Shown here: piece by piece, positions 1 through 64,000 of the stretch
How the letters are laid out: the number at the start of each line of letters is the position of its first letter
Position numbering within the stretch: position 1 is the first letter of the stretch
The notes under the pieces: generated by a model
Database searches by the model: none
What the model was told of the DNA's origin: nothing
The model's input: the letters and a program-made list of their open reading frames with translations, nothing else
Translations under genes and position numbers: made by a program
Assembly (NCBI GenBank): GCA_002862645.1
Contig: PKDQ01000020.1
Span: forward strand, 1 to 64,000
Length of the DNA stretch: 64,000 nucleotides
Direction: 5' to 3'
Origin: Flavobacteriaceae bacterium
GTDB taxonomy: Bacteria > Bacteroidota > Bacteroidia > Flavobacteriales > Flavobacteriaceae

Positions 1-2
1 GG

Positions 3-341
3 GTTAGAACAACAGCAAGTGACAGGTCATCTTTAGTAGTTGGTGAATACAACTTATTAGGCTCAACGGTTACTAACAGCGCTACAGTTTTTAGTTTAGA
101 AAACACAGCCTTTGTAATAGGAAATGGAGCAGATGCAGACAATAAAAGCGATGCACTAACAGTACTATTTGACGGCACTACCAACGTTGCAGGCTCTGTT
201 ACAGCTACTGAATTTATTGGAGATGGCTCACAGCTTACTAATCTTTCTGTGCTTATAAATGCTTTGAAAGAGCAAGACAATAAGATGAATGAGCAAGAGG
301 CAAGAATAGAGCGTCTTGAAAAGCTGCTACTAGATAGTTAG
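3..341 (+). CDS. C-terminal end of a tail-fibre/adhesin-like surface protein (partial)
   Basis: Open reading frame entering from the left edge and ending at TAG 339-341; about 112 residues are visible. The visible part is rich in T, S, N, G and V, with short beta-repeat phrases such as VLFDGTTNVAGSVTATEF and IGDGSQLTNL. It finishes in a short charged coiled coil ending IERLEKLLLDS. This layout is typical of the C-termini of phage tail-fibre-like or trimeric-adhesin-like proteins in Flavobacteriia, which often end in such a coiled coil. The N-terminus and any signal peptide lie outside the window, so the exact family and the cell location cannot be given. The family is inferred from composition only. 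Confidence 0.6.
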   Translation, partial: VRTTASDRSSLVVGEYNLLGSTVTNSATVFSLENTAFVIGNGADADNKSDALTVLFDGTTNVAGSVTATEFIGDGSQLTNLSVLINALKEQDNKMNEQEARIERLEKLLLDS

Positions 342-379
342 AAATAGCAGAACTGAAGGAAGAAGATATGCCTATGGTT
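341..379 (+). repeat. Copy 1 of a degenerate codon-like tail repeat
   Basis: Starts on the last base of the preceding stop codon. In the frame beginning at 341 it reads EIAELKEEDMPMV and then stops (TAA 380-382). It matches 862-900 at 30 of 39 bases. Several differences are silent third-position changes (gca/gcg, ctg/ctt, cct/cca), as expected of sequence once under coding selection. Its parent gene is not recognised. Confidence 0.6.
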
Positions 380-419
380 TAATTTCTTAAATTAGTACCA
401 CTAAAAACAATTCTATTTT

Positions 420-863
420 ATGTATAGATTTAACACAAATGATTATATAATTCGCATCCCATTATTTATCATTTTTTTTTGGTTTGGCCTATTGAAGGTG
501 ATTGGACTTTCACCCGCTCAAGGGTTGATAATTGATACTGTGTATTGGATGCCATTTTTAAGCCCCGAGCAATGGGCAATAGTAATTGGATTTTGGGAAA
601 TAATAATCGGCCTATTTTTTCTGTCTAAAAAAACAACTTTTTACGCTATGTTATTATTGTTTTTACAAATGAGTGGGACTTTCATGCCTTTAGTACTTTT
701 ACCTTCAATTACTTTTCAAGACTCTAATTACCTTTTACCAACTCTTGAGGGACAATACATTATTAAAAATATAATAATTATCGCTTCTGCTCTTGTAGTG
801 GGCAGACACTATTTAAATCAGCCGTTTTTTGAACGAATCTCTAACCTATTTAACAGGGCTTGA
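420..863 (+). CDS. DoxX-like small integral membrane protein
   Basis: 147 residues starting at ATG 420. About four hydrophobic segments are visible: roughly residues 10-30, 48-68, 72-95 and 112-128. An early 'FFWFGLLKVIGLSP' resembles the start of DoxX/DoxD-like membrane proteins, which carry four transmembrane helices and whose role in most bacteria is unclear. A W-E-I-I-I-G-L-F-F stretch in the second helix also fits that family. It stands alone, with no operon partner, between two copies of a short codon-like repeat (341-379 and 862-900). The membrane location is solid; the family call is by resemblance only, and no function is assigned. Confidence 0.6.
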   Translation: MYRFNTNDYIIRIPLFIIFFWFGLLKVIGLSPAQGLIIDTVYWMPFLSPEQWAIVIGFWEIIIGLFFLSKKTTFYAMLLLFLQMSGTFMPLVLLPSITFQDSNYLLPTLEGQYIIKNIIIIASALVVGRHYLNQPFFERISNLFNRA

Positions 864-900
864 AGTAGCGGAACTTGAGGAAAGTGATATGCCAATGATT
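862..900 (+). repeat. Copy 2 of the degenerate codon-like tail repeat
   Basis: Overlaps the TGA stop (861-863) of the DoxX-like gene. The frame from 862 reads EVAELEESDMPMIL and then TAG (904-906). It pairs with 341-379, which sits in the same position relative to the preceding gene: both copies begin inside the upstream stop codon. This suggests two insertion or replacement events into the 3' part of related genes, or a duplicated gene tail. Confidence 0.6.
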
Positions 901-1254
901 TTGTAGTTTTAAGCAAAACATCTCATTATGAAAACCAAGGATGTCGTCCAAACTGATTGTTTTTCACAACTTTCTTATTGGTCAAATAAAAATCTAACCC
1001 CATTCTACGTAGCTGACCCCTAAAAAGGAAATGGATTTATTTTGGTAGGGGGGGAGTAGGTTTATAAAGCTTTTGGGTTGACTTTTTTGACTTTTTACTG
1101 TCAGTTTTACTGTCAGTTTAGTGTGTTTTTACTGTCAGTTTAGTGTATATTTGGTTTTTAACCTTGTTGGTTTTTAAATTAAAACTTAGAAATAACAACA
1201 ATTAAACACTCAGCCAATACACCTTTATTACTCTAGTATAACTGAGTTTAAAGC
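901..1254. other. Non-coding stretch with no gene seen
   Basis: About 350 bases without a convincing gene. It holds a 31-codon open frame at 928-1023 (no recognisable family), a G-run near 1046-1052 and a short tandem repeat at 1093-1146. The AT content rises towards 1254. No promoter pointing into the next gene is obvious. It may be scar DNA from the events that left the two tail repeats upstream. Confidence 0.5.
1093..1146 (+). repeat. Short tandem repeat TTTTACTGTCAGTTT
   Basis: TTTTACTGTCAGTTT occurs three times, starting at 1093, 1105 and 1127; the first two copies overlap by three bases. The last two copies share a longer 20-base unit, TTTTACTGTCAGTTTAGTGT, at 1105-1124 and 1127-1146. 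There is no dyad symmetry and the spacing is uneven, so it is not CRISPR-like. No function is apparent. Confidence 0.75.
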
Positions 1255-1284
1255 AAAAAAAAGAGTCACCATTTCTGATGACTC
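1255..1284 (-). terminator. Rho-independent terminator of tRNA-Met
   Basis: On the minus strand, just past the tRNA 3' end, an 8-bp stem (GAGTCATC / GGTGACTC, with one G-T pair) closes the loop AGAAAT. Eight T follow (A-run 1255-1262 on the plus strand). This is a textbook intrinsic terminator. Confidence 0.88.
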
Positions 1285-1289
1285 GATTG

Positions 1290-1363
1290 TAGCGAGAGGG
1301 AGACTTGAACTCCCGACCTCCGGGTTATGAATCCGACGCTCTAACCGGCTGAGCTACCTCGCC
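1290..1363 (-). tRNA. tRNA-Met (anticodon CAT)
   Basis: The minus strand folds as a 74-nt cloverleaf. The acceptor stem starts GGCGAGG; the D-arm contains TAGCTCAG; the anticodon loop is TTCATAA with CAT at 1329-1327; the T-arm is GGGAG-TTCAAGT-CTCCC; the discriminator base is A. CCA is not encoded. The 1-72 position is a G-T pair rather than the C-A mismatch of an initiator, so the elongator tRNA is favoured; a tRNA-Ile2 with a modified C34 cannot be excluded by eye. An intrinsic terminator follows at 1255-1284. Confidence 0.95.
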
Positions 1364-1467
1364 AAAACGGCGTAAATATAACAATTTGTTTTCCCATTTT
1401 ATCTTGGTTTTTCAACCATTTCTTTTAAAGGTCATGATAAATCTATATATTGGACGTTTTATTACTT

Positions 1468-1857
1468 ATGTCAAAAATACAATTCGAGATTGAATTTGTT
1501 ATTCAAGCCTCCCCGCAACTTCTTTTTCAGTACATGCACACCCCCTCTGGTCTTTCAGAATGGTTTGCGGATAATGTCAATGCACGAACTGAAAAATATA
1601 CCTTTTTTTGGGACGAATCTGTAGAGGAGGCGCTTCTTCTCAAAAAAAAGGCAAACGAATTTGTTCGCTTTCGGTGGTTAAACGGCGATGATGATCAGGA
1701 CGATTGTTACTATGAAATGCGCATTGTGGTAGATGAAATCACCAAAGACGTTTCTGTGGTGGTTACGGATTTTGCCGACGAAGATGAAGTTGAAGAGGCC
1801 AAAATGCTCTGGGAAAGCCAAATAAGTGATTTAAAACAAGTTTTAGGTTCTTCGTAA
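1468..1857 (+). CDS. START-like domain (SRPBCC fold) protein
   Basis: 129 residues, acidic. The N-terminal half carries 'FVIQASPQLLFQYMHTPSGL' followed by SEWFADNV, the hallmark of the Flavobacteriia START-like family related to AHSA1/SRPBCC proteins. These have a helix-grip fold with a hydrophobic ligand cavity; the ligand and role are unknown. ATG 1468 was chosen because family members begin with MSK just before the first strand; an upstream in-frame TTG (1450) would add six unlikely residues. The stop lies one base before the aminotransferase gene, so the two are probably co-transcribed, a pairing that recurs in this class. Confidence 0.85.
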   Translation: MSKIQFEIEFVIQASPQLLFQYMHTPSGLSEWFADNVNARTEKYTFFWDESVEEALLLKKKANEFVRFRWLNGDDDQDDCYYEMRIVVDEITKDVSVVVTDFADEDEVEEAKMLWESQISDLKQVLGSS

Positions 1858-1858
1858 T

Positions 1859-2707
1859 ATGATAAACCACAACGGCGCGCTTACTTCACCTCAGTCGCCT
1901 GTTTTTACAGTACACAATCGCGGCTTACTTTTTGGAGACGCAGTCTTTGAAACTTTGCGCTACAGCCAAAATCATATTCATTTTTGGGAAGACCATTATT
2001 TTAGGCTTATGGCAGCCATGCGTATTTTTCGCATGGACATACCGATGACTTTTACGCCAGAGTTTTTGGAGCATGAGTGTTTGCGCGCGGTAGAAGCCCA
2101 AAGCGAAACAGTAGCGGCATGGCGTATTCGCTTGACCGTTTATCGAAAAGATGGAGGTGCTTATTTGCCAAATACTAGAGAAGTGGGTTATGTTGTAGAA
2201 GCCAAACCGCTCGACTCTGAATATTACTTGGCTTCTGACACGTATAAAGTCGAGTTGTTCAACGACTACTATTTGCAAAAAAGTATGTTATCTAATCTTA
2301 AATCTAACAACAAAGCACTTCAAGTAATCGGTAGTATTTTTATGCAAGAACAAGGCTTTGATAACGGTATATTGGTTAATGATGAAAAGGAAGTTGTTGA
2401 ATTTCTCAATGGCAATCTTTTTATTGTAGAATATGGAAAACTTCGTACACCACCCATAACTTCTGGATGTTTGGATGGTATTATGCGAAAGCAAATCATA
2501 CGGATTGCTAAAAAATTAGAAATTTCTTGTGTGGAGGAGCCCATTTCGCCTTTTGATTTACAGCGTGTGCAAGAACTCTTTATGACCAATGCAATTGTTG
2601 GAATTCAACCTGTCAGTAGCTATCGTAGGACAACGTATGAAAAATCCATTACCCTAAAACTTCAACAAGGACTTTTTGATTGGGTTAATTCAAGCCAGGG
2701 TGCTTAG
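1859..2707 (+). CDS. Class IV PLP-dependent aminotransferase (BCAT / D-amino-acid / ADC-lyase superfamily)
   Basis: 282 residues. Fold type IV PLP enzymes include branched-chain and D-alanine aminotransferases and aminodeoxychorismate lyase (PabC). Visible signatures: N-terminal 'NRGLLFGDAVFETLR' (residues 20-34), the Schiff-base lysine in 'SNLKSNN' (K148) and an acidic 'VNDEKEVVEFLNGNLF' stretch that corresponds to the cofactor-phosphate region. The substrate cannot be fixed from sequence; PabC-like ADC lyase is a fair guess, as the family is often annotated that way in Flavobacteriia. It follows the START-like gene by one base. It converges with yqgE, and the coding ends overlap by 23 bases. 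Confidence 0.85.
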   Translation: MINHNGALTSPQSPVFTVHNRGLLFGDAVFETLRYSQNHIHFWEDHYFRLMAAMRIFRMDIPMTFTPEFLEHECLRAVEAQSETVAAWRIRLTVYRKDGGAYLPNTREVGYVVEAKPLDSEYYLASDTYKVELFNDYYLQKSMLSNLKSNNKALQVIGSIFMQEQGFDNGILVNDEKEVVEFLNGNLFIVEYGKLRTPPITSGCLDGIMRKQIIRIAKKLEISCVEEPISPFDLQRVQELFMTNAIVGIQPVSSYRRTTYEKSITLKLQQGLFDWVNSSQGA

Positions 2708-3215
2708 GTGCAGTAGCGTATAAGGCGTATTCACCACCCATATCTCGCATGATACTTCTCCATATCTGCTCCTCGTTCTCAAAAATATTATAGTTGTTTT
2801 TAATCAATAGCCAGCTTTTTTCATTGTATTCCTGTCGTAGTTGGCCTTTGCCCCAACCGCTATATCCCAAAAAAAACCGAAGTTGATGAGGGGCTATTTT
2901 TTTCTTGATTATTGCCTCTTGAAGTGTCTCCAAGTCACCACCCCAAAACAAGTTTTTTCCAATGGCTTGTGCATTGGGCAAATCTTTCAGGGTATGGATA
3001 TAAAACAAGCTATCGGAGTCTACGGGTCCTCCTTGATAAATGGGTAAGTCTATGGTTAATTCAGGAATCAGTTCATGTAAACTGTAATGGGTGGGTTGGT
3101 TTACCACAAATCCCAACGAACTTTCTTCATTGTGATCTGCCATAATAATCACGCTTCTGCCAAATTCGGGGTCACCTAGAAGAGATGGATGCGCAATAAG
3201 TAATTTCCCAATCAT
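2685..3215 (-). CDS. YqgE/AlgH family protein
   Basis: 176 residues. The N-terminal 'GKLLIAHPSLLGDPEFGRSVI' and the central 'FLGYSGWGKGQLRQE' are diagnostic of the YqgE/AlgH family (DUF179), a small alpha/beta protein of uncertain role. AlgH was named in Pseudomonas alginate regulation, but the biochemical activity is not settled. It overlaps the fmt stop codon by four bases (ATGA), so it is the last gene of a minus-strand operon ATPase-recQ-fmt-yqgE. Its length is near the usual 180-190 residues. Confidence 0.93.
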   Translation of the reverse strand: MIGKLLIAHPSLLGDPEFGRSVIIMADHNEESSLGFVVNQPTHYSLHELIPELTIDLPIYQGGPVDSDSLFYIHTLKDLPNAQAIGKNLFWGGDLETLQEAIIKKKIAPHQLRFFLGYSGWGKGQLRQEYNEKSWLLIKNNYNIFENEEQIWRSIMRDMGGEYALYATAPKHPGLN

Positions 3216-4162
3216 GATATAAAACGAGCTGTTGTGGGAAACTGAAACCCGTTGAGTAGTGCTGTTGTTTCCATGCTTTTTTTGTTGGGTAATTGCAGCT
3301 TATTTATATAAATATTGCCGTCCGTAACACTTACATAAAGCTGCTTGTTTTTAACTGTAAGTTGTCCAGGGTTTTCCTTGGGTATTTCTTTAACAAAGTG
3401 TACGTCATAGATCTTTACCTGCATGATTTCCTCATTATTTTCCATTAGAGTCCACGCCGTTGGAAAGGGATTTAACCCACGGATAAATTGCACGATCCGT
3501 TGCCCCGGCTGACGCCAGTCAATCTGGGTATTCTCTTTTATCAGCTTTGGTGCTTTCTTGATTTCTACGTCTTTTTGAGGTATAGGCTTGAGGCTTCCCG
3601 AGGCCAATCCATATAGAGTAGCAATAATCAGTTCGCCAGCGTGAGTTTGCATACGTTCGCTTAATGTGCCCATAGTGTCTTCAGGTAATATATTCAGCTT
3701 TTTTTGAAGTAAAATGGCTCCCGTATCAATGTTATCATCAATTAAAAAAGTTGTAAGCCCAGATGCGTGCTCGCCATTTATTATGGACCAATGTATGGGC
3801 GCAGCACCACGGTATTGGGGTAGTAGAGATGCATGTAAGTTAAAAGTCCCTAATTGCGGTAATTCCCAAATTACTTTGGGCAACATACGAAAGGCAACAA
3901 CAACAAAAACGTCTGCTTTCAGTGCCTTAAGTTGGGCAACCGTTTCCTTTGATGAAAGTTTTTCAGGCTGATACAAGGCGATGTTATATTCCAGTGCTGC
4001 ATCTTTTACAGCAGAAAAGCGTATTTTTTTACCACGTCCAGCCGGGCGATCAGGTGCCGTAACAATACCAACAACCTCATGCTGGCTTTCCACTATACTT
4101 CGCAGTCCAGACATCGCAAAAGCGGGAGTTCCCATATAAACAACACGTAAGGATCTACTCAT
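3212..4162 (-). CDS. fmt: Methionyl-tRNA formyltransferase
   Basis: 316 residues, the normal length. It transfers a formyl group from 10-formyl-tetrahydrofolate to Met-tRNA(fMet) in the cytoplasm, preparing the initiator tRNA. The N-terminal formyltransferase domain carries the catalytic set N108, H110 ('FNLHASLLPQYRGAAPIHW') and D146 ('DDNIDTGAI'). The KKIRFS loop near residue 45, which contacts tRNA, is present, and the C-terminal tRNA-binding OB-like domain follows from about residue 205. ATG overlaps the recQ stop by four bases and its own stop overlaps the yqgE start, so all are translationally coupled. Confidence 0.97.
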   Translation of the reverse strand: MSRSLRVVYMGTPAFAMSGLRSIVESQHEVVGIVTAPDRPAGRGKKIRFSAVKDAALEYNIALYQPEKLSSKETVAQLKALKADVFVVVAFRMLPKVIWELPQLGTFNLHASLLPQYRGAAPIHWSIINGEHASGLTTFLIDDNIDTGAILLQKKLNILPEDTMGTLSERMQTHAGELIIATLYGLASGSLKPIPQKDVEIKKAPKLIKENTQIDWRQPGQRIVQFIRGLNPFPTAWTLMENNEEIMQVKIYDVHFVKEIPKENPGQLTVKNKQLYVSVTDGNIYINKLQLPNKKSMETTALLNGFQFPTTARFIS

Positions 4163-6012
4163 ATCAGCTTGTATTCGTTTGGTATTTCTTGTATTACCAT
4201 TTCTTCAGCACACATTTCGTCTAGGGCCACCGCCAGCTGTATTCTGTCAAATGGCGCAGCCACACATAACTGTTCCAAAGATAGTGCATCTTCAGACGAG
4301 AGTGTTTCTTTTAAGTAGCGGATTATTTTAGTTGTTGGCCTTTTTTTGTCCGTGCAGTTAGAGCATGTGCCGCAATTGTTTTTGTAAGTCTCACCAAAGT
4401 AGCCCAGCAATTTTTTTCGATAACAAGTAGCAACCGTTGCGTATTGCCAAACGGCAGCTGTCAAACGCTTTTTTTCTTCCGTAAGTGCATTTAATTGATG
4501 TAAGACGGGCATCAAGCTTATGTTATCTTCTCTAGGAACATGAAATACAATCTCACTGTCTGCATGGAGTTGTTGTATTTCGGCATCTCCTTGTTTTTCT
4601 AATTGCTTTAGGCATGCGATAGCATTGCTTAGACCCACACCACTTTTTATTGTTATACTGTCTAAGCTGATGTCTTGAAACCTGTCTGTGATACCCCCTA
4701 TGTTTCGCAATAAATAATCCACCAGCACATGCGTTTGCTTTATGTGGTTGTGCAGCAATTTTAGGGTTGTTTTTGGTCTGTCGTATTGTATAAGTGTAAG
4801 TAATTGTCCACGCTCTAATACTTTGAGCACATGATAGGTAGTTCGGAGTTTTAAGCCGTAGCGTTCACAAAAAAGGGCGTGATTAAAAACCAAAATATCA
4901 TCTGGTTTTTCGCCATAGGCGATGTCAAAATAATGGCATAGGTGCTTGTATGTTTTCTTTATGGCTGCAGCACTTGGGATACTGATGGTTGCGCTGTTCC
5001 ATAGTTTTTGGTCATCTCCCTCTTCAACGAGCAGGATGGCTTTTGCGGCTCCTCCGTCTCTGCCACAGCGCCCAATTTCTTGGTAGTACTGCTCCATACT
5101 AAAGGGAAGCGTAGCGTGTACAACACGTTGTACATTAGCTTTGTCAATCCCCATACCGAATGCCGAAGTGGCTACCATGACAGGTATTTTTTCTTGCATC
5201 CAATTTGAGATCCTTTTTTCTTTGGTCAATGCGCCTCCGTGGAAATAGCTAGTTTGATGCCCCATATTGTTTAAGTGATTGCTTAAAAGCTCAGCGCTTT
5301 TCCTTGTTCCAGCATATACAATTGCAGGCGTTCCTTTTGGAGCTAGTGCATCTGAGATAGCATCCAACTTATCCGCAGTTTTAAGCACCCGAATTTCAAT
5401 GTTTTTTCTATCAAACGAATCGGTTATTTGTATGGGTTGTTCCAGTTCAAGTACCTTACAAATATCTTCTTTAACCCTTTTCGTAGCCGTTGCGGTTAGG
5501 GCAATCGTTGGCATGTTGTAAAGCTTATTTTTCAGCCCTATAACTTCTCGGTATGCTGGTCTAAAGTCGTGTCCCCATTCGGAGATGCAATGGGCTTCGT
5601 CAATGGCCAGTAGATTGACTTGCATTTCAGATAAGCGATCTTGAACTAAGGGATGTTGTGCTCGTTCTGGTGATAGGTATAGGAATTTATAATAACCAAA
5701 TTTACAATTGTCTAAAGCAGTAACTAGATCGTCTTCACGCATAGGACCAGAAAGGTTCATAGCGCGAACCCCCTTTTTTTTAAGGCTTTCCACCTGGTCG
5801 CTCATCAGGGCGATTAATGGACTTATTACAACACATAAGCCCGGTTTTGTGAGAGCTGGTAACTGGTAGCACAAACTTTTTCCACCTCCTGTTGGCAATA
5901 CAACAAGGCAGTCTTTTGCATCTAATATGGCAGTTATGGCTTCTTTTTGTCCCGGGCGAAATTCAGAAACATTCCAATGCCTTTTTAACACATCATATAT
6001 GTTGTTTTTCAT
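4159..6012 (-). CDS. recQ: ATP-dependent DNA helicase RecQ
   Basis: 617 residues. This 3'-5' superfamily 2 helicase acts in recombination and fork repair. Visible: Walker A 'LPTGGGKSLCYQLPA' (about 39-53), DEAH box D138-H141 in 'AIDEAHCISEWGHDFRPAYR', motif VI 'EIGRCGRDGG', and the RecQ-specific zinc site near residues 530-555 (C...CGTCSNC). After the winged-helix region the protein ends with a short tail of about 50 residues, and no clear full HRDC domain is seen, as in many short RecQ paralogues. It is coupled to the upstream P-loop ATPase gene and the downstream fmt gene by four-base overlaps. Confidence 0.96.
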   Translation of the reverse strand: MKNNIYDVLKRHWNVSEFRPGQKEAITAILDAKDCLVVLPTGGGKSLCYQLPALTKPGLCVVISPLIALMSDQVESLKKKGVRAMNLSGPMREDDLVTALDNCKFGYYKFLYLSPERAQHPLVQDRLSEMQVNLLAIDEAHCISEWGHDFRPAYREVIGLKNKLYNMPTIALTATATKRVKEDICKVLELEQPIQITDSFDRKNIEIRVLKTADKLDAISDALAPKGTPAIVYAGTRKSAELLSNHLNNMGHQTSYFHGGALTKEKRISNWMQEKIPVMVATSAFGMGIDKANVQRVVHATLPFSMEQYYQEIGRCGRDGGAAKAILLVEEGDDQKLWNSATISIPSAAAIKKTYKHLCHYFDIAYGEKPDDILVFNHALFCERYGLKLRTTYHVLKVLERGQLLTLIQYDRPKTTLKLLHNHIKQTHVLVDYLLRNIGGITDRFQDISLDSITIKSGVGLSNAIACLKQLEKQGDAEIQQLHADSEIVFHVPREDNISLMPVLHQLNALTEEKKRLTAAVWQYATVATCYRKKLLGYFGETYKNNCGTCSNCTDKKRPTTKIIRYLKETLSSEDALSLEQLCVAAPFDRIQLAVALDEMCAEEMVIQEIPNEYKLI

Positions 6013-6539
6013 AGCTGTTCCGAGATAAAACGAAGTCTTTCTTCGATACTAGCTTTTGGTACTTCGATACATTGCATACCAAAATTGGTATAAGTGTCTA
6101 CTAGCGCCTTATGAAAATGTTCTGCCTGCTCAAATACCTCTATGCGCTCCGAATCTTGTGTATAAATCGCTTCCCATGGTGGAAATACAAAAATGGTATC
6201 GTATACGTAATTGCTGCAATCTTCAAGCATACTGCAAGGAACATCATCTCCAATGGCGTTGAGATAAGCTACAACATCGTGTATGCCCCTGTCGTAGACA
6301 TGATTTATATTTTTTTTGTCCTCAAAATAATCATTTATTCGGCGTTCAAAAAGGGCTTCGCTAAAAGCCAGTGGGTTGTCCAAGAAGGGTTGCTCGACTC
6401 CTTTGCCTTGCGCATCGCTTATGACATCTCTAGATACTTCTGCAAAGCAATATATGTCTGGATGCTGGATGTGATTCAATAGCGTTGTTTTGCCACTTGA
6501 TGGCCCTCCAGTCAACACGATTCTTTTGTGTTCAAGCAT
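6009..6539 (-). CDS. P-loop AAA-family ATPase (AAA_28/NadR-kinase-like)
   Basis: 176 residues from ATG 6539. An in-frame TTG two codons earlier is possible, but the ATG directly precedes the conserved start LEHKRIVLTGGPSSGKTT. Walker A lies at residues 11-19, a mid-protein 'VYDRGIHDVVAYL' resembles the lid/acceptor region of small nucleoside-kinase-like ATPases, and 'IFVFPPWEAIYTQDSER' is typical of the AAA_28 family. The substrate is unknown; a nucleotide- or phosphorylated-ligand kinase is possible. It heads the operon with recQ, fmt and yqgE and is divergent from the DUF493 gene. Confidence 0.8.
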   Translation of the reverse strand: MLEHKRIVLTGGPSSGKTTLLNHIQHPDIYCFAEVSRDVISDAQGKGVEQPFLDNPLAFSEALFERRINDYFEDKKNINHVYDRGIHDVVAYLNAIGDDVPCSMLEDCSNYVYDTIFVFPPWEAIYTQDSERIEVFEQAEHFHKALVDTYTNFGMQCIEVPKASIEERLRFISEQL

Positions 6540-6556
6540 ACACAAATGTCGTTAAT

Positions 6557-6584
6557 TGTTACCTTATCTAAAACTGTATATTTG
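6557..6584 (+). promoter_or_regulatory. Promoter of the DUF493 gene, probably giving leaderless mRNA
   Basis: TTG at 6557-6559, a 17-base spacer and TATATTTG at 6577-6584 match the Bacteroidota -33 TTG / -7 TAnnTTTG consensus. Only four bases separate the -7 element from the ATG at 6589. Transcription would therefore begin at or next to the start codon. Confidence 0.65.
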
Positions 6585-6588
6585 CCTA

Positions 6589-6879
6589 ATGCAACAAAAT
6601 ACTAAAGACGATTCGTTTTACGAGCGTTTTCATCAGCAATTATTAGAAAGTAATACATGGCCAAGTGTTTATGTCTTTAAATTTATTATTCCCTCTTCTG
6701 ATTCCAATAAAGCGACGTTGTTGGCGTTGTTTGAAAACGAAAAAGCAGAGGTCAATGTTAGGGCTTCTAGCAAGGGAAAATACACCAGTATTTCCATCGC
6801 AGGAAAATTCGGGAGCCCCGATATTATCATTCAAAAACACAAACGGGCATCGAAAATCCCAAACATCATCCAACTCTAA
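6589..6879 (+). CDS. DUF493 (YbeD-like) family protein
   Basis: 96 residues. 'YERFHQQLLESNTWPSVYVFKFIIP' near the N-terminus and 'VNVRASSKGKYTSISIAG' match the DUF493/YbeD family of small ACT-like alpha/beta proteins, whose function is unknown. ATG 6589 was chosen over an upstream in-frame non-ATG start because family members begin just before the F-Y-E-R helix, and because a good promoter ends four bases before it. It is followed 37 bases later by the DUF4290 gene, with which it may be co-transcribed together with murA. Confidence 0.88.
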   Translation: MQQNTKDDSFYERFHQQLLESNTWPSVYVFKFIIPSSDSNKATLLALFENEKAEVNVRASSKGKYTSISIAGKFGSPDIIIQKHKRASKIPNIIQL

Positions 6880-6916
6880 TTAATTTTTTATTAGTTTTGC
6901 CTCATAAATTTCCCTC

Positions 6917-7564
6917 TTGATAGACAATCTTCAATACAATACCGAGCGTTCAATGCTAGCCATACCTGAATATGGCCGTCACATTCACAAAATGATTCAG
7001 CAAGTTTTAGCTGAAGAAAACAAAGAAGAACGCAATAAACAGGCTCAAGCCATCATTGGCATTATGGGCAACCTTAATCCACACTTAAGAGATGTAGCTG
7101 ATTTTCAGCACAAACTTTGGGATCAGCTTTTTATCATGTCTAATTTTGAATTGCATGTAGATGCGCCTTTCCCAAAACCTGATGCTGAAGTTCTTGCCGC
7201 TCCTCCAACGCCACTGGCTTATCCGCAATCGTTTCCTAAATATCGTTTCTATGGAAACAACATCAAGGGCATGATTGACGTAATTGTTGACTGGGAAGAA
7301 GGAGACTTGAAAGAAGCTTTGGTCTATGTGATTGCGAATCACATGAAAAAATGCTTCCTCAACTGGAACAAAGACACCGTTGAAGACAAGGTTATTTTTG
7401 GTCATTTGGCCGAACTGTCTAACGGAAAACTTGTCATCAATACGGAAGACGAGGTATTATCGGCTTCGGAAAACTTAATTCGCTTGACAAACAAGCGCTT
7501 TGCCAAGGGATCCAGAAACACTAAAAATAAGAATTACCGAAACCAAAAGCAGCGACGTAAATAA
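6917..7564 (+). CDS. DUF4290 family protein
   Basis: 215 residues starting at TTG. 'IDNLQYNTERSMLAIPEYGRHIHKM' is the conserved N-terminus of DUF4290, a family essentially restricted to Bacteroidota and of unknown function. The TTG start is preferred because the conserved block begins at residue 2 and the first ATG (residue 13) would remove it. The C-terminus is a basic tail of about 20 residues rich in K, R and N, suggesting contact with nucleic acid or another polyanion (inference). It is immediately followed by murA, one base after the stop, a neighbourhood common in Flavobacteriia. Confidence 0.88.
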   Translation: MIDNLQYNTERSMLAIPEYGRHIHKMIQQVLAEENKEERNKQAQAIIGIMGNLNPHLRDVADFQHKLWDQLFIMSNFELHVDAPFPKPDAEVLAAPPTPLAYPQSFPKYRFYGNNIKGMIDVIVDWEEGDLKEALVYVIANHMKKCFLNWNKDTVEDKVIFGHLAELSNGKLVINTEDEVLSASENLIRLTNKRFAKGSRNTKNKNYRNQKQRRK

Positions 7565-7565
7565 A

Positions 7566-8876
7566 ATGAGTGCTTTTAAAGTTACTGGCGGTGTACCATT
7601 GTCAGGTTCCATACAACCTCAAGGAGCCAAAAACGAGGCACTTCAGATTTTGTGCGCTGTATTGCTTACACCAGAACCGGTAACCATTCACAATATTCCC
7701 AACATTATTGATGTAAACAAGCTGATTCAAATCCTTGAAAAGCTTGGAGTCAAAATAGCTAAAAACAGTGATAATAGCTATACTTTTCAGGCAGATGAAG
7801 TAGATATTGATTACTTGCAGTCAGCTGATTTTAAAAAAGCAGGTCGTGGTTTGCGCGGCTCAATTATGATTGTAGGACCTTTGTTAGCACGATTTGGCAA
7901 GGGTTTTATTCCCAAGCCTGGCGGTGATAAGATTGGACGTCGAAGACTTGACACACACTTTCAAGGCTTTATCAGCCTTGGTGCCAAGTTCCGATACAAT
8001 AAAGAGGAGTATTTCTACGGAGTTGAAGCTGATGAGTTGAACGGTACATATATGCTGCTTGACGAGGCTTCGGTTACTGGAACAGCCAATATTGTTATGG
8101 CAGCCGTACTAGCAAAAGGAACCACCACAATATACAATGCCGCTTGTGAGCCCTATTTGCAACAGCTTTGTAATATGCTGGTGCGTATGGGGGCTACTAT
8201 TTCAGGTATTGGTTCTAATTTATTAACCATTGAAGGCGTAAAATCGTTGGGTGGTACAACCCACCGTGTACTTCCCGATATGATCGAAATCGGAAGTTGG
8301 GTTGGTTTGGCTGCGCTTACAAGAAGTGCACTTACCATTAAAGATGTTCAATGGGATTATCTAGGACAAATACCAGATGTATTTCGACGGCTGGGAGTTA
8401 CGATTGAAAAAAGAGGGGATGATATGTTTGTGCCTGAGCATCCCAATGGGTATGAAATCCAAAGTTATATCGATGGATCTGTAATGACAGTTTCCGATGC
8501 TCCATGGCCTGGATTTACACCGGATCTTTTAAGCATAATATTAGTTGTTGCTACCCAAGCAAGAGGAAGTGTTTTGATTCATCAAAAGATGTTTGAGAGT
8601 CGCTTGTTCTTTGTCGATAAGCTCATTGATATGGGTGCGAAAATCATTCTATGTGACCCACACCGTGCAAACGTGATCGGACATGATTTTAAGTCCTCGC
8701 TCAAGGCTACAACCATGACTTCACCAGATATACGCGCCGGAATTTCACTGCTTATTGCAGCACTATCTGCCAAGGGTACTAGTACCATTTTTAATATTGA
8801 ACAAATTGACCGTGGCTATCAAGAAATTGACACACGCCTGCGTGCCATTGGTGCAAAAATTGAACGCATAGACTAG
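7566..8876 (+). CDS. murA: UDP-N-acetylglucosamine 1-carboxyvinyltransferase (MurA), Asp-type
   Basis: 436 residues from ATG 7566. It transfers enolpyruvate from PEP to UDP-GlcNAc, the first committed step of peptidoglycan synthesis. K22-N23 of the PEP site is seen in 'PQGAKNEALQ'. The catalytic-loop motif is 'KPGGDKIGRRRLDTH' with Asp (D121, GAT 7926-7928) where E. coli MurA has the fosfomycin-alkylated Cys115. The inside-out alpha/beta barrel is full length. ATG directly precedes the conserved first strand; a longer in-frame extension would overlap DUF4290 and is not credible. Confidence 0.96.
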   Translation: MSAFKVTGGVPLSGSIQPQGAKNEALQILCAVLLTPEPVTIHNIPNIIDVNKLIQILEKLGVKIAKNSDNSYTFQADEVDIDYLQSADFKKAGRGLRGSIMIVGPLLARFGKGFIPKPGGDKIGRRRLDTHFQGFISLGAKFRYNKEEYFYGVEADELNGTYMLLDEASVTGTANIVMAAVLAKGTTTIYNAACEPYLQQLCNMLVRMGATISGIGSNLLTIEGVKSLGGTTHRVLPDMIEIGSWVGLAALTRSALTIKDVQWDYLGQIPDVFRRLGVTIEKRGDDMFVPEHPNGYEIQSYIDGSVMTVSDAPWPGFTPDLLSIILVVATQARGSVLIHQKMFESRLFFVDKLIDMGAKIILCDPHRANVIGHDFKSSLKATTMTSPDIRAGISLLIAALSAKGTSTIFNIEQIDRGYQEIDTRLRAIGAKIERID

Positions 8877-9284
8877 TGCGTTTTTGTAAGTACGATTGCT
8901 TTTTTAATTAGCCTCTTCAATACGTCTACGTTTATATCAGCTAATGTTTTGATATATAAACATCCTTTGCCTCGTTTGTAATTCCCCAGGTTGTCTAGTG
9001 CTAGCGCTGGATGATCTAAATCTTAAAATAGATAGAGTGTAATGGAATTTTTTCTCGGTGAAAAGCCGGATAAAAACCAGGTTCCTTTTCTGCCGCTTGC
9101 ATATCTATAGCTATAGCTTCCAAAGCCTAAGATTGACTTCCCCCAGAGTACAAATTTTTCACAAGTAATCTCTTGCATAAGGGTTGCTAGTGTTCGGCAA
9201 TCTTCTCTTTTTTTGAGGAGGACTTACGGCTTCAAGAAAGGCAGTAACATTCGATTTGGTAGGTTGTGTTTTGTTTTGGGACAT
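8873..9284 (-). pseudogene. DUF1801 (YdhG-like) protein gene, inactivated
   Basis: On the minus strand from ATG 9284 the frame reads MSQNKTQPTKSNVTAFLEAV and then breaks near a seven-base T-run (9208-9214). A one-base shift restores 'KKREDCRTLATLMQEIT' and 'FGSYSYRYASGRKGTWFLSG', the core of DUF1801. An in-frame TAA at 9023-9025 interrupts this second frame after TLYLF. The conserved C-terminus continues beyond it ('LGNYKRGKGCLYIKTLADI') to TAG 8873-8875, overlapping the murA stop. One frameshift plus one nonsense codon with otherwise intact sequence indicate a recent pseudogene. It lies 37 bases beyond the last gene of the photolyase operon. Confidence 0.88.
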
Positions 9285-9321
9285 GACAATTAAATTTATC
9301 CCAAATTACTATTTTTTTGGG

Positions 9322-9600
9322 TTAACGTTTAGACACCTTGTTGTTGCTGATGCCTCGTTGTCTGCTGCATTTAAAGCGCCCTACTTCCTCATCGCGTTTT
9401 TTTAAGTGTTTAGTTTTACGTCCCTGAACACGCTTTCGCCAGAGTTTAAAACTATTTGACTTCATGTTGTTTCGCATGATGGTAATGACCTCTTGCTCTT
9501 TAAGTCCAAACTGCATGCTAATCGCATCAAAAGGGGTTCGGTCTTCCCAGCCCATTTCGATAATCCGATCTATATCTCTTAAACTAAGTTCTTTTTTCAT
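9322..9600 (-). CDS. DUF2805 (TIGR03643) family protein
   Basis: 92 residues. The first 55 match the DUF2805/TIGR03643 family: 'RDIDRIIEMGWEDRTPFDAI' and then QFGLKEQEVITIMR, a small helical domain resembling a helix-turn-helix, ending in 'SFKLWRKRV'. The C-terminal 35 residues are very basic and low in complexity, suggesting nucleic-acid binding (inference). Function unknown. From memory the family tends to sit next to photolyase/cryptochrome genes. Its ATG overlaps the stop of the upstream cryptochrome gene by four bases, so it is the last intact gene of the operon. Confidence 0.85.
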   Translation of the reverse strand: MKKELSLRDIDRIIEMGWEDRTPFDAISMQFGLKEQEVITIMRNNMKSNSFKLWRKRVQGRKTKHLKKRDEEVGRFKCSRQRGISNNKVSKR

Positions 9601-11069
9601 CTATCCATAATGTTTTCTCTGTCTGGCAGCGTATGCATGGCCAATATACGCTTACTCTCTATTCTCACGTTAGGATTGCGTTTCATGTGCCACAAAATGT
9701 TTGAGGCGTGATTATAAGTTTCTTTAGTTGCTACGATGGTATTTGGATAATCTTTGCCTAATACACATCCGTAGGCTTCTTGTTCGATTGCTGTCATGGA
9801 CCATGGCTCAAGTACAAATGGTGTGGGAAGTTTTGCCAATTCTGGTACCCATTTTCGTATAAAAGCTCCTTCTTTATCGTGTTCAAGCGCATTTTTGGTT
9901 GGGTTGTAAATACGCAACATATTGATGCCCGTTTCACCTGCTTGCATTTGAAATTGCGGATAGTGAATTCCAGGTTCAAAATCCAAAAACTGTTTGCCCA
10001 AAAATACAACGCCCATTTGCCAAGGTTGCCACAAATGATGTGTAAAAAAAGAAACAACCAAGGCGCGCATCCTGAAATTCAAATAGCCTGTTTTAACAAC
10101 ACAACGCATACTAGCATCAACGAGTGGATAGCCTGTTGTTCCTGTTTTCCAGGCATTGATATATTCCGTGTTCACTTCTTTTTTTAGTTGACGGAAACCA
10201 ATATTTACACTTTCAAATTCCATACGTGCTTCCATCTCAAATTTTTGAATAAAATGTGCTTGCCATCGCAATCTTGATGTAAAGGCATTTAGCTGAAATC
10301 CACAAGCACCCTGTGCTTTTGCTTGCTTAGCACGCTGCCATACATAGCGAACCGAAAGATTTCCCCATGCAATGTAGGGCGAGACCCGACCGCAATGTGT
10401 TCGTGCTGCTTCAGGTTTTGAGATAGATTGCTGGTATTTTTTATGTCGCTGCTTTAAAAAGCTGTCTAAATAGGCCAATCCAGTTTTGGTACCGCCTGCT
10501 TGTATGCCATCTAGCTTTTTAGGTTCCAGTACCTCTTGTGTTAGGTTTATATTTTTAGCAGTTGTAAAGCAAGCTGGTGTTGCCTCAAATGAACGGATAG
10601 GCTGCATCATATAGCTGGTCCATGTTTTGCGCCAGTTGTTGCGGTTGCTGATGCCTCTTGTTACGCCATTATTTATGTATTCTTTACAGACAATGCGCTG
10701 AGATACGCACCATTTTTTTACGACTTTGTCACGCATATAGGTTGCGTCTATTCCCGTTTCTTGCATAGAGAACAAGGCGTTGATATTCATGCTGGCAGCA
10801 ATACGTTCCAGTACTGATATCACCTCGTCTTTATAAACATACACTTGGGTGTTAAATTGTTTGAGTTCTTTGTTTAAGGCTATCAATGACTGTGCAATAA
10901 AATTATGATGTCGTTTGTGGTAGTGCGGATTTTTTTCGAGGCTTGGCTCCATTACGTAAAGTAATAATAGCGGTAAGCCGCTGTTTATGGCGTCTTGTAG
11001 TCCTTCATTGTCTAGAAGTCGTAAGTCTCTTTTAAACCAAAAAACGTTAATTTCTTTTTTAGAATGCAT
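9597..11069 (-). CDS. Divergent cryptochrome/photolyase-family flavoprotein
   Basis: 490 residues. The N-terminal alpha/beta domain begins 'INVFWFKRDLRLLDNEGLQ' (photolyase antenna domain) and the C-terminal FAD-binding helical domain contains '[27 protein letters not shown]'. Where class I photolyases carry the flavin-site signature DAAPYFRIFNP, this protein reads TGINMLRIYNP after 'GIHYPQFQMQAGE', so it is a separate branch, not a standard CPD photolyase. It may act in repair or signalling; neither can be decided from sequence. It starts at ATG 11069, inside the end of the FeS photolyase gene (11-base overlap), and is coupled to DUF2805. Confidence 0.85.
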   Translation of the reverse strand: MHSKKEINVFWFKRDLRLLDNEGLQDAINSGLPLLLLYVMEPSLEKNPHYHKRHHNFIAQSLIALNKELKQFNTQVYVYKDEVISVLERIAASMNINALFSMQETGIDATYMRDKVVKKWCVSQRIVCKEYINNGVTRGISNRNNWRKTWTSYMMQPIRSFEATPACFTTAKNINLTQEVLEPKKLDGIQAGGTKTGLAYLDSFLKQRHKKYQQSISKPEAARTHCGRVSPYIAWGNLSVRYVWQRAKQAKAQGACGFQLNAFTSRLRWQAHFIQKFEMEARMEFESVNIGFRQLKKEVNTEYINAWKTGTTGYPLVDASMRCVVKTGYLNFRMRALVVSFFTHHLWQPWQMGVVFLGKQFLDFEPGIHYPQFQMQAGETGINMLRIYNPTKNALEHDKEGAFIRKWVPELAKLPTPFVLEPWSMTAIEQEAYGCVLGKDYPNTIVATKETYNHASNILWHMKRNPNVRIESKRILAMHTLPDRENIMDR

Positions 11070-12588
11070 CGGGATTTTCCATGATTTGGTAAGCCCTTTC
11101 TTTAATGCGAGCCAATTCTTCTGGGTTGATTTTGCCCAGTAGGTTATACATCATACCCATGCGGTTGTTTCCCCGCAACTCTTCTCTTTTGTCATCTAAA
11201 AAATTCCAGTATAAGCTGTTAAAGGGGCAGGCATTTTCGCCTGTGCGTTGTTTTTTATCATAACTACAACCCTTGCAGTAGTTACTCATTTTGTTCACAT
11301 ATGAACCCGATGAAACATAGGGTTTGGTGGCTAAAATACCCCCATCTGCATACTGACTCATACCTCTAGTGTTAGGCAGCTGTACCCATTCTACCGCATC
11401 AGCGTAAATACCTAAATACCAATGATCAACTTCATCGGGATTCGTTTGCAGTAGCAATGCAAAATTTCCCGTAATCATCAGGCGTTGAATGTGGTGTGCA
11501 TATGCGTGCTCCAAGCTATTCTCAATGCTAGTCTTTAGGCAATTCATTTTGGTTTCACCTGTCCAGTAAAAGGCAGGTAATGTTCCAAAGTTATTGAGCT
11601 CATTTTTGTTCTTGTATTCTGGCATTTCTTTCCAGTACAGACCCCTGATGTATTCACGCCAACCCAATATCTGACGTACAAACCCTTCGATTTGCGATAA
11701 ACTGATACGATCGTTGTTTTTTCGATATGCTGCAATTGCATGTTCAATAACTTCGGCAGGGTCTATCAATTTGACATTTAAACTAAAAGAAATACGCGCA
11801 TGAAAAAGATTTGTTTCGTCTTGATGCATGGCATCTTGAAAGGTGCCAAAGTCTTGCAGCAAATAGGCACAGAAGTAATCGAGTTGCGCTAGCGAGTCTT
11901 TTCTTGTCGTAGCAAAGAGAAATTCATCTTCGTTAAATGTGCCTATGGTGCTAATGTTTGCTGCTTTTACTTGTGGATAGATTTCTTTTGCCAAGGTTGC
12001 ATCTGGCTTGTAGGGCGGAGGAATGGTTCCGCCTTTCCAAGTATTTCGGTTAAATTTATCGTAATTCCAACTGCCCCCTTCAGGTTGCCCATCTATCATA
12101 AGGTATTGATGCTTTTTACGCATATAACGGTAGAAAAACTCCATCACTAAAGATTTTTTTCCTTCATAAAAGGTCTTTAGCTCATCACGGGTGGTTAGGA
12201 AGTGTTCTGTGTCATAGGTTTTTGTGGGTACTTCCAATTGAGCACTAATTCCCTCCAGTTGTTTGTCTAAGCGATATTCATCAGGCTGTTGGTAGGCAAA
12301 TGTTTTGGCATTAAACAAGCTGATTGCTTTTTCAATATTTTTTTGCAGGCCTTGGGTGTTGTTTGGATCATCTATGGTATAGTATAGAACCTGATGTCCA
12401 TCTTCTTCAAGTTGTCTGGAAAAGCTTCGCATGGCTGCAAAAAATGCCACTACTTTCTGAATATGGTGCTTGACGTAGTCAGTTTCTTGACGCATTTCAA
12501 ACATCACATAGCACACATTGTCATCAAGTGCCGTAAACCAGATATGCTTTTCGTTGAGTTGATCGCCAAGTATTAGTCTTATTTCCAT
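11059..12588 (-). CDS. Iron-sulfur bacterial cryptochrome/photolyase (FeS-BCP, PhrB-type 6-4 photolyase)
   Basis: 509 residues. It opens '[18 protein letters not shown]', typical of the DPRP domain (PF04244) family. Four cysteines stand at C350, C438, C441 and C454 ('MNC', 'NYCKGC', 'ENACPF'), the same numbering that binds the 4Fe-4S cluster in Agrobacterium PhrB, a (6-4) photolyase. The FAD-binding helical core precedes the cluster, with 'NTRGMSQYADGG' near residue 406. Prediction: light-driven repair of (6-4) photoproducts, carrying FAD and 4Fe-4S and probably a ribolumazine antenna. That would fit the ribH gene at 23.3 kb (inference). It overlaps the DASH gene stop by one base (TAATG). Confidence 0.93.
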   Translation of the reverse strand: MEIRLILGDQLNEKHIWFTALDDNVCYVMFEMRQETDYVKHHIQKVVAFFAAMRSFSRQLEEDGHQVLYYTIDDPNNTQGLQKNIEKAISLFNAKTFAYQQPDEYRLDKQLEGISAQLEVPTKTYDTEHFLTTRDELKTFYEGKKSLVMEFFYRYMRKKHQYLMIDGQPEGGSWNYDKFNRNTWKGGTIPPPYKPDATLAKEIYPQVKAANISTIGTFNEDEFLFATTRKDSLAQLDYFCAYLLQDFGTFQDAMHQDETNLFHARISFSLNVKLIDPAEVIEHAIAAYRKNNDRISLSQIEGFVRQILGWREYIRGLYWKEMPEYKNKNELNNFGTLPAFYWTGETKMNCLKTSIENSLEHAYAHHIQRLMITGNFALLLQTNPDEVDHWYLGIYADAVEWVQLPNTRGMSQYADGGILATKPYVSSGSYVNKMSNYCKGCSYDKKQRTGENACPFNSLYWNFLDDKREELRGNNRMGMMYNLLGKINPEELARIKERAYQIMENPDAF

Positions 12589-13886
12589 TAAAATAAAGTT
12601 GTTTGAAGCCAGGTTTTTTGATATTTATCATTGGGGTCGTACCGCTCGGCCTGCCAAGCGATGTCAAATTTTCTGTCTCTGGGATCATTGCCAACACCTG
12701 CGTTATACATCCAGTTTCCATAATTGCTGTGGACATCGTAATCTATCAGCATGGCTTCGAAGTATGCAGCGCCTATACGCCAATCCAAGTGCCATTCTTT
12801 TGCAAAGTAACTCGCTACATTTTGACGACCACGATTGCTCATAAATCCAGTGAGCGCCAGCTCGCGCATATTTGCATTTATAAAGGGCTCGGGTGTTCTC
12901 CCATCAATCCATTGCTGTACAAATGTTTGGTTTGTTTTCCAGACGTAATCATTTTGCAACAAGCCCCCAAGCTTAAAAATAGCAGTGCCGTGCTTCTTAG
13001 AAATATATTTGAAATAGTCACGCCATATGAGCTCAAAAATCAACCAATAGGTTGAATCATTTTTAGTAACCTCTTTTTCGTATTTTTTTACCTCATGGTA
13101 AATCGAAACAGGGGAAATGGATCCAAATGCCAACCATATTGAAAACTTTGAGCTATACTTTTTTCCCAATAACCCGTTTCTGGTTTTTTTGTAGTAGGAC
13201 AATTGGTTGGTGTTCCAAAAATATTTTTCTAGTCGTTCCCACGCAGCTTCTTCACCCCCTTTGAAAGGAATGGCTGTTCTCTTATCTTCTGTTACCATTT
13301 CATAACCCAAACTACTTAACGTAGGCAATTCAGGAACGCTAGCCAAGACATTTTCCTCGGGCATAGGCGCCGGAATGGGCAGTAGCAAACGCACGCTTAT
13401 GTGCTTTTCACATTTTTTTCTAAACACCGTAAATACTTCTGGTACATCTTCGACTTGCATGGGTATGTCATCTGGATGGAATAAAAATTGGTCGTAATAC
13501 CAGTGTTTTGCTATTCCCTTTGGGATACTTGCGTTATCATCAAGCTCTTCTTGTGTCCACTCTTTTTGCCCGTAGATTGCTGTGACATTGTAGGTTTCTT
13601 GTAGTTCTTTTAGCAAGGCTCCTAGACGGCCAACCTTTACCCAAAGCGATATGTTGAGCTTTGCTAAATCCTTTTGAAGTTGCGTTAAAGTTTGTAGGAG
13701 GAACGCAGCTCGAAAAGCCTCCATTTTCTTAAAACCCCATTGGGTTGGTTGTAGCCAATGCTCAGGCAAATGATATACCGCAATAACTCTATCGTGGGCC
13801 TCTACGGCTTGCGATAAACTGTGTTGATCACGAACACGCAAATCGTTTCGAAACCAAACTAGTCCTGTTGTTTTTGCTTTTTGCAT
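12588..13886 (-). CDS. DASH-type cryptochrome
   Basis: 432 residues. '[21 protein letters not shown]' begins the antenna domain. 'HEVKKYEKE' and later '[19 protein letters not shown]', '[22 protein letters not shown]' and '[24 protein letters not shown]' are characteristic of cryptochrome-DASH, which repairs CPDs mainly in single-stranded DNA and may signal light. FAD and a methenyl-tetrahydrofolate antenna are expected. ATG 13886 lies 28 bases inside the small DUF2256 gene, in another frame; no later ATG would keep the conserved first strand. Confidence 0.93.
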
Positions 13887-14005
13887 CTTTTACTACAATA
13901 TTTAACATTTTCCCATTCTTTGCTCCATTTCTTTCGCCAAGTAAAAGGCCTATTGCAGCTCACACACATTTTTTGAGGCAAGTCTGCTTTTTTAACACCT
14001 CTCAT
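13859..14005 (-). CDS. DUF2256 small zinc-finger-like protein
   Basis: 48 residues, easily missed because of its size. It opens [14 protein letters not shown] and holds a CxxC pair (C14, C17) and a CxxxC pair (C37, C41) separated by 'RPFTWRKKW', the DUF2256 signature; it ends in a lysine/glutamine tail. A zinc ribbon or treble-clef fold is likely. Members are commonly found next to photolyase genes, from memory of genome neighbourhoods; the function is unknown. ATG overlaps the photolyase stop by four bases and the gene overlaps the DASH start by 28, so it is part of the tightly packed operon. Confidence 0.9.
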
Positions 14006-15294
14006 GACGCGAGTCCTGCCTTATATGTTTCTAAGCATCTCAGGCGTGCCATTTTATGATCAACCATTGGGCTGGGGTAATCCAACGATTGGTACTCGGG
14101 CACCCACTTTTTTATGTAGGTGTGTTGTTTGTCGAATTTTTTTACCTGTTCCGTTGGGTTAAATACGCGGAAGTATGGTGCAGCATCAACACCGCAGCCA
14201 GCCACCCATTGCCAGTTTCCTACATTGCTTGATTGTTCATAGTCTAGTAGTTTTTCAGCAAAGTAGGCCTCGCCCCATCGCCAATCAATAAGTAAGTGTT
14301 TGCACAGGAAACTGCCCACCAGCATACGCACCCTGTTGTGCATAAAACCTGTTTGATTGAGTTCGCGCATTCCCGCGTCCACCAATGGATATCCCGTGTT
14401 ACCTTCGCACCATTTTGAAAAATCTGTTTCGTTGTTTCGCCATTCAATACGATCGTACTGGGGTTTAAAACTCAATGTAGTTGTATGGGGGAAGTGCCAA
14501 AGAATTTGCATAAAAAACTCACGCCAAATCAATTCTTTTAGGAAAGTAGGATTGCTGCTTTTTTTAGCTTTTTTCACTATGTCTCTGATAGATAGGGTGC
14601 CAAATCGCAAGTGAATTCCCAGTCGGCTTGTACCGTCAATCGCAGGAAAATTCCGCACCGCATCATATGCGTCAATTAACGATAAGCTATGGTTGGGTTC
14701 TGGCGCATGATGAGTGGGTTTTTCAAAGCCCATAGCTTCTAATGTCGGTATGTTTGGCAGTATTTTTTTGTAAAGCTTGTTAAGAAGTGGTGCTGTGGGA
14801 TACTCTGGCAACCCATCTTCGGCTTCCTTGGCCATCCACACTCTTGAAAATGGGGTATAAACCCTGTAGGGTGTACCGTCTTTTTTCAGCACTTCATCTG
14901 GCGCAAAAATTACTTGATCCTTGAATGTTTTAAAGCCAATACCTTTAGCAGCAAGGATCCCTTTGATTTTTAAGTCTCTTGCTGTGGCATAGGGTTCGTA
15001 GTCTTCGTTCGTGTAGACTGCAGTTATGTTGTGTTCCTGGCACCACTGCGGAATAAGTTTTGATGGATTTCCTTTGGCCACGCACATGCTACTGCCATGT
15101 ACTTCGCTTTCTTGTTGCATTTTGGCAATGTGTCGATGAATAAAATCAACACGGGCATCGTCTTTGGGTATCTTTTCCAGGATGGACTCGTCAAATACAA
15201 ATGCGGGTAACACTTCGTCTGCATCGGTAAGTGCGTTGCAGAAACCCGCATTATCGTGAAAGCGCAAATCGCGACGAAACCAAAATAATATCAT
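14002..15294 (-). CDS. phrB: Deoxyribodipyrimidine photolyase (class I CPD photolyase)
   Basis: 430 residues, somewhat shorter than the usual 450-475. It uses blue light and reduced FAD to split cyclobutane pyrimidine dimers. Signatures: N-terminal '[21 protein letters not shown]', '[19 protein letters not shown]', '[17 protein letters not shown]', '[26 protein letters not shown]' and the flavin-site block '[20 protein letters not shown]' followed by VFNP. All canonical parts are intact, in contrast to the divergent paralogue at 9597-11069. Its start overlaps the SDR stop by four bases. Confidence 0.95.
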
Positions 15295-15992
15295 CCACTA
15301 ATGTTTAAAGAAGACATACCGCCGTCAAGACCAAGTATTTGTCCGGTCATCCAACTGCTTTTGTCTGTGAGTAAAAAGGCAGCCAATTGCGCTACATCCT
15401 CGGTTGTGCCTATTCTTTTTAAAGGGTGTCTTAAGGAAGCCTTTTCTTTTTTGGCCTCATTATTTAAAAATCTGTTTGCCAGCGGGGTGTCTGTGATGGA
15501 GGGTGCAATAACGTTCACACGTACCTTTGGTGCCCATTCCGCAGCCAAAGACCGCGCCAATCCCTCTAGTGCTCCTTTTGATGCTGCCACACTTGCATGA
15601 AAGGGCATGCCTGTTTGTACTGCAACGGTGCTAAACAATACCACACTTGCTTGTTCGCTTGCCGCTAATAGCGGCTGAATGCTTTGTAAGCAGCGCACGG
15701 CACCCATTACATTGATTTCAAAATCATTTGTAAAGGCTTCGGGCTTTAATCCTCTGAATGGTCTGAGGTTAATGCTACCGGGACAGTAAGCAAATCCATC
15801 AATTTTTGAAGGCAATTGATCTAAGGAAAGCGTGTCCTCTCGCACGTCAAAAGGAATGTGAGTCACTTGTTTGCCAGCCAATCCTTCGTTGGTTCTGGAA
15901 GCGACAATTATTTCAGATCCTTCAGGAAGTTGGTCAATGATGTCTTTGCCAATTCCATAGCTTCCGCCAATTAGTAAGTATGTTTTGCTCAT
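15291..15992 (-). CDS. Short-chain dehydrogenase/reductase-like protein lacking the catalytic Tyr
   Basis: 233 residues with a Rossmann fold. The cofactor motif GGSYGIG (residues 9-15), N94 in 'FEINVMGA' and S121 in 'VLFSTVAVQTG' are conserved. The YxxxK element reads 'FHASVAASKGAL': Val135 stands where the catalytic Tyr should be, while K139 is kept. The C-terminus 'WMTGQILGLDGGM' is typical of classical SDRs. Without Tyr, ordinary dehydrogenase chemistry is unlikely, so a binding, regulatory or altered catalytic role is inferred. It sits between SRPBCC and phrB with four-base overlaps; SDR genes also accompany photolyases in proteobacterial light-induced clusters. Confidence 0.85.
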   Translation of the reverse strand: MSKTYLLIGGSYGIGKDIIDQLPEGSEIIVASRTNEGLAGKQVTHIPFDVREDTLSLDQLPSKIDGFAYCPGSINLRPFRGLKPEAFTNDFEINVMGAVRCLQSIQPLLAASEQASVVLFSTVAVQTGMPFHASVAASKGALEGLARSLAAEWAPKVRVNVIAPSITDTPLANRFLNNEAKKEKASLRHPLKRIGTTEDVAQLAAFLLTDKSSWMTGQILGLDGGMSSLNISG

Positions 15993-16447
15993 GATGTTGT
16001 TTTAAAAATTTCGTTGAGTGCTTTTTCTCTGTAGTCAAATATTTGTTTCACCTTAAAACCCACAAAAAGAATATGTGCAAACCAGCCTAGAGGGCCCAAA
16101 GGAAGTTTATAGTCTACTATATCTTCCATCATAACCCCAGTGGCTGTTTTGTGTATAAAATGCTTGTGATGCCAAAAAGAATATGGCCCAAAGCGTTGTT
16201 CATCGACAAAATAAGCCCCTTCAGCTACGTGCGTGATTTCAGTAACCCAGCGAAAGGGGATGCCTAAAATCGGTGTTAGTCTGTATTGAATGATCTGCCC
16301 AGGGAACATGCTGCGATCTGCACCCGAAATGATGTCAAACCCCATATAGTCTGGCGTAATGCGTTTTAAGTTCTTGGGATCGGAAAGAAATTCCCAAGCC
16401 TTATCCATTGTGATGGGCAGTTCTTGTTTGGAAGTATATCGGTACAT
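15989..16447 (-). CDS. SRPBCC-family ligand-binding protein
   Basis: 152 residues from ATG 16447; an upstream in-frame TTG (16465) is possible but lies inside the promoter. 'QELPITMDKAWEFLSDPKNLKRITPDYMGFDI' and 'GIPFRWVTEITH' mark the SRPBCC fold, specifically the group often labelled cell-division inhibitor or ligand-binding SRPBCC. The 'F.DEQRFGPYSFWHHKHFI' segment is typical of this group. First gene of the photolyase operon; its promoter and a putative operator lie at 16463-16509. Ligand unknown. Such proteins recur in photolyase clusters, so a lipid or isoprenoid ligand in the light response is conceivable (inference). Confidence 0.85.
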   Translation of the reverse strand: MYRYTSKQELPITMDKAWEFLSDPKNLKRITPDYMGFDIISGADRSMFPGQIIQYRLTPILGIPFRWVTEITHVAEGAYFVDEQRFGPYSFWHHKHFIHKTATGVMMEDIVDYKLPLGPLGWFAHILFVGFKVKQIFDYREKALNEIFKTTS

Positions 16448-16462
16448 AGTATAGGTTTTATA

Positions 16463-16494
16463 CAAATATACCTATTTCGTTTAACGATATTCAA
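16463..16494 (-). promoter_or_regulatory. Promoter of the photolyase/cryptochrome operon
   Basis: On the minus strand, TTG (16494-16492) and TATATTTG (16470-16463) are separated by 21 bases, fitting the Bacteroidota -33/-7 consensus. The -7 element ends 15 bases before ATG 16447. The -33 element lies inside the putative operator 16476-16509, so a protein bound there would block RNA polymerase. Confidence 0.65.
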
Positions 16495-16509
16495 ATAACA
16501 TTAAACAAA
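16476..16509. promoter_or_regulatory. Putative operator of the photolyase operon, shared with the CarH-like gene
   Basis: Plus strand: TTCGTTTAAC (16476-16485), 14 bases, ATTAAACAAA (16500-16509), an imperfect inverted repeat. The right arm and the next four bases (ATTA) are identical to 26021-26034 upstream of the CarH-like regulator. The left arm matches 8 of 10, with the same 14-base spacing. It overlaps the -33 element of the operon promoter. Confidence 0.6.
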
Positions 16510-16513
16510 ATTA

Positions 16514-16855
16514 TCAACTAAACTTTTTCTTGAGGGCTTTTTCCGTTTGGATTACATTAATAATAGGGTAAAGCGTAGTCAAAATGATAGCAATCCATAT
16601 TTCTGCTTTGCCAGTTTCAAAAAATATAAAAAGTGCACAGGTTAACAAGCAATAATAGCCAGATTGGATAATGTACTTAGATGATTCTTTTTGTGCATAG
16701 TCCCAATGAGCTTGACTTTTTTTTGAACGCGAAGTTCGATAGCCATAAAAATCATTAATTTTTTTTGGGGGATAGCGCAATACAAGTTGCCCTGTAATAA
16801 TATATATCAACCCGCAAAGAATACAAACAAGTACAGGGGGATTAATTTCCATCAT
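16514..16855 (-). CDS. SdpI/YhfL-like membrane protein
   Basis: 113 residues with three hydrophobic segments (about 7-25, 63-81 and 84-103). 'KINDFYGYRTSRSKKSQAHWDYAQK' is the conserved loop of the SdpI family; Bacillus SdpI confers immunity to the SdpC toxin, but most homologues are uncharacterised. Two adjacent ATGs exist at the start. It overlaps the aquaporin stop by 14 bases and is probably co-transcribed with it. Its end lies 4 bases beyond the photolyase operator, so read-through into the light operon is possible. Confidence 0.85.
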   Translation of the reverse strand: MMEINPPVLVCILCGLIYIITGQLVLRYPPKKINDFYGYRTSRSKKSQAHWDYAQKESSKYIIQSGYYCLLTCALFIFFETGKAEIWIAIILTTLYPIINVIQTEKALKKKFS

Positions 16856-17501
16856 CTAAAGTTACAAAGTAGTTAAAAAGGACTACGGCAAGTGCCATTC
16901 CCGCAAAAGGGGCAGTAAGGTATAACCACATGGGGTCCCAGTGGTTTCCAACAAGAGCAGGTCCAAATGAACGGGCAGGGTTCATGGATGCATTGGTGAG
17001 CGGGCCCGCAAACATGGCCTCGAGTAAAATTACACTGCCGACTGCCAAACCTGCTACAGGTCCTATTTCTTTGCTACCCGTACTTATATGAAGTATTACA
17101 ATCATTAGGAAAAAGGACAACAGAAACTCAAGCCAAAAGGCACTTTCATAGGGGATGCTTGGTATGGTAGCTCCTAAAATTTTACTTTGTGGAATAATTG
17201 TTTTTACGGCTAGGCTAGCTGCTACAGCTGCTGCAGTTTGGGTAATTAGGTATGCTGGCACTTTTTTCCAGTGGAAACGTTTTGCAAGTGCAAAAGCTGT
17301 AGTTACTGCGGGGTTGAAATGTGCACCAGACTGCGACCCGAAAGCATAAATCATGACCATCACAATGAGTCCCCAAGTAATGGCAACCCCTTCGTGGGCA
17401 ACCTTTCCTGTTGTTTCGTTTACAGCCATAGCAGCTGTTCCGCAAAAGACCATGGCAAAGGTTCCTATAAATTCCGCGTAAAGTGCAGTGTAGAGTTTCA
17501 T
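16842..17501 (-). CDS. MIP-family channel (aquaporin/aquaglyceroporin)
   Basis: 219 residues, six transmembrane helices with two half-helices. Both NPA boxes are intact: N63-P64-A65 in 'SGAHFNPAVT' and N174-P175-A176 in 'TNASMNPARSFGPAL'. Aligning by eye with E. coli AqpZ, the selectivity filter would be Y52, A162, A171 and R177 instead of F, H, T, R. Small residues at two positions suggest a wider pore that may pass glycerol or other small neutral solutes, as in plant NIP channels (inference). The substrate is therefore not assigned. Confidence 0.9.
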   Translation of the reverse strand: MKLYTALYAEFIGTFAMVFCGTAAMAVNETTGKVAHEGVAITWGLIVMVMIYAFGSQSGAHFNPAVTTAFALAKRFHWKKVPAYLITQTAAAVAASLAVKTIIPQSKILGATIPSIPYESAFWLEFLLSFFLMIVILHISTGSKEIGPVAGLAVGSVILLEAMFAGPLTNASMNPARSFGPALVGNHWDPMWLYLTAPFAGMALAVVLFNYFVTLDDGN

Positions 17502-17540
17502 GCTGTTAAAGTAAGAATGATAAGGTTAGCTAAATGTTAT

Positions 17541-18236
17541 TTAAATACGTTTTCCTGTACTTAATACATACAAGGAGTACGTCAAGACAATTAAAATGAT
17601 TTCCCAAAAGAAAATATAGTAAGGCCATGCACCGATAATCAGGGGGTTGTTAACATCAGGCGTGTTGGATAAATACATATAGTTAGAATCGATGATAAAA
17701 TTCAAGGGCATTACAAATGCAAGTAATAGATTAATGTAAATCGAAAATTTGAGCCATGAATATTTTGTCAGTTTATAGCCTAAATTTTTGTACATGAATA
17801 TAGGCAACAGCATTATACCTCCGTGTGAAACGTAGTACTCTAAATATTCGTAGCTAGTGCCGTCAAAATTATTTATTTGGGGAGTGAGAAAAGCTTGAAT
17901 CGCGCCAATAATACCTGCGTAAAATAAAAACTCAAAAAGCCACTTTTTTTTAGGGATAAAGAGAATAAAACAAGCGATGAGGTTTGAAACACTACAAAGA
18001 TGTAAGGGTAGGTTATCACTAATATTCCAATACCCATTGATGATGTTTCGAGCGTGACCTGTGATTGTTGTGCTGATTAAGAGCAGTGCAATCAGCATTC
18101 CCATGCGAAGTTGGTACTTGGGAGGCATGCGTTTACCAACAAAAAGATAAGCAACCATAACAAGCAGTGTCCACAAAGAGTTTCTTATCCACTCATCAGA
18201 TAGAAACTCAATGATATAAGCTTTTAGTTCGGTCAT
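17541..18236 (-). CDS. YwaF/TIGR02206-type integral membrane protein
   Basis: 231 residues from ATG 18236, with about seven hydrophobic segments. 'ISDNLPLHLCSVSNLIACFILF' and 'YVSHGGIMLLPIF' with 'WPYYIFFWEII' fit the TIGR02206/YwaF (TMEM164-like) family of membrane proteins of unknown biochemical role. An upstream in-frame start (18356) would add 40 residues overlapping the maf gene and is rejected. It stands last in a minus-strand run maf-ywaF-like, about 50 bases from maf. Confidence 0.82.
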   Translation of the reverse strand: MTELKAYIIEFLSDEWIRNSLWTLLVMVAYLFVGKRMPPKYQLRMGMLIALLLISTTITGHARNIINGYWNISDNLPLHLCSVSNLIACFILFIPKKKWLFEFLFYAGIIGAIQAFLTPQINNFDGTSYEYLEYYVSHGGIMLLPIFMYKNLGYKLTKYSWLKFSIYINLLLAFVMPLNFIIDSNYMYLSNTPDVNNPLIIGAWPYYIFFWEIILIVLTYSLYVLSTGKRI

Positions 18237-18285
18237 GAAGGCTGTTTCAAAAACATAAATATAATCATATTGAAATAAAATGATT

Positions 18286-18867
18286 TTATGCTTTGATTGA
18301 AGGTAAATAGGGGAGTAGTAATTGATGTGTTTTTGCGGTAGGCAAGCCAACAACATTCGTATAAGAACCCGCTATTTTGGATACGCCTATCAGTCCAATC
18401 CAGTCTTGAATGCCATAACCGCCTGCCTTGTCAAAGGGTTTGTGAGTTTTGGCGTAATGGGTGATATCTGCTTTTGACAATACAGCCATGCTTACCTGAG
18501 TTGTTTCTTGAATGCACATCTGTTTTTCGTTAGTGCTCAAACAAACAGAGGTGATAACTTCGTGTGTTTTGCCAGATAATTTTGAAAGCATCTCAATAGC
18601 ATGGGCTTCATCTATGGGCTTGCCCAGTGCGGTGTCATCAAGCCAAACAAGGGTGTCGGCAGTAAGCACCAATTCGTTTTGCTGAAGCTGTTGCTGGTGG
18701 GACTTTCCTTTTAATCGCGCTAAAAAATCGGTTATTTCAATGCCCTTCAATTCTTGAGGGTATATTTCCTCAATTGCTAAAACACGCTGCTCAAAAGCTA
18801 CGCCCATTTGCTTTAAGAGGGCAACACGTCTGGGGGAACCAGACCCAAGGAATAGTTTGTATGTCAT
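18286..18867 (-). CDS. maf: Maf-family nucleoside triphosphate pyrophosphatase
   Basis: 193 residues. The start 'LFLGSGSPRRVALLKQMGV' with the SxSPRR phosphate-binding motif, 'VLTADTLVWLDDTALGKP' and 'FDKAGGYGIQDWIGL' identify Maf/ITPase-like enzymes that hydrolyse canonical or modified NTPs (dTTP/UTP or m7GTP) to monophosphates, sanitising the nucleotide pool and influencing septation. The subfamily (YhdE or YceF type) was not resolved. Four-base overlap with the KdsC-type phosphatase gene; the DUF2520-kdsC-maf order is common in Flavobacteriia. Confidence 0.94.
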   Translation of the reverse strand: MTYKLFLGSGSPRRVALLKQMGVAFEQRVLAIEEIYPQELKGIEITDFLARLKGKSHQQQLQQNELVLTADTLVWLDDTALGKPIDEAHAIEMLSKLSGKTHEVITSVCLSTNEKQMCIQETTQVSMAVLSKADITHYAKTHKPFDKAGGYGIQDWIGLIGVSKIAGSYTNVVGLPTAKTHQLLLPYLPSIKA

Positions 18868-19391
18868 TTGCTATCGTTGCGGGCATTGGTGAGGGCTCCC
18901 CACTTACCTTGTACTTTTAAAACTTGCTCAATTACGTCTCGGACACAGCCTTTACCTCCGTCTTTGTGAGAGATATAATCAGCGGAAGCCAAAACTTCTG
19001 GAACTGCATCGTTAGGACAACATCCTAGCCGAACCATTTCCATGGCTTCAACATCGGGAATATCATCGCCCATAAAGAGCATATTTTCAAAACGTACACT
19101 GTTTTCTTTGCTGTATTTATGCAGTATGCTTGCCTTTTGGTGTGCTCCCAAATACACGTCTTGGACACCCAATTGATTGAGGCGCATTCTTACGGCTTCG
19201 TTTGTCCCTCCTGAAATGATAACAACGCCAAAGCCAGCGTGAAGCGCAGCTTTAATCGCATAGCCATCTTTAGTGTTCATGGTGCGTATCATTTCTCCAT
19301 CAGGCAAAATGGTAATGCTGCCATCGGTAAATACACCATCTACATCAAAAACAAAAGTGGTGATGTGTTTGAATTCTTCTTTGTAACTCAT
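18864..19391 (-). CDS. KdsC-type HAD phosphatase
   Basis: 175 residues, cap-less C0 HAD phosphatase. D16-V-D18 in 'FVFDVDGVFTDGSI' is the nucleophile/acid pair, 'VIISGGTNEAVRMRLNQLG' holds motif II, and 'FMGDDIPDVEAM' is the acidic motif. The family comprises 3-deoxy-D-manno-octulosonate-8-phosphate phosphatases of Kdo synthesis and close relatives acting on sialic or other nonulosonic acid 9-phosphates. The neighbours (Maf, DUF2520) give no further clue, so the exact substrate stays open. Overlaps both neighbours by four bases. Confidence 0.9.
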   Translation of the reverse strand: MSYKEEFKHITTFVFDVDGVFTDGSITILPDGEMIRTMNTKDGYAIKAALHAGFGVVIISGGTNEAVRMRLNQLGVQDVYLGAHQKASILHKYSKENSVRFENMLFMGDDIPDVEAMEMVRLGCCPNDAVPEVLASADYISHKDGGKGCVRDVIEQVLKVQGKWGALTNARNDSK

Positions 19392-20134
19392 GTGTTCTGT
19401 GTTTTATATATAGATTGACTCAATACGCGATACAAATTTGCCTCTTCCGTCGTCAAGATATCAATATGTTTTGACTGTGTGCGTCTATCATTTCGTTTGG
19501 CTGGTCCAGTTTGATGTGTCACCGCATCTGAATGCAGGCTGCGTGATAGCGTTTCTTTAATAATCGGATGGAGCAAGGCGTGGGGGAGGCCTGCATTTGA
19601 AGTGATTTGTTGACTGATACCCAAGAGGTGATTACAGAAGTTATTTGCAAAAACAGCTGCGGCGTGCAGATGTAGGCGTTGTTCAGCCGTCATAAAATGG
19701 ACTTCATCACTCAATTGCCGTGCAAGCTTTCCGAGTAGATCCAAGTCCGTATTGTCATTAGCTTCCAAACAAAACGGGATATTTTTCCAATGTAACTTTT
19801 GCCCTAGTGAAAAACGTTGTAGCGGATAGAAAACCCCTGTGCGTTTATGGGGTGCGAGCACATCCATGGATCGGGCAGCTGCCGTATGCACTACCAAAGC
19901 GTTTGTCTTAAAACCATGCGCTACTTCAGCAATGTGGTCATCTGAGATAGCCAAAAAACAAATGTCTACCTCAATGTCATTTTGGAATACATTAAAATAG
20001 GGTGTGTGGTTGGCTAGTGGTGGATGTTCGCTTCTGCCAATCCATTGTACACAAGAAATCATTTCTAATTTCTCAAAGGCTTTTAAAAAATGTGTAGCAA
20101 GATTACCCGTACCAAAAAGTGCTATTCGCATCAT
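19388..20134 (-). CDS. Rossmann-like and DUF2520 domain protein
   Basis: 248 residues. An N-terminal NADP-type Rossmann motif 'IALFGTGNLATHFLKAFEKL' is followed by a DUF2520 helical domain ('RLHLHAAAVFANNFCNHLL'), the architecture of the ProC/ketopantoate-reductase-like DUF2520 proteins. The enzymatic reaction is unknown. Two consecutive ATGs start the gene. First gene of a minus-strand operon with kdsC-type and maf genes, divergent from ndk. Confidence 0.88.
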   Translation of the reverse strand: MMRIALFGTGNLATHFLKAFEKLEMISCVQWIGRSEHPPLANHTPYFNVFQNDIEVDICFLAISDDHIAEVAHGFKTNALVVHTAAARSMDVLAPHKRTGVFYPLQRFSLGQKLHWKNIPFCLEANDNTDLDLLGKLARQLSDEVHFMTAEQRLHLHAAAVFANNFCNHLLGISQQITSNAGLPHALLHPIIKETLSRSLHSDAVTHQTGPAKRNDRRTQSKHIDILTTEEANLYRVLSQSIYKTQNT

Positions 20135-20188
20135 TGTTCAAAATTACAAATAACTGCCTACTTGTAAATGACTTTATATGAATTTCAT

Positions 20189-20196
20189 TAGGTTTG
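20189..20196 (+). promoter_or_regulatory. -7 element of the ndk promoter
   Basis: TAGGTTTG matches TAnnTTTG and ends 13 bases before the ndk ATG (20210). A TTG at 20162-20164 is the nearest -33 candidate, at the long end of allowed spacing (24 bases). Confidence 0.5.
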
Positions 20197-20209
20197 CACA
20201 AAATTGTAT

Positions 20210-20629
20210 ATGAAAACAAATCAGACTTTCACGATGATTAAGCCCGATGCTGTCGGTAACGGCCACATTGGAGCGATATTGAATAAAATTGCAGAAGCAG
20301 GATTTACCTTTAAAGCATTGAAGATGATACGCTTGTCTCAAACAGCTGCAGAGGCTTTTTATGCTGTTCATAACGATCGCCCATTTTTTAATGATTTGGC
20401 AGCATTTATGACCAGTGGCCCTATTGTAGCTGCTGTTTTGGAGAAAGACAATGCCGTAGATGATTTCCGTACCTTAATTGGTGCTACAAACCCAGAGGAA
20501 GCAGCTGTTGGGACCATCCGAAAATCTTTTGCTACTTCTGTTGGTGAGAATGCTATTCATGGCTCAGACAGCAATGAAAATGCAGCAATTGAGATTGCTT
20601 TCCACTTTGCTGAAAGTGAGCAGTTTTAA
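20210..20629 (+). CDS. ndk: Nucleoside diphosphate kinase
   Basis: 139 residues, normal length. It exchanges the gamma-phosphate between NTPs and NDPs through a phospho-histidine. '[16 protein letters not shown]' and the active-site H117 in '[15 protein letters not shown]' are intact. ATG 20210 is chosen over an in-frame TTG two codons earlier. It is monocistronic; the 3' end overlaps that of the converging DUF721 gene by four bases. Confidence 0.97.
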
Positions 20630-20922
20630 CGCAACACCAGTTTTGATATACAATCTTTCTCTAAGCCCTCATTAAGCATAGCAATGATGTTGTTTTTGCC
20701 ATAATTCAGTTCTTCACGTAGTACAGAGGAGGTAAGGCTAACATAAAGTGTTTTTCCAACCAATTTAATCGAATTGGTATAAGCTTGTACTCCAGCACCC
20801 ATGAGTTCAGCCCACAAGGCAGCTAACCTGACGTTATCAAGGCCTTTTTCTAGCTTATTTGCATCTGTAAACTGACGTAATACGTCTTCTATTGGTTGCG
20901 GTTCATCTTTTCGTGTGCTCAT
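20626..20922 (-). CDS. DUF721 / DciA-like protein
   Basis: 98 residues. '[49 protein letters not shown]' is the KH-like DUF721 core. DUF721 proteins of the DciA group load the replicative helicase DnaB in bacteria lacking DnaC/DnaI. The dnaB and dnaA genes are also in this window (34.9 and 50.9 kb). It sits at the end of the recF operon, and recF-DUF721 neighbourhoods occur in several phyla. Assignment as the functional DciA is inference. Confidence 0.85.
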
Positions 20923-21320
20923 GGTTGGTATTTAGTATAATAAAAAACGACACCTCGTGCATCTTTTAGCCTTAATTTGTCAGCTGTTAATGCCGTGATT
21001 TCTTCTTGCCAAATTTCTTTTTGTTTGCTGTAGGTAATAATACATTTATTTTCCAGAAATGCAATATTGAATGGAACAAAGTCATTTGAACCGTTGAATT
21101 GCTTGTTAAATGAGGGTTTTAGTTTTTTTCTAATCCCATGTAGCGAATCAAGTTTAAAAAAATCAACATCAACAGAGGATTTGAATTGTTTCTCCTCGCC
21201 ACTTGGCGACACTGCTTTGTCTATGCGCCAACACCCATTAAGTTGATCTAGGCCTGAAGGTTTTACATTGGTAGTACAACCTATCAAAAGCAAACAAAAT
21301 AGAGGTAATACAATTCTCAT
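20919..21320 (-). CDS. Small lipoprotein, lipocalin-like
   Basis: 133 residues. A signal peptide ends in the lipobox LLIGC with C15 as the lipidated residue, so it is probably anchored in the outer membrane. The rest reads 'LNGCWRIDKAVSPSGE' near the N-terminus and regular beta strands to a terminal '[11 protein letters not shown]', which resembles Bacteroidota lipocalin-like lipoproteins. No specific ligand or role can be given. It overlaps the recF stop and the DUF721 start by four bases each. Confidence 0.7.
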   Translation of the reverse strand: MRIVLPLFCLLLIGCTTNVKPSGLDQLNGCWRIDKAVSPSGEEKQFKSSVDVDFFKLDSLHGIRKKLKPSFNKQFNGSNDFVPFNIAFLENKCIITYSKQKEIWQEEITALTADKLRLKDARGVVFYYTKYQP

Positions 21321-22405
21321 AGACGATGTAGTTGGAATGCTTGTTCTGTTTTTTTTATTACTGCTTCTGTTCGTTTGGGGTGGGTATCGGTAATAAACAG
21401 TTGGCCAAATGAGGATTCGTGGACCAGGCTAATGATTTTAGAAACGCGCACATCATCAAGTTTATCAAAAATATCATCTAGGAGCAGAAGCGGCGTCACA
21501 GCCGTACTTTGTTTTAGCATATCAAATTGCGCCAATTTTAGTGCGATTAACAGCGATTTGCGTTGCCCTTGGCTACCAAACTTCTTGATGGGATATCCAT
21601 CAATTTGAAAGACCAAATCGTCTTTATGAACACCCACAGTACTAAATTGTGTTATGCGGTCTTGGGTAGTAGCATTTTCAAGGAGCTTCTCAAAATCTTC
21701 ATTTAGCAGTTGACTTTGATATGATACACTTACATTTTCTTCAGCACCACTTATGGCAGCATACCTTTTTTTAAATAAGGGTTCAAAGGTAGATAGGTAT
21801 TCCATTCTAGTCTCGTGAATGGGTTTGCCTAGTGATACCAATTGGGCGTTGTAAATTTCTAATGTATCATTTGCTCCCTGTCCATAACGACCCATTTGTT
21901 TTAGTAAGGCGTTGCGTTGTTGTAGTATTTTTTGATACTGAATAAGCTGATGCAAATAGGTTTTGTCAGCCTGACCAATCAGACGGTCAATAAAACTTCT
22001 TCGGGTTTGGCTACCTTCATTGATCAAGTCTACGTCAGCGGGTGAAATCATTACGGTGGGGAGTAGGCCGATGTGTTCTGATAACTTTTTGTATTTCTTA
22101 CCGTTGCGAATAAATACTTTTGAGGCTTCGCGCTTGAGTAAACACTCAATACGCTCCATACGTTCATCACGCTCAAAGTGTCCTTCAATACGCATAAAGT
22201 CTGCCTGATGTTGAATGGTATGCGCATTTACAGCAGAAAAATAGCTGCGTCCCATCGCCAAATGGTAGATCGCATCTAGCGTATTTGTTTTCCCTTTTCC
22301 GTTATTTCCAACAAAACAGTGGATAGGCGCATCGAATGTATATCTCGCATCGGACACATTTTTGTAGTTGGTAATTTCGAGGGCGTTAAGACGCAAACTG
22401 CTCAT
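21317..22405 (-). CDS. recF: DNA replication/repair protein RecF
   Basis: 362 residues. This SMC-like ATPase loads RecA at gapped DNA in the RecFOR pathway. Walker A is 'FVGNNGKGKTNTLDAIYHL' (G33-T40), the signature motif 'FGSQGQRKSLLIALKLAQ' and Walker B 'LLLLDDIFDKLDD' are all intact. First gene of the operon recF-lipoprotein-DUF721 and divergent from the TPR gene at 22502. Not adjacent to dnaA, unlike the classical dnaA-dnaN-recF order. Confidence 0.96.
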   Translation of the reverse strand: MSSLRLNALEITNYKNVSDARYTFDAPIHCFVGNNGKGKTNTLDAIYHLAMGRSYFSAVNAHTIQHQADFMRIEGHFERDERMERIECLLKREASKVFIRNGKKYKKLSEHIGLLPTVMISPADVDLINEGSQTRRSFIDRLIGQADKTYLHQLIQYQKILQQRNALLKQMGRYGQGANDTLEIYNAQLVSLGKPIHETRMEYLSTFEPLFKKRYAAISGAEENVSVSYQSQLLNEDFEKLLENATTQDRITQFSTVGVHKDDLVFQIDGYPIKKFGSQGQRKSLLIALKLAQFDMLKQSTAVTPLLLLDDIFDKLDDVRVSKIISLVHESSFGQLFITDTHPKRTEAVIKKTEQAFQLHRL

Positions 22406-22475
22406 AAAACAACTTATATTAAAGAAGCATCCAAAATAAACATTTTGGTGGCAAGGTGTATTGGAATAAAAATTT

Positions 22476-22483
22476 TATTTTTG
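22476..22483 (+). promoter_or_regulatory. -7 element upstream of the TPR/ribH genes
   Basis: TATTTTTG fits TAnnTTTG, 18 bases before ATG 22502. TTG triplets at 22445 and 22461 flank the expected -33 position but neither spacing is ideal. Confidence 0.45.
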
Positions 22484-22501
22484 CAACCATAACAATTTAA
22501 A

Positions 22502-23257
22502 ATGGCTACGTACAAAAAACGCGGAGGTAAACCAAAAATGCCTCAACAACAATCACCAGAGCAAGAGAGTGTAACAGCTGAAGTATTTTCAACGCTTGAC
22601 ACTTCTGCAGGTCGTGCGGAAGCTTGGGTCTCTCGAAATCAGAACTATATCCTGTCTTTTATCGTCCTCGTTGTCGTCGGCGTATTTGGTTATTTGGGGT
22701 ATGAAAATTATGTGGTTAAGCCCAAGCAAGAGGAATCTACAAACCTTATAGCACAGGCACAAACCCACTTTAATGAAGCTTTGGAAGACTTAACCTTGCA
22801 AGATTCTTTGTTTGTACTCGCCCTAGAAGGAGACGGAGTAAGCCCTGGCTTCATTAAAATCATCAATAGTTATGGCGGTTCTGCTGCTGCTCAAATAGCT
22901 ACTTACAATGCAGGCATGATATACCTTAAGCGAGGAGAATACGATCTTGCCATTGACTACTTAGAAGATTTTTCTGCTAACGATCCTGTGCTTGGCGCAC
23001 TTGCGCTTGGTGGTATCGCAGATGCATTTACAGAGTTAAACCAACTGGAGGATGCGCTAGGCTATTACCGAAATGCAGCGAATTATGCTGATAACGACTT
23101 GACAACACCTCGTTTTTTACTTAAAGGAGCTCAGGTAGCTTTAAGCTTAGGTGCTAAGGCTGATGCAGCAACATTGCTAGAAACCCTAGCCTCTGACTAT
23201 GCAGAAACCCCTCAGGCTACTCATCTAGAGGTGCTGTTAGCACAAGCCCAAAACTAG
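22502..23257 (+). CDS. Membrane-anchored tetratricopeptide-repeat protein (YfgM-like)
   Basis: 251 residues. A basic, proline/glutamine-rich N-terminus of about 45 residues precedes one transmembrane helix (about 49-68, 'YILSFIVLVVVGVFGYLGY'), then a periplasmic TPR region ('AAAQIATYNAGMIYLKRGEYDLAIDYL', 'LGGIADAFTELNQLEDALGYYRNAA'). This is the layout of YfgM/TPR_21 proteins that work with the Sec machinery and periplasmic chaperones in E. coli. The equivalent role here is inferred from architecture. One base separates it from ribH, so the two are co-transcribed. Confidence 0.85.
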   Translation: MATYKKRGGKPKMPQQQSPEQESVTAEVFSTLDTSAGRAEAWVSRNQNYILSFIVLVVVGVFGYLGYENYVVKPKQEESTNLIAQAQTHFNEALEDLTLQDSLFVLALEGDGVSPGFIKIINSYGGSAAAQIATYNAGMIYLKRGEYDLAIDYLEDFSANDPVLGALALGGIADAFTELNQLEDALGYYRNAANYADNDLTTPRFLLKGAQVALSLGAKADAATLLETLASDYAETPQATHLEVLLAQAQN

Positions 23258-23258
23258 T

Positions 23259-23726
23259 ATGGCGACTGCTCAACACGGTCCATTTAATTTAAATGCGGTG
23301 CCTAGCGCTGCAGCTCTTCGGATTGCCGTTGTTGTTTCTGAGTGGAATGCTGAAATAACAGCTAATTTATACGAAGGTGCCCACGCTGTACTTCAACAAA
23401 AGGGTTGTTCTGAGATACAGCGTATAGACGTGCCGGGTAGTTTTGAACTTATTTATGGGTGCAAAGTAGCTATGAATGCAGGTTTCGATGCTGTCATTGC
23501 ATTAGGAAGTGTAATAAGAGGCGAAACAGCACATTTTGACTATGTGTGTGAAGCAGTAGCTTCAGGCATAAAAGATCTTAATCTTCAAGGCAAATTTCCT
23601 GTTATTTTTGGAGTACTCACCGATAATACCCTAGCACAAGCCCAAGCGAGAAGTGGTGGGGAACTAGGAAATAAGGGGGCGGAAGCAGCTGTTGCAGCCA
23701 TCAAAATGGCTACACTTGCTATTTAA
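23259..23726 (+). CDS. ribH: 6,7-dimethyl-8-ribityllumazine synthase
   Basis: 155 residues. It condenses 5-amino-6-ribitylamino-uracil with dihydroxybutanone phosphate, the penultimate riboflavin step. 'VVVSEWNAEITANLYEGA', 'VPGSFELIYGCKVAM', 'ALGSVIRGETAHFDYVCEA' (with the catalytic His) and 'FGVLTDNTLAQAQARSG' are intact. The product is also the antenna chromophore of FeS-BCP photolyases such as the one at 11059-12588. Its end overlaps that of crtZ, which converges, by eight bases. Confidence 0.96.
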   Translation: MATAQHGPFNLNAVPSAAALRIAVVVSEWNAEITANLYEGAHAVLQQKGCSEIQRIDVPGSFELIYGCKVAMNAGFDAVIALGSVIRGETAHFDYVCEAVASGIKDLNLQGKFPVIFGVLTDNTLAQAQARSGGELGNKGAEAAVAAIKMATLAI

Positions 23727-24165
23727 AATACTTTAAGGGAACCCACAGCATACCGAAACATTCCCCTTTTGTTTTGTTAAGGTGTTTGTGGTGGATTTTG
23801 TGAGCTCGTCGTACGCCTCGCGCATAGCGGTTGTTGACATTGCGCCATATTTTAAAACGCTGGTGAATAAAGATGTCATGCACCATAAAGTAAGCCAACC
23901 CGTAGGTAAATATACCTATGCCAATGGCTAGTCCTGGAGTAAAACCATATTCTCCCCAGAAGACAACACACCCCACACTTACCACGGCATAAAAGATAAA
24001 AAAGAGGTCGTTACGCTCAAACCAAGAATTGTGATTTTTGTGATGGTGGTCTTTGTGGAGCGACCATAAAAAACCATGCATGACATACTTATGGCTAAAC
24101 CACGCCATAAATTCCATAGTGAAAAACGTTAGAAAAATTACACCAATTTGGGCAATCAGGGACAT
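23719..24165 (-). CDS. crtZ: Beta-carotene hydroxylase
   Basis: 148 residues. This membrane di-iron hydroxylase adds 3-hydroxyl groups to beta-ionone rings, giving zeaxanthin. The histidine clusters are visible: H25-x4-H30, H37-x2-HH and later 'HDIFIHQRF' and 'RAHKIHHKH'. About four hydrophobic segments. It follows crtB after nine bases on the minus strand, so the two form an operon. No lycopene cyclase or phytoene desaturase lies nearby. Confidence 0.93.
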   Translation of the reverse strand: MSLIAQIGVIFLTFFTMEFMAWFSHKYVMHGFLWSLHKDHHHKNHNSWFERNDLFFIFYAVVSVGCVVFWGEYGFTPGLAIGIGIFTYGLAYFMVHDIFIHQRFKIWRNVNNRYARGVRRAHKIHHKHLNKTKGECFGMLWVPLKYFK

Positions 24166-24174
24166 GGTCTTAAG

Positions 24175-25014
24175 TTATAATAAATTGAATTGATATCGAA
24201 TAAATGAACGTGCTAACACATCTACCTTTTGGTAATTCGGCACGCGAATTCTTTTTGCCTTAATCTGTGTTGAAGGTGTTTTTTTAAGTTTTTTCAGCAA
24301 ACGTAAATAATACTTGTATGCGGTATAGACACCAAATTTAGCCTCATCTGGTAATTGAAAAATGCCCTTTAAGCCAGCGCTGAAGTCAGCTTCAATTTCT
24401 TTGATAATAGTTTGTTTCGAGTGTTCATCGAAAGCGTTCATGTCAACGTTGGGAAAATAGGAGCGCTCTAAATGTTCATGATCTGCTTTTAGATCCCTCA
24501 AGAAATTAACCTTTTGGAACGCCGAGCCCAAACGCATGGCAGCATCTTTTAATGCGTCGAACTGTACATCATCCCCTTTGACAAAAACCTTGAGACACAT
24601 CAAACCTACTACATCAGCAGATCCGTATATATATGCTTTGTACTCCTCGTCAGTTAAATAGGTTTTCTTAGACAAATCCCAATGCATACTTTGCATAAAC
24701 GCTTTAATGTATTCGCGGTCAATATTGTAGCGGTGAACTGTTTCTTGAAAACTGTTTAAAATAGGGTTTAGGCTTATCTTATCTGACAAAGCTTGTTCTA
24801 GGGATTGCTCAAAGCGTACAAATAATTCGGCTTTATTATAATCGTGAAAAGTGTCAACGATCTCATCGGCGAAACGGACAAACCCATAGATGTTGTAGAT
24901 GTCTTGTCGGATTTCATTTGAAAGTATACGAGTAGCGAGTGAAAAAGAGGTACTGTATGAATCAGTAACGAGTTTACTGCTTTGATGGGAAACTTTATCG
25001 AATAGCGCTTTCAT
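24175..25014 (-). CDS. crtB: Phytoene synthase
   Basis: 279 residues. It condenses two geranylgeranyl diphosphates to phytoene, the first committed step of C40 carotenoid synthesis. Two Asp-rich motifs are present: D50-EIV-D54 in 'RFADEIVDTF' and D174-LKA-D178 in 'NFLRDLKADHE'. The N-terminal 'SYSTSFSLATRIL' is typical of CrtB. The promoter region upstream holds TTTGACA and a near-consensus TATATTTA plus a perfect TGACC-TGT-GGTCA palindrome. It lies directly downstream of the CarH-like regulator gene on the same strand. Confidence 0.95.
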   Translation of the reverse strand: MKALFDKVSHQSSKLVTDSYSTSFSLATRILSNEIRQDIYNIYGFVRFADEIVDTFHDYNKAELFVRFEQSLEQALSDKISLNPILNSFQETVHRYNIDREYIKAFMQSMHWDLSKKTYLTDEEYKAYIYGSADVVGLMCLKVFVKGDDVQFDALKDAAMRLGSAFQKVNFLRDLKADHEHLERSYFPNVDMNAFDEHSKQTIIKEIEADFSAGLKGIFQLPDEAKFGVYTAYKYYLRLLKKLKKTPSTQIKAKRIRVPNYQKVDVLARSFIRYQFNLL

Positions 25015-25060
25015 ATTTTTGCCTTGATTCTTGTAAATATAAAATAATTATCGTGTCAAA

Positions 25061-25073
25061 TGACCTGTGGTCA
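25061..25073. promoter_or_regulatory. 13-base perfect palindrome upstream of crtB
   Basis: TGACC-TGT-GGTCA, centred about 50 bases upstream of the crtB start and next to a TTTGACA -33-like element. It may be an operator for crtB. It does not resemble the ATTAAACAAA-type site of the CarH-like gene, so a different regulator would be expected if it is functional. Confidence 0.4.
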
Positions 25074-25091
25074 GAAAATGTTTACTAGTTC

Positions 25092-25997
25092 CTAAACTAA
25101 GTTCAAGGCGTAAAGCACATCATCAATAGATTTGAACTTGCGTATTTTATCAGGCATTTCATCTGATATGAATTGAACTTGATATCCTAAAATCCATAAC
25201 TCACTGTCAATATTTTCAATGATTTCTGAATTAAAAGTATTTAAATAAGCTTTGATTTTGTCCTGCGTTGGTTCAATAGTGAAATAGGTAATAAATGTAA
25301 TGGGTTCTCCTATGTCCACTAAATTATTTAAACTTTCGATTGGGACAGATTGACCCAAGAACACACATTGAAAACCATTGTTTAGTACTTCGTATTGTAG
25401 ATACAATAACCCTAACTCGTGAATTTCATTATCCGGTAAAAATAAAACAAATCTGCGATCTGTTCTGCGAGTGGATTTTTGCTGTAAATCCTCGCACATG
25501 GCGTGAATTTTTTGTTTTACTAAACTCGTAATAAAGTGTTCGTGCGATGGGCTGATAGAATTGGTTTGCCACAGCACACCCAATTCATTCATTAATGGTA
25601 CAAATACGTTTTTAAATACTTCACTAAATGAAAACTGCTCGAGTAAATCATTAAAGGTTTTGGTAAACAACCTCTGATCGAAATTGATCATGGCCAACTT
25701 AAATAAGCCTATGGACCAATCATCTGCATTCTTGTTAATGGTAATCTTGTGTACGTTTTCAGTTATCTCTTGCGAGCTGAATGATGCGATTTTTGAAATT
25801 TTGTACCCATTGTTATACAAAAGGGTAACGTTCAGAAGTTTCTGTAGGTTTTCAAGATTATAGAGGCGTATGTTGGTGTCTGTTCGTTCGGGCTCAAATA
25901 GATTGTATCGCTTTTCCCATATGCGAATGGTATGTGCCTTGATACCTGAGAGATGCTCAAAGTTCTTTATGCTAAAGCTATTCTTAACGCGATCCAT
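25092..25997 (-). CDS. CarH/LitR-like MerR regulator with cobalamin-binding domain
   Basis: 301 residues. The N-terminal MerR helix-turn-helix (about 8-75, 'HTIRIWEKRYNLFEPERTD') is followed by a helical B12-cap domain and a Rossmann-like B12-binding domain. The photoreceptor motif W143-x9-E153-H154 and the lower-ligand motif E191-I-H193-E-L-G196 are both present. CarH proteins use adenosylcobalamin to repress carotenoid genes in the dark and release DNA in light. The His following the Trp, which binds cobalt after photolysis in Thermus CarH (H132), is Gln144 here. It sits upstream of crtB and crtZ. A putative operator overlaps its own promoter. Confidence 0.9.
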   Translation of the reverse strand: MDRVKNSFSIKNFEHLSGIKAHTIRIWEKRYNLFEPERTDTNIRLYNLENLQKLLNVTLLYNNGYKISKIASFSSQEITENVHKITINKNADDWSIGLFKLAMINFDQRLFTKTFNDLLEQFSFSEVFKNVFVPLMNELGVLWQTNSISPSHEHFITSLVKQKIHAMCEDLQQKSTRRTDRRFVLFLPDNEIHELGLLYLQYEVLNNGFQCVFLGQSVPIESLNNLVDIGEPITFITYFTIEPTQDKIKAYLNTFNSEIIENIDSELWILGYQVQFISDEMPDKIRKFKSIDDVLYALNLV

Positions 25998-26030
25998 TTG
26001 TTTAATGTTTAATAAACACTATTAAACAAA
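25997..26030. promoter_or_regulatory. Putative operator of the CarH-like gene
   Basis: Perfect 10-base inverted repeat TTTGTTTAAT (25997-26006) / ATTAAACAAA (26021-26030) with a 14-base spacer that contains another GTTTAATA/TATTAAAC dyad (26007-26014, 26020-26027). It can also be read as tandem GTTTAAT units (26000 and 26007). It abuts the start codon and overlaps the -7 element, as expected of an autorepressor site. Confidence 0.62.
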
Positions 26031-26034
26031 ATTA
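26027..26034 (-). promoter_or_regulatory. -7 element of the CarH-like gene promoter
   Basis: Minus-strand TAATTTTG matches TAnnTTTG and ends 29 bases before ATG 25997. It overlaps the right arm of the operator by four bases. A TTTTG about 24 bases upstream is the -33 candidate. Confidence 0.5.
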
Positions 26035-26080
26035 CAAAAAATTTATTTATAAATTCTTCAAAACAAAATAAATAATAGAG

Positions 26081-26166
26081 TGCGCACGAGAGGAATCGAA
26101 CCTCCACGGGATTTAACTCCCACTAGGCCCTCAACCTAGCGCGTCTACCAATTCCGCCACGTGCGC
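26081..26166 (-). tRNA. tRNA-Leu (anticodon GAG)
   Basis: 86-nt class II tRNA on the minus strand. Acceptor stem GCGCACG pairs perfectly with CGTGCGC, discriminator A. The anticodon stem CTAGG/CCTAG encloses TTGAGGG with GAG, and a long variable arm is present (about 12 nt). First of three adjacent tRNA genes on this strand when read from the 3' side. Confidence 0.95.
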
Positions 26167-26181
26167 TTTTGAATGAGGAAG

Positions 26182-26254
26182 TGACTTGGCTGGGGTTCGA
26201 ACCCAGGACCCTCTCCTTAAAAGGGAGATGCTCTACCAGCTGAGCTACCAAGTC
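26182..26254 (-). tRNA. tRNA-Lys (anticodon TTT), copy 1
   Basis: 73-nt cloverleaf on the minus strand: acceptor GACTTGG/CCAAGTC, anticodon stem TCTCC/GGAGA around CTTTTAA, T-loop TTCGAAC, discriminator A. Identical in sequence to the copy at 26263-26335. Only 15 bases separate it from tRNA-Leu. Confidence 0.96.
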
Positions 26255-26262
26255 TGTTGTTG

Positions 26263-26335
26263 TGACTTGGCTGGGGTTCGAACCCAGGACCCTCTCCTTA
26301 AAAGGGAGATGCTCTACCAGCTGAGCTACCAAGTC
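26263..26335 (-). tRNA. tRNA-Lys (anticodon TTT), copy 2
   Basis: Exact duplicate of the neighbouring tRNA-Lys, eight bases apart (spacer 26255-26262). The pair forms a perfect 74-base direct repeat. On the minus strand the cluster order is Lys-Lys-Leu, probably one transcript. Confidence 0.96.
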
Positions 26336-26393
26336 AAAATTGAAGCTGCAAATATAGGCGCATTTTGACGATTATTCAAAGATTAAATTATCC

Positions 26394-26401
26394 TAAATTT
26401 G
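26394..26401 (+). promoter_or_regulatory. -7 element upstream of aroK
   Basis: TAAATTTG matches TAnnTTTG, 21 bases before the ATG. TTTTGACG around 26364-26370 is the likely -33 region, with a slightly long spacer of 26 bases. Confidence 0.5.
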
Positions 26402-26422
26402 TCTACTTCAATACTTTAAAAT

Positions 26423-26962
26423 ATGACCACTTCTTTTTCTAATCCAAATGCAATCATATTAATAGGATATATGGGCTGCGGTAAGTCCACGGTTGGCCGA
26501 ATGCTTGCAAAGACTCAAAACCTATTATTTGAAGATTTGGACGACATTATTGCACGTGATACAAGTACTTCTGTCCCTGAATTGTTCGTTGAGAAGGGTG
26601 CCAAAGCTTTTAGAGAATTAGAACACAAAACACTAAAAGAATTACTTGAAGTTGCTGATTGTAAGGTGATTTCTCTGGGTGGCGGTGCTCCTTGTTATTA
26701 TAACAATATGGCTCTTATTACTGCTGCTACACCATATGTTTTTTATCTTAATGCATCCCACATAACCCTTGCACAACGGCTTTTTCCTGAAAAAAATGGA
26801 CGCCCGATAATTGCACATGCCGAGACTCAGGAAGCATTGCAATCGTTTATTGCCAAGCATTTATTTGAGCGTCAAAGCTTTTACAGACAAGCTACTCATA
26901 TCATTTCAGTAGACAACAAATTGATTGAGGCAGTGGTGGAGGAAATTAGAAAATTAATCTAG
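26423..26962 (+). CDS. aroK: Shikimate kinase
   Basis: 179 residues. It phosphorylates shikimate at the 3-hydroxyl in the chorismate pathway. P-loop 'GYMGCGKSTVGRMLA' (15-29), 'FEDLDDIIARDT' (shikimate-binding Asp), 'FRELEHKTLKEL' and 'ISLGGGAPCY' are all typical, and a lid-region Arg in 'GRPIIAHAE' is kept. Monocistronic with its own promoter; its stop overlaps the converging phosphoribosyltransferase by nine bases. Confidence 0.96.
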   Translation: MTTSFSNPNAIILIGYMGCGKSTVGRMLAKTQNLLFEDLDDIIARDTSTSVPELFVEKGAKAFRELEHKTLKELLEVADCKVISLGGGAPCYYNNMALITAATPYVFYLNASHITLAQRLFPEKNGRPIIAHAETQEALQSFIAKHLFERQSFYRQATHIISVDNKLIEAVVEEIRKLI

Positions 26963-27448
26963 CACAGCAGTAAACCCCTTAGGCTTTACCTGAACAGCAA
27001 CATTTTCATTGATTGATGTAGACAGTGATACACCTTTAAAGTCGGCTTTTATGGGGAATTTTTTGTGGTTCCTGTCTAGCAATACCGCTGTTTTACATTG
27101 TTTAAGCGGAACACTTAAAAAATGTCTAACGGCATATATTAAGGTGGTCCCTGTATGAAGCACGTCATCGACAATTACAACGGACTTGTTTGTATAGTCT
27201 GTCGCAGCAAGTGTAGTCTGAATTGTATTGCGTGGATTGTTTTTGTCTATTTCAATCTCACAACTCAAAATTTCTTTAGAGGAGTTGGCCTCTAAATGAT
27301 GAACAATGCGCTGGGCTACTGCATATCCATTGACAACAATACCGGCAATGATAATGGTTTGGTTTTCGCCATTGGCTTCGAGAATTTGATAGGCAATGCG
27401 CTCTAGCTTGTGCTCAATTTGTTCGGATGTCAAAATGATTTCACTCAT
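26954..27448 (-). CDS. Phosphoribosyltransferase family protein (PyrR/HPRT-like)
   Basis: 164 residues from ATG 27448. The PRPP-binding loop 'VVIVDDVLHTGTTLIYAVRH' lies at about 90-109, and 'IIIAGIVVNGYAVAQRI' forms the first core strand. It resembles PyrR/hypoxanthine PRTases; which base it uses, or whether it acts as an RNA-binding regulator, cannot be told. An upstream non-ATG start would add five residues. Followed by the S4-domain gene on the same strand after 24 bases in the upstream direction. Confidence 0.85.
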   Translation of the reverse strand: MSEIILTSEQIEHKLERIAYQILEANGENQTIIIAGIVVNGYAVAQRIVHHLEANSSKEILSCEIEIDKNNPRNTIQTTLAATDYTNKSVVIVDDVLHTGTTLIYAVRHFLSVPLKQCKTAVLLDRNHKKFPIKADFKGVSLSTSINENVAVQVKPKGFTAVLD

Positions 27449-27471
27449 AGGACAAAAATACACAATATACC

Positions 27472-27843
27472 TTAGGTATCATCATCTAAAAAGTCTTCGA
27501 TGTCTCGACGGTCTTTTTTGCTAGGTCTACCCATGCCTTTGACTCTAGACATGCGTTGATTTTCGTCTGCAGCATTTTTGAGATCTAAGGCTTCTTGCGG
27601 AGTGATATCCTTGCAATATTGTGAAAGCAATTTAGCACCTACCCGGCTTTTAGGAATATCCAAAACATAGATTTCAACGGTTAGTTGATGTCGTCTAATG
27701 CTGATTTTATCCGAAACATAAACTTCTCTTGAGGGTTTTGCGTTTTGACCACCAAGTTGTACATAGCCTTTTCTGCATGCCGTACTAGCTGCATTTCTTG
27801 ACTTGTAATAACGAACCGCCCACAGATATTTGTCTACTCGCAT
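27472..27843 (-). CDS. S4-domain RNA-binding protein (Hsp15-like)
   Basis: 123 residues from ATG 27843, which begins the conserved 'MRVDKYLWAVRYYKSRNAAS'. The S4 domain occupies about residues 1-60; 'GYVQLGGQNAKPSREV' contains the alphaL RNA-binding strand. Hsp15 in E. coli binds stalled 50S subunits carrying nascent chains, and a similar ribosome-rescue role is inferred. The C-terminus is basic (GRPSKKDRR) and ends with an acidic tail. Probably co-transcribed with the phosphoribosyltransferase gene downstream. Confidence 0.88.
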   Translation of the reverse strand: MRVDKYLWAVRYYKSRNAASTACRKGYVQLGGQNAKPSREVYVSDKISIRRHQLTVEIYVLDIPKSRVGAKLLSQYCKDITPQEALDLKNAADENQRMSRVKGMGRPSKKDRRDIEDFLDDDT

Positions 27844-27904
27844 GTTTATAATATTGCTGCGCAATAATACATGAAAATTGTATCTTGCGCTTTAAATCTT
27901 TCAG

Positions 27905-28789
27905 ATGAACAAACTAACGCTTTTTTTTGGAATCGTATGCCTCCTCGTATTTGCGACTGCTTGTGAAGAGCAACAACGTGGTTTTGCTGAACCACCCCGT
28001 GATTACGAATCACAGCGTGCAGTGGATAATGACTCTTTACTTAATTTTTTGCAAACACGTTTTTACAATTATGAAGACTATGCAACAGCTGATAGTAGCG
28101 AGCGAATAACTTTTGATATCAATATTATTGAAGAAGATGATGCAGACAAAACTCCTTTAATTGACCAGGTTGAGCAAATCAACGTAAAGATAAAGAATAC
28201 GGAAGGCGTTTATTTCGATCACACAGCTTATATCCTTGACATACGCGAAGGGGTTGGAACGGCTCCAACGGCTGCCGATAGTGTTTTTGTTACGTATAAA
28301 GGTTTGTTGCTTGACCTCTCAAGGTTTGACGAAACAACCAACCCTGTTTGGTTTGAGTCTCTTTCAGTTGTAAAAGGGTTTAGTGCCTTGATGCCTCACA
28401 TTAAAAAAGCTGCAGCACCCACCATAAATTCGGACGGCACCTATGCTTTTGATGGTTTTGGCTCAGCTGCTATTTTCATGCCCTCTGCCTTGGGTTATTA
28501 CAACGACTCTAGGAGTGTACCTGCTTACTCACCCCTTATTTTTGCAGTAGACTTATACACCTATAACACCACAGACCATGACGGTGATACAGTACCTACG
28601 CATCTCGAAGATTTAGATGTTGATGATTATTATGATGACGATACGGACAATGATGGGCTTCCCAACTTCCGTGACGATGACGATGATAATGACGGCATAT
28701 TAACACGCGAAGAATACGATGCAAACAATGATGGTATGGCAGACGATACAGACAATGACGGCACCCCGGACTACCTAGATAAAGATTAG
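27905..28789 (+). CDS. FKBP-like lipoprotein with calcium-binding thrombospondin type 3 repeats
   Basis: 294 residues. A signal peptide ends in lipobox FATAC with C20. Residues about 60-225 resemble FKBP-type peptidyl-prolyl isomerases of Bacteroidota ('GVGTAPTAADSVFVTYKGLLLD', 'VVKGFSALMPHIKKA'). Residues about 230-294 are Asp-rich DxDxDG-type repeats (DTDNDGLPNFRDDDDDNDG), the thrombospondin type 3 calcium-binding motif. It probably lies on the periplasmic or outer face as a folding factor stabilised by calcium. Whether isomerase residues are intact was not checked in detail. Converges with the transketolase operon (four-base overlap). Confidence 0.85.
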   Translation: MNKLTLFFGIVCLLVFATACEEQQRGFAEPPRDYESQRAVDNDSLLNFLQTRFYNYEDYATADSSERITFDINIIEEDDADKTPLIDQVEQINVKIKNTEGVYFDHTAYILDIREGVGTAPTAADSVFVTYKGLLLDLSRFDETTNPVWFESLSVVKGFSALMPHIKKAAAPTINSDGTYAFDGFGSAAIFMPSALGYYNDSRSVPAYSPLIFAVDLYTYNTTDHDGDTVPTHLEDLDVDDYYDDDTDNDGLPNFRDDDDDNDGILTREEYDANNDGMADDTDNDGTPDYLDKD

Positions 28790-29745
28790 CCTTTCTTAGC
28801 CAAAATCTCTTTTGCCTTCTTCACAATTGAACTGGCGTTTAAGCCATATTTTTCCATGAGTTGAGCAGGCGTTCCAGATTCTCCAAAAGTATCTTGTGTG
28901 GCAACAAAAGCTTGCGGGGTAGGGTGCTGTTCTGCAAGAACACGTGCAATGCTTTCTCCAAGTCCACCCAAATAGTTGTGTTCTTCACAACTTACGATTG
29001 CTCCTGTTTTTTTAGCGGATTCTAAAATAAGGGCGTCGTCCAAAGGCTTGATGGTGTGTATGTTGATTACCTCTGCGCTGATGCCTTGTTGGTCTAGGCT
29101 TTTCGCAGCTTCTAAAGCTTCCCATACAAGGTGACCGGTGGCCACAAGTGTAACATCTGTACCTTCTTGGAGAAGTATTCCCTTCCCAATGTTAAACGGC
29201 AAATCGCTAGTGAAATTAGGAACGGCAGGGCGTCCAAAGCGCAAATAAACAGGACCGTTGTGGGCTGCTATGGCATGTGTGGCTTTTCGCGTTTGCTCAA
29301 AGTCACAAGTATTGATTACGGTCATGCCAGGAAGCATTTTCATCAATCCTAAGTCTTCAAGAATTTGATGTGTAGCCCCATCCTCGCCAAGCGTGATACC
29401 AGCGTGTGAAGCACATATTTTTACGTTCTTGTGCGAATAGGCAACCGACTGACGAATTTGATCATAAACACGTCCTGTCGAGAAGTTGGCAAAGGTTCCT
29501 GTAAACGGAATTTTACCTCCAATGGTCATCCCTGCAGCAATGCCTATCATATTGGCTTCTGCAATACCTATTTGAAAAAATCGATCAGGATGTGCGTCCT
29601 TAAATACATTCATTTTTAACGAACCTGTGAGATCTGCGCACAAGGCTACTACGTCTTCATTTTGATCGCCGATTTCTGCCAAACCAACACCAAATCCAGA
29701 GCGTGTGTCAATTTCATCTTTAAATGTATATTCTTTTAATCCCAT
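28786..29745 (-). CDS. Transketolase, C-terminal (pyrimidine-binding/transferase) subunit
   Basis: 319 residues covering the Pyr and C-terminal domains of transketolase: 'TRSGFGVGLAEIGDQNEDVVALCADLTGS', 'FQIGIAEANMIGIAAGMTIGG' with the catalytic Glu, and 'SHAGITLGEDGATHQILEDLGLM'. It pairs with the N-terminal subunit encoded one base upstream, giving a split heteromeric enzyme of the pentose phosphate pathway. DXP synthase-like sequence is excluded by the length and by the adjacent partner. Confidence 0.92.
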   Translation of the reverse strand: MGLKEYTFKDEIDTRSGFGVGLAEIGDQNEDVVALCADLTGSLKMNVFKDAHPDRFFQIGIAEANMIGIAAGMTIGGKIPFTGTFANFSTGRVYDQIRQSVAYSHKNVKICASHAGITLGEDGATHQILEDLGLMKMLPGMTVINTCDFEQTRKATHAIAAHNGPVYLRFGRPAVPNFTSDLPFNIGKGILLQEGTDVTLVATGHLVWEALEAAKSLDQQGISAEVINIHTIKPLDDALILESAKKTGAIVSCEEHNYLGGLGESIARVLAEQHPTPQAFVATQDTFGESGTPAQLMEKYGLNASSIVKKAKEILAKKG

Positions 29746-29746
29746 C

Positions 29747-30592
29747 TTAATAATCTCCTAAAGTTTCTTCGTTTTGTGCCAGTCCTATGGCCAATTGTTC
29801 ATCGTTTGGTGCTTTCCCATGCCATGCGTGTGTATGCATCATAAAGTCAACACCATTGCCCATTACCGTGTGTAATAAAATTGCAACAGGTTTTTGTTGA
29901 CCTGAGGCTGCTTTAGCTGCCTCAAAGCCCGCTAAAATAGCCTGTACGTCATTGCCTTTTTCTACTTTAATTACAGTCCAGCCAAAAGCTTCTAGCTTGG
30001 CACCGACATCGCCAAGAGGCAAAACGTCATCTGTGCTTCCGTCAATTTGTTGTTTGTTGTAGTCAATGGTCGAAATAAGGTTGTCTATTCCTTTACCTCC
30101 TGCATACATGATGGCTTCCCAGTTCTGCCCTTCTTGGAGTTCGCCGTCGCCGTGAAGACTATAGACCATATGTTTGTCTTTGTTCAGCTTTTTTGTTTCT
30201 GCTGCACCTATGGCAACGGACATACCTTGTCCTAAAGAGCCAGAAGCAATTCGGATTCCTGGAAGCCCCTCATGTGTTGTGGGGTGTCCTTGTAGTCGGG
30301 AATTTAATTTTCTAAACGCGGCAAGTTCAGAAATGGGGAAAAAGCCGCTACGTGCTAAGACACTATAAAAAACAGGGGAGATGTGCCCGTTCGATAAAAA
30401 GAAAAGGTCTTCGTTCTTTCCATCCATTGAAAAGTCGGTCGAGTAGTCCATAACATGGTGATATAATGAAACGAAAAATTCAGTACAGCCCAACGAACCT
30501 CCAGGATGGCCTGAATTTACTTGGTGTACCATACGCAAGATATCGCGACGCACCTGTGGTAATAACTGTTCTATAGATTCAATGGATGCCAT
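29747..30592 (-). CDS. Transketolase, N-terminal (thiamine diphosphate-binding) subunit
   Basis: 281 residues. 'MVHQVNSGHPGGSLGCTEFFVSLYHHVM' begins the PP domain and 'YSLHGDGELQEGQNWEAIMYAG' carries the GDG...N Mg/thiamine-diphosphate motif; 'AWHGKAPNDEQ' follows. Together with the downstream gene it makes the split transketolase common in Flavobacteriia. A TATTTTTG -7 element lies 17 bases before the ATG. Confidence 0.93.
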   Translation of the reverse strand: MASIESIEQLLPQVRRDILRMVHQVNSGHPGGSLGCTEFFVSLYHHVMDYSTDFSMDGKNEDLFFLSNGHISPVFYSVLARSGFFPISELAAFRKLNSRLQGHPTTHEGLPGIRIASGSLGQGMSVAIGAAETKKLNKDKHMVYSLHGDGELQEGQNWEAIMYAGGKGIDNLISTIDYNKQQIDGSTDDVLPLGDVGAKLEAFGWTVIKVEKGNDVQAILAGFEAAKAASGQQKPVAILLHTVMGNGVDFMMHTHAWHGKAPNDEQLAIGLAQNEETLGDY

Positions 30593-30608
30593 ATAAAATA
30601 AATTTTAT

Positions 30609-30616
30609 CAAAAATA
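30609..30616 (-). promoter_or_regulatory. -7 element of the transketolase operon promoter
   Basis: Minus-strand TATTTTTG (TAnnTTTG), 16 bases upstream of ATG 30592. No clear TTG at the -33 distance. Confidence 0.45.
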
Positions 30617-30709
30617 AAACTTCAATTCAATCTTACACTAATAATTTATCATTATTTGTGTTAAAAAAACGAACAGTTATTAATTACTTACTTACCGCCT
30701 AGTGTTGCG

Positions 30710-30717
30710 TATATTTG
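30710..30717 (+). promoter_or_regulatory. -7 element of tgt, implying a leaderless mRNA
   Basis: TATATTTG ends one to four bases before the possible tgt start codons TTG 30719 and GTG 30722. Transcription would start at about the GTG. The -33 position lacks a good TTG. Confidence 0.5.
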
Positions 30718-30721
30718 ATTG

Positions 30722-31852
30722 GTGAAATTTTCATTATTACATACAGATCCTGCTTCAAAAGCTAGAGCAGGAGTGCTCACTACCGATCACGGGAAAATAG
30801 AGACGCCTATTTTTATGCCTGTAGGAACTGCAGCAACTGTAAAGGGGGTGCACCAACGCGACTTGGCGGATGATATTAACCCTGATATTATCTTGGCTAA
30901 TACCTATCATTTATACTTAAGGCCTTCCATGCCTATTTTAGAGCAAGCGGGCGGTATACACAAGTTTATGCATTGGGAAAGACCCATATTGACAGACAGC
31001 GGAGGATATCAAGTGTATTCTTTGGCTGACAAACGAAAAATCACAGAAGACGGCGTAATCTTTAAGTCACATATTGACGGATCAAAGCATTTTTTCAGTC
31101 CTGAAAGAGCTATGGATATTCAAAGGAGTATCGGCGCAGACATCATTATGGCCTTTGATGAGTGTACTCCTTATCCTTGCCCTTATGATTATGCCAAAAA
31201 TTCCATGCACCTTACACATCGTTGGCTTATTCGCTGTCAAGAACACTTTGAAAAAACAACACCTAAATATGGTTATTCCCAAACGCTTTTCCCCATAGTG
31301 CAAGGAAGTGTCTACACTGATTTACGGGTGCAGTCAGCCGAATTTATTGCCAGTACCAACGCGCCAGGCAATGCCATCGGTGGCCTTTCAGTAGGAGAGC
31401 CAGCTGAGGAAATGTATGCCATGACCGATGCGGTATGTGCCGTCTTACCAGAATACAAACCCCGCTATTTGATGGGGGTTGGTACGCCGATCAATATTTT
31501 AGAGAACATCGCTTTGGGTGTAGATATGTTTGATTGTGTTATGCCTTCTAGAAATGCACGTAACGGTATGCTGTTTACTTCTGAAGGGAGTATCAATATT
31601 AAAAATAAAAAATGGGAAAACGATTTCTCTCCCATTGATCCCAACGGAAGTAGCTTTGTTGACTCCGACTATAGCAAGGCTTATTTACGCCACTTATTTG
31701 CTGCTAATGAGTTGTTGGGCAAGCAAATCGCCACCTTACATAACCTTTCCTTTTATTTGTGGTTGGTGCACCAAGCAAGAAAGCATATTTTAGCAGGTGA
31801 TTTTACGACTTGGAAAAACACCATGGTACGTCAAATGGATAAGCGTCTGTAA
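30722..31852 (+). CDS. tgt: tRNA-guanine(34) transglycosylase lacking the usual zinc cysteines
   Basis: 376 residues from GTG 30722 (TTG one codon earlier is possible). It exchanges guanine-34 of tRNAs with GUN anticodons for the queuosine precursor preQ1. 'GVLTTDHGKIETPIFMPVGTAATVKGV', 'LTDSGGYQVYSLADKRKI' and 'GGLSVGEPAEEMYAM' are typical. The C-terminal region reads 'SSFVDSDYSKAYLRHLF', where most bacterial Tgt have the C-x-C-x2-C zinc site; the corresponding His ('TLHN') remains. This loss appears to be usual for the lineage (from memory). It is followed one base later by the LptF/G-type permease gene. Confidence 0.93.
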   Translation: MKFSLLHTDPASKARAGVLTTDHGKIETPIFMPVGTAATVKGVHQRDLADDINPDIILANTYHLYLRPSMPILEQAGGIHKFMHWERPILTDSGGYQVYSLADKRKITEDGVIFKSHIDGSKHFFSPERAMDIQRSIGADIIMAFDECTPYPCPYDYAKNSMHLTHRWLIRCQEHFEKTTPKYGYSQTLFPIVQGSVYTDLRVQSAEFIASTNAPGNAIGGLSVGEPAEEMYAMTDAVCAVLPEYKPRYLMGVGTPINILENIALGVDMFDCVMPSRNARNGMLFTSEGSINIKNKKWENDFSPIDPNGSSFVDSDYSKAYLRHLFAANELLGKQIATLHNLSFYLWLVHQARKHILAGDFTTWKNTMVRQMDKRL

Positions 31853-31853
31853 T

Positions 31854-32930
31854 ATGAAATTGATAGACCTGTATATTATAAAAAAGTACATCAGCACTTT
31901 TACAGTCATGTTGGTGTTGTTTATTCCTATAAGTGTATTGGTTGATCTCTCTCAAAAAATTGATAAATTCAAAGAAAACGAACTCTCAACAGCTGAAATT
32001 TTATCCCACTACTACGATTTTGTATGGGTATTTGGATACCAACTTTTCCCCATATTCTTGTTTTTATCTGTAATATGGTTTACCTCAATATTAGCAAGTA
32101 ACACAGAAGTAATTGCTGTATTGAGTTCGGGAATATCTTTTGACCGATACCTACGTCCTTTTCTTATTTCTGCTTCTATAATTGCCTTTCTAGCCTTTGG
32201 ATCGAGCATGTTCTGGGTGCCAAATGCCAGTGAAAGCTATAACCGTTTTAAATACGAGTACATTAGCAAGGGCAGAAAGGTGATGTTAACCGAAAACATT
32301 TACAAACAAATAGGCGATAACGATTTTATATACATCAGCAATTATAATGCAAGTCGGCAGGTGGGGTATAATTTTACATGGGAACATTTTGAGGATAATC
32401 AGTTGTTCTATAAGATTAAGGCGCAAAACATCCGATGGGTAGAAAAAGACAGTATTCATCGTCTGTCCCAATTTTTTCAGCGCACCATCATTAATGACAA
32501 GGAAGTTATTAGAAAGGAGGCACGTCTTGACACCTTACTTGACTTAGATTTAAATTCTATTACTCCTATTACCTACAAAGCCCAAACACTCAATTTTTTT
32601 AAACTAAACGAATACATCAAGCAAGAACGTGAAAACGGAAGTCCGCTTATTAACAGTCACCTGTTGGTGCGACATAAGCGCTGGTCAATTCCTATATCTG
32701 CTTTTATTCTAACACTTATTGCAGTAGCGGTAGCATCTTTCAAGAAGCGAGGTGGTATGGGAATAAATTTAGCAATGGGTATCATACTGGCTTTTCTCTA
32801 TATCTTTTTTGACAAAATATTTGAGGTAATGGTTGAGAAATCTAATTTCACTCCGTGGCTAGCTGCTTGGATTCCCAACGCTCTATTTACAGTACTCTCT
32901 ATCTATTTATTGCGTCATGCAAAGAGATAA
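31854..32930 (+). CDS. LptF/LptG-family permease
   Basis: 358 residues from ATG 31854. The first helix 'IIKKYISTFTVMLVLFIPISVLVDLSQKI' is typical of LptF/LptG (YjgP/YjgQ). Six transmembrane segments, three before and three after a periplasmic jellyroll-like domain (about 110-270). These proteins form the inner-membrane part of the LPS export ABC transporter LptB2FG. Whether this is LptF or LptG cannot be decided by eye. Upstream in-frame codons overlapping tgt are rejected. It overlaps the EamA-family gene by 14 bases. Confidence 0.9.
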   Translation: MKLIDLYIIKKYISTFTVMLVLFIPISVLVDLSQKIDKFKENELSTAEILSHYYDFVWVFGYQLFPIFLFLSVIWFTSILASNTEVIAVLSSGISFDRYLRPFLISASIIAFLAFGSSMFWVPNASESYNRFKYEYISKGRKVMLTENIYKQIGDNDFIYISNYNASRQVGYNFTWEHFEDNQLFYKIKAQNIRWVEKDSIHRLSQFFQRTIINDKEVIRKEARLDTLLDLDLNSITPITYKAQTLNFFKLNEYIKQERENGSPLINSHLLVRHKRWSIPISAFILTLIAVAVASFKKRGGMGINLAMGIILAFLYIFFDKIFEVMVEKSNFTPWLAAWIPNALFTVLSIYLLRHAKR

Positions 32931-33828
32931 GTTATTTAGTACGCTTCACTTTCACTTTATCGTGGTCATTTTCGGGTTCACTGCTATTTTGGGTACCTTG
33001 ATAAGCGTCTCGGCTATTCCCTTGGTTTGGTACCGAATGACATTGGCAACTCTAGGTTTGGGTTTGATACTTTGGGTACGTAAGCACAATTTTCGTGTAG
33101 ACAAAACCATCGCTTGGGTGGCTATTGTAAGTGGTGTTTTAATTGCTTTTCACTGGATTACATTTTTCGGTTCTGTTAAAGTGTCAAACGTTTCTATAAC
33201 CTTATCGGTACTTTCGTCTGGTGCTTTTTTGACGTCCTTACTTGAGCCCATTTTCTATAATCGAAAAGTCATTGGCTATGAGGTATTTTTTGGGTTATTG
33301 GTCATTCTTGGTTTGGTCTTAGTTCTTGGTACTGGAACCACACATGTAAAAGGCTTTCTTTATGCAGGCATATCAACTGTATTAGCTGTTTTGTTTACAT
33401 TGCTTAATGGCAAGTACGTTTCCAAAACAGATCCATATGTATTGTCCTTTTACGAACTTTTTGTGGGGGCCCTGGTTGTTACCTTGGTGTTGGCGTTTCA
33501 AGGTGCTTTTACTTCCGCTTTTTTTGCTATTTCTACACAGGATTTGCTTTGGCTGTCCATGTTAGCCTTTGTGTGTACTTCCTATGCTTTTGTTGTATCA
33601 ATAGTTGTAATGCGCCACCTAACTCCTTATTCTATTATGCTTGGGATTAACATGGAGCCTTTATATGGTATTGCCTTGGCCTATGCCATTTTCGGGGAAA
33701 AGGAAGTAATGCATTTGGGTTTTTATATCGGATTGGCTTGTATACTTATTGCGGTCTTGGCAAATGGTATTTACAAATTAAGAAGAATAAAAAAAACGAT
33801 CCATCCGCTTACTCGGAATCCAAAATAA
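32917..33828 (+). CDS. EamA/DMT-family transporter
   Basis: 303 residues with about ten transmembrane helices arranged as two five-helix EamA repeats. 'LYAGISTVLAVLFTLLNGKYVSKTDP' and 'LTPYSIMLGINMEPLYGIALAYAIFGEKE' are characteristic, the latter being the second-repeat signature. These drug/metabolite transporters export amino acids, purines or other metabolites; the substrate is unknown. Translationally coupled to the LptF/G gene by a 14-base overlap. Confidence 0.9.
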   Translation: MQRDKLFSTLHFHFIVVIFGFTAILGTLISVSAIPLVWYRMTLATLGLGLILWVRKHNFRVDKTIAWVAIVSGVLIAFHWITFFGSVKVSNVSITLSVLSSGAFLTSLLEPIFYNRKVIGYEVFFGLLVILGLVLVLGTGTTHVKGFLYAGISTVLAVLFTLLNGKYVSKTDPYVLSFYELFVGALVVTLVLAFQGAFTSAFFAISTQDLLWLSMLAFVCTSYAFVVSIVVMRHLTPYSIMLGINMEPLYGIALAYAIFGEKEVMHLGFYIGLACILIAVLANGIYKLRRIKKTIHPLTRNPK

Positions 33829-33829
33829 G

Positions 33830-33837
33830 TATATTTG
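33830..33837 (+). promoter_or_regulatory. -7 element of the accA promoter
   Basis: TATATTTG lies 21 bases before the accA ATG, just after the end of the EamA gene. No TTG stands at the expected -33 distance. Confidence 0.5.
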
Positions 33838-33858
33838 TTTTTTCATTAAAATCTCAAT

Positions 33859-34812
33859 ATGGAGTATTTAGACTTTGAAAAACCCATTAAGGAATTAGAA
33901 GACCAATTGCTCAAGTGTCAACTGATAGGTAATGACAGTGAAGTTGATGTTACCGAAGCTTGCAAAAACATCCAAGACCGTTTGGTTGAGCTCAAAAAAG
34001 ATATTTATAACAACCTAACACCTTGGCAGCGTGTGCAGGTTTCAAGGCATCCTTCAAGACCTTATACCCTTGACTACATTAAGGCACTTACGCAAGGCAC
34101 CTTTTTAGAGCTTCATGGTGATAGAACGGTCAAAGACGACAAAGCAATGATAGGCGGGTTAGGCAAGATAGGAGATCAAAGTTTTATGTTTATTGGGCAG
34201 CAGAAAGGATATAATACCAAAACAAGACAGTACCGCAACTTTGGTATGGCAAACCCTGAGGGGTATCGTAAGGCACTGCGTTTAATGAAATCTGCTGAAA
34301 AATTCAATATTCCTGTTATTTGTCTAATAGACACACCTGGAGCATACCCGGGACTTGAAGCAGAGGAGCGCGGACAAGGTGAGGCCATTGCCCGCAACAT
34401 ACTGGAAATGTCTAGGCTAAAGACGCCTATTATTGTAATGGTTATTGGTGAGGGTGCCTCTGGAGGTGCATTGGGCATAGGTGTGGGCGACCGCATATTT
34501 ATGCTGGAAAATACGTGGTATTCTGTTATTTCACCAGAATCCTGTTCATCCATTTTATGGCGCAGTTGGGAATACAAAGAGCAAGCAGCCGAAGCATTAA
34601 AGCTAACGGCCAAGGACATGAAACGTCAAAAGCTTATTGATACCATTATCAAAGAACCGCTGGGTGGTGCACACACCAATCGCGAGGCCATGTTTGATAC
34701 CGTTCGTAAAACTATTTGTAGAACCTATAACGAGCTACAAGAATTATCAACCGACGTTTTGGTGCAAGAACGCATGGACAAGTTTTTTGCAATGGGTGTT
34801 TATGACGAATAA
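33859..34812 (+). CDS. accA: Acetyl-CoA carboxylase carboxyltransferase, alpha subunit
   Basis: 317 residues. With AccD it transfers carboxyl from carboxybiotin to acetyl-CoA, giving malonyl-CoA for fatty acid synthesis. '[14 protein letters not shown]', '[26 protein letters not shown]', '[17 protein letters not shown]', '[26 protein letters not shown]' and '[17 protein letters not shown]' are highly conserved. Length is normal. The accD gene is not in the window. Confidence 0.97.
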
Positions 34813-34917
34813 TGTTTGGCTTTTAAACAATTGTAAGCGGGTTATTAACTACGCTGTTGTTCGTTAGTTTTTTGCCTTTTTTAAAAATTTATACTCCCAT
34901 TTATGTAGTTTAGTGTC

Positions 34918-36432
34918 ATGGAAAAAAAGAATCCCATGCCGTCTATAGTATCACCCTCCACAGTGGTTCCATTAGAACGCGGAAAGCTGCCACCACAGGT
35001 AATTGAGTTCGAAGAAGTCGTTCTTGGGGCCATGATGATTGACAAAAAAGGCGTTGATGAGGTTATTGATATCTTACAGCCCGAAGCCTTTTATCGTGAG
35101 GCACATCAGCATATTTTTTCCGCAATGGTCAAGCTTTTTGAAAACTCGGAGCCCATTGACCTTTTAACGGCATCGGCTCAATTAAAAAAAGATCAGAAGC
35201 TAAACCAAATTGGAGGAGACTTTTATCTCATTCAGCTTTCTAAAAAGGTATCCTCTTCTGCACATATTGAGTATCATGCACGTATTATCCTTCAGAAATT
35301 TATTCAGCGCAGTCTAATAAAAATTTCAAGTGAAATTATAGAGGAGGCTTACGACGAAACCAAAGACGTTTTTGACATGCTCGACAAGGCAGAGTCCAAG
35401 CTCTATGATGTGAGTCAGGGAAATCTAAAGACATCTACTGTAAGTGCGCAAAGTTTGGTTATCCAAGCCAAGAAAAAAATTGAAGAAATTGCTAACCAAG
35501 AAGGAATGAGTGGGGTACCTTCAGGCTTTCACGCGGTCGACAAACTGACTTCAGGATGGCAAAACAGTGACTTGATTATTGTAGCTGCACGTCCAGGAAT
35601 GGGAAAAACAGCCTTTACCTTATCCATGGCGCGAAACATTGCCGTTGATCAAAATATTCCCGTTGCATTTTTCTCTCTTGAGATGTCTTCCGTTCAATTG
35701 ATAACTCGTCTTATTTCATCTGAAACAGGGCTTAGTTCAGAAAAGCTTCGAACAGGAAAAATGGAAGATCACGAGTGGAAACAGCTCAACGTTAAGGTTT
35801 CCGATCTAGAAAAAGCACCGCTTTATATTGATGATACACCTTCTTTATCTATCTTCGATCTTCGTGCAAAAGCTCGACGTCTTTCTTCGCAATACGGCAT
35901 TCGCCTTATCATGATAGATTACTTGCAGTTGATGACACCCGGTGGGAGCAGCAAGGCTGGAAATCGGGAACAGGAAATCTCGACCATTTCACGAAACTTA
36001 AAGGCACTTGCAAAGGAATTGGAGATTCCAGTTATAGCGCTATCCCAGTTATCTCGTGCAGTAGAAACTCGAGGCGGGAGTAAACGTCCACAAATTTCTG
36101 ACTTGCGTGAGTCTGGTGCTATTGAACAAGATGCAGATTTGGTCACCTTTATCTACAGGCCTGAGTATTATAAAATTGACGAATGGGATGACGAAGAGCG
36201 TTCACCTGCCGCGGGTCAGGCAGAGTTTATTGTTGCAAAACATCGTAACGGGGGGTTGGACAGCATACGACTTAAATTTATTGGAAACCTCGGTAAGTTT
36301 GACAATTTAGATCAATTTGATGCTCCCATTGAGTTTCAATCCAAAATAAATGCTGGGGACGAACCCTTTGAAGCACAGCGTACCAGTCCAAACGAAGCGT
36401 TTGGAACTGACGACGATGATATGCCGTTCTAG
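34918..36432 (+). CDS. dnaB: Replicative DNA helicase DnaB
   Basis: 504 residues. It is the hexameric 5'-3' helicase at the replication fork. The N-terminal helical domain starts 'LPPQVIEFEEVVLGAMMIDKK', the RecA-like core has Walker A 'VAARPGMGKTAFTLSMARNIA', 'AFFSLEMSSVQLITRLIS', 'LIMIDYLQLMTPGG' and 'ISDLRESGAIEQDADLV'. The C-terminal tail is acidic (DDDDMPF), resembling SSB-type tips. No intein. A DciA-like loader (DUF721) is encoded at 20626-20922. Confidence 0.97.
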   Translation: MEKKNPMPSIVSPSTVVPLERGKLPPQVIEFEEVVLGAMMIDKKGVDEVIDILQPEAFYREAHQHIFSAMVKLFENSEPIDLLTASAQLKKDQKLNQIGGDFYLIQLSKKVSSSAHIEYHARIILQKFIQRSLIKISSEIIEEAYDETKDVFDMLDKAESKLYDVSQGNLKTSTVSAQSLVIQAKKKIEEIANQEGMSGVPSGFHAVDKLTSGWQNSDLIIVAARPGMGKTAFTLSMARNIAVDQNIPVAFFSLEMSSVQLITRLISSETGLSSEKLRTGKMEDHEWKQLNVKVSDLEKAPLYIDDTPSLSIFDLRAKARRLSSQYGIRLIMIDYLQLMTPGGSSKAGNREQEISTISRNLKALAKELEIPVIALSQLSRAVETRGGSKRPQISDLRESGAIEQDADLVTFIYRPEYYKIDEWDDEERSPAAGQAEFIVAKHRNGGLDSIRLKFIGNLGKFDNLDQFDAPIEFQSKINAGDEPFEAQRTSPNEAFGTDDDDMPF

Positions 36433-36441
36433 CTTATCGCT

Positions 36442-36786
36442 TTATTTTACTTTATCGATAACTGCCTTAAAAGCATCTGGGTGGTTCATGGCCAAGTCGG
36501 CCAATACCTTACGGTTTAGTGCAATGTTGTGTGCACTTACCTTACCCATAAATTGTGAATAGGACATGCCGTGTAATCTAGCACCAGCGTTTATGCGTGT
36601 GATCCACAAAGCACGAAAGCTGCGTTTTTTGTTTCTGCGATCGCGATATGCGTAAAGCATTGCTTTATCAACAGCATTTTTGGCAACTGTCCAAACGTTT
36701 TTTCTACGACCAAAGTACCCTTTGGCTTGTTTTAAAATTTTCTTTCTTCTTGCGCGTGATGCAACAGCATTTACTGATCTTGGCAT
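36442..36786 (-). CDS. rplT: Ribosomal protein bL20
   Basis: 114 residues, basic; '[29 protein letters not shown]' and '[24 protein letters not shown]' are diagnostic. Early 50S assembly protein. Last gene of thrS-infC-rpmI-rplT; in other bacteria L20 represses this operon by binding its mRNA, though no L20-binding structure was identified here. Converges with dnaB nine bases away. Confidence 0.98.
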
Positions 36787-36846
36787 AATATAGTGTTGGT
36801 GAAGCAGGCGGAGAATCTCACTTTTAAAGCCGACTTCAGGTTATTA

Positions 36847-37044
36847 TTATCTTAAACGAAGTTGTTCCTTAATGTTATCGGCATCGCTTTCATGTACCAA
36901 CCCACTGTGAGTTAGTTTTAGCTTTCGCTTCTTTGATTTTTTAGTCAAAATATGACTCTTAAACGCATGCTTGCGTTTTATTTTACCTGAGCCTGTAAGC
37001 TTAAAGCGTTTCTTAGCACTCGATTTTGTTTTCATTTTAGGCAT
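36847..37044 (-). CDS. rpmI: Ribosomal protein bL35
   Basis: 65 residues, very basic; '[24 protein letters not shown]' with '[13 protein letters not shown]' is typical. Sits between infC (12 bases upstream) and rplT (60 bases downstream) in the standard operon order. Confidence 0.98.
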
Positions 37045-37056
37045 AACTACTTCCTT

Positions 37057-37608
37057 TTATTTTTTCGGATTTATCAACATGATCATCCGTTTTCCTTCTA
37101 ATTTAGGCAATTGTTCTACTTTGCCATAATCTTCCAAATCTTGTGCTAATCTTAGCAACAGGATATGGCCTTGTTCTTTAAAAACGATTGAGCGTCCTTT
37201 GAAAAAGACAAATGCCTTTAGCTTTGCACCTTCTTCTAAAAACTTGATTGCGTGTTTTTTCTTAAACTCGTAATCATGCTCGTCGGTTTGTGGTCCAAAC
37301 CGAATTTCTTTTAACACCACTTTCGAGGCATTTGCCTTCATTACCTTTTCGCGCTTTTTCTGCTCGTAAAGGAATTTTTTATAATCGATGATCTTACACA
37401 CCGGTGGAGCTGCATTGGGTGAAATTTCAACCAAATCCAATTCCAATTCGTTTGCCTTCTGCAAGGCTTTTTGGAGCGGGTACACACCCATCTCTACATT
37501 GTCGCCAACTAAACGTACTTCTTGGGCCCGTATCTTTTCATTGATTCGGTGCTTATCTTCTTTTATGATCCGAGCAGGTCCTCTGCTTCTTCTTCTACGT
37601 ATCGCTAT
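37057..37608 (-). CDS. infC: Translation initiation factor IF-3, with a non-AUG (probably ATA) start
   Basis: About 183 residues. It binds the 30S subunit and proof-reads initiator tRNA and the start codon. The frame has no ATG before residue 40. The conserved N-terminal domain ('[22 protein letters not shown]') needs a start further upstream, and the only candidate before the thrS stop is ATA at 37608-37606, giving [11 protein letters not shown]. Rare start codons are a conserved feature of infC that allows IF-3 to repress its own translation. The C-terminal domain ends with '[14 protein letters not shown]'. 20 bases separate it from thrS. Confidence 0.93.
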
Positions 37609-37628
37609 AACAAACGCGTTTAATTGAC

Positions 37629-39578
37629 TTAAAATGATTTTATTTCATCTGCAGCTTGACGTCTGATCAAATCTGCAAATGATGCTAAGGACATACTCCC
37701 TAGATCGTTACCTCCGTGGGCTCTAATGGAGACCGTTTCTTGCGCAGCTTCTTGTTCACCTATGATGGCCATAAAAGGCACCTTGCTCATTTCAGCTTCG
37801 CGGATTTTTTTACCAATGGTCTCACTTCTATCATCCACGAGGGCGCGAATTTCGTTATTTTCTAAGAATTTTGAAACTTTTTTCGCGTATTTTTCATGCT
37901 TTTCACTGACACAGAGTAACTGAACCTGTGTTGGGTTGAGCCATAAGGGGAAGTTACCACCAGTATGTTCGATTAAAATCGCAACAAATCGTTCCATACT
38001 ACCAAAGGGCGCGCGGTGTATCATGACAGGTCGATGCAGCTCATTGTCGTTCCCTTTGTACGTAAGGTCAAAACGCTCAGGAAGGTTGTAATCCACCTGT
38101 ATGGTGCCCAGCTGCCAGCTTCTTCCCAAGGCATCTTTCACCATAAAGTCGAGCTTGGGACCGTAAAAGGCGGCTTCTCCTGTTTCCACAACATAGTCCA
38201 ATCCTTTTTGGTCAGCTACTTCAATAATAGCTTGTTCTGCTTTCTCCCAGAGTTTTATATCGCCGATATATTTCTCTGGTTTTTCGGGGTTACGAACCGA
38301 TACTTGGGTTTTAAAGTCTCTAAAGCCTAATGCATTAAATACATAAAGGACAAGATTAATAACGCCCATAAACTCGTCGTTGAGTTGTTCTGGAGTACAA
38401 AAAATATGCGCATCATCTTGTGTAAATCCGCGTACACGCGTAAGCCCGTGCAGTTCGCCACTCTGTTCATAGCGGTATACGGTGCCAAATTCGGCTAGCC
38501 TGATGGGTAGGTCGCGGTAACTCCATGGCGAGGCGTTATAAATTTCGCAATGGTGTGGGCAATTCATCGGCTTTAACAAGAACTCTTCGCCTTCTGCAGG
38601 TGTGTTTATAGGTTGAAAGCTATCGGCGCCATATTTTTCATAGTGCCCTGAAGTCACGTATAATTCTTTTTGTCCAATGTGCGGCGTTACGACTTGCTGA
38701 TAGCCCGCTTTGGTTTGCGCTTTGCGCAAAAACTGCTCGAGTCTTTCGCGCAGTGCTGCTCCTTTGGGCAGCCAAAGCGGTAGGCCTTGTCCTACTTTCT
38801 TGGAAAAGGTAAACAGTCCAAGTTCAGCGCCTAACTTGCGGTGGTCACGTTTTTTTGCTTCTTCCAGTAGCTCTAGGTGTTCTGCTAGAAGTTTTTGTTT
38901 TGGAAAAGATACTCCATAGATTCGGGTAAGCTGTTTATTTTTTTCGTCCCCACGCCAGTATGCTCCTGCAATATTGGTGAGTTTTACAGCTTTTATCATG
39001 CCGGTATTGGGAATATGCCCACCGCGACACAGATCCGTAAAATCATCGTGATCGCAAAAGGTGATGGTGCCATCATCTAAGTTTTCAATAAGTTCTGTTT
39101 TGTATTCGTTTCCTGCTGCTTTGTAAAAGGCGAGGGCTTCAGATTTGGAAATCAAACGCAAGGCAAAGGCGTGTTTTCCTCTTGCGAGTTCGATCATGCG
39201 TTTTTCAATGGTAGGCAAGTCTTTTTCGGATATGCTGTGTTCGCCTAGGTCTATATCGTAATAGAAACCACTGTCAATAGCTGGGCCTATGGTGAGTTTA
39301 ATACCTGGATACATTTGTTCAAGCGCTTGCGCAAGCAGGTGCGCACTGGAATGCCAAAACGCTTTTTTTCCTTGGTCGTTATTCCAGGTAAACAAGACCA
39401 GTTCACCATCCTTTTGGAGTGGGGTAGTTGCTTCTATGGTGGTTCCGTTATAGGATGCAGAGATTACCGCACGCGCAAGGCCCTCGCTTATGGATTGCGC
39501 AACCTCAAAGGGCGTACTGCCCTTGGGCATTTGCTTTATGGCCCCATCGGGCAAACGTATAGCTATTGTTGTACTCAT
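37629..39578 (-). CDS. thrS: Threonine-tRNA ligase
   Basis: 649 residues with the full set of domains: N-terminal TGS (about 1-62), the editing domain with '[17 protein letters not shown]' and '[14 protein letters not shown]' (HxxxH and the C..GH element), the class II catalytic core with '[15 protein letters not shown]', '[34 protein letters not shown]' and the C-terminal anticodon-binding domain. First gene of the thrS-infC-rpmI-rplT operon. A leader with tRNA-like autoregulation was not detected. Confidence 0.98.
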
Positions 39579-39646
39579 GAAGTAGCAAAGATAAGCGGAA
39601 TGTGGAAGTGTTCAAGAACTTTTTGAGGGATAGTCATTAATTTGCG

Positions 39647-39865
39647 CTATTCTTCATTAAACAGCCCTTTAACTATCATACGAATGGCCCAAAAACCGAG
39701 AGCAATTGAAGCGATACACATTAGGATGGCAACACCCAAAACGGGGATGTACATGGGATGTTCTTGATTTTTAAAGGCAGATGTCAACACGGTAGGACCG
39801 ATAAAAGCCAACACTACTGCATATGCCATAGCACGAAGACCGCTAAAGAGATTTTTTTTGTTCAT
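39647..39865 (-). CDS. DUF6095-type small membrane protein
   Basis: 72 residues, two transmembrane helices (about 10-30 and 40-63). 'LFSGLRAMAYAVVLAFIGPTVLTSAFKN' then 'HPMYIPVLGVAILMCIASIALGFWAIRMI' matches small membrane proteins of the Flavobacteriia DUF6095 family, as far as memory allows. Function unknown. It follows the DUF4249 gene by five bases on the same strand. Confidence 0.75.
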   Translation of the reverse strand: MNKKNLFSGLRAMAYAVVLAFIGPTVLTSAFKNQEHPMYIPVLGVAILMCIASIALGFWAIRMIVKGLFNEE

Positions 39866-39870
39866 CTTTA

Positions 39871-40665
39871 TTATTCAACAGCCGTAAAGATAAGACTATC
39901 TCGTTCTACGACCCTAAAATAACCCAGTGGATAGTCTTGACTGTTGGTGGTATTTTGAATATTACCACGCAAGCTGGACTTGGCTGTTGCAAATGGACCG
40001 CCCCCGTCTTGTCCTGCATGAGAAATTAAGATTTGCATATAGGTATAAAAATCCCTGTCAACACCCATTAGATAAATGGGAGTTGGCGTGTTTTTGGGAA
40101 AATACTTATCGTAAAAAAACGAAAAGCTGATTTTATTGCCGTTGTAGAACTCATCACGTGTCACAAATAAGTTGTTGTAACCAAAATCCATGAGGTAATA
40201 ATTGCCAGGTTCGGGTCTATCGGTAAGGCTAACTACGGCTTCAACTTGATCGCCAGTAATAAGGGTGTTTTCTCCTTGTATCACGCTGTCTACAGGCGTT
40301 GAAAGCACTAGTGATTCTGTGGCAGTATACGTGGCTGTATCAACAAATAAGCTGAGTGTAAAAGTGTCGTTTTCGGCAACGTCAACATTGTAAATGTAGT
40401 AATGTCCGGGTGCGTCTTCTTGCGCCGTAAAAATCATATCTAATTGTTGAAGGGTTACCGTAGCGTTTGATACATAGGGCACTTCCTCGTCGTAGTAATC
40501 GGCTGTTCGCGATATAATTACTTCCAAAGTTCCTGGAGTTTGCCCGAGGTTACGCCAAAGCATGGCGTCTATGACCAATTTGTTTTCGACGGCTGGTAAG
40601 GCCACATTAATGGGGTCCTCACAACCCACCAATAACAATCCCAATACACAAATTATTTTTTTCAT
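39871..40665 (-). CDS. DUF4249 lipoprotein, partner of the TonB receptor
   Basis: 264 residues. A short signal peptide ends in the lipobox LLVGC (C15). The body 'NKLVIDAMLWRNLGQTPGTLEVIISRTADYYDEEVPYVSNATVTL' and 'YLMDFGYNNLF' match DUF4249, surface or periplasmic lipoproteins found beside TonB-dependent receptors in Bacteroidota. It is likely part of an outer-membrane uptake complex, with unknown cargo. Its start overlaps the receptor stop by one base (TGATG). DUF4249 partners are shorter than SusD and unrelated to it. Confidence 0.85.
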   Translation of the reverse strand: MKKIICVLGLLLVGCEDPINVALPAVENKLVIDAMLWRNLGQTPGTLEVIISRTADYYDEEVPYVSNATVTLQQLDMIFTAQEDAPGHYYIYNVDVAENDTFTLSLFVDTATYTATESLVLSTPVDSVIQGENTLITGDQVEAVVSLTDRPEPGNYYLMDFGYNNLFVTRDEFYNGNKISFSFFYDKYFPKNTPTPIYLMGVDRDFYTYMQILISHAGQDGGGPFATAKSSLRGNIQNTTNSQDYPLGYFRVVERDSLIFTAVE

Positions 40666-43034
40666 CAGAAGCGTATGTTATAAGTTACAGAAGGTATGAT
40701 ACCGAATATGGAGAGCTTATAGGCTTGGTTTTTTCCTGTTTCGGGATCTTGTTTAAAGCTAATGGTAGCAGCATTTCTACGGTTGTAAATATTGTAGATG
40801 CCAAACACCCAGCTTCCTTTTATTTTTTTGTCTTGTTGTTTTTCTGGGGTCAGAGTTGCAGCGATGTCTATGCGGTGGTAGGTGGGCAGCCGCTGTCCGT
40901 TGCGTTGTCCAAAACTTGGCACTCGGGTTCCCATAAACTCATATTGTCCTAGGGGATAGGTTATGGGTTGGCCCGTTTGCAAAACAGCATTGGCATCCCA
41001 CTTCCATTTTTTGTTGTGGCTATAGCTCAAGCTCAGGCTCAGGTCATGGGTTTTGTCATAGGCCGATCGGTACCAAGCACCTTGGTTGATGCCGGGCTCG
41101 TCGGCTCGTGCACCAGGAGTTCTTTGTTCTGCACGTGACCAGCTATACCCTGCCATTCCAGTGACTTTTCCCTGTGTTTTTCTGAACAAGAGTTCGAGCC
41201 CGTAAGCTCTTGCAGTACCAGGTAGTAATATCTGTTCTATGGCTTCATTGGCAACCAGTTCTGCACCGTCTATGTAGTCATACCTGTTATCTGTATGTTT
41301 ATAGAAAATTTCCGTTTCAATTGAATTGCCATTTTCTCTTTCTGTCACATATCCCAATGCCCATTGGTCAGACTGTTGGGGCTTGAGGTAACGCCCACTA
41401 GGCGTCCACACGTCTAGGGGGGTAGGCGAGGTTGTGTTGGATATCAGGTGTAAATATTGGTTTACACGCTGATAACTCGCCTTCCACGCATTTCGCTCTT
41501 GACGATAGGCAAGCGTAAAGCGGGGTTCTAAATTGGTGTAATATTGCTTGCTCTCTGCTTTGCTATAAAAACCCAGAGTAGTACCTTGTTGGTATATGCC
41601 CAAGGCTGTGTTGTACGTGAGGGGTTGGGCATTGACATATTCCAATAAACCAGATTGTGCCAAGCGATTGAACTGATTAATGCGCAGGCCGTAGTGTAGC
41701 GCCAGTTTGGGTGAGATATCGTGTTTGGCACTTAAGTATATTGAAGCCTCAGCAGCAAACTTGTTTTGCAACTGCTCGCTATTAAACCCAGAAGTGGCGG
41801 TTAAGGGCTGTATGTAGCCAGGATTAAAACTATAATAAGTGCCTTGTACTCCTGTTTCCAAGGTCATTTTTTCCGATACGTTATAGCTTAAATCGTATTT
41901 AACATTAAAATTCTGAATTCCCGAATCCCAGTCAAAGCCAACAAAGTCAAGTGCGAGCCCGTAGTAGTAGTCGCTGTATATTAGGGAGAGGTTTCCAAAT
42001 ACTTTAGGCGAAAAAATGCGATTCCAACGCAGGTTTACTACCGTATTGCCATAGGTGTTTTTAAAGGTATTGTCAAAGGCTACCACATCACGGCCAAAGT
42101 AGCCCGAAAGCAGCAGCCGATTTTTTTCATCTATGGGTAAGGTGATCTTAGTATTCAAGTCATAAAAATAGGCTGTGTTGGGCTGGTCAAATGCTTTTAG
42201 AAAAAGGTGGGCGTAGGTGCCTCTTCCAGCGACTAGAAAAGATCCTTTTCCTAGCGGCCCTTCGAGCAAACCACGACTTGAAACGGCCCCTATACCCCCA
42301 TTAAACCGCAAGCGGTCCTTAGCACCCTCTTTTTGGTCGATACGCAGCACGGACGAAACCCTTCCCCCATAGGCGGCGGGTATTCCTCCTTTATAGAGTT
42401 GGATGTCTTTGATGGCATCGGAGTTAAAAACAGAGAAAAATCCAAACAGGTGGGAGGAGTTAAAGATGGTAGCCTCGTCGAGAAGTATTAGGTTCTGGTC
42501 AGCACCACCACCACGTACGTTAAAACCCGATGCTCCCTCGCCTGCACTAGTTACTCCAGGCAGCAGTTGTATGGTTTTTAGCACGTCAGATTCGCCAAAG
42601 ACCACAGGTGTTTGCTTGATGGTTTTGGCTGATAAGCGGTTGATGCTCATTTCAGGCGAACGCATCCGTATGCGTTCAATATCTTCAGTGACCACAACCT
42701 CTTCTAGCTCTTCGCTTTGTATGGCAAGGCTTACATCCAATTTCCTGTTTTGGTCTAGGTTGATTTGAGTACGTTTGGTTTCAAATCCAATATTTTGATA
42801 GATGATTTGATAGGTTCCAGCAGGCAGTGTGAGGGAATACACCCCGTAGTTATTACTCACTGTTCCTAGGGATGTACCTTCGGCATAGATAGTAACGCCC
42901 AACAGGGTTTCTTGAGTGTCGGCAGTTGTTAGGGTTCCGCTAAGGGTGTAGGATTGTGCATAGGCTGATAGTCCCACGCAAACCAATAAAGTAGTGATGT
43001 AACGTATCAAAGCATTTTTTTCAAAGATACGCAA
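40665..43034 (-). CDS. TonB-dependent outer-membrane receptor with carboxypeptidase-like regulatory domain
   Basis: 789 residues starting at TTG 43034 (no ATG in the first 30 codons; TTG 43010 is an alternative). A signal peptide ends near AYAQ (about 27). Residues about 30-115 form a CarboxypepD_reg-like beta domain ('LSGTLTTADTQETLLGVTIYAEG'). Then come the plug ('VVFGESDVLKTIQLLPGVTSAGEGASGFNVRGGGADQNLILLDEATIFN') and the barrel, ending with F. Energised by TonB-ExbBD, it imports an unknown ligand together with the DUF4249 lipoprotein. It lies six bases after icd. Confidence 0.92.
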   Translation of the reverse strand: MRIFEKNALIRYITTLLVCVGLSAYAQSYTLSGTLTTADTQETLLGVTIYAEGTSLGTVSNNYGVYSLTLPAGTYQIIYQNIGFETKRTQINLDQNRKLDVSLAIQSEELEEVVVTEDIERIRMRSPEMSINRLSAKTIKQTPVVFGESDVLKTIQLLPGVTSAGEGASGFNVRGGGADQNLILLDEATIFNSSHLFGFFSVFNSDAIKDIQLYKGGIPAAYGGRVSSVLRIDQKEGAKDRLRFNGGIGAVSSRGLLEGPLGKGSFLVAGRGTYAHLFLKAFDQPNTAYFYDLNTKITLPIDEKNRLLLSGYFGRDVVAFDNTFKNTYGNTVVNLRWNRIFSPKVFGNLSLIYSDYYYGLALDFVGFDWDSGIQNFNVKYDLSYNVSEKMTLETGVQGTYYSFNPGYIQPLTATSGFNSEQLQNKFAAEASIYLSAKHDISPKLALHYGLRINQFNRLAQSGLLEYVNAQPLTYNTALGIYQQGTTLGFYSKAESKQYYTNLEPRFTLAYRQERNAWKASYQRVNQYLHLISNTTSPTPLDVWTPSGRYLKPQQSDQWALGYVTERENGNSIETEIFYKHTDNRYDYIDGAELVANEAIEQILLPGTARAYGLELLFRKTQGKVTGMAGYSWSRAEQRTPGARADEPGINQGAWYRSAYDKTHDLSLSLSYSHNKKWKWDANAVLQTGQPITYPLGQYEFMGTRVPSFGQRNGQRLPTYHRIDIAATLTPEKQQDKKIKGSWVFGIYNIYNRRNAATISFKQDPETGKNQAYKLSIFGIIPSVTYNIRF

Positions 43035-43040
43035 CTGAGC

Positions 43041-44270
43041 TTATGCAGCTAATGCCTTGTCTAAATTTTCTTTGATAGCAGCAAGAAAATCTTGTGTCGA
43101 CAAATAGTCTTCACGTGTCATTTCTTCCTTGTGGATAAGCATGGCAAGGTCTTTGGTCATTTGACCACCCTCTACGGTTTGGATACAAACTTCTTCAAGT
43201 TTTGCACAAAATTCAGCTAAGTCTCTATTGTTGTCCAGTTTGGCACGATGTGCCAATCCGCGAGTCCATGCAAAAATAGATGCAATAGGGTTGGTAGAAG
43301 TTTCTTTGCCTTGTTGGTGTTGACGGTAGTGGCGCGTCACGGTGCCGTGTGCAGCTTCTGCCTCCAGCGTTTTGCCGTCTGGTGTTACGAGTGTAGAAGT
43401 CATCAGTCCAAGTGAACCAAAGCCTTGGGCTACGGTATCGGACTGTACGTCACCATCGTAATTCTTACACGCCCACACAAAGCCTCCGCTCCATTTCATG
43501 GCTGCGGCCACCATATCGTCAATAAGACGGTGTTCGTAGGTAATCCCTAGGGCTTCAAACTGGTCGATAAATTCGTTTTCAAATACTTCTTGGAAGATGT
43601 CTTTAAAACGACCGTCATATGCTTTCATGATGGTATTTTTAGTAGACAGGTATAAGGGCCATTTTTTACTGATGGCACGGTTCATACATGATCGGGCAAA
43701 GCCGTAAATGGACGAGTCAATATTGTACATACTCATCGCCACACCGCCCTCTTGGAAATTATACACTTCCCATGATTTGGCTTCGCTACCGTCTTCGGGG
43801 GTAAAGGTCATGGTGAGCTTACCTTTTCCTTTTATTACCGTATCCGTTGCGCGGTATTGATCCCCAAAAGCGTGACGACCGATACAGATGGGCTGTGTCC
43901 AACCTTGTACGTAGCGAGGTACGTTCCTCATGATGATGGGCTCACGAAATACGGTTCCACCTACAATATTTCTAATGGTTCCGTTGGGCGAGCGCCACAT
44001 TTCTTTGAGATCAAATTCTTCTACGCGGTTTTCATCAGGGGTAATGGTAGCACACTTGATGCCCACGCTGTATTTTTTTATGGCTTCCGCAGCATCAATG
44101 GTAATTTGATCGTTGGTGGCATCACGTGAAGTAACGCTTAGATCATAGTACAATAATTCTACATCTAGGTAGGGTAGTATGAGTTGTTGTTTAATGAAAT
44201 CCCAAATGATACGTGTCATTTCATCTCCGTCCATTTCTATTACTGGATTTGCTACGTGGATTTTAGCCAT
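43041..44270 (-). CDS. icd: NADP-dependent isocitrate dehydrogenase (eukaryote-like type)
   Basis: 409 residues. It oxidatively decarboxylates isocitrate to 2-oxoglutarate in the TCA cycle. '[27 protein letters not shown]', '[33 protein letters not shown]', '[21 protein letters not shown]' and '[27 protein letters not shown]' fit the homodimeric NADP-IDH subfamily also found in eukaryotes. Length is standard. A TonB receptor gene follows after six bases. Confidence 0.97.
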
Positions 44271-44313
44271 GGTTATTTGTTTAGTGGGCGCAAATATACG
44301 TCCGGATTAGGTA

Positions 44314-44348
44314 TAAAAAAACAGCAGCTCAATGTTTTGAACTGCTGT
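44314..44348 (-). terminator. Rho-independent terminator downstream of rplS
   Basis: Plus-strand hairpin 44321-44348: ACAGCAG pairs with CTGCTGT, and after one mismatch TCAA pairs with TTGA around the loop TGTT. On the minus strand it is followed by seven T (A-run 44314-44320). It lies about 42 bases after the rplS stop. Confidence 0.88.
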
Positions 44349-44390
44349 GTTGGGTTAGTAACAAAAAATGTCTTTCCACGGGGTTTTAGC

Positions 44391-44744
44391 CTATCTGTCT
44401 TGACGTTCTTTGATACGTGCTTTTTTACCGGTTAGTTCACGGAAATAAAAAATACGTGAGCGGCGTACTTTCCCGCGGGCATTTACCTCTATTTTCTGAA
44501 TACCAGGCAAATTGATTGGGAATATACGTTCTACGCCTACAGTACCTGACATTTTGCGAATGGTAAAAGTCTTGGTAGCACCGCTTCCCTTGATTTGAAT
44601 TACGACACCCTTAAAAAACTGAGTACGTACTTTACTTCCTTCTCTTATTTCGTAATAGACGGTTATGGTATCTCCAGCTTGAAAGCTTGGAAGTTCTTTT
44701 TTTGGCACAAATTCATCCTGAACATATTGTAGTAAGGGCTCCAT
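44391..44744 (-). CDS. rplS: Ribosomal protein bL19
   Basis: 117 residues. 'LPSFQAGDTITVYYEIREGSKVRTQFFKGVVIQIKGSGATKTFTIRKMSGTVGVERIFPINLPGIQKIEVNARGKVRRSRIFYFRELTGKKARIKE' is unmistakable L19, at the 30S-50S interface. It usually follows trmD directly; here 867 bases of apparently non-coding DNA separate the two. A strong intrinsic terminator follows. Confidence 0.97.
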   Translation of the reverse strand: MEPLLQYVQDEFVPKKELPSFQAGDTITVYYEIREGSKVRTQFFKGVVIQIKGSGATKTFTIRKMSGTVGVERIFPINLPGIQKIEVNARGKVRRSRIFYFRELTGKKARIKERQDR

Positions 44745-45611
44745 TTAGTTTGGTTTTAAATGATAGTTATGAAACATGCACGTACATCGCCAGCGGTTTC
44801 AAAGCAACTGCAAATATAACCCATATACTTTAGTCCACAAAAAAATAAATCAAATCGATTTTTCGATTTTAATATAATACTTTTTGGAATTTTAAAGACG
44901 AAATTTCATTAGACTACTTAAAGTTCATGTATTTTTATATTTATTCCATGCTGTTTTAATGTACTTTTTATTGATGCTATCTGAAACAAAATGGTCCTTC
45001 AGATAAATTTGGCACTGTATTTAAATAACTACTTTAACCATCTTTAATTGGGTTAGCAATAGTTGGTTATATTTTACAAAACAAAATTATTGACAATAAA
45101 GTTATACAAACTAACCAATCAAAATGCTAATAAACCAAATGAAACTCCTACTGTCCTCAAATCAATTAATGGCATTCTTCATTTATTGTTGGGGCTATGA
45201 TATCTTTTTTCCTTTTCAAACCCTTGAGCAAGGAATGGAAGCAGATTTTAAAATCCCTTTTGTCCATTTAAGACTAAGGGCTTGGATTTAAACAGTTCAT
45301 GTTGTGAACCAATGCGGTTATTAATAATGAGACCTACCCAATTGTTTGTGCGATGACTCAATCACAATAACGTTTGGTTGTTCATTTTGCAACCCAAACA
45401 CTCTATGCAAAAGAACAGATGACAACCGTAAGAAGAAACCCACTTTTTTTGTCGTTGTACGTTGGCATCTCAAATAATTACTACACCACTGCAACGCAAG
45501 CAATACCAAAACAAGATTGAGAACCTCTCTGGGCAAGCTAAGCCATGAAGTTTCTGAGGAAACTGAGCCTGTCGAAGGGACCGAACTGTTTGTAATGATT
45601 GATTTGACCTC
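44745..45611. other. 867-base gap between trmD and rplS without recognisable gene
   Basis: AT-rich, with numerous stops in all frames. Open frames at 45124-45291 (plus, 55 codons) and 45321-45536 (minus, 71 codons) resemble no family and were not accepted. A GAGCCTGTCGAAG motif sits at 45563-45579. The trmD-rplS pair is normally contiguous, so an inserted or decayed element is likely, but no terminal repeats or transposase fragment were found. Confidence 0.55.
45563..45579. repeat. GAGCCTGTCGAAG-type dispersed oligonucleotide motif
   Basis: CTGAGCCTGTCGAAGGG. The same core (reverse complement CTTCGACAGGCTCAG) is remembered as an intergenic oligo repeated in many bacterial genomes including Bacteroidota. 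No second copy was seen in this window. It lies just downstream of trmD. Confidence 0.45.
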
Positions 45612-46286
45612 TTACTCCAACAAATCTGGTCTTTTTTGTTTTGTTATTTTCAAGGCCTGCTCTTCGCGCCAGGCCTCAACCTTGGGTGTATTACCAGAAG
45701 TTAGTATTTCAGGTACTTGATGACCGTTATAGTCCGCTGGCCGGGTGTATACTGGGGGTGCAAGTAGTCCGTCTTGAAAGGAGTCGGTTAGGGCAGATGT
45801 TTCGTTGCCCAATACTCCTGGAATCAATCGAATGAGACTGTCGCAGAGTACGGCAGCTGCCAATTCACCCCCAGAAAGAACATAGTCGCCTATGGATATT
45901 TCATGGGTAACAAACATATCCCGAACCCGCTGGTCAACACCTTTGTAATGTCCGCAGAGGACAATAATATTTTGAAACAGCGATAGCGCATTGGCTATAC
46001 CTTGATTGAGTACATCCCCGTCTGGAGTCAAATAAATTACCGCATCGTACGTACGTTTGGCTTTTAGTTGGCTGATGCATTTGTCAATTGGGGCTACCAT
46101 CAATACCATACCGGCACCCCCACCATAGGGGTAGTCGTCTACTTGTTTGTAAGCATTGGTGGTATAGTAACGAAGGTTGTGGAAATGTACCTCTGCCAAA
46201 CCTGCTTCTTGCGCCCGCTTCATGATTGAGCCCGCAAAAGGGCTGTACATGAGTTCGGGTACCACACTAATGATGTCAATTCGCAT
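45612..46286 (-). CDS. trmD: tRNA (guanine-37-N1) methyltransferase
   Basis: 224 residues, SPOUT fold with a trefoil knot. 'MRIDIISVVPELMYSPFAGSIMKRAQEAGLAEVHFHNLRYY' begins the protein; 'DDYPYGGGAGMVLMVAPI', 'IVLCGHYKGVDQRV' and 'EISIGDYVLSGGELAAAVL' form the SAM-binding knot. It methylates G37 next to the anticodon, preventing +1 frameshifting. The rplS gene lies 867 bases downstream instead of adjacent. Confidence 0.97.
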   Translation of the reverse strand: MRIDIISVVPELMYSPFAGSIMKRAQEAGLAEVHFHNLRYYTTNAYKQVDDYPYGGGAGMVLMVAPIDKCISQLKAKRTYDAVIYLTPDGDVLNQGIANALSLFQNIIVLCGHYKGVDQRVRDMFVTHEISIGDYVLSGGELAAAVLCDSLIRLIPGVLGNETSALTDSFQDGLLAPPVYTRPADYNGHQVPEILTSGNTPKVEAWREEQALKITKQKRPDLLE

Positions 46287-46414
46287 GGGGTAAAGATAGC
46301 GAATAGGGAATAATTTATACGAAGTGGGGAAAAGTTCGTGCGTGTGAAAGCCCTAATTATATACCTTTTGGGTGATAACCGCATACGCCCAAATCTTGTC
46401 TTCTAAGTTCGGTG

Positions 46415-47800
46415 CTACTCAAAAATAAAGCGCATTTTTTCTCCGTTTTTATTCAAAAAGTTAAGCTCATAAATACTTTCCTCATCTAGTGACAAAACCT
46501 CAGATTTGCTGTTTATTTCATTGCCATTCACGGCCAGCAAAACATCTCCTGCTTGCACGCCTCTGCGAAACAACCTGCTGTTCTCAATTCCAGAAACATA
46601 AACACCTTTGGTAGTGTCGTATAACTCCCTTTCTTTTTCGCTGAGATTTCGCAGGCGCATGCCGTAGTAATTGACAAAGGGCGTTGCTTTTAGTACAACA
46701 GCAAGGATAAGTGTTTTTCCCTCGCGCACTACTGTTACATCCACGCGTTCGCCCGGTCGTTTAGAACCTAAATAACCGGTTAAATCTGCAAATTTTCGGA
46801 TGGGGGTATTGTCTATTTTGGTGATGATATCTCCTTTTTGTATACCTGCTTCAATGGCCCCCATGTCCGCTTCCAAGCCTCCGACATAAAACCCTTCGGT
46901 TTCTTCAATGCCGAGTTGCTCGGCCATACGTGCGTTTAGGCCGTTGCCGGTTACGCCCAACAGGGCTTTTTGTACATTTCCGTATTCAATAATATCTTCA
47001 AAAATCTTTCGTGCGATATTGCTGGGTACCGCAAAGGAATAGCCAATAAAGGTACCCATGCCGTTGCTGGTAATGGCCGTGTTGATACCAATCAAATCGC
47101 CGTCCAAATTAACTAAGGCACCGCCACTGTTCCCCGAATTTACTGCAGCATCGGTTTGGATAAAGGATTGGTTTTTGTTGTCATAATCGCTAAAATCTCT
47201 TGACTTGGCACTGATGATGCCTGCCGTAACGGTAGAGTTGAGGTTATAGGGATTGCCAACAGCGAGCACCCACTCGCCAATGCGTGTGTTATCGGAATCG
47301 GCAAAACGCACATAGGGGAAAGTATAATCGCCTTTTATTTTGAGTACAGCAATATCTGCATTGGAATCCGAGCCAATAACTTCCACTTCATACTTTTTGT
47401 TGTCGTTGGTGGTAATTTCTAGAGTGGTAGCACCCTCAACAACGTGGTTGTTGGTAATAATGTAACCATCGGAAGATACGATGACACCCGAACCCATACC
47501 AATACGGGGATACTCGCGTGCGCTTCTTCCATAGAAGTACTCCATAAAACTGCTTGGTCTTTGCCCTTTTTCTATGCTGGTGTTGGTAATGTGTACCACC
47601 GCATCTATGGTTTTTTCGGCAGCAGCCGTAAAATCCGTAGCTATGGCTTTTACAGTCGTAGTAGGCGTAAAATTAGTAGTAGCCGTTTTGGTTTGTACAG
47701 GCTTGTAAACCACGGTTTGCTTTTGGGTAAGATGATATCCTACTAGGGTTAGAAAAGCAGCGCCAAAGGCTACTGCAGCGTATTTAAAGAATGATTTCAT
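46415..47800 (-). CDS. HtrA/Deg-type periplasmic serine protease
   Basis: 461 residues. An N-terminal signal or membrane anchor (about 5-24), a trypsin-like domain with catalytic triad H119 ('ITNNHVVEGA'), D149 ('NADIAVLKI') and S225 ('NSGNSGGALVN'), and two PDZ domains (about 275-365 and 375-460; 'GFYVGGLEADMGAIEAGIQKGDIITKID', 'GVYVSGIENSRLFRRGVQAGDVLLAV'). It degrades or refolds misfolded envelope proteins. DegP- or DegQ-type cannot be told apart safely. Divergent from dapF. Confidence 0.93.
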   Translation of the reverse strand: MKSFFKYAAVAFGAAFLTLVGYHLTQKQTVVYKPVQTKTATTNFTPTTTVKAIATDFTAAAEKTIDAVVHITNTSIEKGQRPSSFMEYFYGRSAREYPRIGMGSGVIVSSDGYIITNNHVVEGATTLEITTNDNKKYEVEVIGSDSNADIAVLKIKGDYTFPYVRFADSDNTRIGEWVLAVGNPYNLNSTVTAGIISAKSRDFSDYDNKNQSFIQTDAAVNSGNSGGALVNLDGDLIGINTAITSNGMGTFIGYSFAVPSNIARKIFEDIIEYGNVQKALLGVTGNGLNARMAEQLGIEETEGFYVGGLEADMGAIEAGIQKGDIITKIDNTPIRKFADLTGYLGSKRPGERVDVTVVREGKTLILAVVLKATPFVNYYGMRLRNLSEKERELYDTTKGVYVSGIENSRLFRRGVQAGDVLLAVNGNEINSKSEVLSLDEESIYELNFLNKNGEKMRFIFE

Positions 47801-47900
47801 AGCGTTTCAATTACATATACATTCCAAAAGTAAAACAAGTGTTTTTGAGTTAAAAGCCATTTAACGCATTTTTAACAACATAGTCGCTAGTGAATTTGGC

Positions 47901-47908
47901 TATATTTG
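47901..47908 (+). promoter_or_regulatory. -7 element of dapF, implying a leaderless mRNA
   Basis: TATATTTG lies three bases before the dapF ATG (47912). Transcription would begin at about the start codon. The -33 region has no clear TTG. Confidence 0.45.
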
Positions 47909-47911
47909 CAT

Positions 47912-48700
47912 ATGTTTTTTTCGTTTGTAAAATATCAAGGCACTGGAAATGACTTTGTGATTGTAGACAATCGCGACAAGCATTTTCCCATTGAAGACCA
48001 CCGGCTTATTGCCCAGCTTTGTCATCGTAATTACGGGATAGGTGCTGATGGTTTTATAGCCATAGAAACCGATGCCACTTCCGATTTTTTTATGCGATAT
48101 TTTAATGCCGATGGCCATGAAGGTAGTCTTTGCGGTAATGGCTCTCGTTGTGCTGTTCACTACGCCCATGCCCTGGGGCTCACCCAAAAAGAAGTTGTTT
48201 TTCGGGCAGCTGATGGTTTGCATCAAGCCGCATTTGTAGGTGAGGAGGTCGCGCTTTTACTTCATGCTGTTACCGATTGGAACACCCATGATGAAGCCAT
48301 TTTTATAGATACAGGCTCGCCACATCACCTAGTTTTTGTCGATGACGTAGCCTCGATAGACGTTGCTAGCCTCGGGGCACAGATTGCCCATGGTGCTCAG
48401 TATCTTGCAGACGGCACCAATGTAAATTTTGTTGAAGTTACAGCAGCTGATGTCTTGCACGTCCGCACCTTTGAGCGTGGAGTTGAAGCGGAAACGCTTT
48501 CTTGCGGAACAGGCGTCACGGCAGCTGCCATAGGCGCCCATATAAGCAAGCGCGTAATGGCAAAGAATATCAGTATACAAACCAAAGGCGGTGTGCTAAC
48601 AGTTTCTTTTTCAGACACCTCCACGGGATATGAAGCCGTAGTACTTCAAGGTCCTGCTTCTCCTGTTTTTAAGGGGCAATGGGAAACATCAACCAAATGA
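47912..48700 (+). CDS. dapF: Diaminopimelate epimerase
   Basis: 262 residues from ATG 47912. It interconverts LL- and meso-diaminopimelate for lysine and peptidoglycan synthesis. Catalytic cysteines C74 ('GSLCGNGSRC') and C198 ('LSCGTGVTAAAIG') are present, as are 'KYQGTGNDFVIVDNR' and 'GIGADGF'. The start is fixed by the conserved KYQGTGNDF near the N-terminus. The stop overlaps the mltG start (ATGA). dapA, for the same pathway, is at 57.5 kb. Confidence 0.96.
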   Translation: MFFSFVKYQGTGNDFVIVDNRDKHFPIEDHRLIAQLCHRNYGIGADGFIAIETDATSDFFMRYFNADGHEGSLCGNGSRCAVHYAHALGLTQKEVVFRAADGLHQAAFVGEEVALLLHAVTDWNTHDEAIFIDTGSPHHLVFVDDVASIDVASLGAQIAHGAQYLADGTNVNFVEVTAADVLHVRTFERGVEAETLSCGTGVTAAAIGAHISKRVMAKNISIQTKGGVLTVSFSDTSTGYEAVVLQGPASPVFKGQWETSTK

Positions 48701-49731
48701 TAAAACGCCTGTTTATAGCTGTACTGCTGCTGTTGTTTATTCTTGGCAGCGCAATTGTATTTCATTTTTACAAGATATTTTTTGCCTCTAATACCGCTTT
48801 TGAAGTGCCCCAACAAGAAGTACTAATACCTTCTTCTGATACCAAAGCTGCGGCCTACGACACCCTTGCTCGTGTGGTTAAACGCTTCGATTTTTTTCAG
48901 CAAGCTGCCAGCCGTAAAGGCTATCAACCTATCCCTGGACGTTTTGTGTTGGATAGAGGGATGAACAACAACGAGTTGATTGATCGATTGCGCTCCGAAA
49001 ACAAACCCATTCGCCTGACGTTTAACAACCAAAAAACCCTGATGCATTTGGTCGCACACATTGCTACAAAAATAGAAACCGACAGTACGGCCATCATGCA
49101 GGCCTTTTACGATGTTGATTTTTTACAGCAAAGCGGCTTCACAAAAGACAATGTATTGTCAATTTGCCTACCCAATTCGTATGATGTTTTTTGGAACACT
49201 ACTGCCGAGCAATTCCGAGACAGGATGCTAAGACAGTACAAGGCTTTTTGGACACCAAAACGTGAAACAGCACGCAAAAAAATCAAACTTACACGAGAGG
49301 AAGTAGTGGCTTTGGCAGCTGTGGTACACAAAGAATCCTACCGAGTAGATGAACAACCATTGGTGGCGGGGGTCTACCTCAACCGACTGCGTAAACGAAT
49401 GCGACTTCAAGCCGATCCAACCGTTATCTATGCATTGATGCGTAAAGCCAATGACTACGACATGGATATTCGTCGGGTGCTTTATGCCGATTTAAAAATC
49501 AAATCTCCTTACAATACGTACCAAAGTAGAGGGATACCCCCGGGGCCTATTACCATGCCAGATGTCAGTGCAATTGATGCGGTATTGTTTGCTGCCAAAC
49601 ACAAGTACTTATATTTTGTCGCTGATCCAAGTCGAAGTGGCTACCATTTGTTTGCTACAAACCTGTCTCAGCACAATAAGAACAAAAAAATATACACCCG
49701 CTGGTTACGTGATAATAAGATCTATCGCTAA
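48697..49731 (+). CDS. mltG: Endolytic peptidoglycan transglycosylase MltG
   Basis: 344 residues from ATG 48697. One N-terminal transmembrane helix (about 5-25), a LysM-like region and the YceG core: 'GRFVLDRGMNNNELIDRLRSENKPIRLTF', 'VVALAAVVHKESYRVDEQPLVAGVYLNRLRKRMRLQADPTVIYAL' with the catalytic Glu, and 'SPYNTYQSRGIPPGPITMPDVSAIDAVL'. It cleaves nascent glycan strands at the inner membrane. Coupled to dapF. Confidence 0.95.
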   Translation: MIKRLFIAVLLLLFILGSAIVFHFYKIFFASNTAFEVPQQEVLIPSSDTKAAAYDTLARVVKRFDFFQQAASRKGYQPIPGRFVLDRGMNNNELIDRLRSENKPIRLTFNNQKTLMHLVAHIATKIETDSTAIMQAFYDVDFLQQSGFTKDNVLSICLPNSYDVFWNTTAEQFRDRMLRQYKAFWTPKRETARKKIKLTREEVVALAAVVHKESYRVDEQPLVAGVYLNRLRKRMRLQADPTVIYALMRKANDYDMDIRRVLYADLKIKSPYNTYQSRGIPPGPITMPDVSAIDAVLFAAKHKYLYFVADPSRSGYHLFATNLSQHNKNKKIYTRWLRDNKIYR

Positions 49732-50447
49732 CCCCCAAGCAAGGAAAAAACGGCAGGCCGCTTGTGCAAGTCTTCTTTGTTGTTGCGCCAGGTCTCGGCA
49801 GTTGCCGTTTTGATAAATTCGGTTGGCAATGTAACATCACAGGCCACACTGAGTTGTGTTTTGGGTCTTAAGGCCTTGCTTAATTCATTCAAAAGTGCCA
49901 TGTTTCGATAAGGGGTTTCGATAAATACTTGCGTTTGGTTTAGTTCAATGGATTTTTTCTCAAATTCATTAATGGCTTTTCTGCGTTCAGCTTTGTCGAT
50001 GGGCAAATAGCCGTTAAAGGCAAAAGATTGGCCGTTGAGTCCAGCTGCCATTACCGCTAAGAGTATGGAAGAGGGGCCTACCAGTGGAATAACCCTAATG
50101 TTGTTGATGTGTGCTCGCGCCACAAGTGCTGCTCCTGGATCGGCAACGCCCGGACAACCCGCATCAGTAATCAAGCCCATATCTTCGCCTTTTTGAAGGG
50201 GTAGGAGCATGGCAGTCAGATCTTCTTCAGTCGTGAATTTGTTGAGTAAATGAACTCTAATATTGTCTTGTGGTATGTTGGGACAAATGCTTTTGACAAA
50301 CCCCCGACCTACTTTTTCTTTCTCTAAAACAAAGCAACGTAATGCCTCTATGGTTTTTTTAACCGATATGGGCATCACCTCAAGAGGGGCCGTATCGCCT
50401 AATACATTTGGAATTAAATAAAGCCGTCCTGTTGTTTGTGTACTCAT
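49728..50447 (-). CDS. RsmI-like tetrapyrrole-methylase-family SAM methyltransferase
   Basis: 239 residues from ATG 50447. 'LYLIPNVLGDTAPLEVMPISVKKTIEALRCFVLEKE' is a variant of the RsmI opening (PTPIGNLxD in the classical enzyme). 'GLITDAGCPGVADPGAALVARAHINNIRVIPLVGPSSILLAVMAAGLNGQSFAFNGYLP' is the conserved SAM-binding core. RsmI methylates the 2'-OH of C1402 in 16S rRNA. This divergent group is frequent in Bacteroidota next to dnaA, and its target is not proven. It overlaps the phosphatase gene by four bases. Confidence 0.85.
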   Translation of the reverse strand: MSTQTTGRLYLIPNVLGDTAPLEVMPISVKKTIEALRCFVLEKEKVGRGFVKSICPNIPQDNIRVHLLNKFTTEEDLTAMLLPLQKGEDMGLITDAGCPGVADPGAALVARAHINNIRVIPLVGPSSILLAVMAAGLNGQSFAFNGYLPIDKAERRKAINEFEKKSIELNQTQVFIETPYRNMALLNELSKALRPKTQLSVACDVTLPTEFIKTATAETWRNNKEDLHKRPAVFSLLGG

Positions 50448-50899
50448 TTGGTGTGTTTCGCTAACCAATTGCTGCAACAATCGTGCAGGAGTTCATAAAC
50501 ATGGGCAAAACCATCAGCTTCGCCGTAGTAGGGATCTGGAATACGGTAAGCCTCCACCTCGCTTGCGGAGGTAATAAGCGCAATTTTATGGCGTTGTGTT
50601 TCTGAAGTACAGAGGGCTAGGGCATTGGAAAGGTTTTCTTCATCCATGACCAATATGTGGTCAAAAGCATCTATGTCCGCAGGGGTTAGTTGTCGTGCTT
50701 GTTGGGTGCTGATATCAATATTGTACAGGGCTGCAATGGCAATACTCCGATGATCTGGTGCTGCGCCTACGTGGTAGTTGGCCGTACCTGCAGAGTCTAT
50801 AAGAAAATCAGTATCGTTTGTGAGTTTCCGCATGATGCCTTCGGCTAGTGGTGAGCGGCAAATATTACCCAAACACACCATAAGCACCTTGGTTGCCAT
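50444..50899 (-). CDS. Low-molecular-weight protein-tyrosine phosphatase
   Basis: 151 residues. The phosphate loop C9-LGNIC-R15 (CX5R) is in 'VLMVCLGNICRSPLAEGIM' and the general-acid Asp in 'RIPDPYYGEADGFAHVY'. Such cytosolic enzymes dephosphorylate tyrosine or arginine kinases and other phosphoproteins; the substrate is unknown. It lies three bases downstream of dnaA and upstream of the RsmI-like gene, forming an operon that recurs in Flavobacteriia. Confidence 0.94.
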   Translation of the reverse strand: MATKVLMVCLGNICRSPLAEGIMRKLTNDTDFLIDSAGTANYHVGAAPDHRSIAIAALYNIDISTQQARQLTPADIDAFDHILVMDEENLSNALALCTSETQRHKIALITSASEVEAYRIPDPYYGEADGFAHVYELLHDCCSNWLAKHTK

Positions 50900-50902
50900 G
50901 TC

Positions 50903-52330
50903 TTAGTTGGAAAGTTTCTTATTTAGATCGTCCACATATTTGCGGAACTGCTTATCTGTGAATGCGAGGTTGTCAACAGTTTTGCAGGCGTGAAGCACTG
51001 TGGCATGGTCGCGATGTCCAATTTTAGAACCAATACTTGCTAGTGAAGCCTTGGTCATTTTTTTGGCAAAGAACATGGCCAATTGTCTTGCTTGTACAAT
51101 ATGGCGTTTTCGTGTTTTAGATTGTAGTGTGGTGACGTCCATTTGGAAGTATTCAGAAACCACTTTTTGAATATGGTCGATAGATACTTCTCGTTTTGTA
51201 TTGCGTACAAACTTTTCAACAATCTGTCTGGCAAGTTCGAGCGTAATTTCTTTTCTGTTAAAAGATGCCTGAGCGATTAGGGATATAATGGCCCCTTCAA
51301 GTTCACGCACATTTGTCTTAACAGATTTGGCAACAAAATCGATAATTTCATCTTGCATTTCAACGCCGTCACGGTACAGTTTGTTTGTGAGAATAGAAAC
51401 GCGTGTTTCGTAGTCTGGACGTTGTAGTTCGGCAGAGAGTCCCCACTTGAAACGCGATAGCAATCGTTGCTCAATGTCTTGCATGTCTACTGGTGCCTTA
51501 TCGGAAGTCAAGATAACTTGCTTGCCATTTTGGTGTAGGTGATTGAAAATATGGAAGAATACGTCTTGAGTACCTGTTTTTCCAGAAAAGAATTGAACGT
51601 CATCAATAATAAGAACATCCATAACTTGGTAAAAGTGTATAAAATCGTTTCTTGTGTTTTTCTTAACGGCTTCTATGTATTGTTGTGTGAATTTCTCTGC
51701 AGAAATATATAAAACAGTCTTTTCTGGGTATTTACTTTTAACGTCAACGCCTATGGCATGAACAAGGTGGGTTTTACCAAGGCCTACTCCGCCAAAAATG
51801 AGTAGCGGGTTGAAAGAGGTTCCGCCGGGCTTATTGGCTACGGCAATACCAGCTGACCTAGCAAGTCGGTTTGCATCTCCTTCTAAAAAGTTTTCAAAAT
51901 TGTAACTCGGGTTTAGTTGCGATTCAACTTTAAGATTTCGTATTCCAGGAATTACAAAAGGATTTTTTAGCTCAGCGCTTTGGGTTTGCAAAGGCGCTAC
52001 AACGTTTTGTACTTTGATACGTCCTTTGTTTTGGCTTGGGATACTTTCTGTAAATGCTTGCTTGCTGCCAAATGTATTTTCCATTCGGATGACATAAACA
52101 AGTCTGGCGCTTGGGCCAAGTTCTTTTGTGAGGGCTACTTTTAGAATCTCAATGTAGTGTTCTTCTAGCCACTCATAGAAAAATTTACTCGGAACTTCAA
52201 CACTTAGGGCGTCGCCGTTTAGCTTCAAAGGTTTTATGGGATCAAACCAAGTTTTAAAAGCTTGGTTGTGAATATTGTCCTTCACAAAATTTAGACAATT
52301 ACCCCAAACGCTATGAGCGGTTTTTTGCAT
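50903..52330 (-). CDS. dnaA: Chromosomal replication initiator DnaA
   Basis: 475 residues. Domain I (about 1-90, 'WGNCLNFVKDNIHNQAFKTWFDPIKPL'), a linker, the AAA+ domain with Walker A 'LLIFGGVGLGKTHLVHAIG' and Walker B 'DVLIIDDVQFFSGK', and the domain IV DNA-binding motif 'RKRHIVQARQLAMFFAKKM...IGSKIGHRDHATVLHACKTV'. It opens oriC. The 195-base region upstream is AT-rich but no clear TTATNCACA boxes were seen, so the origin may lie elsewhere. First gene of the dnaA-phosphatase-methyltransferase operon. Confidence 0.98.
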   Translation of the reverse strand: MQKTAHSVWGNCLNFVKDNIHNQAFKTWFDPIKPLKLNGDALSVEVPSKFFYEWLEEHYIEILKVALTKELGPSARLVYVIRMENTFGSKQAFTESIPSQNKGRIKVQNVVAPLQTQSAELKNPFVIPGIRNLKVESQLNPSYNFENFLEGDANRLARSAGIAVANKPGGTSFNPLLIFGGVGLGKTHLVHAIGVDVKSKYPEKTVLYISAEKFTQQYIEAVKKNTRNDFIHFYQVMDVLIIDDVQFFSGKTGTQDVFFHIFNHLHQNGKQVILTSDKAPVDMQDIEQRLLSRFKWGLSAELQRPDYETRVSILTNKLYRDGVEMQDEIIDFVAKSVKTNVRELEGAIISLIAQASFNRKEITLELARQIVEKFVRNTKREVSIDHIQKVVSEYFQMDVTTLQSKTRKRHIVQARQLAMFFAKKMTKASLASIGSKIGHRDHATVLHACKTVDNLAFTDKQFRKYVDDLNKKLSN

Positions 52331-52525
52331 TTTTATTATTGATTGAAACGTTTTTTTGTAACAATTAATGTATAAAATTTGGGGATTTTTAGTGGTTTAA
52401 TTGTACAGCACAAATATGTATTTAATTTTTTTTAAAAAAAAGTGTTATTCCTATTGAATTTTTAGAAAGTTTTACGCATATTATGGGCTCGTCGAGAAGC
52501 TTTTTTTTGACATTAACCCCTTACA

Positions 52526-52933
52526 ATGAGTAAGAAAAATATTACAATTTTATGCAATGTTCATTATCATCAGGTAGATCAAATGGGTGTTATGCATCAC
52601 TCACAATACGTTTACGCTTTAGAGCAATCCAGAATTGAATGGTTGCTTAATCAAGGGATTAGTTATGGCAACCTGGAGAAGAAAGGTATTTTGCTTCCTG
52701 TGGTCGACATTGCCATACAATATAAGAAGCCACTACATTTTGAGGACTCGTATCTTGTTCACGCAACTTTAAACGAATTAAACGGATATTATGTTGATTT
52801 TTCCTATGTGATTGAAAATCAGCAAAAAAATTGTATCGCTACGGCAACAACGCGTTTGGTTTTTGTTGATGGGCAAAGTCGACGTGCTATGAAATGTCCC
52901 GATTTCTTACAGAATGCCTTTCATTCCGAATAA
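52526..52933 (+). CDS. Hotdog-fold acyl-CoA thioesterase (YbgC/4HBT-like)
   Basis: 135 residues. 'VHYHQVDQMGVMHHSQYVYALEQSRIEWLLNQGI' contains the active-site Asp and G-x-x-(H/Y) pattern of the YbgC/4-hydroxybenzoyl-CoA thioesterase group; 'YKKPLHFEDSYLVHATLNEL' follows. It hydrolyses acyl-CoA thioesters; YbgC in E. coli works with the Tol-Pal complex. Monocistronic and divergent from dnaA. Its last 47 bases overlap the ribD gene on the other strand. Confidence 0.88.
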   Translation: MSKKNITILCNVHYHQVDQMGVMHHSQYVYALEQSRIEWLLNQGISYGNLEKKGILLPVVDIAIQYKKPLHFEDSYLVHATLNELNGYYVDFSYVIENQQKNCIATATTRLVFVDGQSRRAMKCPDFLQNAFHSE

Positions 52934-53951
52934 TTTGTAGGACATCTCCTACAATTCTTTTTGACGTTTTTTTTCCCTCGGGTATAGGTGGGGCTTTGAC
53001 GCCTTTTTTCATACATTTCTTTGCTTTAATCACCCGACATTCATCCCACAAATCGGTTGATAAAAATCCTTGAAGTGTTGTCGCGCCGCCCTCAACCAAT
53101 ATAGATTGTATAGCATGGTCCATGCACCAATGGATTAAGTCCTCTAAGATTTCAGATGTTGAAACCGTAACCCAGTGTAGGTTCCCTTCTACGTTATTGC
53201 GATTGTTGTTGAAAATTACTGTTTTTGCATCCCCATTGAAAACTTGTGCATTTTTCTTTAGGCTATTGTTGGGGTCAATGATCAGCCGAATGGGATGGGT
53301 GCCTGCCCATTTCCTTGTCGTTAATAGGGGGTTGTCATCAGCCACTGTTTTTCTACCCACTAATATGGCGTGTTCCTCAGCCCGCCAACGGTGTACCAGT
53401 TGTTGACTGTCGGCATCACTAATCCAGTACACTTTTCCTTTGTTGTCGCATTCAGGTGCAATATAGCCATCAGCCGTTTGTGCCCACTTCAATATAATGT
53501 AAGGACGCTTTTTTGTGTGGAAACAATAAAAACGCTTGTTTAATTCCACACAGGCTTCTTTAAGTACGCCGCTGATTACCTCAACACCTGCAGCTTTAAG
53601 GGCCCCAATACCACGTCCTGAAACTTTTGGATTGGGATCCGAAGCGCCTATGACTACTTTTTTTATGCCCTTTGCTAAAACCAAATCACAACATGGGGGT
53701 GTTTTGCCATGATGGGAACAGGGTTCAAGGTTAACATATAAAGTAGCGCCAACGAGTGCTTTTGGAGACAGCTTTGCCAATGCGTTCACTTCGGCGTGTG
53801 CCTTCCCGGACTTTTGATGCCATCCTTCTCCTATAATTTTCCCTTCCTTAACGACTACTGCGCCCACCATAGGATTGGGGTAGGTGTGCCCAAAACTCTT
53901 TTGAGCTAGGACTAAACAACGGAGCATAAAAATATCGTGGGTTGGATGCAA
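52887..53951 (-). CDS. ribD: Bifunctional riboflavin deaminase-reductase RibD
   Basis: 354 residues from TTG 53951; ATG 53927 is an alternative, and a promoter-like TATTTTTG just upstream supports a late start. The N-terminal deaminase has the zinc motif 'GKAHAEVNAL' and 'NLEPCSHHGKTPPC'; the C-terminal reductase includes 'RPYIILKWAQTADGYIA' and 'ILVEGGATTLQGFL'. Two successive riboflavin-pathway steps. The coding end runs 47 bases into the converging thioesterase, with a short tail (RNERHSVRNRDIS) that may be an extension after loss of an earlier stop. Confidence 0.94.
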   Translation of the reverse strand: MHPTHDIFMLRCLVLAQKSFGHTYPNPMVGAVVVKEGKIIGEGWHQKSGKAHAEVNALAKLSPKALVGATLYVNLEPCSHHGKTPPCCDLVLAKGIKKVVIGASDPNPKVSGRGIGALKAAGVEVISGVLKEACVELNKRFYCFHTKKRPYIILKWAQTADGYIAPECDNKGKVYWISDADSQQLVHRWRAEEHAILVGRKTVADDNPLLTTRKWAGTHPIRLIIDPNNSLKKNAQVFNGDAKTVIFNNNRNNVEGNLHWVTVSTSEILEDLIHWCMDHAIQSILVEGGATTLQGFLSTDLWDECRVIKAKKCMKKGVKAPPIPEGKKTSKRIVGDVLQIIRNERHSVRNRDIS

Positions 53952-54023
53952 CGGGAATGTGTATTTTAGCAAAAATATCAAATATCTCCTTGCAAAGCCG
54001 ATTTCATTTACAATAGACCCAAG

Positions 54024-56866
<2,843 letters not shown>

Positions 56867-56941
56867 AGTTGTGTTTGTAACAAACCGTTAGTTTTTTATA
56901 ATATATTGCTATAGTCATGCAGCCACCTCTTACGAAAACAC

Positions 56942-56949
56942 TACTTTTG
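56942..56949 (+). promoter_or_regulatory. -7 element upstream of the DUF6913 gene
   Basis: TACTTTTG matches TAnnTTTG and ends five bases before ATG 56955, suggesting a very short or absent leader. The -33 region is not convincing. Confidence 0.4.
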
Positions 56950-56954
56950 CAACG

Positions 56955-57461
56955 ATGAATTTTTTCGCCAAACGTACCGTAAAGCAGCAGCTCAGTATGC
57001 TTGAAAACAGGGTAGGAGTCAAGCCTTCTACTGTGCGTCGTATGGTTTTTATTCACGATATAGAATTAGATATCACAGAAGCGCAATTTACAGAAATGGT
57101 TGATTTTTTTTCACCAGAATTTGAAAATGTTGAACGGGTTCATTTTCACTTAAATGCGAAGATGCTAGAAGGTTTACCCAAGCCTCATCTACAACCCAAA
57201 AGTTTGGACTGTCGTGGTAGGATAGCGGAAGCAGACTTATCATTTGTCTTATCACAACACTATGATATTGCCGTTCATTTTATGCAACAAAGTACGCTTT
57301 CGTTGGCCTCTTTTTCTGCACAACTCAATGCTTCGTTTCGTATAGGTCCGTCCTGTATGGACAATAGATTGAATGATTTGGTACTGCCCACACGTTTAGA
57401 TTTTGGTGGGTTTTTACACGACCTTAAAACATATTACAATAAAATAAAGTCTCATGCATGA
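56955..57461 (+). CDS. DUF6913 family protein
   Basis: 168 residues. Uncharacterised; 'RIGPSCMDNRLNDLVLP' near the C-terminus and 'LDCRGRIAEADLSFVLSQHYDIAVHFM' match the DUF6913 family found in Flavobacteriia next to dapA. It overlaps the dapA start by eight bases, so it is co-transcribed with it. No signal peptide. The basic N-terminus and lack of known motifs give no function. Confidence 0.8.
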   Translation: MNFFAKRTVKQQLSMLENRVGVKPSTVRRMVFIHDIELDITEAQFTEMVDFFSPEFENVERVHFHLNAKMLEGLPKPHLQPKSLDCRGRIAEADLSFVLSQHYDIAVHFMQQSTLSLASFSAQLNASFRIGPSCMDNRLNDLVLPTRLDFGGFLHDLKTYYNKIKSHA

Positions 57462-58338
57462 GCTAACAATTAAATCTACTGGAGTAGCCGTGATTACTCC
57501 TTTTGATGCAGACGGTGCTGTAGATCATGATGCACTTGGACGTATCATTCATTTTTTGATTGATAGCGGCATTAATTTTCTTGTTGCCTTGGGCACTACA
57601 GGCGAATCAGTTACGCTTACGCATGAAGAAAAACAGGCTGTTTTTGCCACTTTTGTTCGTGAAAATAACCAACGCGTTCCGCTTATTATGGGTGTTGGTG
57701 GCAATTGTACGCGTTCGCTTGTCGAAAGCTTTCAGTCTCTTGATACTAAGGGCTTTGACTCCATACTATCCGTTACACCTTATTATAACCGCCCTAGCCA
57801 AGAAGGTTTGTATCAACACTATATGGCATTGGATGCGGTTACACCCTTACCCACATTAATGTATAATGTTCCAGGAAGAACAGGCGTCAACATGACTGCT
57901 GAGACCACAGTGCGTATTGCTTACGATGCAAACCATATTGTAGGTGTTAAGGATGCCGGTGCCGATATGGAGCAAGGTGCTGCCATTATAGCGCAAGCGC
58001 CAAAAGATTTCTTGGTTTTTTCTGGAGATGATGAAACCGCAATTCCTTTAACCCTTTTAGGTGGTGATGGCGTTATTTCTGTTATAGCCGGTGGCTTTCC
58101 AAAAACATTTAAACAAGGTATGGATGCTGCTTTGAGCAAAAATGAAGCAGAAGCAAATCAAATAAATCAGCTATTCAAACCTGTTATAGATCTGCTATAC
58201 CAAGAGGGAAATCCTGTAGGGATTAAGGCTGTTTCTCAATTGTTAGGACTTTGTGAAGCCAATTTGAGGCTTCCCTTAGTCAGTCCCTCTGATGCACTTT
58301 TAGCAGCCTTAACGCCTTATGTAAATAAGCTTAATTAA
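57454..58338 (+). CDS. dapA: 4-hydroxy-tetrahydrodipicolinate synthase
   Basis: 294 residues. It condenses pyruvate with aspartate semialdehyde in the lysine/DAP pathway. The catalytic Lys K166 ('VGVKDAGADM'), Y137 ('MYNVPGRTGV') and the GTTGE loop (47-51) are intact. It overlaps the DUF6913 gene by eight bases upstream and the PagL-like gene by eight bases at the converging end. Confidence 0.97.
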   Translation: MHELTIKSTGVAVITPFDADGAVDHDALGRIIHFLIDSGINFLVALGTTGESVTLTHEEKQAVFATFVRENNQRVPLIMGVGGNCTRSLVESFQSLDTKGFDSILSVTPYYNRPSQEGLYQHYMALDAVTPLPTLMYNVPGRTGVNMTAETTVRIAYDANHIVGVKDAGADMEQGAAIIAQAPKDFLVFSGDDETAIPLTLLGGDGVISVIAGGFPKTFKQGMDAALSKNEAEANQINQLFKPVIDLLYQEGNPVGIKAVSQLLGLCEANLRLPLVSPSDALLAALTPYVNKLN

Positions 58339-58963
58339 ATACCAATCCCAGTCTTAGCCCAATGGAATTGTGACCAGAATTTGGAAACCTCAAATTGGCA
58401 TTGGACTCATGTCGTAACACAAGCATACTGTTAATCCAGAAGTGCTTATTGTATTGAATCTTAATGCCAAAGCCAATATTATCTGAAAAGGCAAAGCCAG
58501 CAGCCAAACGTTCTGTAAGTTTTGAAGTCCACATTGGACCTATGGAACCGTATACGAATACAGCTATTTTGGGATTTAAAAACCAGTTTAATGTTATACC
58601 TAAATGGGCTGACAATTGGTGAATGTTTTTTTCCGTCATTGCGTATTCTTGAAAATCAGCTGGAAAATCATCAAATAAAGATGTTGTAGTGAACCATTTG
58701 TTAAGGAGTTGGTGTTTTGAAAAATAATAACCCAATTCACTCAAGATATCTAGCTTAAAACTACCTAGCTGAAATTGCTGTAGCCTTAGGTGACCTAAAA
58801 TATGATGTTGGGTAAGTATGTAATCTTCGTTATCAAATGGGAAAGCTTGCTGGCTGGAATATCCAATATGTATTCCCCAATCGGTTGGGCTTGGTACTTC
58901 TTGTGCTGCGACGATATGAAAAGTTGATAGGATAAAAAGTGCCCGAAAATAAGAAATGTGCAT
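58331..58963 (-). CDS. PagL-like outer-membrane protein (acyloxyacyl hydrolase family) with altered catalytic residue
   Basis: 210 residues. A signal peptide ends near VAA/Q (20-21), followed by an eight-strand beta barrel. The hallmark near the C-terminus, H185-E-S187-N188 ('LRHESNANLRFPNSGHNSIG'), resembles the lipid A 3-O-deacylase PagL catalytic His-Ser pair. Fourteen residues after the His, where P. aeruginosa PagL has Glu, this protein has Asn199. Either the Glu is supplied by another residue or the enzyme has lost or changed activity. It starts 40 bases from the divergent bamD gene. Confidence 0.78.
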   Translation of the reverse strand: MHISYFRALFILSTFHIVAAQEVPSPTDWGIHIGYSSQQAFPFDNEDYILTQHHILGHLRLQQFQLGSFKLDILSELGYYFSKHQLLNKWFTTTSLFDDFPADFQEYAMTEKNIHQLSAHLGITLNWFLNPKIAVFVYGSIGPMWTSKLTERLAAGFAFSDNIGFGIKIQYNKHFWINSMLVLRHESNANLRFPNSGHNSIGLRLGLVFN

Positions 58964-59002
58964 GCGTTTTGTATGTAAAACGTTTTAGTTAAATTAGCAG
59001 CT

Positions 59003-59803
59003 ATGAAATTACCAAAATATTTAGTTGTAATCCTACTTTTTTTTGTGGTGGGTTGTAGTGATTATCAAAAAGCACTTAAAGCCCAAGACCCAGGTTTAAA
59101 AATCAAACTCTCACAATCGCTCTACGAGCAAGGTAAATACCGCAAAGCAGCACAGCTTTATGAACAGCTAAAAACACTTTACAGAGGGAAGCCACAGGCA
59201 GAGCGCATCGTCTTTTTTTACGCAAACACCTTGTTGGAAACCAAAAATTACATTTTGGCAGCCTATGAATTTGAAACGTTTGTGAAGGCCTTCCCCAAAA
59301 GCCAAAAAGTAGATGAAGCGTATTTTCTAATGGCGCATGCATACTACATGGTCTCGCCAAACTATAGTTTAGATCAAACGGATACTTACGAGGCTTTGGA
59401 CAAACTCCAAGAGTTTATTAACCGTTATCCAGAGAGTGAGCGCATGGAACGCGCCAATGCTATGGTACAAGAACTACGTATCAAGACCGAAAAGAAAGGT
59501 TTTGAGAATGCCAAACAATACAACACCATACGCGATTATAAAGCTGCGATGAAAGCGTTGGACAACTTTATTGCTGATAATCCAGGCACATCATTTCGTG
59601 AAGCGGCACTTTTTGTTCAGTTCTCTGCAGTAAGCACATTGGCCATCAATAGTGTTACTTATAAAAAAGAAGATAGGCTTAAAGACGCCAAATCCAAATT
59701 TAAAAACTTCGAACGTTTGTACCCAGATTCAACGCATATGAAGGATGCACAAAAACTCTTGAAAGATATTGAGAAAGAAATCCTTACTTTTGCATCCAAT
59801 TAA
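59003..59803 (+). CDS. bamD: Outer membrane assembly lipoprotein BamD
   Basis: 266 residues. Lipobox VVGC with C18. TPR-like repeats: 'SLYEQGKYRKAAQLYEQLKTLYRGKPQAERIVFFYANTLLETKNYILAAYEFETFVKAFPKSQKVDEAYFLMAHAYY' is the YfiO/BamD pattern. It is an essential part of the BAM complex that inserts outer-membrane barrels. First gene of a run bamD-rpoZ-coaBC-DUF4835. Confidence 0.93.
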   Translation: MKLPKYLVVILLFFVVGCSDYQKALKAQDPGLKIKLSQSLYEQGKYRKAAQLYEQLKTLYRGKPQAERIVFFYANTLLETKNYILAAYEFETFVKAFPKSQKVDEAYFLMAHAYYMVSPNYSLDQTDTYEALDKLQEFINRYPESERMERANAMVQELRIKTEKKGFENAKQYNTIRDYKAAMKALDNFIADNPGTSFREAALFVQFSAVSTLAINSVTYKKEDRLKDAKSKFKNFERLYPDSTHMKDAQKLLKDIEKEILTFASN

Positions 59804-59812
59804 ATTTTTCGC

Positions 59813-60142
59813 ATGGACCTAAAAAGCACACAAGCCGCTGTTACTTCAAAAACCTATGACCGCAACGAATTAGATGCGTCAACCGGCAATATCTATGAAA
59901 GTATTTCAATCATGGCAAGACGCGCCGTGCAAATCAATGAAGATATCAAGACAGAGTTGTTCGAGAAATTGGAGGAATTTGCTACGCCAACAGAAAATTT
60001 AGAGGAAATTTTCGAAAACAAAGAACAGATTGAAGTTTCTAAGTTTTACGAAAAGCTTCCAAAGCCACACGCAATTGCTATTGCGCAATGGCTTCAAGAA
60101 AAAATTTATTACCGTCATACTGACGCTGACGCAAGCGAATAG
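59813..60142 (+). CDS. rpoZ: RNA polymerase omega subunit (Rpb6/RpoZ family)
   Basis: 109 residues. 'TYDRNELDASTGNIYESISIMARRAVQINEDIKTELFEKLEEFA' matches the Bacteroidota omega subunit with its Rpb6-like core. It helps assemble the beta' subunit. Nine bases follow the bamD stop and two precede coaBC; the rpoZ-coaBC pair is widely conserved. Confidence 0.92.
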   Translation: MDLKSTQAAVTSKTYDRNELDASTGNIYESISIMARRAVQINEDIKTELFEKLEEFATPTENLEEIFENKEQIEVSKFYEKLPKPHAIAIAQWLQEKIYYRHTDADASE

Positions 60143-60144
60143 TC

Positions 60145-61359
60145 ATGTCTATCTTGCATGACAAGCGAATCCTACTCGGAATTTCGGGGAGTATAGCGGC
60201 CTATAAAACGCCGAATATCGCCCGATTGCTAGTCAAAGCAGGAGCTAATGTTCAGGTTGTCATGACCGAGGCAGCTAAGGGATTTGTTACCCCCCTTACG
60301 CTATCTACCCTTACAGATCGTGAAGTACTGACTTCTTTTACCCAAGAAGACAACGACAATGCCGTATGGAATAACCACGTTTCCCTAGGTCTTTGGGCAG
60401 ATGTAATGCTCGTAGCACCTGCCTCTGCCAACACCCTTGCTAAAATGGCAACAGCAGCAGCAGACAATTTGCTTTTGGCAACGTATTTATCGGTAAAATG
60501 CCCCGTATTTTTTGCACCTGCAATGGATTTGGACATGCACAAGCACCCTGCTAATCAAGAAAATATCAATCGGTTGGTTGCCAATGGCAACAGGCTAATA
60601 CCCGCTACTTCTGGCCCCTTGGCGAGTGGTTTGGAAGGTGAGGGGCGAATGGAAGAGCCCGAGCAAATAGTGGCCACACTGGAAGCGTATTTTAAGTCAA
60701 CATCGCCACTTTCTGCCAAAAAAATTGTCATTACTGCGGGTCCAACATACGAACCCATAGATCCTGTGCGTTTTATTGGTAATCACTCATCAGGAAAAAT
60801 GGGATATGCCTTAGCCAATGCCGCCGCTCAACAAGGGGCTGATGTTACCTTAATTAGCGGGCCCACCGCTGGAAATACTACGCACCCCAATGTTTCGGTA
60901 GTTCCTGTAACCACAGCTGTGGAGATGTTAGCTGCCTGCATGGATGTTTACAACAACTCCAATGCGCTTATTATGGCTGCTGCTGTTGCAGACTTCCAAC
61001 CAATAGAACAGGCACAACAAAAAATTAAAAAGCAAGCGGGTATTCCTTCGTTGTCTTTAACGCCAACACCGGATATACTTTCAAAACTTGGGGAGGCGAA
61101 AAAGAACCAAATTTTGATAGGTTTTGCCCTTGAAACCCAAGATGCCCTGGCAAATGCCCAGAAAAAATTAGCGCGTAAGTACCTAGATGCCATTGTTGTC
61201 AATTCACTTGCAGATGATGGCGCAGGCTTTGGTCATGATACCAACAAGATTTCTTTTTTACAAGTTAATAAAGAAGCGGTACATTACACGCTTAAATCCA
61301 AACAAGAAGTTGCTTTGGATGTGATAGGTCACCTAAAAAATATGTTTGATGAATCTTAA
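60145..61359 (+). CDS. coaBC: Bifunctional phosphopantothenoylcysteine decarboxylase / phosphopantothenate-cysteine ligase
   Basis: 404 residues, coenzyme A synthesis. The N-terminal CoaC flavoprotein domain: 'ILLGISGSIAAYKTPNIARLLVKAGANVQVVMTEAA', 'APASANTLAKMATAAADNLL' and 'APAMDLDMHKHPANQEN'. The C-terminal CoaB ligase domain: 'ITAGPTYEPIDPVRFIGNHSSGKMGYALANAAAQQGADVTLISGPT' and 'NSLADDGAGFGHDTNKISFL'. Full length. Overlaps the next gene by 11 bases. Confidence 0.97.
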   Translation: MSILHDKRILLGISGSIAAYKTPNIARLLVKAGANVQVVMTEAAKGFVTPLTLSTLTDREVLTSFTQEDNDNAVWNNHVSLGLWADVMLVAPASANTLAKMATAAADNLLLATYLSVKCPVFFAPAMDLDMHKHPANQENINRLVANGNRLIPATSGPLASGLEGEGRMEEPEQIVATLEAYFKSTSPLSAKKIVITAGPTYEPIDPVRFIGNHSSGKMGYALANAAAQQGADVTLISGPTAGNTTHPNVSVVPVTTAVEMLAACMDVYNNSNALIMAAAVADFQPIEQAQQKIKKQAGIPSLSLTPTPDILSKLGEAKKNQILIGFALETQDALANAQKKLARKYLDAIVVNSLADDGAGFGHDTNKISFLQVNKEAVHYTLKSKQEVALDVIGHLKNMFDES

Positions 61360-62236
61360 AACCTTATTTGTTGTTTTTTTCTTCGTTATGCTTTCATGGG
61401 CGCAATCGGTGCGTGTGATACTTAATGTTAATACCGATTTGGTTGATCAAACCAATATCAATCCAGTCAAAACACTTGAGAAAGCTGCACAAGATTTTCT
61501 CAACAATACCAAATGGACGTCAAATCGCGAATTAAATACCGCTGCGATTACCATAGAAATGCTACTTACCATTTCCAGTGTCAACAACAATTCCTATTCG
61601 GGTAGCCTGCAAGTGCAATCGGGACGTTTGGTATACAACACCAATTACAACTCTCCATTGGTAAATTTTTTCGACGAATCATTTAGCTTTACGTATCAAG
61701 AATTTCAGCCTTTTTATTACGATGCGAACCGTTTCAATAACAACCTTATTTCGTTGATGTCTTACTATATAAATATTGTCATTGGCATGGAGCTGGATAG
61801 CTTTTCCCCTTTGGGTGGCACACCTTATTTTGAACGCGCACGCACTATTGCCAATGCTGCACAAGCAAGTAGTGCGCAGGGATGGCAAGCCAATCAGGGT
61901 CAGAATGGGCGATATGATATTATAGATGCCCTGTCTTCAACTGCTTTTAACGACTTTAGAAATCTAATATACACCTACCATAGGAACGGTTTGGATATCA
62001 TGACTGAGACTCCCTCAGAAGCTAAGGAAACCATAGCTGCGCAATTGGTTACCCTAGAAAACCTTTTGCGTCGACAGCCAAATGCATATTTAATTCAATC
62101 TTTTTTTGATGCCAAAGCTGAAGAAATTAGTCAACTTTTTAGCGACGGCCCTGAAGTTGAGACCAAGGCACTGCTTCGGTTTTTAAATCGCTTTGTACCC
62201 AGCATGTCTGGCTACTGGAGTACTATCACGCGTTAA
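61349..62236 (+). CDS. DUF4835 family exported protein
   Basis: 295 residues from ATG 61349. Signal peptide 'LFVVFFFVMLSWAQS' cleaved near residue 18. The remainder matches the DUF4835 pattern ('KTLEKAAQDFLNNTKWT', 'YSGSLQVQSGRLVYNTNYNSPLVNF', 'MSYYINIVIGMELDSFSPLGGTPYFERARTIANAAQ'). This family is specific to Bacteroidota, always next to coaBC and recN, with unknown role in the periplasm or outer membrane. Confidence 0.87.
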   Translation: MNLKTLFVVFFFVMLSWAQSVRVILNVNTDLVDQTNINPVKTLEKAAQDFLNNTKWTSNRELNTAAITIEMLLTISSVNNNSYSGSLQVQSGRLVYNTNYNSPLVNFFDESFSFTYQEFQPFYYDANRFNNNLISLMSYYINIVIGMELDSFSPLGGTPYFERARTIANAAQASSAQGWQANQGQNGRYDIIDALSSTAFNDFRNLIYTYHRNGLDIMTETPSEAKETIAAQLVTLENLLRRQPNAYLIQSFFDAKAEEISQLFSDGPEVETKALLRFLNRFVPSMSGYWSTITR

Positions 62237-62268
62237 TAACTTCATATTTTAAAGTGACATAAACGCAT

Positions 62269-62276
62269 TATATTTG
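62269..62276 (+). promoter_or_regulatory. -7 element of the recN promoter
   Basis: TATATTTG (TAnnTTTG), 21 bases before the GTG start of recN. No strong TTG at the -33 distance. Confidence 0.45.
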
Positions 62277-62297
62277 AAATAACGACAATATACAGCT

Positions 62298-63953
62298 GTG
62301 CTACTTTCGATTTCCATTAAAAACTTTTCGCTCATAGAAGACCTAGAGGTTTCTTTTGACAGTGGTTTGTCTATACTGACAGGTGAAACAGGTTCTGGAA
62401 AATCCATTCTATTGCAAGCATTATCGCTGATACTTGGGCAAAGAGCAGATTTATCTACCATACGCACAAATGCCTCAAAATGTATAGTAGAGGCCACTTT
62501 TGACATAGATAAGCATAAGTTAAAAGCTGTTTTTGACCAACTTGATTTGGACGAAGAAAGACATACCATCATACGTCGAGAGCTGAGTGCTACTGGGAAA
62601 TCACGCGCATTTATCAACGATACGCCAGTTACGTTGGACGCCCTTAGAACCGTAGGGAATGCCTTGGTAGATATTCACACCCAAAGACAAACCATTCAAC
62701 TTACTGATCCCGCCTTTTACCTTAACCTAATCGATGCCTATGGAGATAACGCAGAATCGCATGCAGCATACCGTGCTGCATTCAAGCATTGGCATATTTC
62801 AAACACTGAACTCGAAAGCTTAAGAGCACGTCAACGACAGTCTGATGAAGCTTTGGATTACCATAAATTCCTCCTTAATGAACTGGAACAGCTACGCCTG
62901 ACGCCTGATATGATAGCTGCTTTAGAAGCGGAAATTCACGTTCTTAAAAATGCGACAGGACTAAGATCAGCACTAGCAGATGTGGTTTCAATCAGTACCC
63001 AGGACGGTCTTGGTGTTCAAGATCAACTGATTAGTATTTCCCAGTTGTTGGACAAAATAGCAAGCCTTGGTGCTGCGTATCAATCCTTATATGAGCGCAT
63101 ATCGAGTGTGCGGATTGAACTTTCGGATATCATTACTGAAGCGGAACACCTAGGAGAGTCGGTACAAGACGATCCAGCGCGTTTGCAAGAAGCAGAAGAG
63201 CTGTTAAGTACCCTTCATCATCTCTGTCAAAAACACCATGTTTATAATGCAGAGGGGCTTATTGAAAAACGCACACATTTGCAGCAGCTATGTGAAGGCG
63301 CAGAGGCATTGGAAGAACAAATCGAAACCCGATCCAAACAAGCAACACTTACAAAAATAGCTTTGGACGACGCAGCAAAGACATTGAATAGCCAACGGCA
63401 ACAAGCATGTAAACCCCTCGCAACGGCACTTGCTTCCCGTTCCCGTGATTTGGGTATGGCGCACGTTCAATTCTCTATAGTACTTAACACTCTCGACGCA
63501 CCCTCAGCCAATGGTACTGAAGAAGCCGCACTGTTGTTCTCTGCCAATAAAGGCGTTGACTTCGCACCATTAAACAAGGTTGCCTCTGGAGGTGAATTGT
63601 CTCGTATCATGCTCGTTATTAAATCTATAATGGCTGAAAAAGCCCAACTGCCGACCCTGATTTTAGATGAAATAGACACAGGGGTATCGGGCGAGATGGC
63701 AAAGGCTATGGGCAAGCGTATGCACGAAATGAGTCGTCATATGCAGGTGATTTCCATTACACATTTACCACAAATAGCAGCTTTGGCGGATGCACATTAT
63801 AAGGTTTATAAAAAAGTAGTAGGGTCATCTACACAAACGTTTTTAACCTTGCTTAACGAAGAAGATAGAATTGAAGAACTTGCTGAAATGCTCAGCGGAA
63901 AAGACGTGAAGGCGTCTGCTCGCTTGCATGCACGTGAGTTGCGAAACGTATAA
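62298..63953 (+). CDS. recN: DNA repair protein RecN
   Basis: 551 residues starting at GTG. SMC-like ATPase in double-strand-break repair. Walker A G29-S36 in 'LTGETGSGKSILLQALSLILG', a coiled-coil middle region (about 160-390), signature 'VASGGELSRIMLVIKSIMAEK' and Walker B 'LILDEIDTGVSG'. The start is fixed by the conserved 'LLSISIKNFSLIEDLEVSF'. 14 bases before fabI. Confidence 0.96.
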   Translation: MLLSISIKNFSLIEDLEVSFDSGLSILTGETGSGKSILLQALSLILGQRADLSTIRTNASKCIVEATFDIDKHKLKAVFDQLDLDEERHTIIRRELSATGKSRAFINDTPVTLDALRTVGNALVDIHTQRQTIQLTDPAFYLNLIDAYGDNAESHAAYRAAFKHWHISNTELESLRARQRQSDEALDYHKFLLNELEQLRLTPDMIAALEAEIHVLKNATGLRSALADVVSISTQDGLGVQDQLISISQLLDKIASLGAAYQSLYERISSVRIELSDIITEAEHLGESVQDDPARLQEAEELLSTLHHLCQKHHVYNAEGLIEKRTHLQQLCEGAEALEEQIETRSKQATLTKIALDDAAKTLNSQRQQACKPLATALASRSRDLGMAHVQFSIVLNTLDAPSANGTEEAALLFSANKGVDFAPLNKVASGGELSRIMLVIKSIMAEKAQLPTLILDEIDTGVSGEMAKAMGKRMHEMSRHMQVISITHLPQIAALADAHYKVYKKVVGSSTQTFLTLLNEEDRIEELAEMLSGKDVKASARLHARELRNV

Positions 63954-63967
63954 TTTAAATTAGAACT

Positions 63968-64000
63968 ATGAGTTATGGATTACTTAAAGAAAAAAGAGGT
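63968..64000 (+). CDS. fabI: Enoyl-ACP reductase FabI, first codons only (partial)
   Basis: ATG 63968 starts M-S-Y-G-L-L-K-E-K-R-G and runs to the window edge. This matches the invariant N-terminus of Flavobacteriia FabI (MSYNLLKGKRG), and recN-fabI adjacency is usual. Only 11 codons are visible, so the identification rests on that short match. Confidence 0.7.
   Translation, partial: MSYGLLKEKRG

Follow-up and report, generated by a model that had tools for sequence, protein, structure and literature searches.

Introduction

In CarH of Thermus thermophilus, the Trp of the upper-face cobalamin motif is followed by His132, which forms a bis-His adduct after photolysis. A CarH-like gene in a Flavobacteriaceae bacterium (assembly GCA_002862645.1) encodes Gln144 at the corresponding position. 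The gene lies within the 64,000 nucleotides of contig PKDQ01000020.1 that we analysed, hereafter the window. Is the Gln a peculiarity of this protein, and what would the light state be in its presence? An earlier reading of the DNA letters, made before any database search (the sequence-only reading), had expected the protein to bind adenosylcobalamin (AdoCbl) and had suggested that its light state may be reversible or disassemble differently.

Identity of the CarH-like protein

The gene is encoded on the minus strand, with its ATG at 25997 and its stop codon ending at 25092 (Table 1). The plus-strand reading contains many stops. A match was present in 321 of 397 family genomes at E 1e-10 and Q144 is conserved, so a chance ORF was ruled out. 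Pfam matched MerR_1 (E 3.7e-12) and the four-helix bundle B12-binding_2 (E 2.2e-11), and its Rossmann B12-binding model gave no match at E 0.01. The top PDB relatives by phmmer were the Thermus CarH/LitR entries 3whp and 5c8d (E 1.4e-12 and 1.7e-12). The phmmer alignment paired GVLWQTNSISPSHEHF with Thermus GEAWHRGEIGVAEEHL without gaps, which places Q144 opposite H132. The MAFFT alignment with the HB8 protein (NC_006462, L228) gave the identical register, gap-free from W143 to H154. The correspondence proposed by the sequence-only reading thus holds in both programs, and an adduct of the His132 type cannot form at position 144.

Translation and alignment also confirmed the two motifs that it had listed. 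The upper-face motif Wx9EH is present as W143 and E153-H154, and the lower-ligand motif D/ExHx2G is present as E191-x-H193-x2-G196. We found W143, E153, H154 and H193 invariant in 80/80 named loci (those most similar to the window protein, 80 out of at least 594). In its second half, S-x-T/V ... GG, the B12 motif is retained only in part, as T237-Y-F and L-G271. Clade relatives mostly have S or T at 237 and a single G at 271.

An AlphaFold2 model, for which the alignment included 60 relatives, reached a mean pLDDT of 89.7 and a pTM of 0.83. Together with Pfam, it predicts a MerR-type DNA-binding domain, then a four-helix bundle, then a Rossmann B12 module. Thermus CarH was the top structural match (Z 21.1, rmsd 2.5 Å, 198 residues aligned in the cobalamin-binding region). 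Many CarH entries followed, then two photoreceptors that lack the upper His, 8jbs, a Chloracidobacterium MerR protein (Z 19.7), and 8j2w, a photocobilin from Saccharothrix (Z 19.6). After these came a methionine synthase (Z 16.8), the highest-ranking B12 protein that does not depend on light. The modelled Rossmann module aligned to CarH 79-277, and the protein is thus not reduced to the four-helix bundle, as class II LitR proteins are. Lack of a cobalamin supply was ruled out by a PduO-type adenosyltransferase in the same assembly (PF01923, E 1.7e-58). This family was found in 10/10 carH-positive and also in 10/14 carH-negative family genomes tested, and its co-occurrence with carH is therefore a weak argument. 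Judged by signature residues, predicted fold and adenosyltransferase gene, the protein likely binds AdoCbl, as had been expected.

The best-scoring NCBIfam family was the CarH equivalog, with 66 bits vs a cut-off of 400. This model is narrow, and the low score bars the NCBI name CarH, not membership of the wider class. Since the upper His is missing and the score lies below this cut-off, the protein should not be called a Thermus-type CarH. It is a His-less member of CarH/LitR class I, in a variant that extends over its clade, and it would be expected to work in a CarH-like way. Like Thermus CarH (HB8 pTT27; 5c8d/5c8e/5c8f), it has a MerR domain, a four-helix bundle with Wx9EH, and ExHx2G, and phytoene synthase and photolyase genes are among the neighbours of both. 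Unlike Thermus CarH, it has Gln144 instead of His132 and has partly lost S-x-V...GG. The identity between the two is about 22% over 73% of the protein.

Table 1. Features of the carH locus and the photolyase/cryptochrome cluster in the window
Feature	Position	Strand	Remarks
carH-like MerR/B12-binding regulator	25092..25997	-	301 aa; coordinates include the stop codon; ORF reading, Pfam, phmmer, AlphaFold2 model
Codons W143 (25571-25569) and Q144 (25568-25566, CAA)	25566..25571	-	ORF translation
Codons H152, E153, H154 (Ado-contact EH pair and clade-typical His)	25536..25544	-	Translation, alignment
Codons E191-I-H193-E-L-G196, lower-ligand motif	25410..25427	-	Translation, alignment
-7-like element TAATTTTG (26034-26027) overlapping palindrome GTTTAA (26027-26022) N16 TTAAAC (26005-26000)	26000..26034	-	
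Second operator-like palindrome GTTTAA N16 TTAAAC	16479..16506	-	Before SRPBCC-SDR-photolyase cluster
tRNA-Lys, tRNA-Lys, tRNA-Leu	26080..26335	-	Upstream of carH promoter
crtB-like phytoene synthase	24175..25014	-	77 bp downstream of carH; Pfam SQS_PSY E 2.3e-48
Presumed crtZ-like beta-carotene hydroxylase	23719..24165	-	Homologue downstream of carH in 76/80 named loci (best 80 of at least 594)
Presumed SRPBCC-like, SDR, photolyase/cryptochrome cluster	9597..16465	-	Profile searches; predicted second regulon unit
Photolyase-type protein 1	14002-15294	-	
DASH cryptochrome	12588-13886	-	
Photolyase-related protein DPRP	11059-12588	-	
Photolyase-type protein 2	9597-11069	-	

Residue 144 in the clade and the phylum

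Among the family matches listed, 27 genomes reached no better than E 1e-43 to 1e-53, as would a paralogue. The phylum search gave matches in 96 of 395 genomes at E 1e-8, the weakest of them partial, and those weaker than E 1e-15, mostly partial, were left out of the locus set. The set comprised 232 loci and 224 distinct proteins. We took 220 as Bacteroidota, and 211 of these had W143, E153-H154 and H193 intact. Two loci in metagenome bins titled Rhizobium sp. (L194) and Klebsiella pneumoniae (L196) were included in the counts. Both were flavobacterial-type carH, 53% identical, and their bins are probably mislabelled or mixed.

The tabulation of position 144 that the sequence-only reading had called for gave Gln 148, Gly 16, Leu 11 and His 4 among the 211 proteins, with Gln over-represented overall because loci were sampled by similarity to the window protein. 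In the 141 relatives with at least 40% identity to it, we found Gln 135, Leu 3, His 2 and Ser 1, and a private mutation was thus ruled out. Comparatively, an evenly drawn phylum sample had 56 loci outside the family, 49 of them signature-intact, with Gln 11, Leu 9, Lys 5, Arg 4, His 1 and others. The replacement of the upper His is real. Gln is the norm of the clade and not peculiar to this protein, and in the Bacteroidota sampled His is the exception. Position 144 ranked 30th of 151 in conservation among the 141 close relatives and 141st of 151 in the other 70. Such conservation within the clade, at an otherwise nearly free site, argues for some role of Gln144.

Two quick trees, one of 119 and one of 115 proteins out of the 224, were built, and many of their inner branches were weak. 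Rows at least 68% identical to a kept row, rows shorter than 240 residues, and L231, L232 and L040 were omitted, and the second run also omitted four long branches. The tree built without column 144 contained a 59-row clade (SH-aLRT 95) with 54 Gln, 3 His, 1 Ser and 1 Leu. Its His rows, L041 and the two Kordia loci L181 and L212, were nested among Gln rows, and at least four changes between His and non-His were needed on the whole tree. It seems from this nesting, with Thermus as outgroup, that these His residues are re-gains. The codon is CAT in Kordia and CAA in the window, one base apart. The Kordia proteins carry a natural Trp-His within the Gln clade and offer a contrast for the bis-His question.

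A paralogous group in the same family mostly has Gly at 144 (15 of 91 family loci from genome searches). Its members (L044-L060, L146, L147, and L103 outside the family) have Gly, Thr or Ser after the Trp, and several of these loci have a common promoter, TTTGTTTAACTTTG...TTAGAC. Other Bacteroidota relatives (L105, L107, L112, L125, L126, L128, L136) lost the lower-ligand His, and some of them also part of Wx9EH. These are perhaps B12-independent regulators. We also searched viral contigs for relatives of the CarH-like protein, and none was confirmed.

Gene neighbourhood

The gene heads the string carH-crtB-crtZ. Of the 80 named loci (80 out of at least 594, chosen by similarity), 78 have a crtB gene downstream of carH in the same orientation. 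The best NCBIfam score of the crtB-like protein was with HpnD, followed by CrtB models, all below cut-off. The product of the third gene, which we take to be crtZ-like, had no Pfam match at E 0.01 and no NCBIfam match at E 0.001. No crtI was present between carH and crtB in the window (25015-25091), and a search of the assembly (80.5% complete) did not find one. A crtI-size ORF lies at this place in three of five loci examined in detail (L154, L172, L181), the one of L154 above the NCBIfam cut-off for phytoene desaturase. It is missing in L148 and L151, the two nearest to the window. In the window's own genus and the two genera next to it crtI is on another contig, and one further genus has it next to carH. 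The divergent gene upstream of carH is presumably aroK-like.

Four photolyase/cryptochrome-type genes occupy 9.6-15.3 kb of the window, behind an SDR gene and a head gene whose product we take to be SRPBCC-like. The latter protein had no Pfam or NCBIfam match. Ten of the 80 named loci have photolyase-like genes downstream of carH in the same orientation.

A palindrome common to both units

We describe here a new operator-like palindrome common to the carH promoter and the photolyase/cryptochrome cluster. The sequence TAATTTTGTTTAATAGTGTTTATTAAACATTAAAC lies upstream of carH and ends two bases 5′ of the start codon. The -7 consensus of Bacteroidota is TAnnTTTG, and a -7-like element overlaps the palindrome. 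Promoters of the sigma-70 type were rejected, with 7 found vs 9.0 in shuffles. The form TAnnTTTGTTTA precedes 112 of 137 clade carH genes vs 4 of 85 others. In the window, TTTGTTTAA-N16-TTAAAC was exact only at carH (both strands) and at 16479-16509. With up to two mismatches it had 4 matches vs 0.91 by chance, and 2 of 100 shuffles reached 4. The pattern TTGTTTAA-N15..17-TTAAAC had 3 matches (2 sites, one on both strands); 200 dinucleotide shuffles averaged 0.02. The half-pattern TTTGTTTAAY alone was not above chance in the window (3 vs 1.59 expected).

Across the assembly, TTGTTTAA-N15..17-TTAAAC occurred in three places, carH, the photolyase cluster and htpG-fabH, and a reversed-pattern control in none. 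Eight near genomes had 43 exact matches vs 4 for the reversed pattern. Their sites were at carH in 8/8, before the SRPBCC gene in 7/8 and between htpG and fabH in 8/8, the last two gene names being profile-confirmed for the window's own genome only. When one mismatch was allowed, the full pattern outnumbered the control by only 22 to 11 in four genomes and equalled it in genome G067 (5 each), where no exact palindrome precedes the SRPBCC gene. In the wider family, the exact palindrome precedes 14 of 30 SRPBCC genes (the 30 best among 168 matching genomes; shuffled mean 0.05). Twelve of these 30 upstream regions had no palindrome at up to one mismatch, and the promoter form TAnnTTTGTTTA was present before only 2 of the 30. 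At carH itself, the exact palindrome was found in 7/9 nearest relatives and 10/137 of the wider clade.

The htpG (Hsp90)/fabH palindrome was seen at L318 (own genome, contig C7, site 64023-64053), L236, L241, L251, L287, L316, L320 and L321. It perhaps reflects a stress link or another regulator, and is not obviously part of a light regulon. Four genomes have an msrA-folE pair of the L315 type, and in two of them the palindrome also stands before it (L315, about 1622-1653; L323, about 940-967). The own genome and G342 have the pair without the site. In Pseudomonas putida, folE, photolyase and cryptochrome genes are among the light-inducible genes under LitR-type regulators (PMC9758184, available sections). 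LitR/PplR of that species resembles the window protein as a MerR-type light regulator, and the msrA-folE palindrome in two relatives of the window recalls its targets. Unlike the window protein, LitR of P. putida is described in those sections as class II and thought not to bind B12, with LOV proteins involved.

The published CarH operator consists of tandem 11-bp direct repeats, nnnnTnnACAn, three of them in Thermus; the element in the window is an inverted repeat. Its half-site TAAACA fits TnnACA, and the distance between its arms is 22 bp, or 2 x 11. We infer that the CarH-like protein binds this palindrome. The shared sites make carH and the photolyase/cryptochrome cluster a predicted light regulon. 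It might instead be that the protein acts as we propose below and the palindrome belongs to a different regulator, for instance as an oxidative-stress or heat-shock site, which is compatible with the other readings as well. The htpG/fabH and msrA-folE sites would fit this. Presence at carH in every near genome, the match to TnnACA and the 22-bp spacing speak against it, and we consider it rather doubtful.

The light state

Several relatives without the upper His have been characterized, and the following holds for the sections of the cited papers available to us. Many, not all, CarH homologues have this His (PMC9304148, PMC11796333). The residue after the Trp is Arg in CtMerR, Gln in SasPcob and Tyr in AbDPcob, and all three bind AdoCbl; green light elicits a response in each, with a peak at 356 nm (PMC11796333). 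CtMerR goes from a dark tetramer to a light monomer with a hydroxo/aquo light state (PMC11796333). In its light state SasPcob is monomeric, its Co(III) carries water/hydroxide, and the large rearrangement of CarH does not occur (PMC10979010). The H132A variant of Thermus CarH has a hydroxylated Co(III) light state and is mostly tetrameric, which contradicts an earlier report cited in the same paper (PMC10442372).

CtMerR of Chloracidobacterium thermophilum (8jbs, 8jbt) is, like the window protein, a His-less CarH-like MerR protein. It differs by its Arg, and its DNA-binding domain is described, in the part of the paper available, as unlike that of Thermus CarH. SasPcob of Saccharothrix syringae (8j2w, 8j2x) shares the Gln, and differs by a biliverdin-binding region and, in the available text, by being described without a DNA-binding domain. 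As the His-less relatives bind AdoCbl and end in an aquo/hydroxo state, a bis-His light state is unlikely in the window protein. The structural inference of the sequence-only reading therefore has direct precedent, and no new chemistry as such is involved. Our literature search on flavobacterial or Bacteroidota CarH and light transcriptomes, which covered mostly non-subscription literature, had no study of a clade protein among the matches listed, and it brought up no data on light response, DNA binding or expression of one. Carotenoids are light-induced in Chryseobacterium lacus, where a LitR-like gene was only speculated on in the available sections of PMC7064467.

The suggested reversibility of the light state found no support. 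Re-formation of the Co-C bond requires new AdoCbl. For the His-less relatives, the available parts of PMC10442372, PMC11796333, PMC10979010 and PMC9304148 report no re-formation of AdoCbl. For the suggested difference in disassembly the precedents diverge, since CtMerR, with Arg at the position, still falls apart into monomers and Thermus H132A mostly does not.

We consider the protein, with a probability of about two in three, to repress carotenoid and photolyase genes in the dark in an AdoCbl-dependent manner and to have a light state that lacks the upper His. In the dark, AdoCbl would be held by H193 from below, with W143, E153 and H154 around the adenosyl group. The loaded protein would oligomerise, occupy the GTTTAA/TTAAAC half-sites in front of its own unit, carH-crtB-crtZ, and of the photolyase/cryptochrome cluster, and repress both. 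In the light, the Co-C bond would be cleaved and the adenosyl group lost. Because residue 144 is Gln, the end state would be aquo/hydroxo-cobalamin without a second His, its ligand perhaps in a hydrogen bond with Q144 or E153. Departure of the adenosyl group would by itself weaken the oligomer and free the promoters. The role of Gln144 may be to keep the water ligand in place or to make a contact in the dark state. Some results stand against this dark repressor. Thermus H132A stays mostly tetrameric in light, so a His-less sensor might keep its DNA. The exact carH palindrome is mostly confined to the nearest relatives, the palindrome also occurs at htpG/fabH, S-x-T/V...GG is partly lost, and the NCBIfam score and the unreported Rossmann match are as given above.

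Alternatively, the protein might depend on cobalamin and not on light, or sense the level of AdoCbl. The missing bis-His switch and the site at htpG/fabH would suit such a regulator, and the organism may scavenge cobalamin. This reading is improbable, as AdoCbl is intrinsically photolabile, the neighbours are photolyase/cryptochrome and carotenoid genes, and all four signature-bearing relatives in the available sections of PMC11796333 respond to green light. It is also quite improbable that a bis-His light state forms after all, with H152 or H154 as the upper ligand. H152 is typical of the clade (125/141 close relatives; Glu in Thermus) and adjoins E153/H154, and the corresponding Glu/His helix shifts in SasPcob on illumination (PMC10979010, available sections). 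However, H152 neighbours two pocket-facing residues on the helix and should point away, and its place there makes it an unlikely cobalt ligand. Residue 152 is Asn or Gln in the other 16 of the 141, and independent pairs gave no support for co-variation of Q144 with H152. A B12-independent regulator working with a partner, as Myxococcus CarA or class II LitR do, is very improbable: the B12 motif has eroded in its second half and CarA too retains part of the motif (PMC9304148, available text), but CarA lost the Trp and flanking residues of Wx9EH, whereas the window protein keeps W143 and the four signature residues are invariant in the named loci.

Implications

Gln144 might have been selected for an unlocked light state. 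Spent cobalamin would leave or be swapped for new AdoCbl, so that the sensor resets at dusk without new protein, and Kordia would have independently re-acquired the His. We hold this idea only tentatively and think it more doubtful than probable by a wide measure; the exchange of spent cobalamin for new AdoCbl is a conjecture.

The bis-His light state is excluded at its usual position in 207 of the 211 signature-intact Bacteroidota proteins sampled, and the Thermus mechanism is therefore unlikely to be general. His (Kordia), Ser and Leu occur as natural exceptions in the Gln clade, which makes the clade a ready mutational series. The predicted operators provide a testable light regulon for marine flavobacteria.
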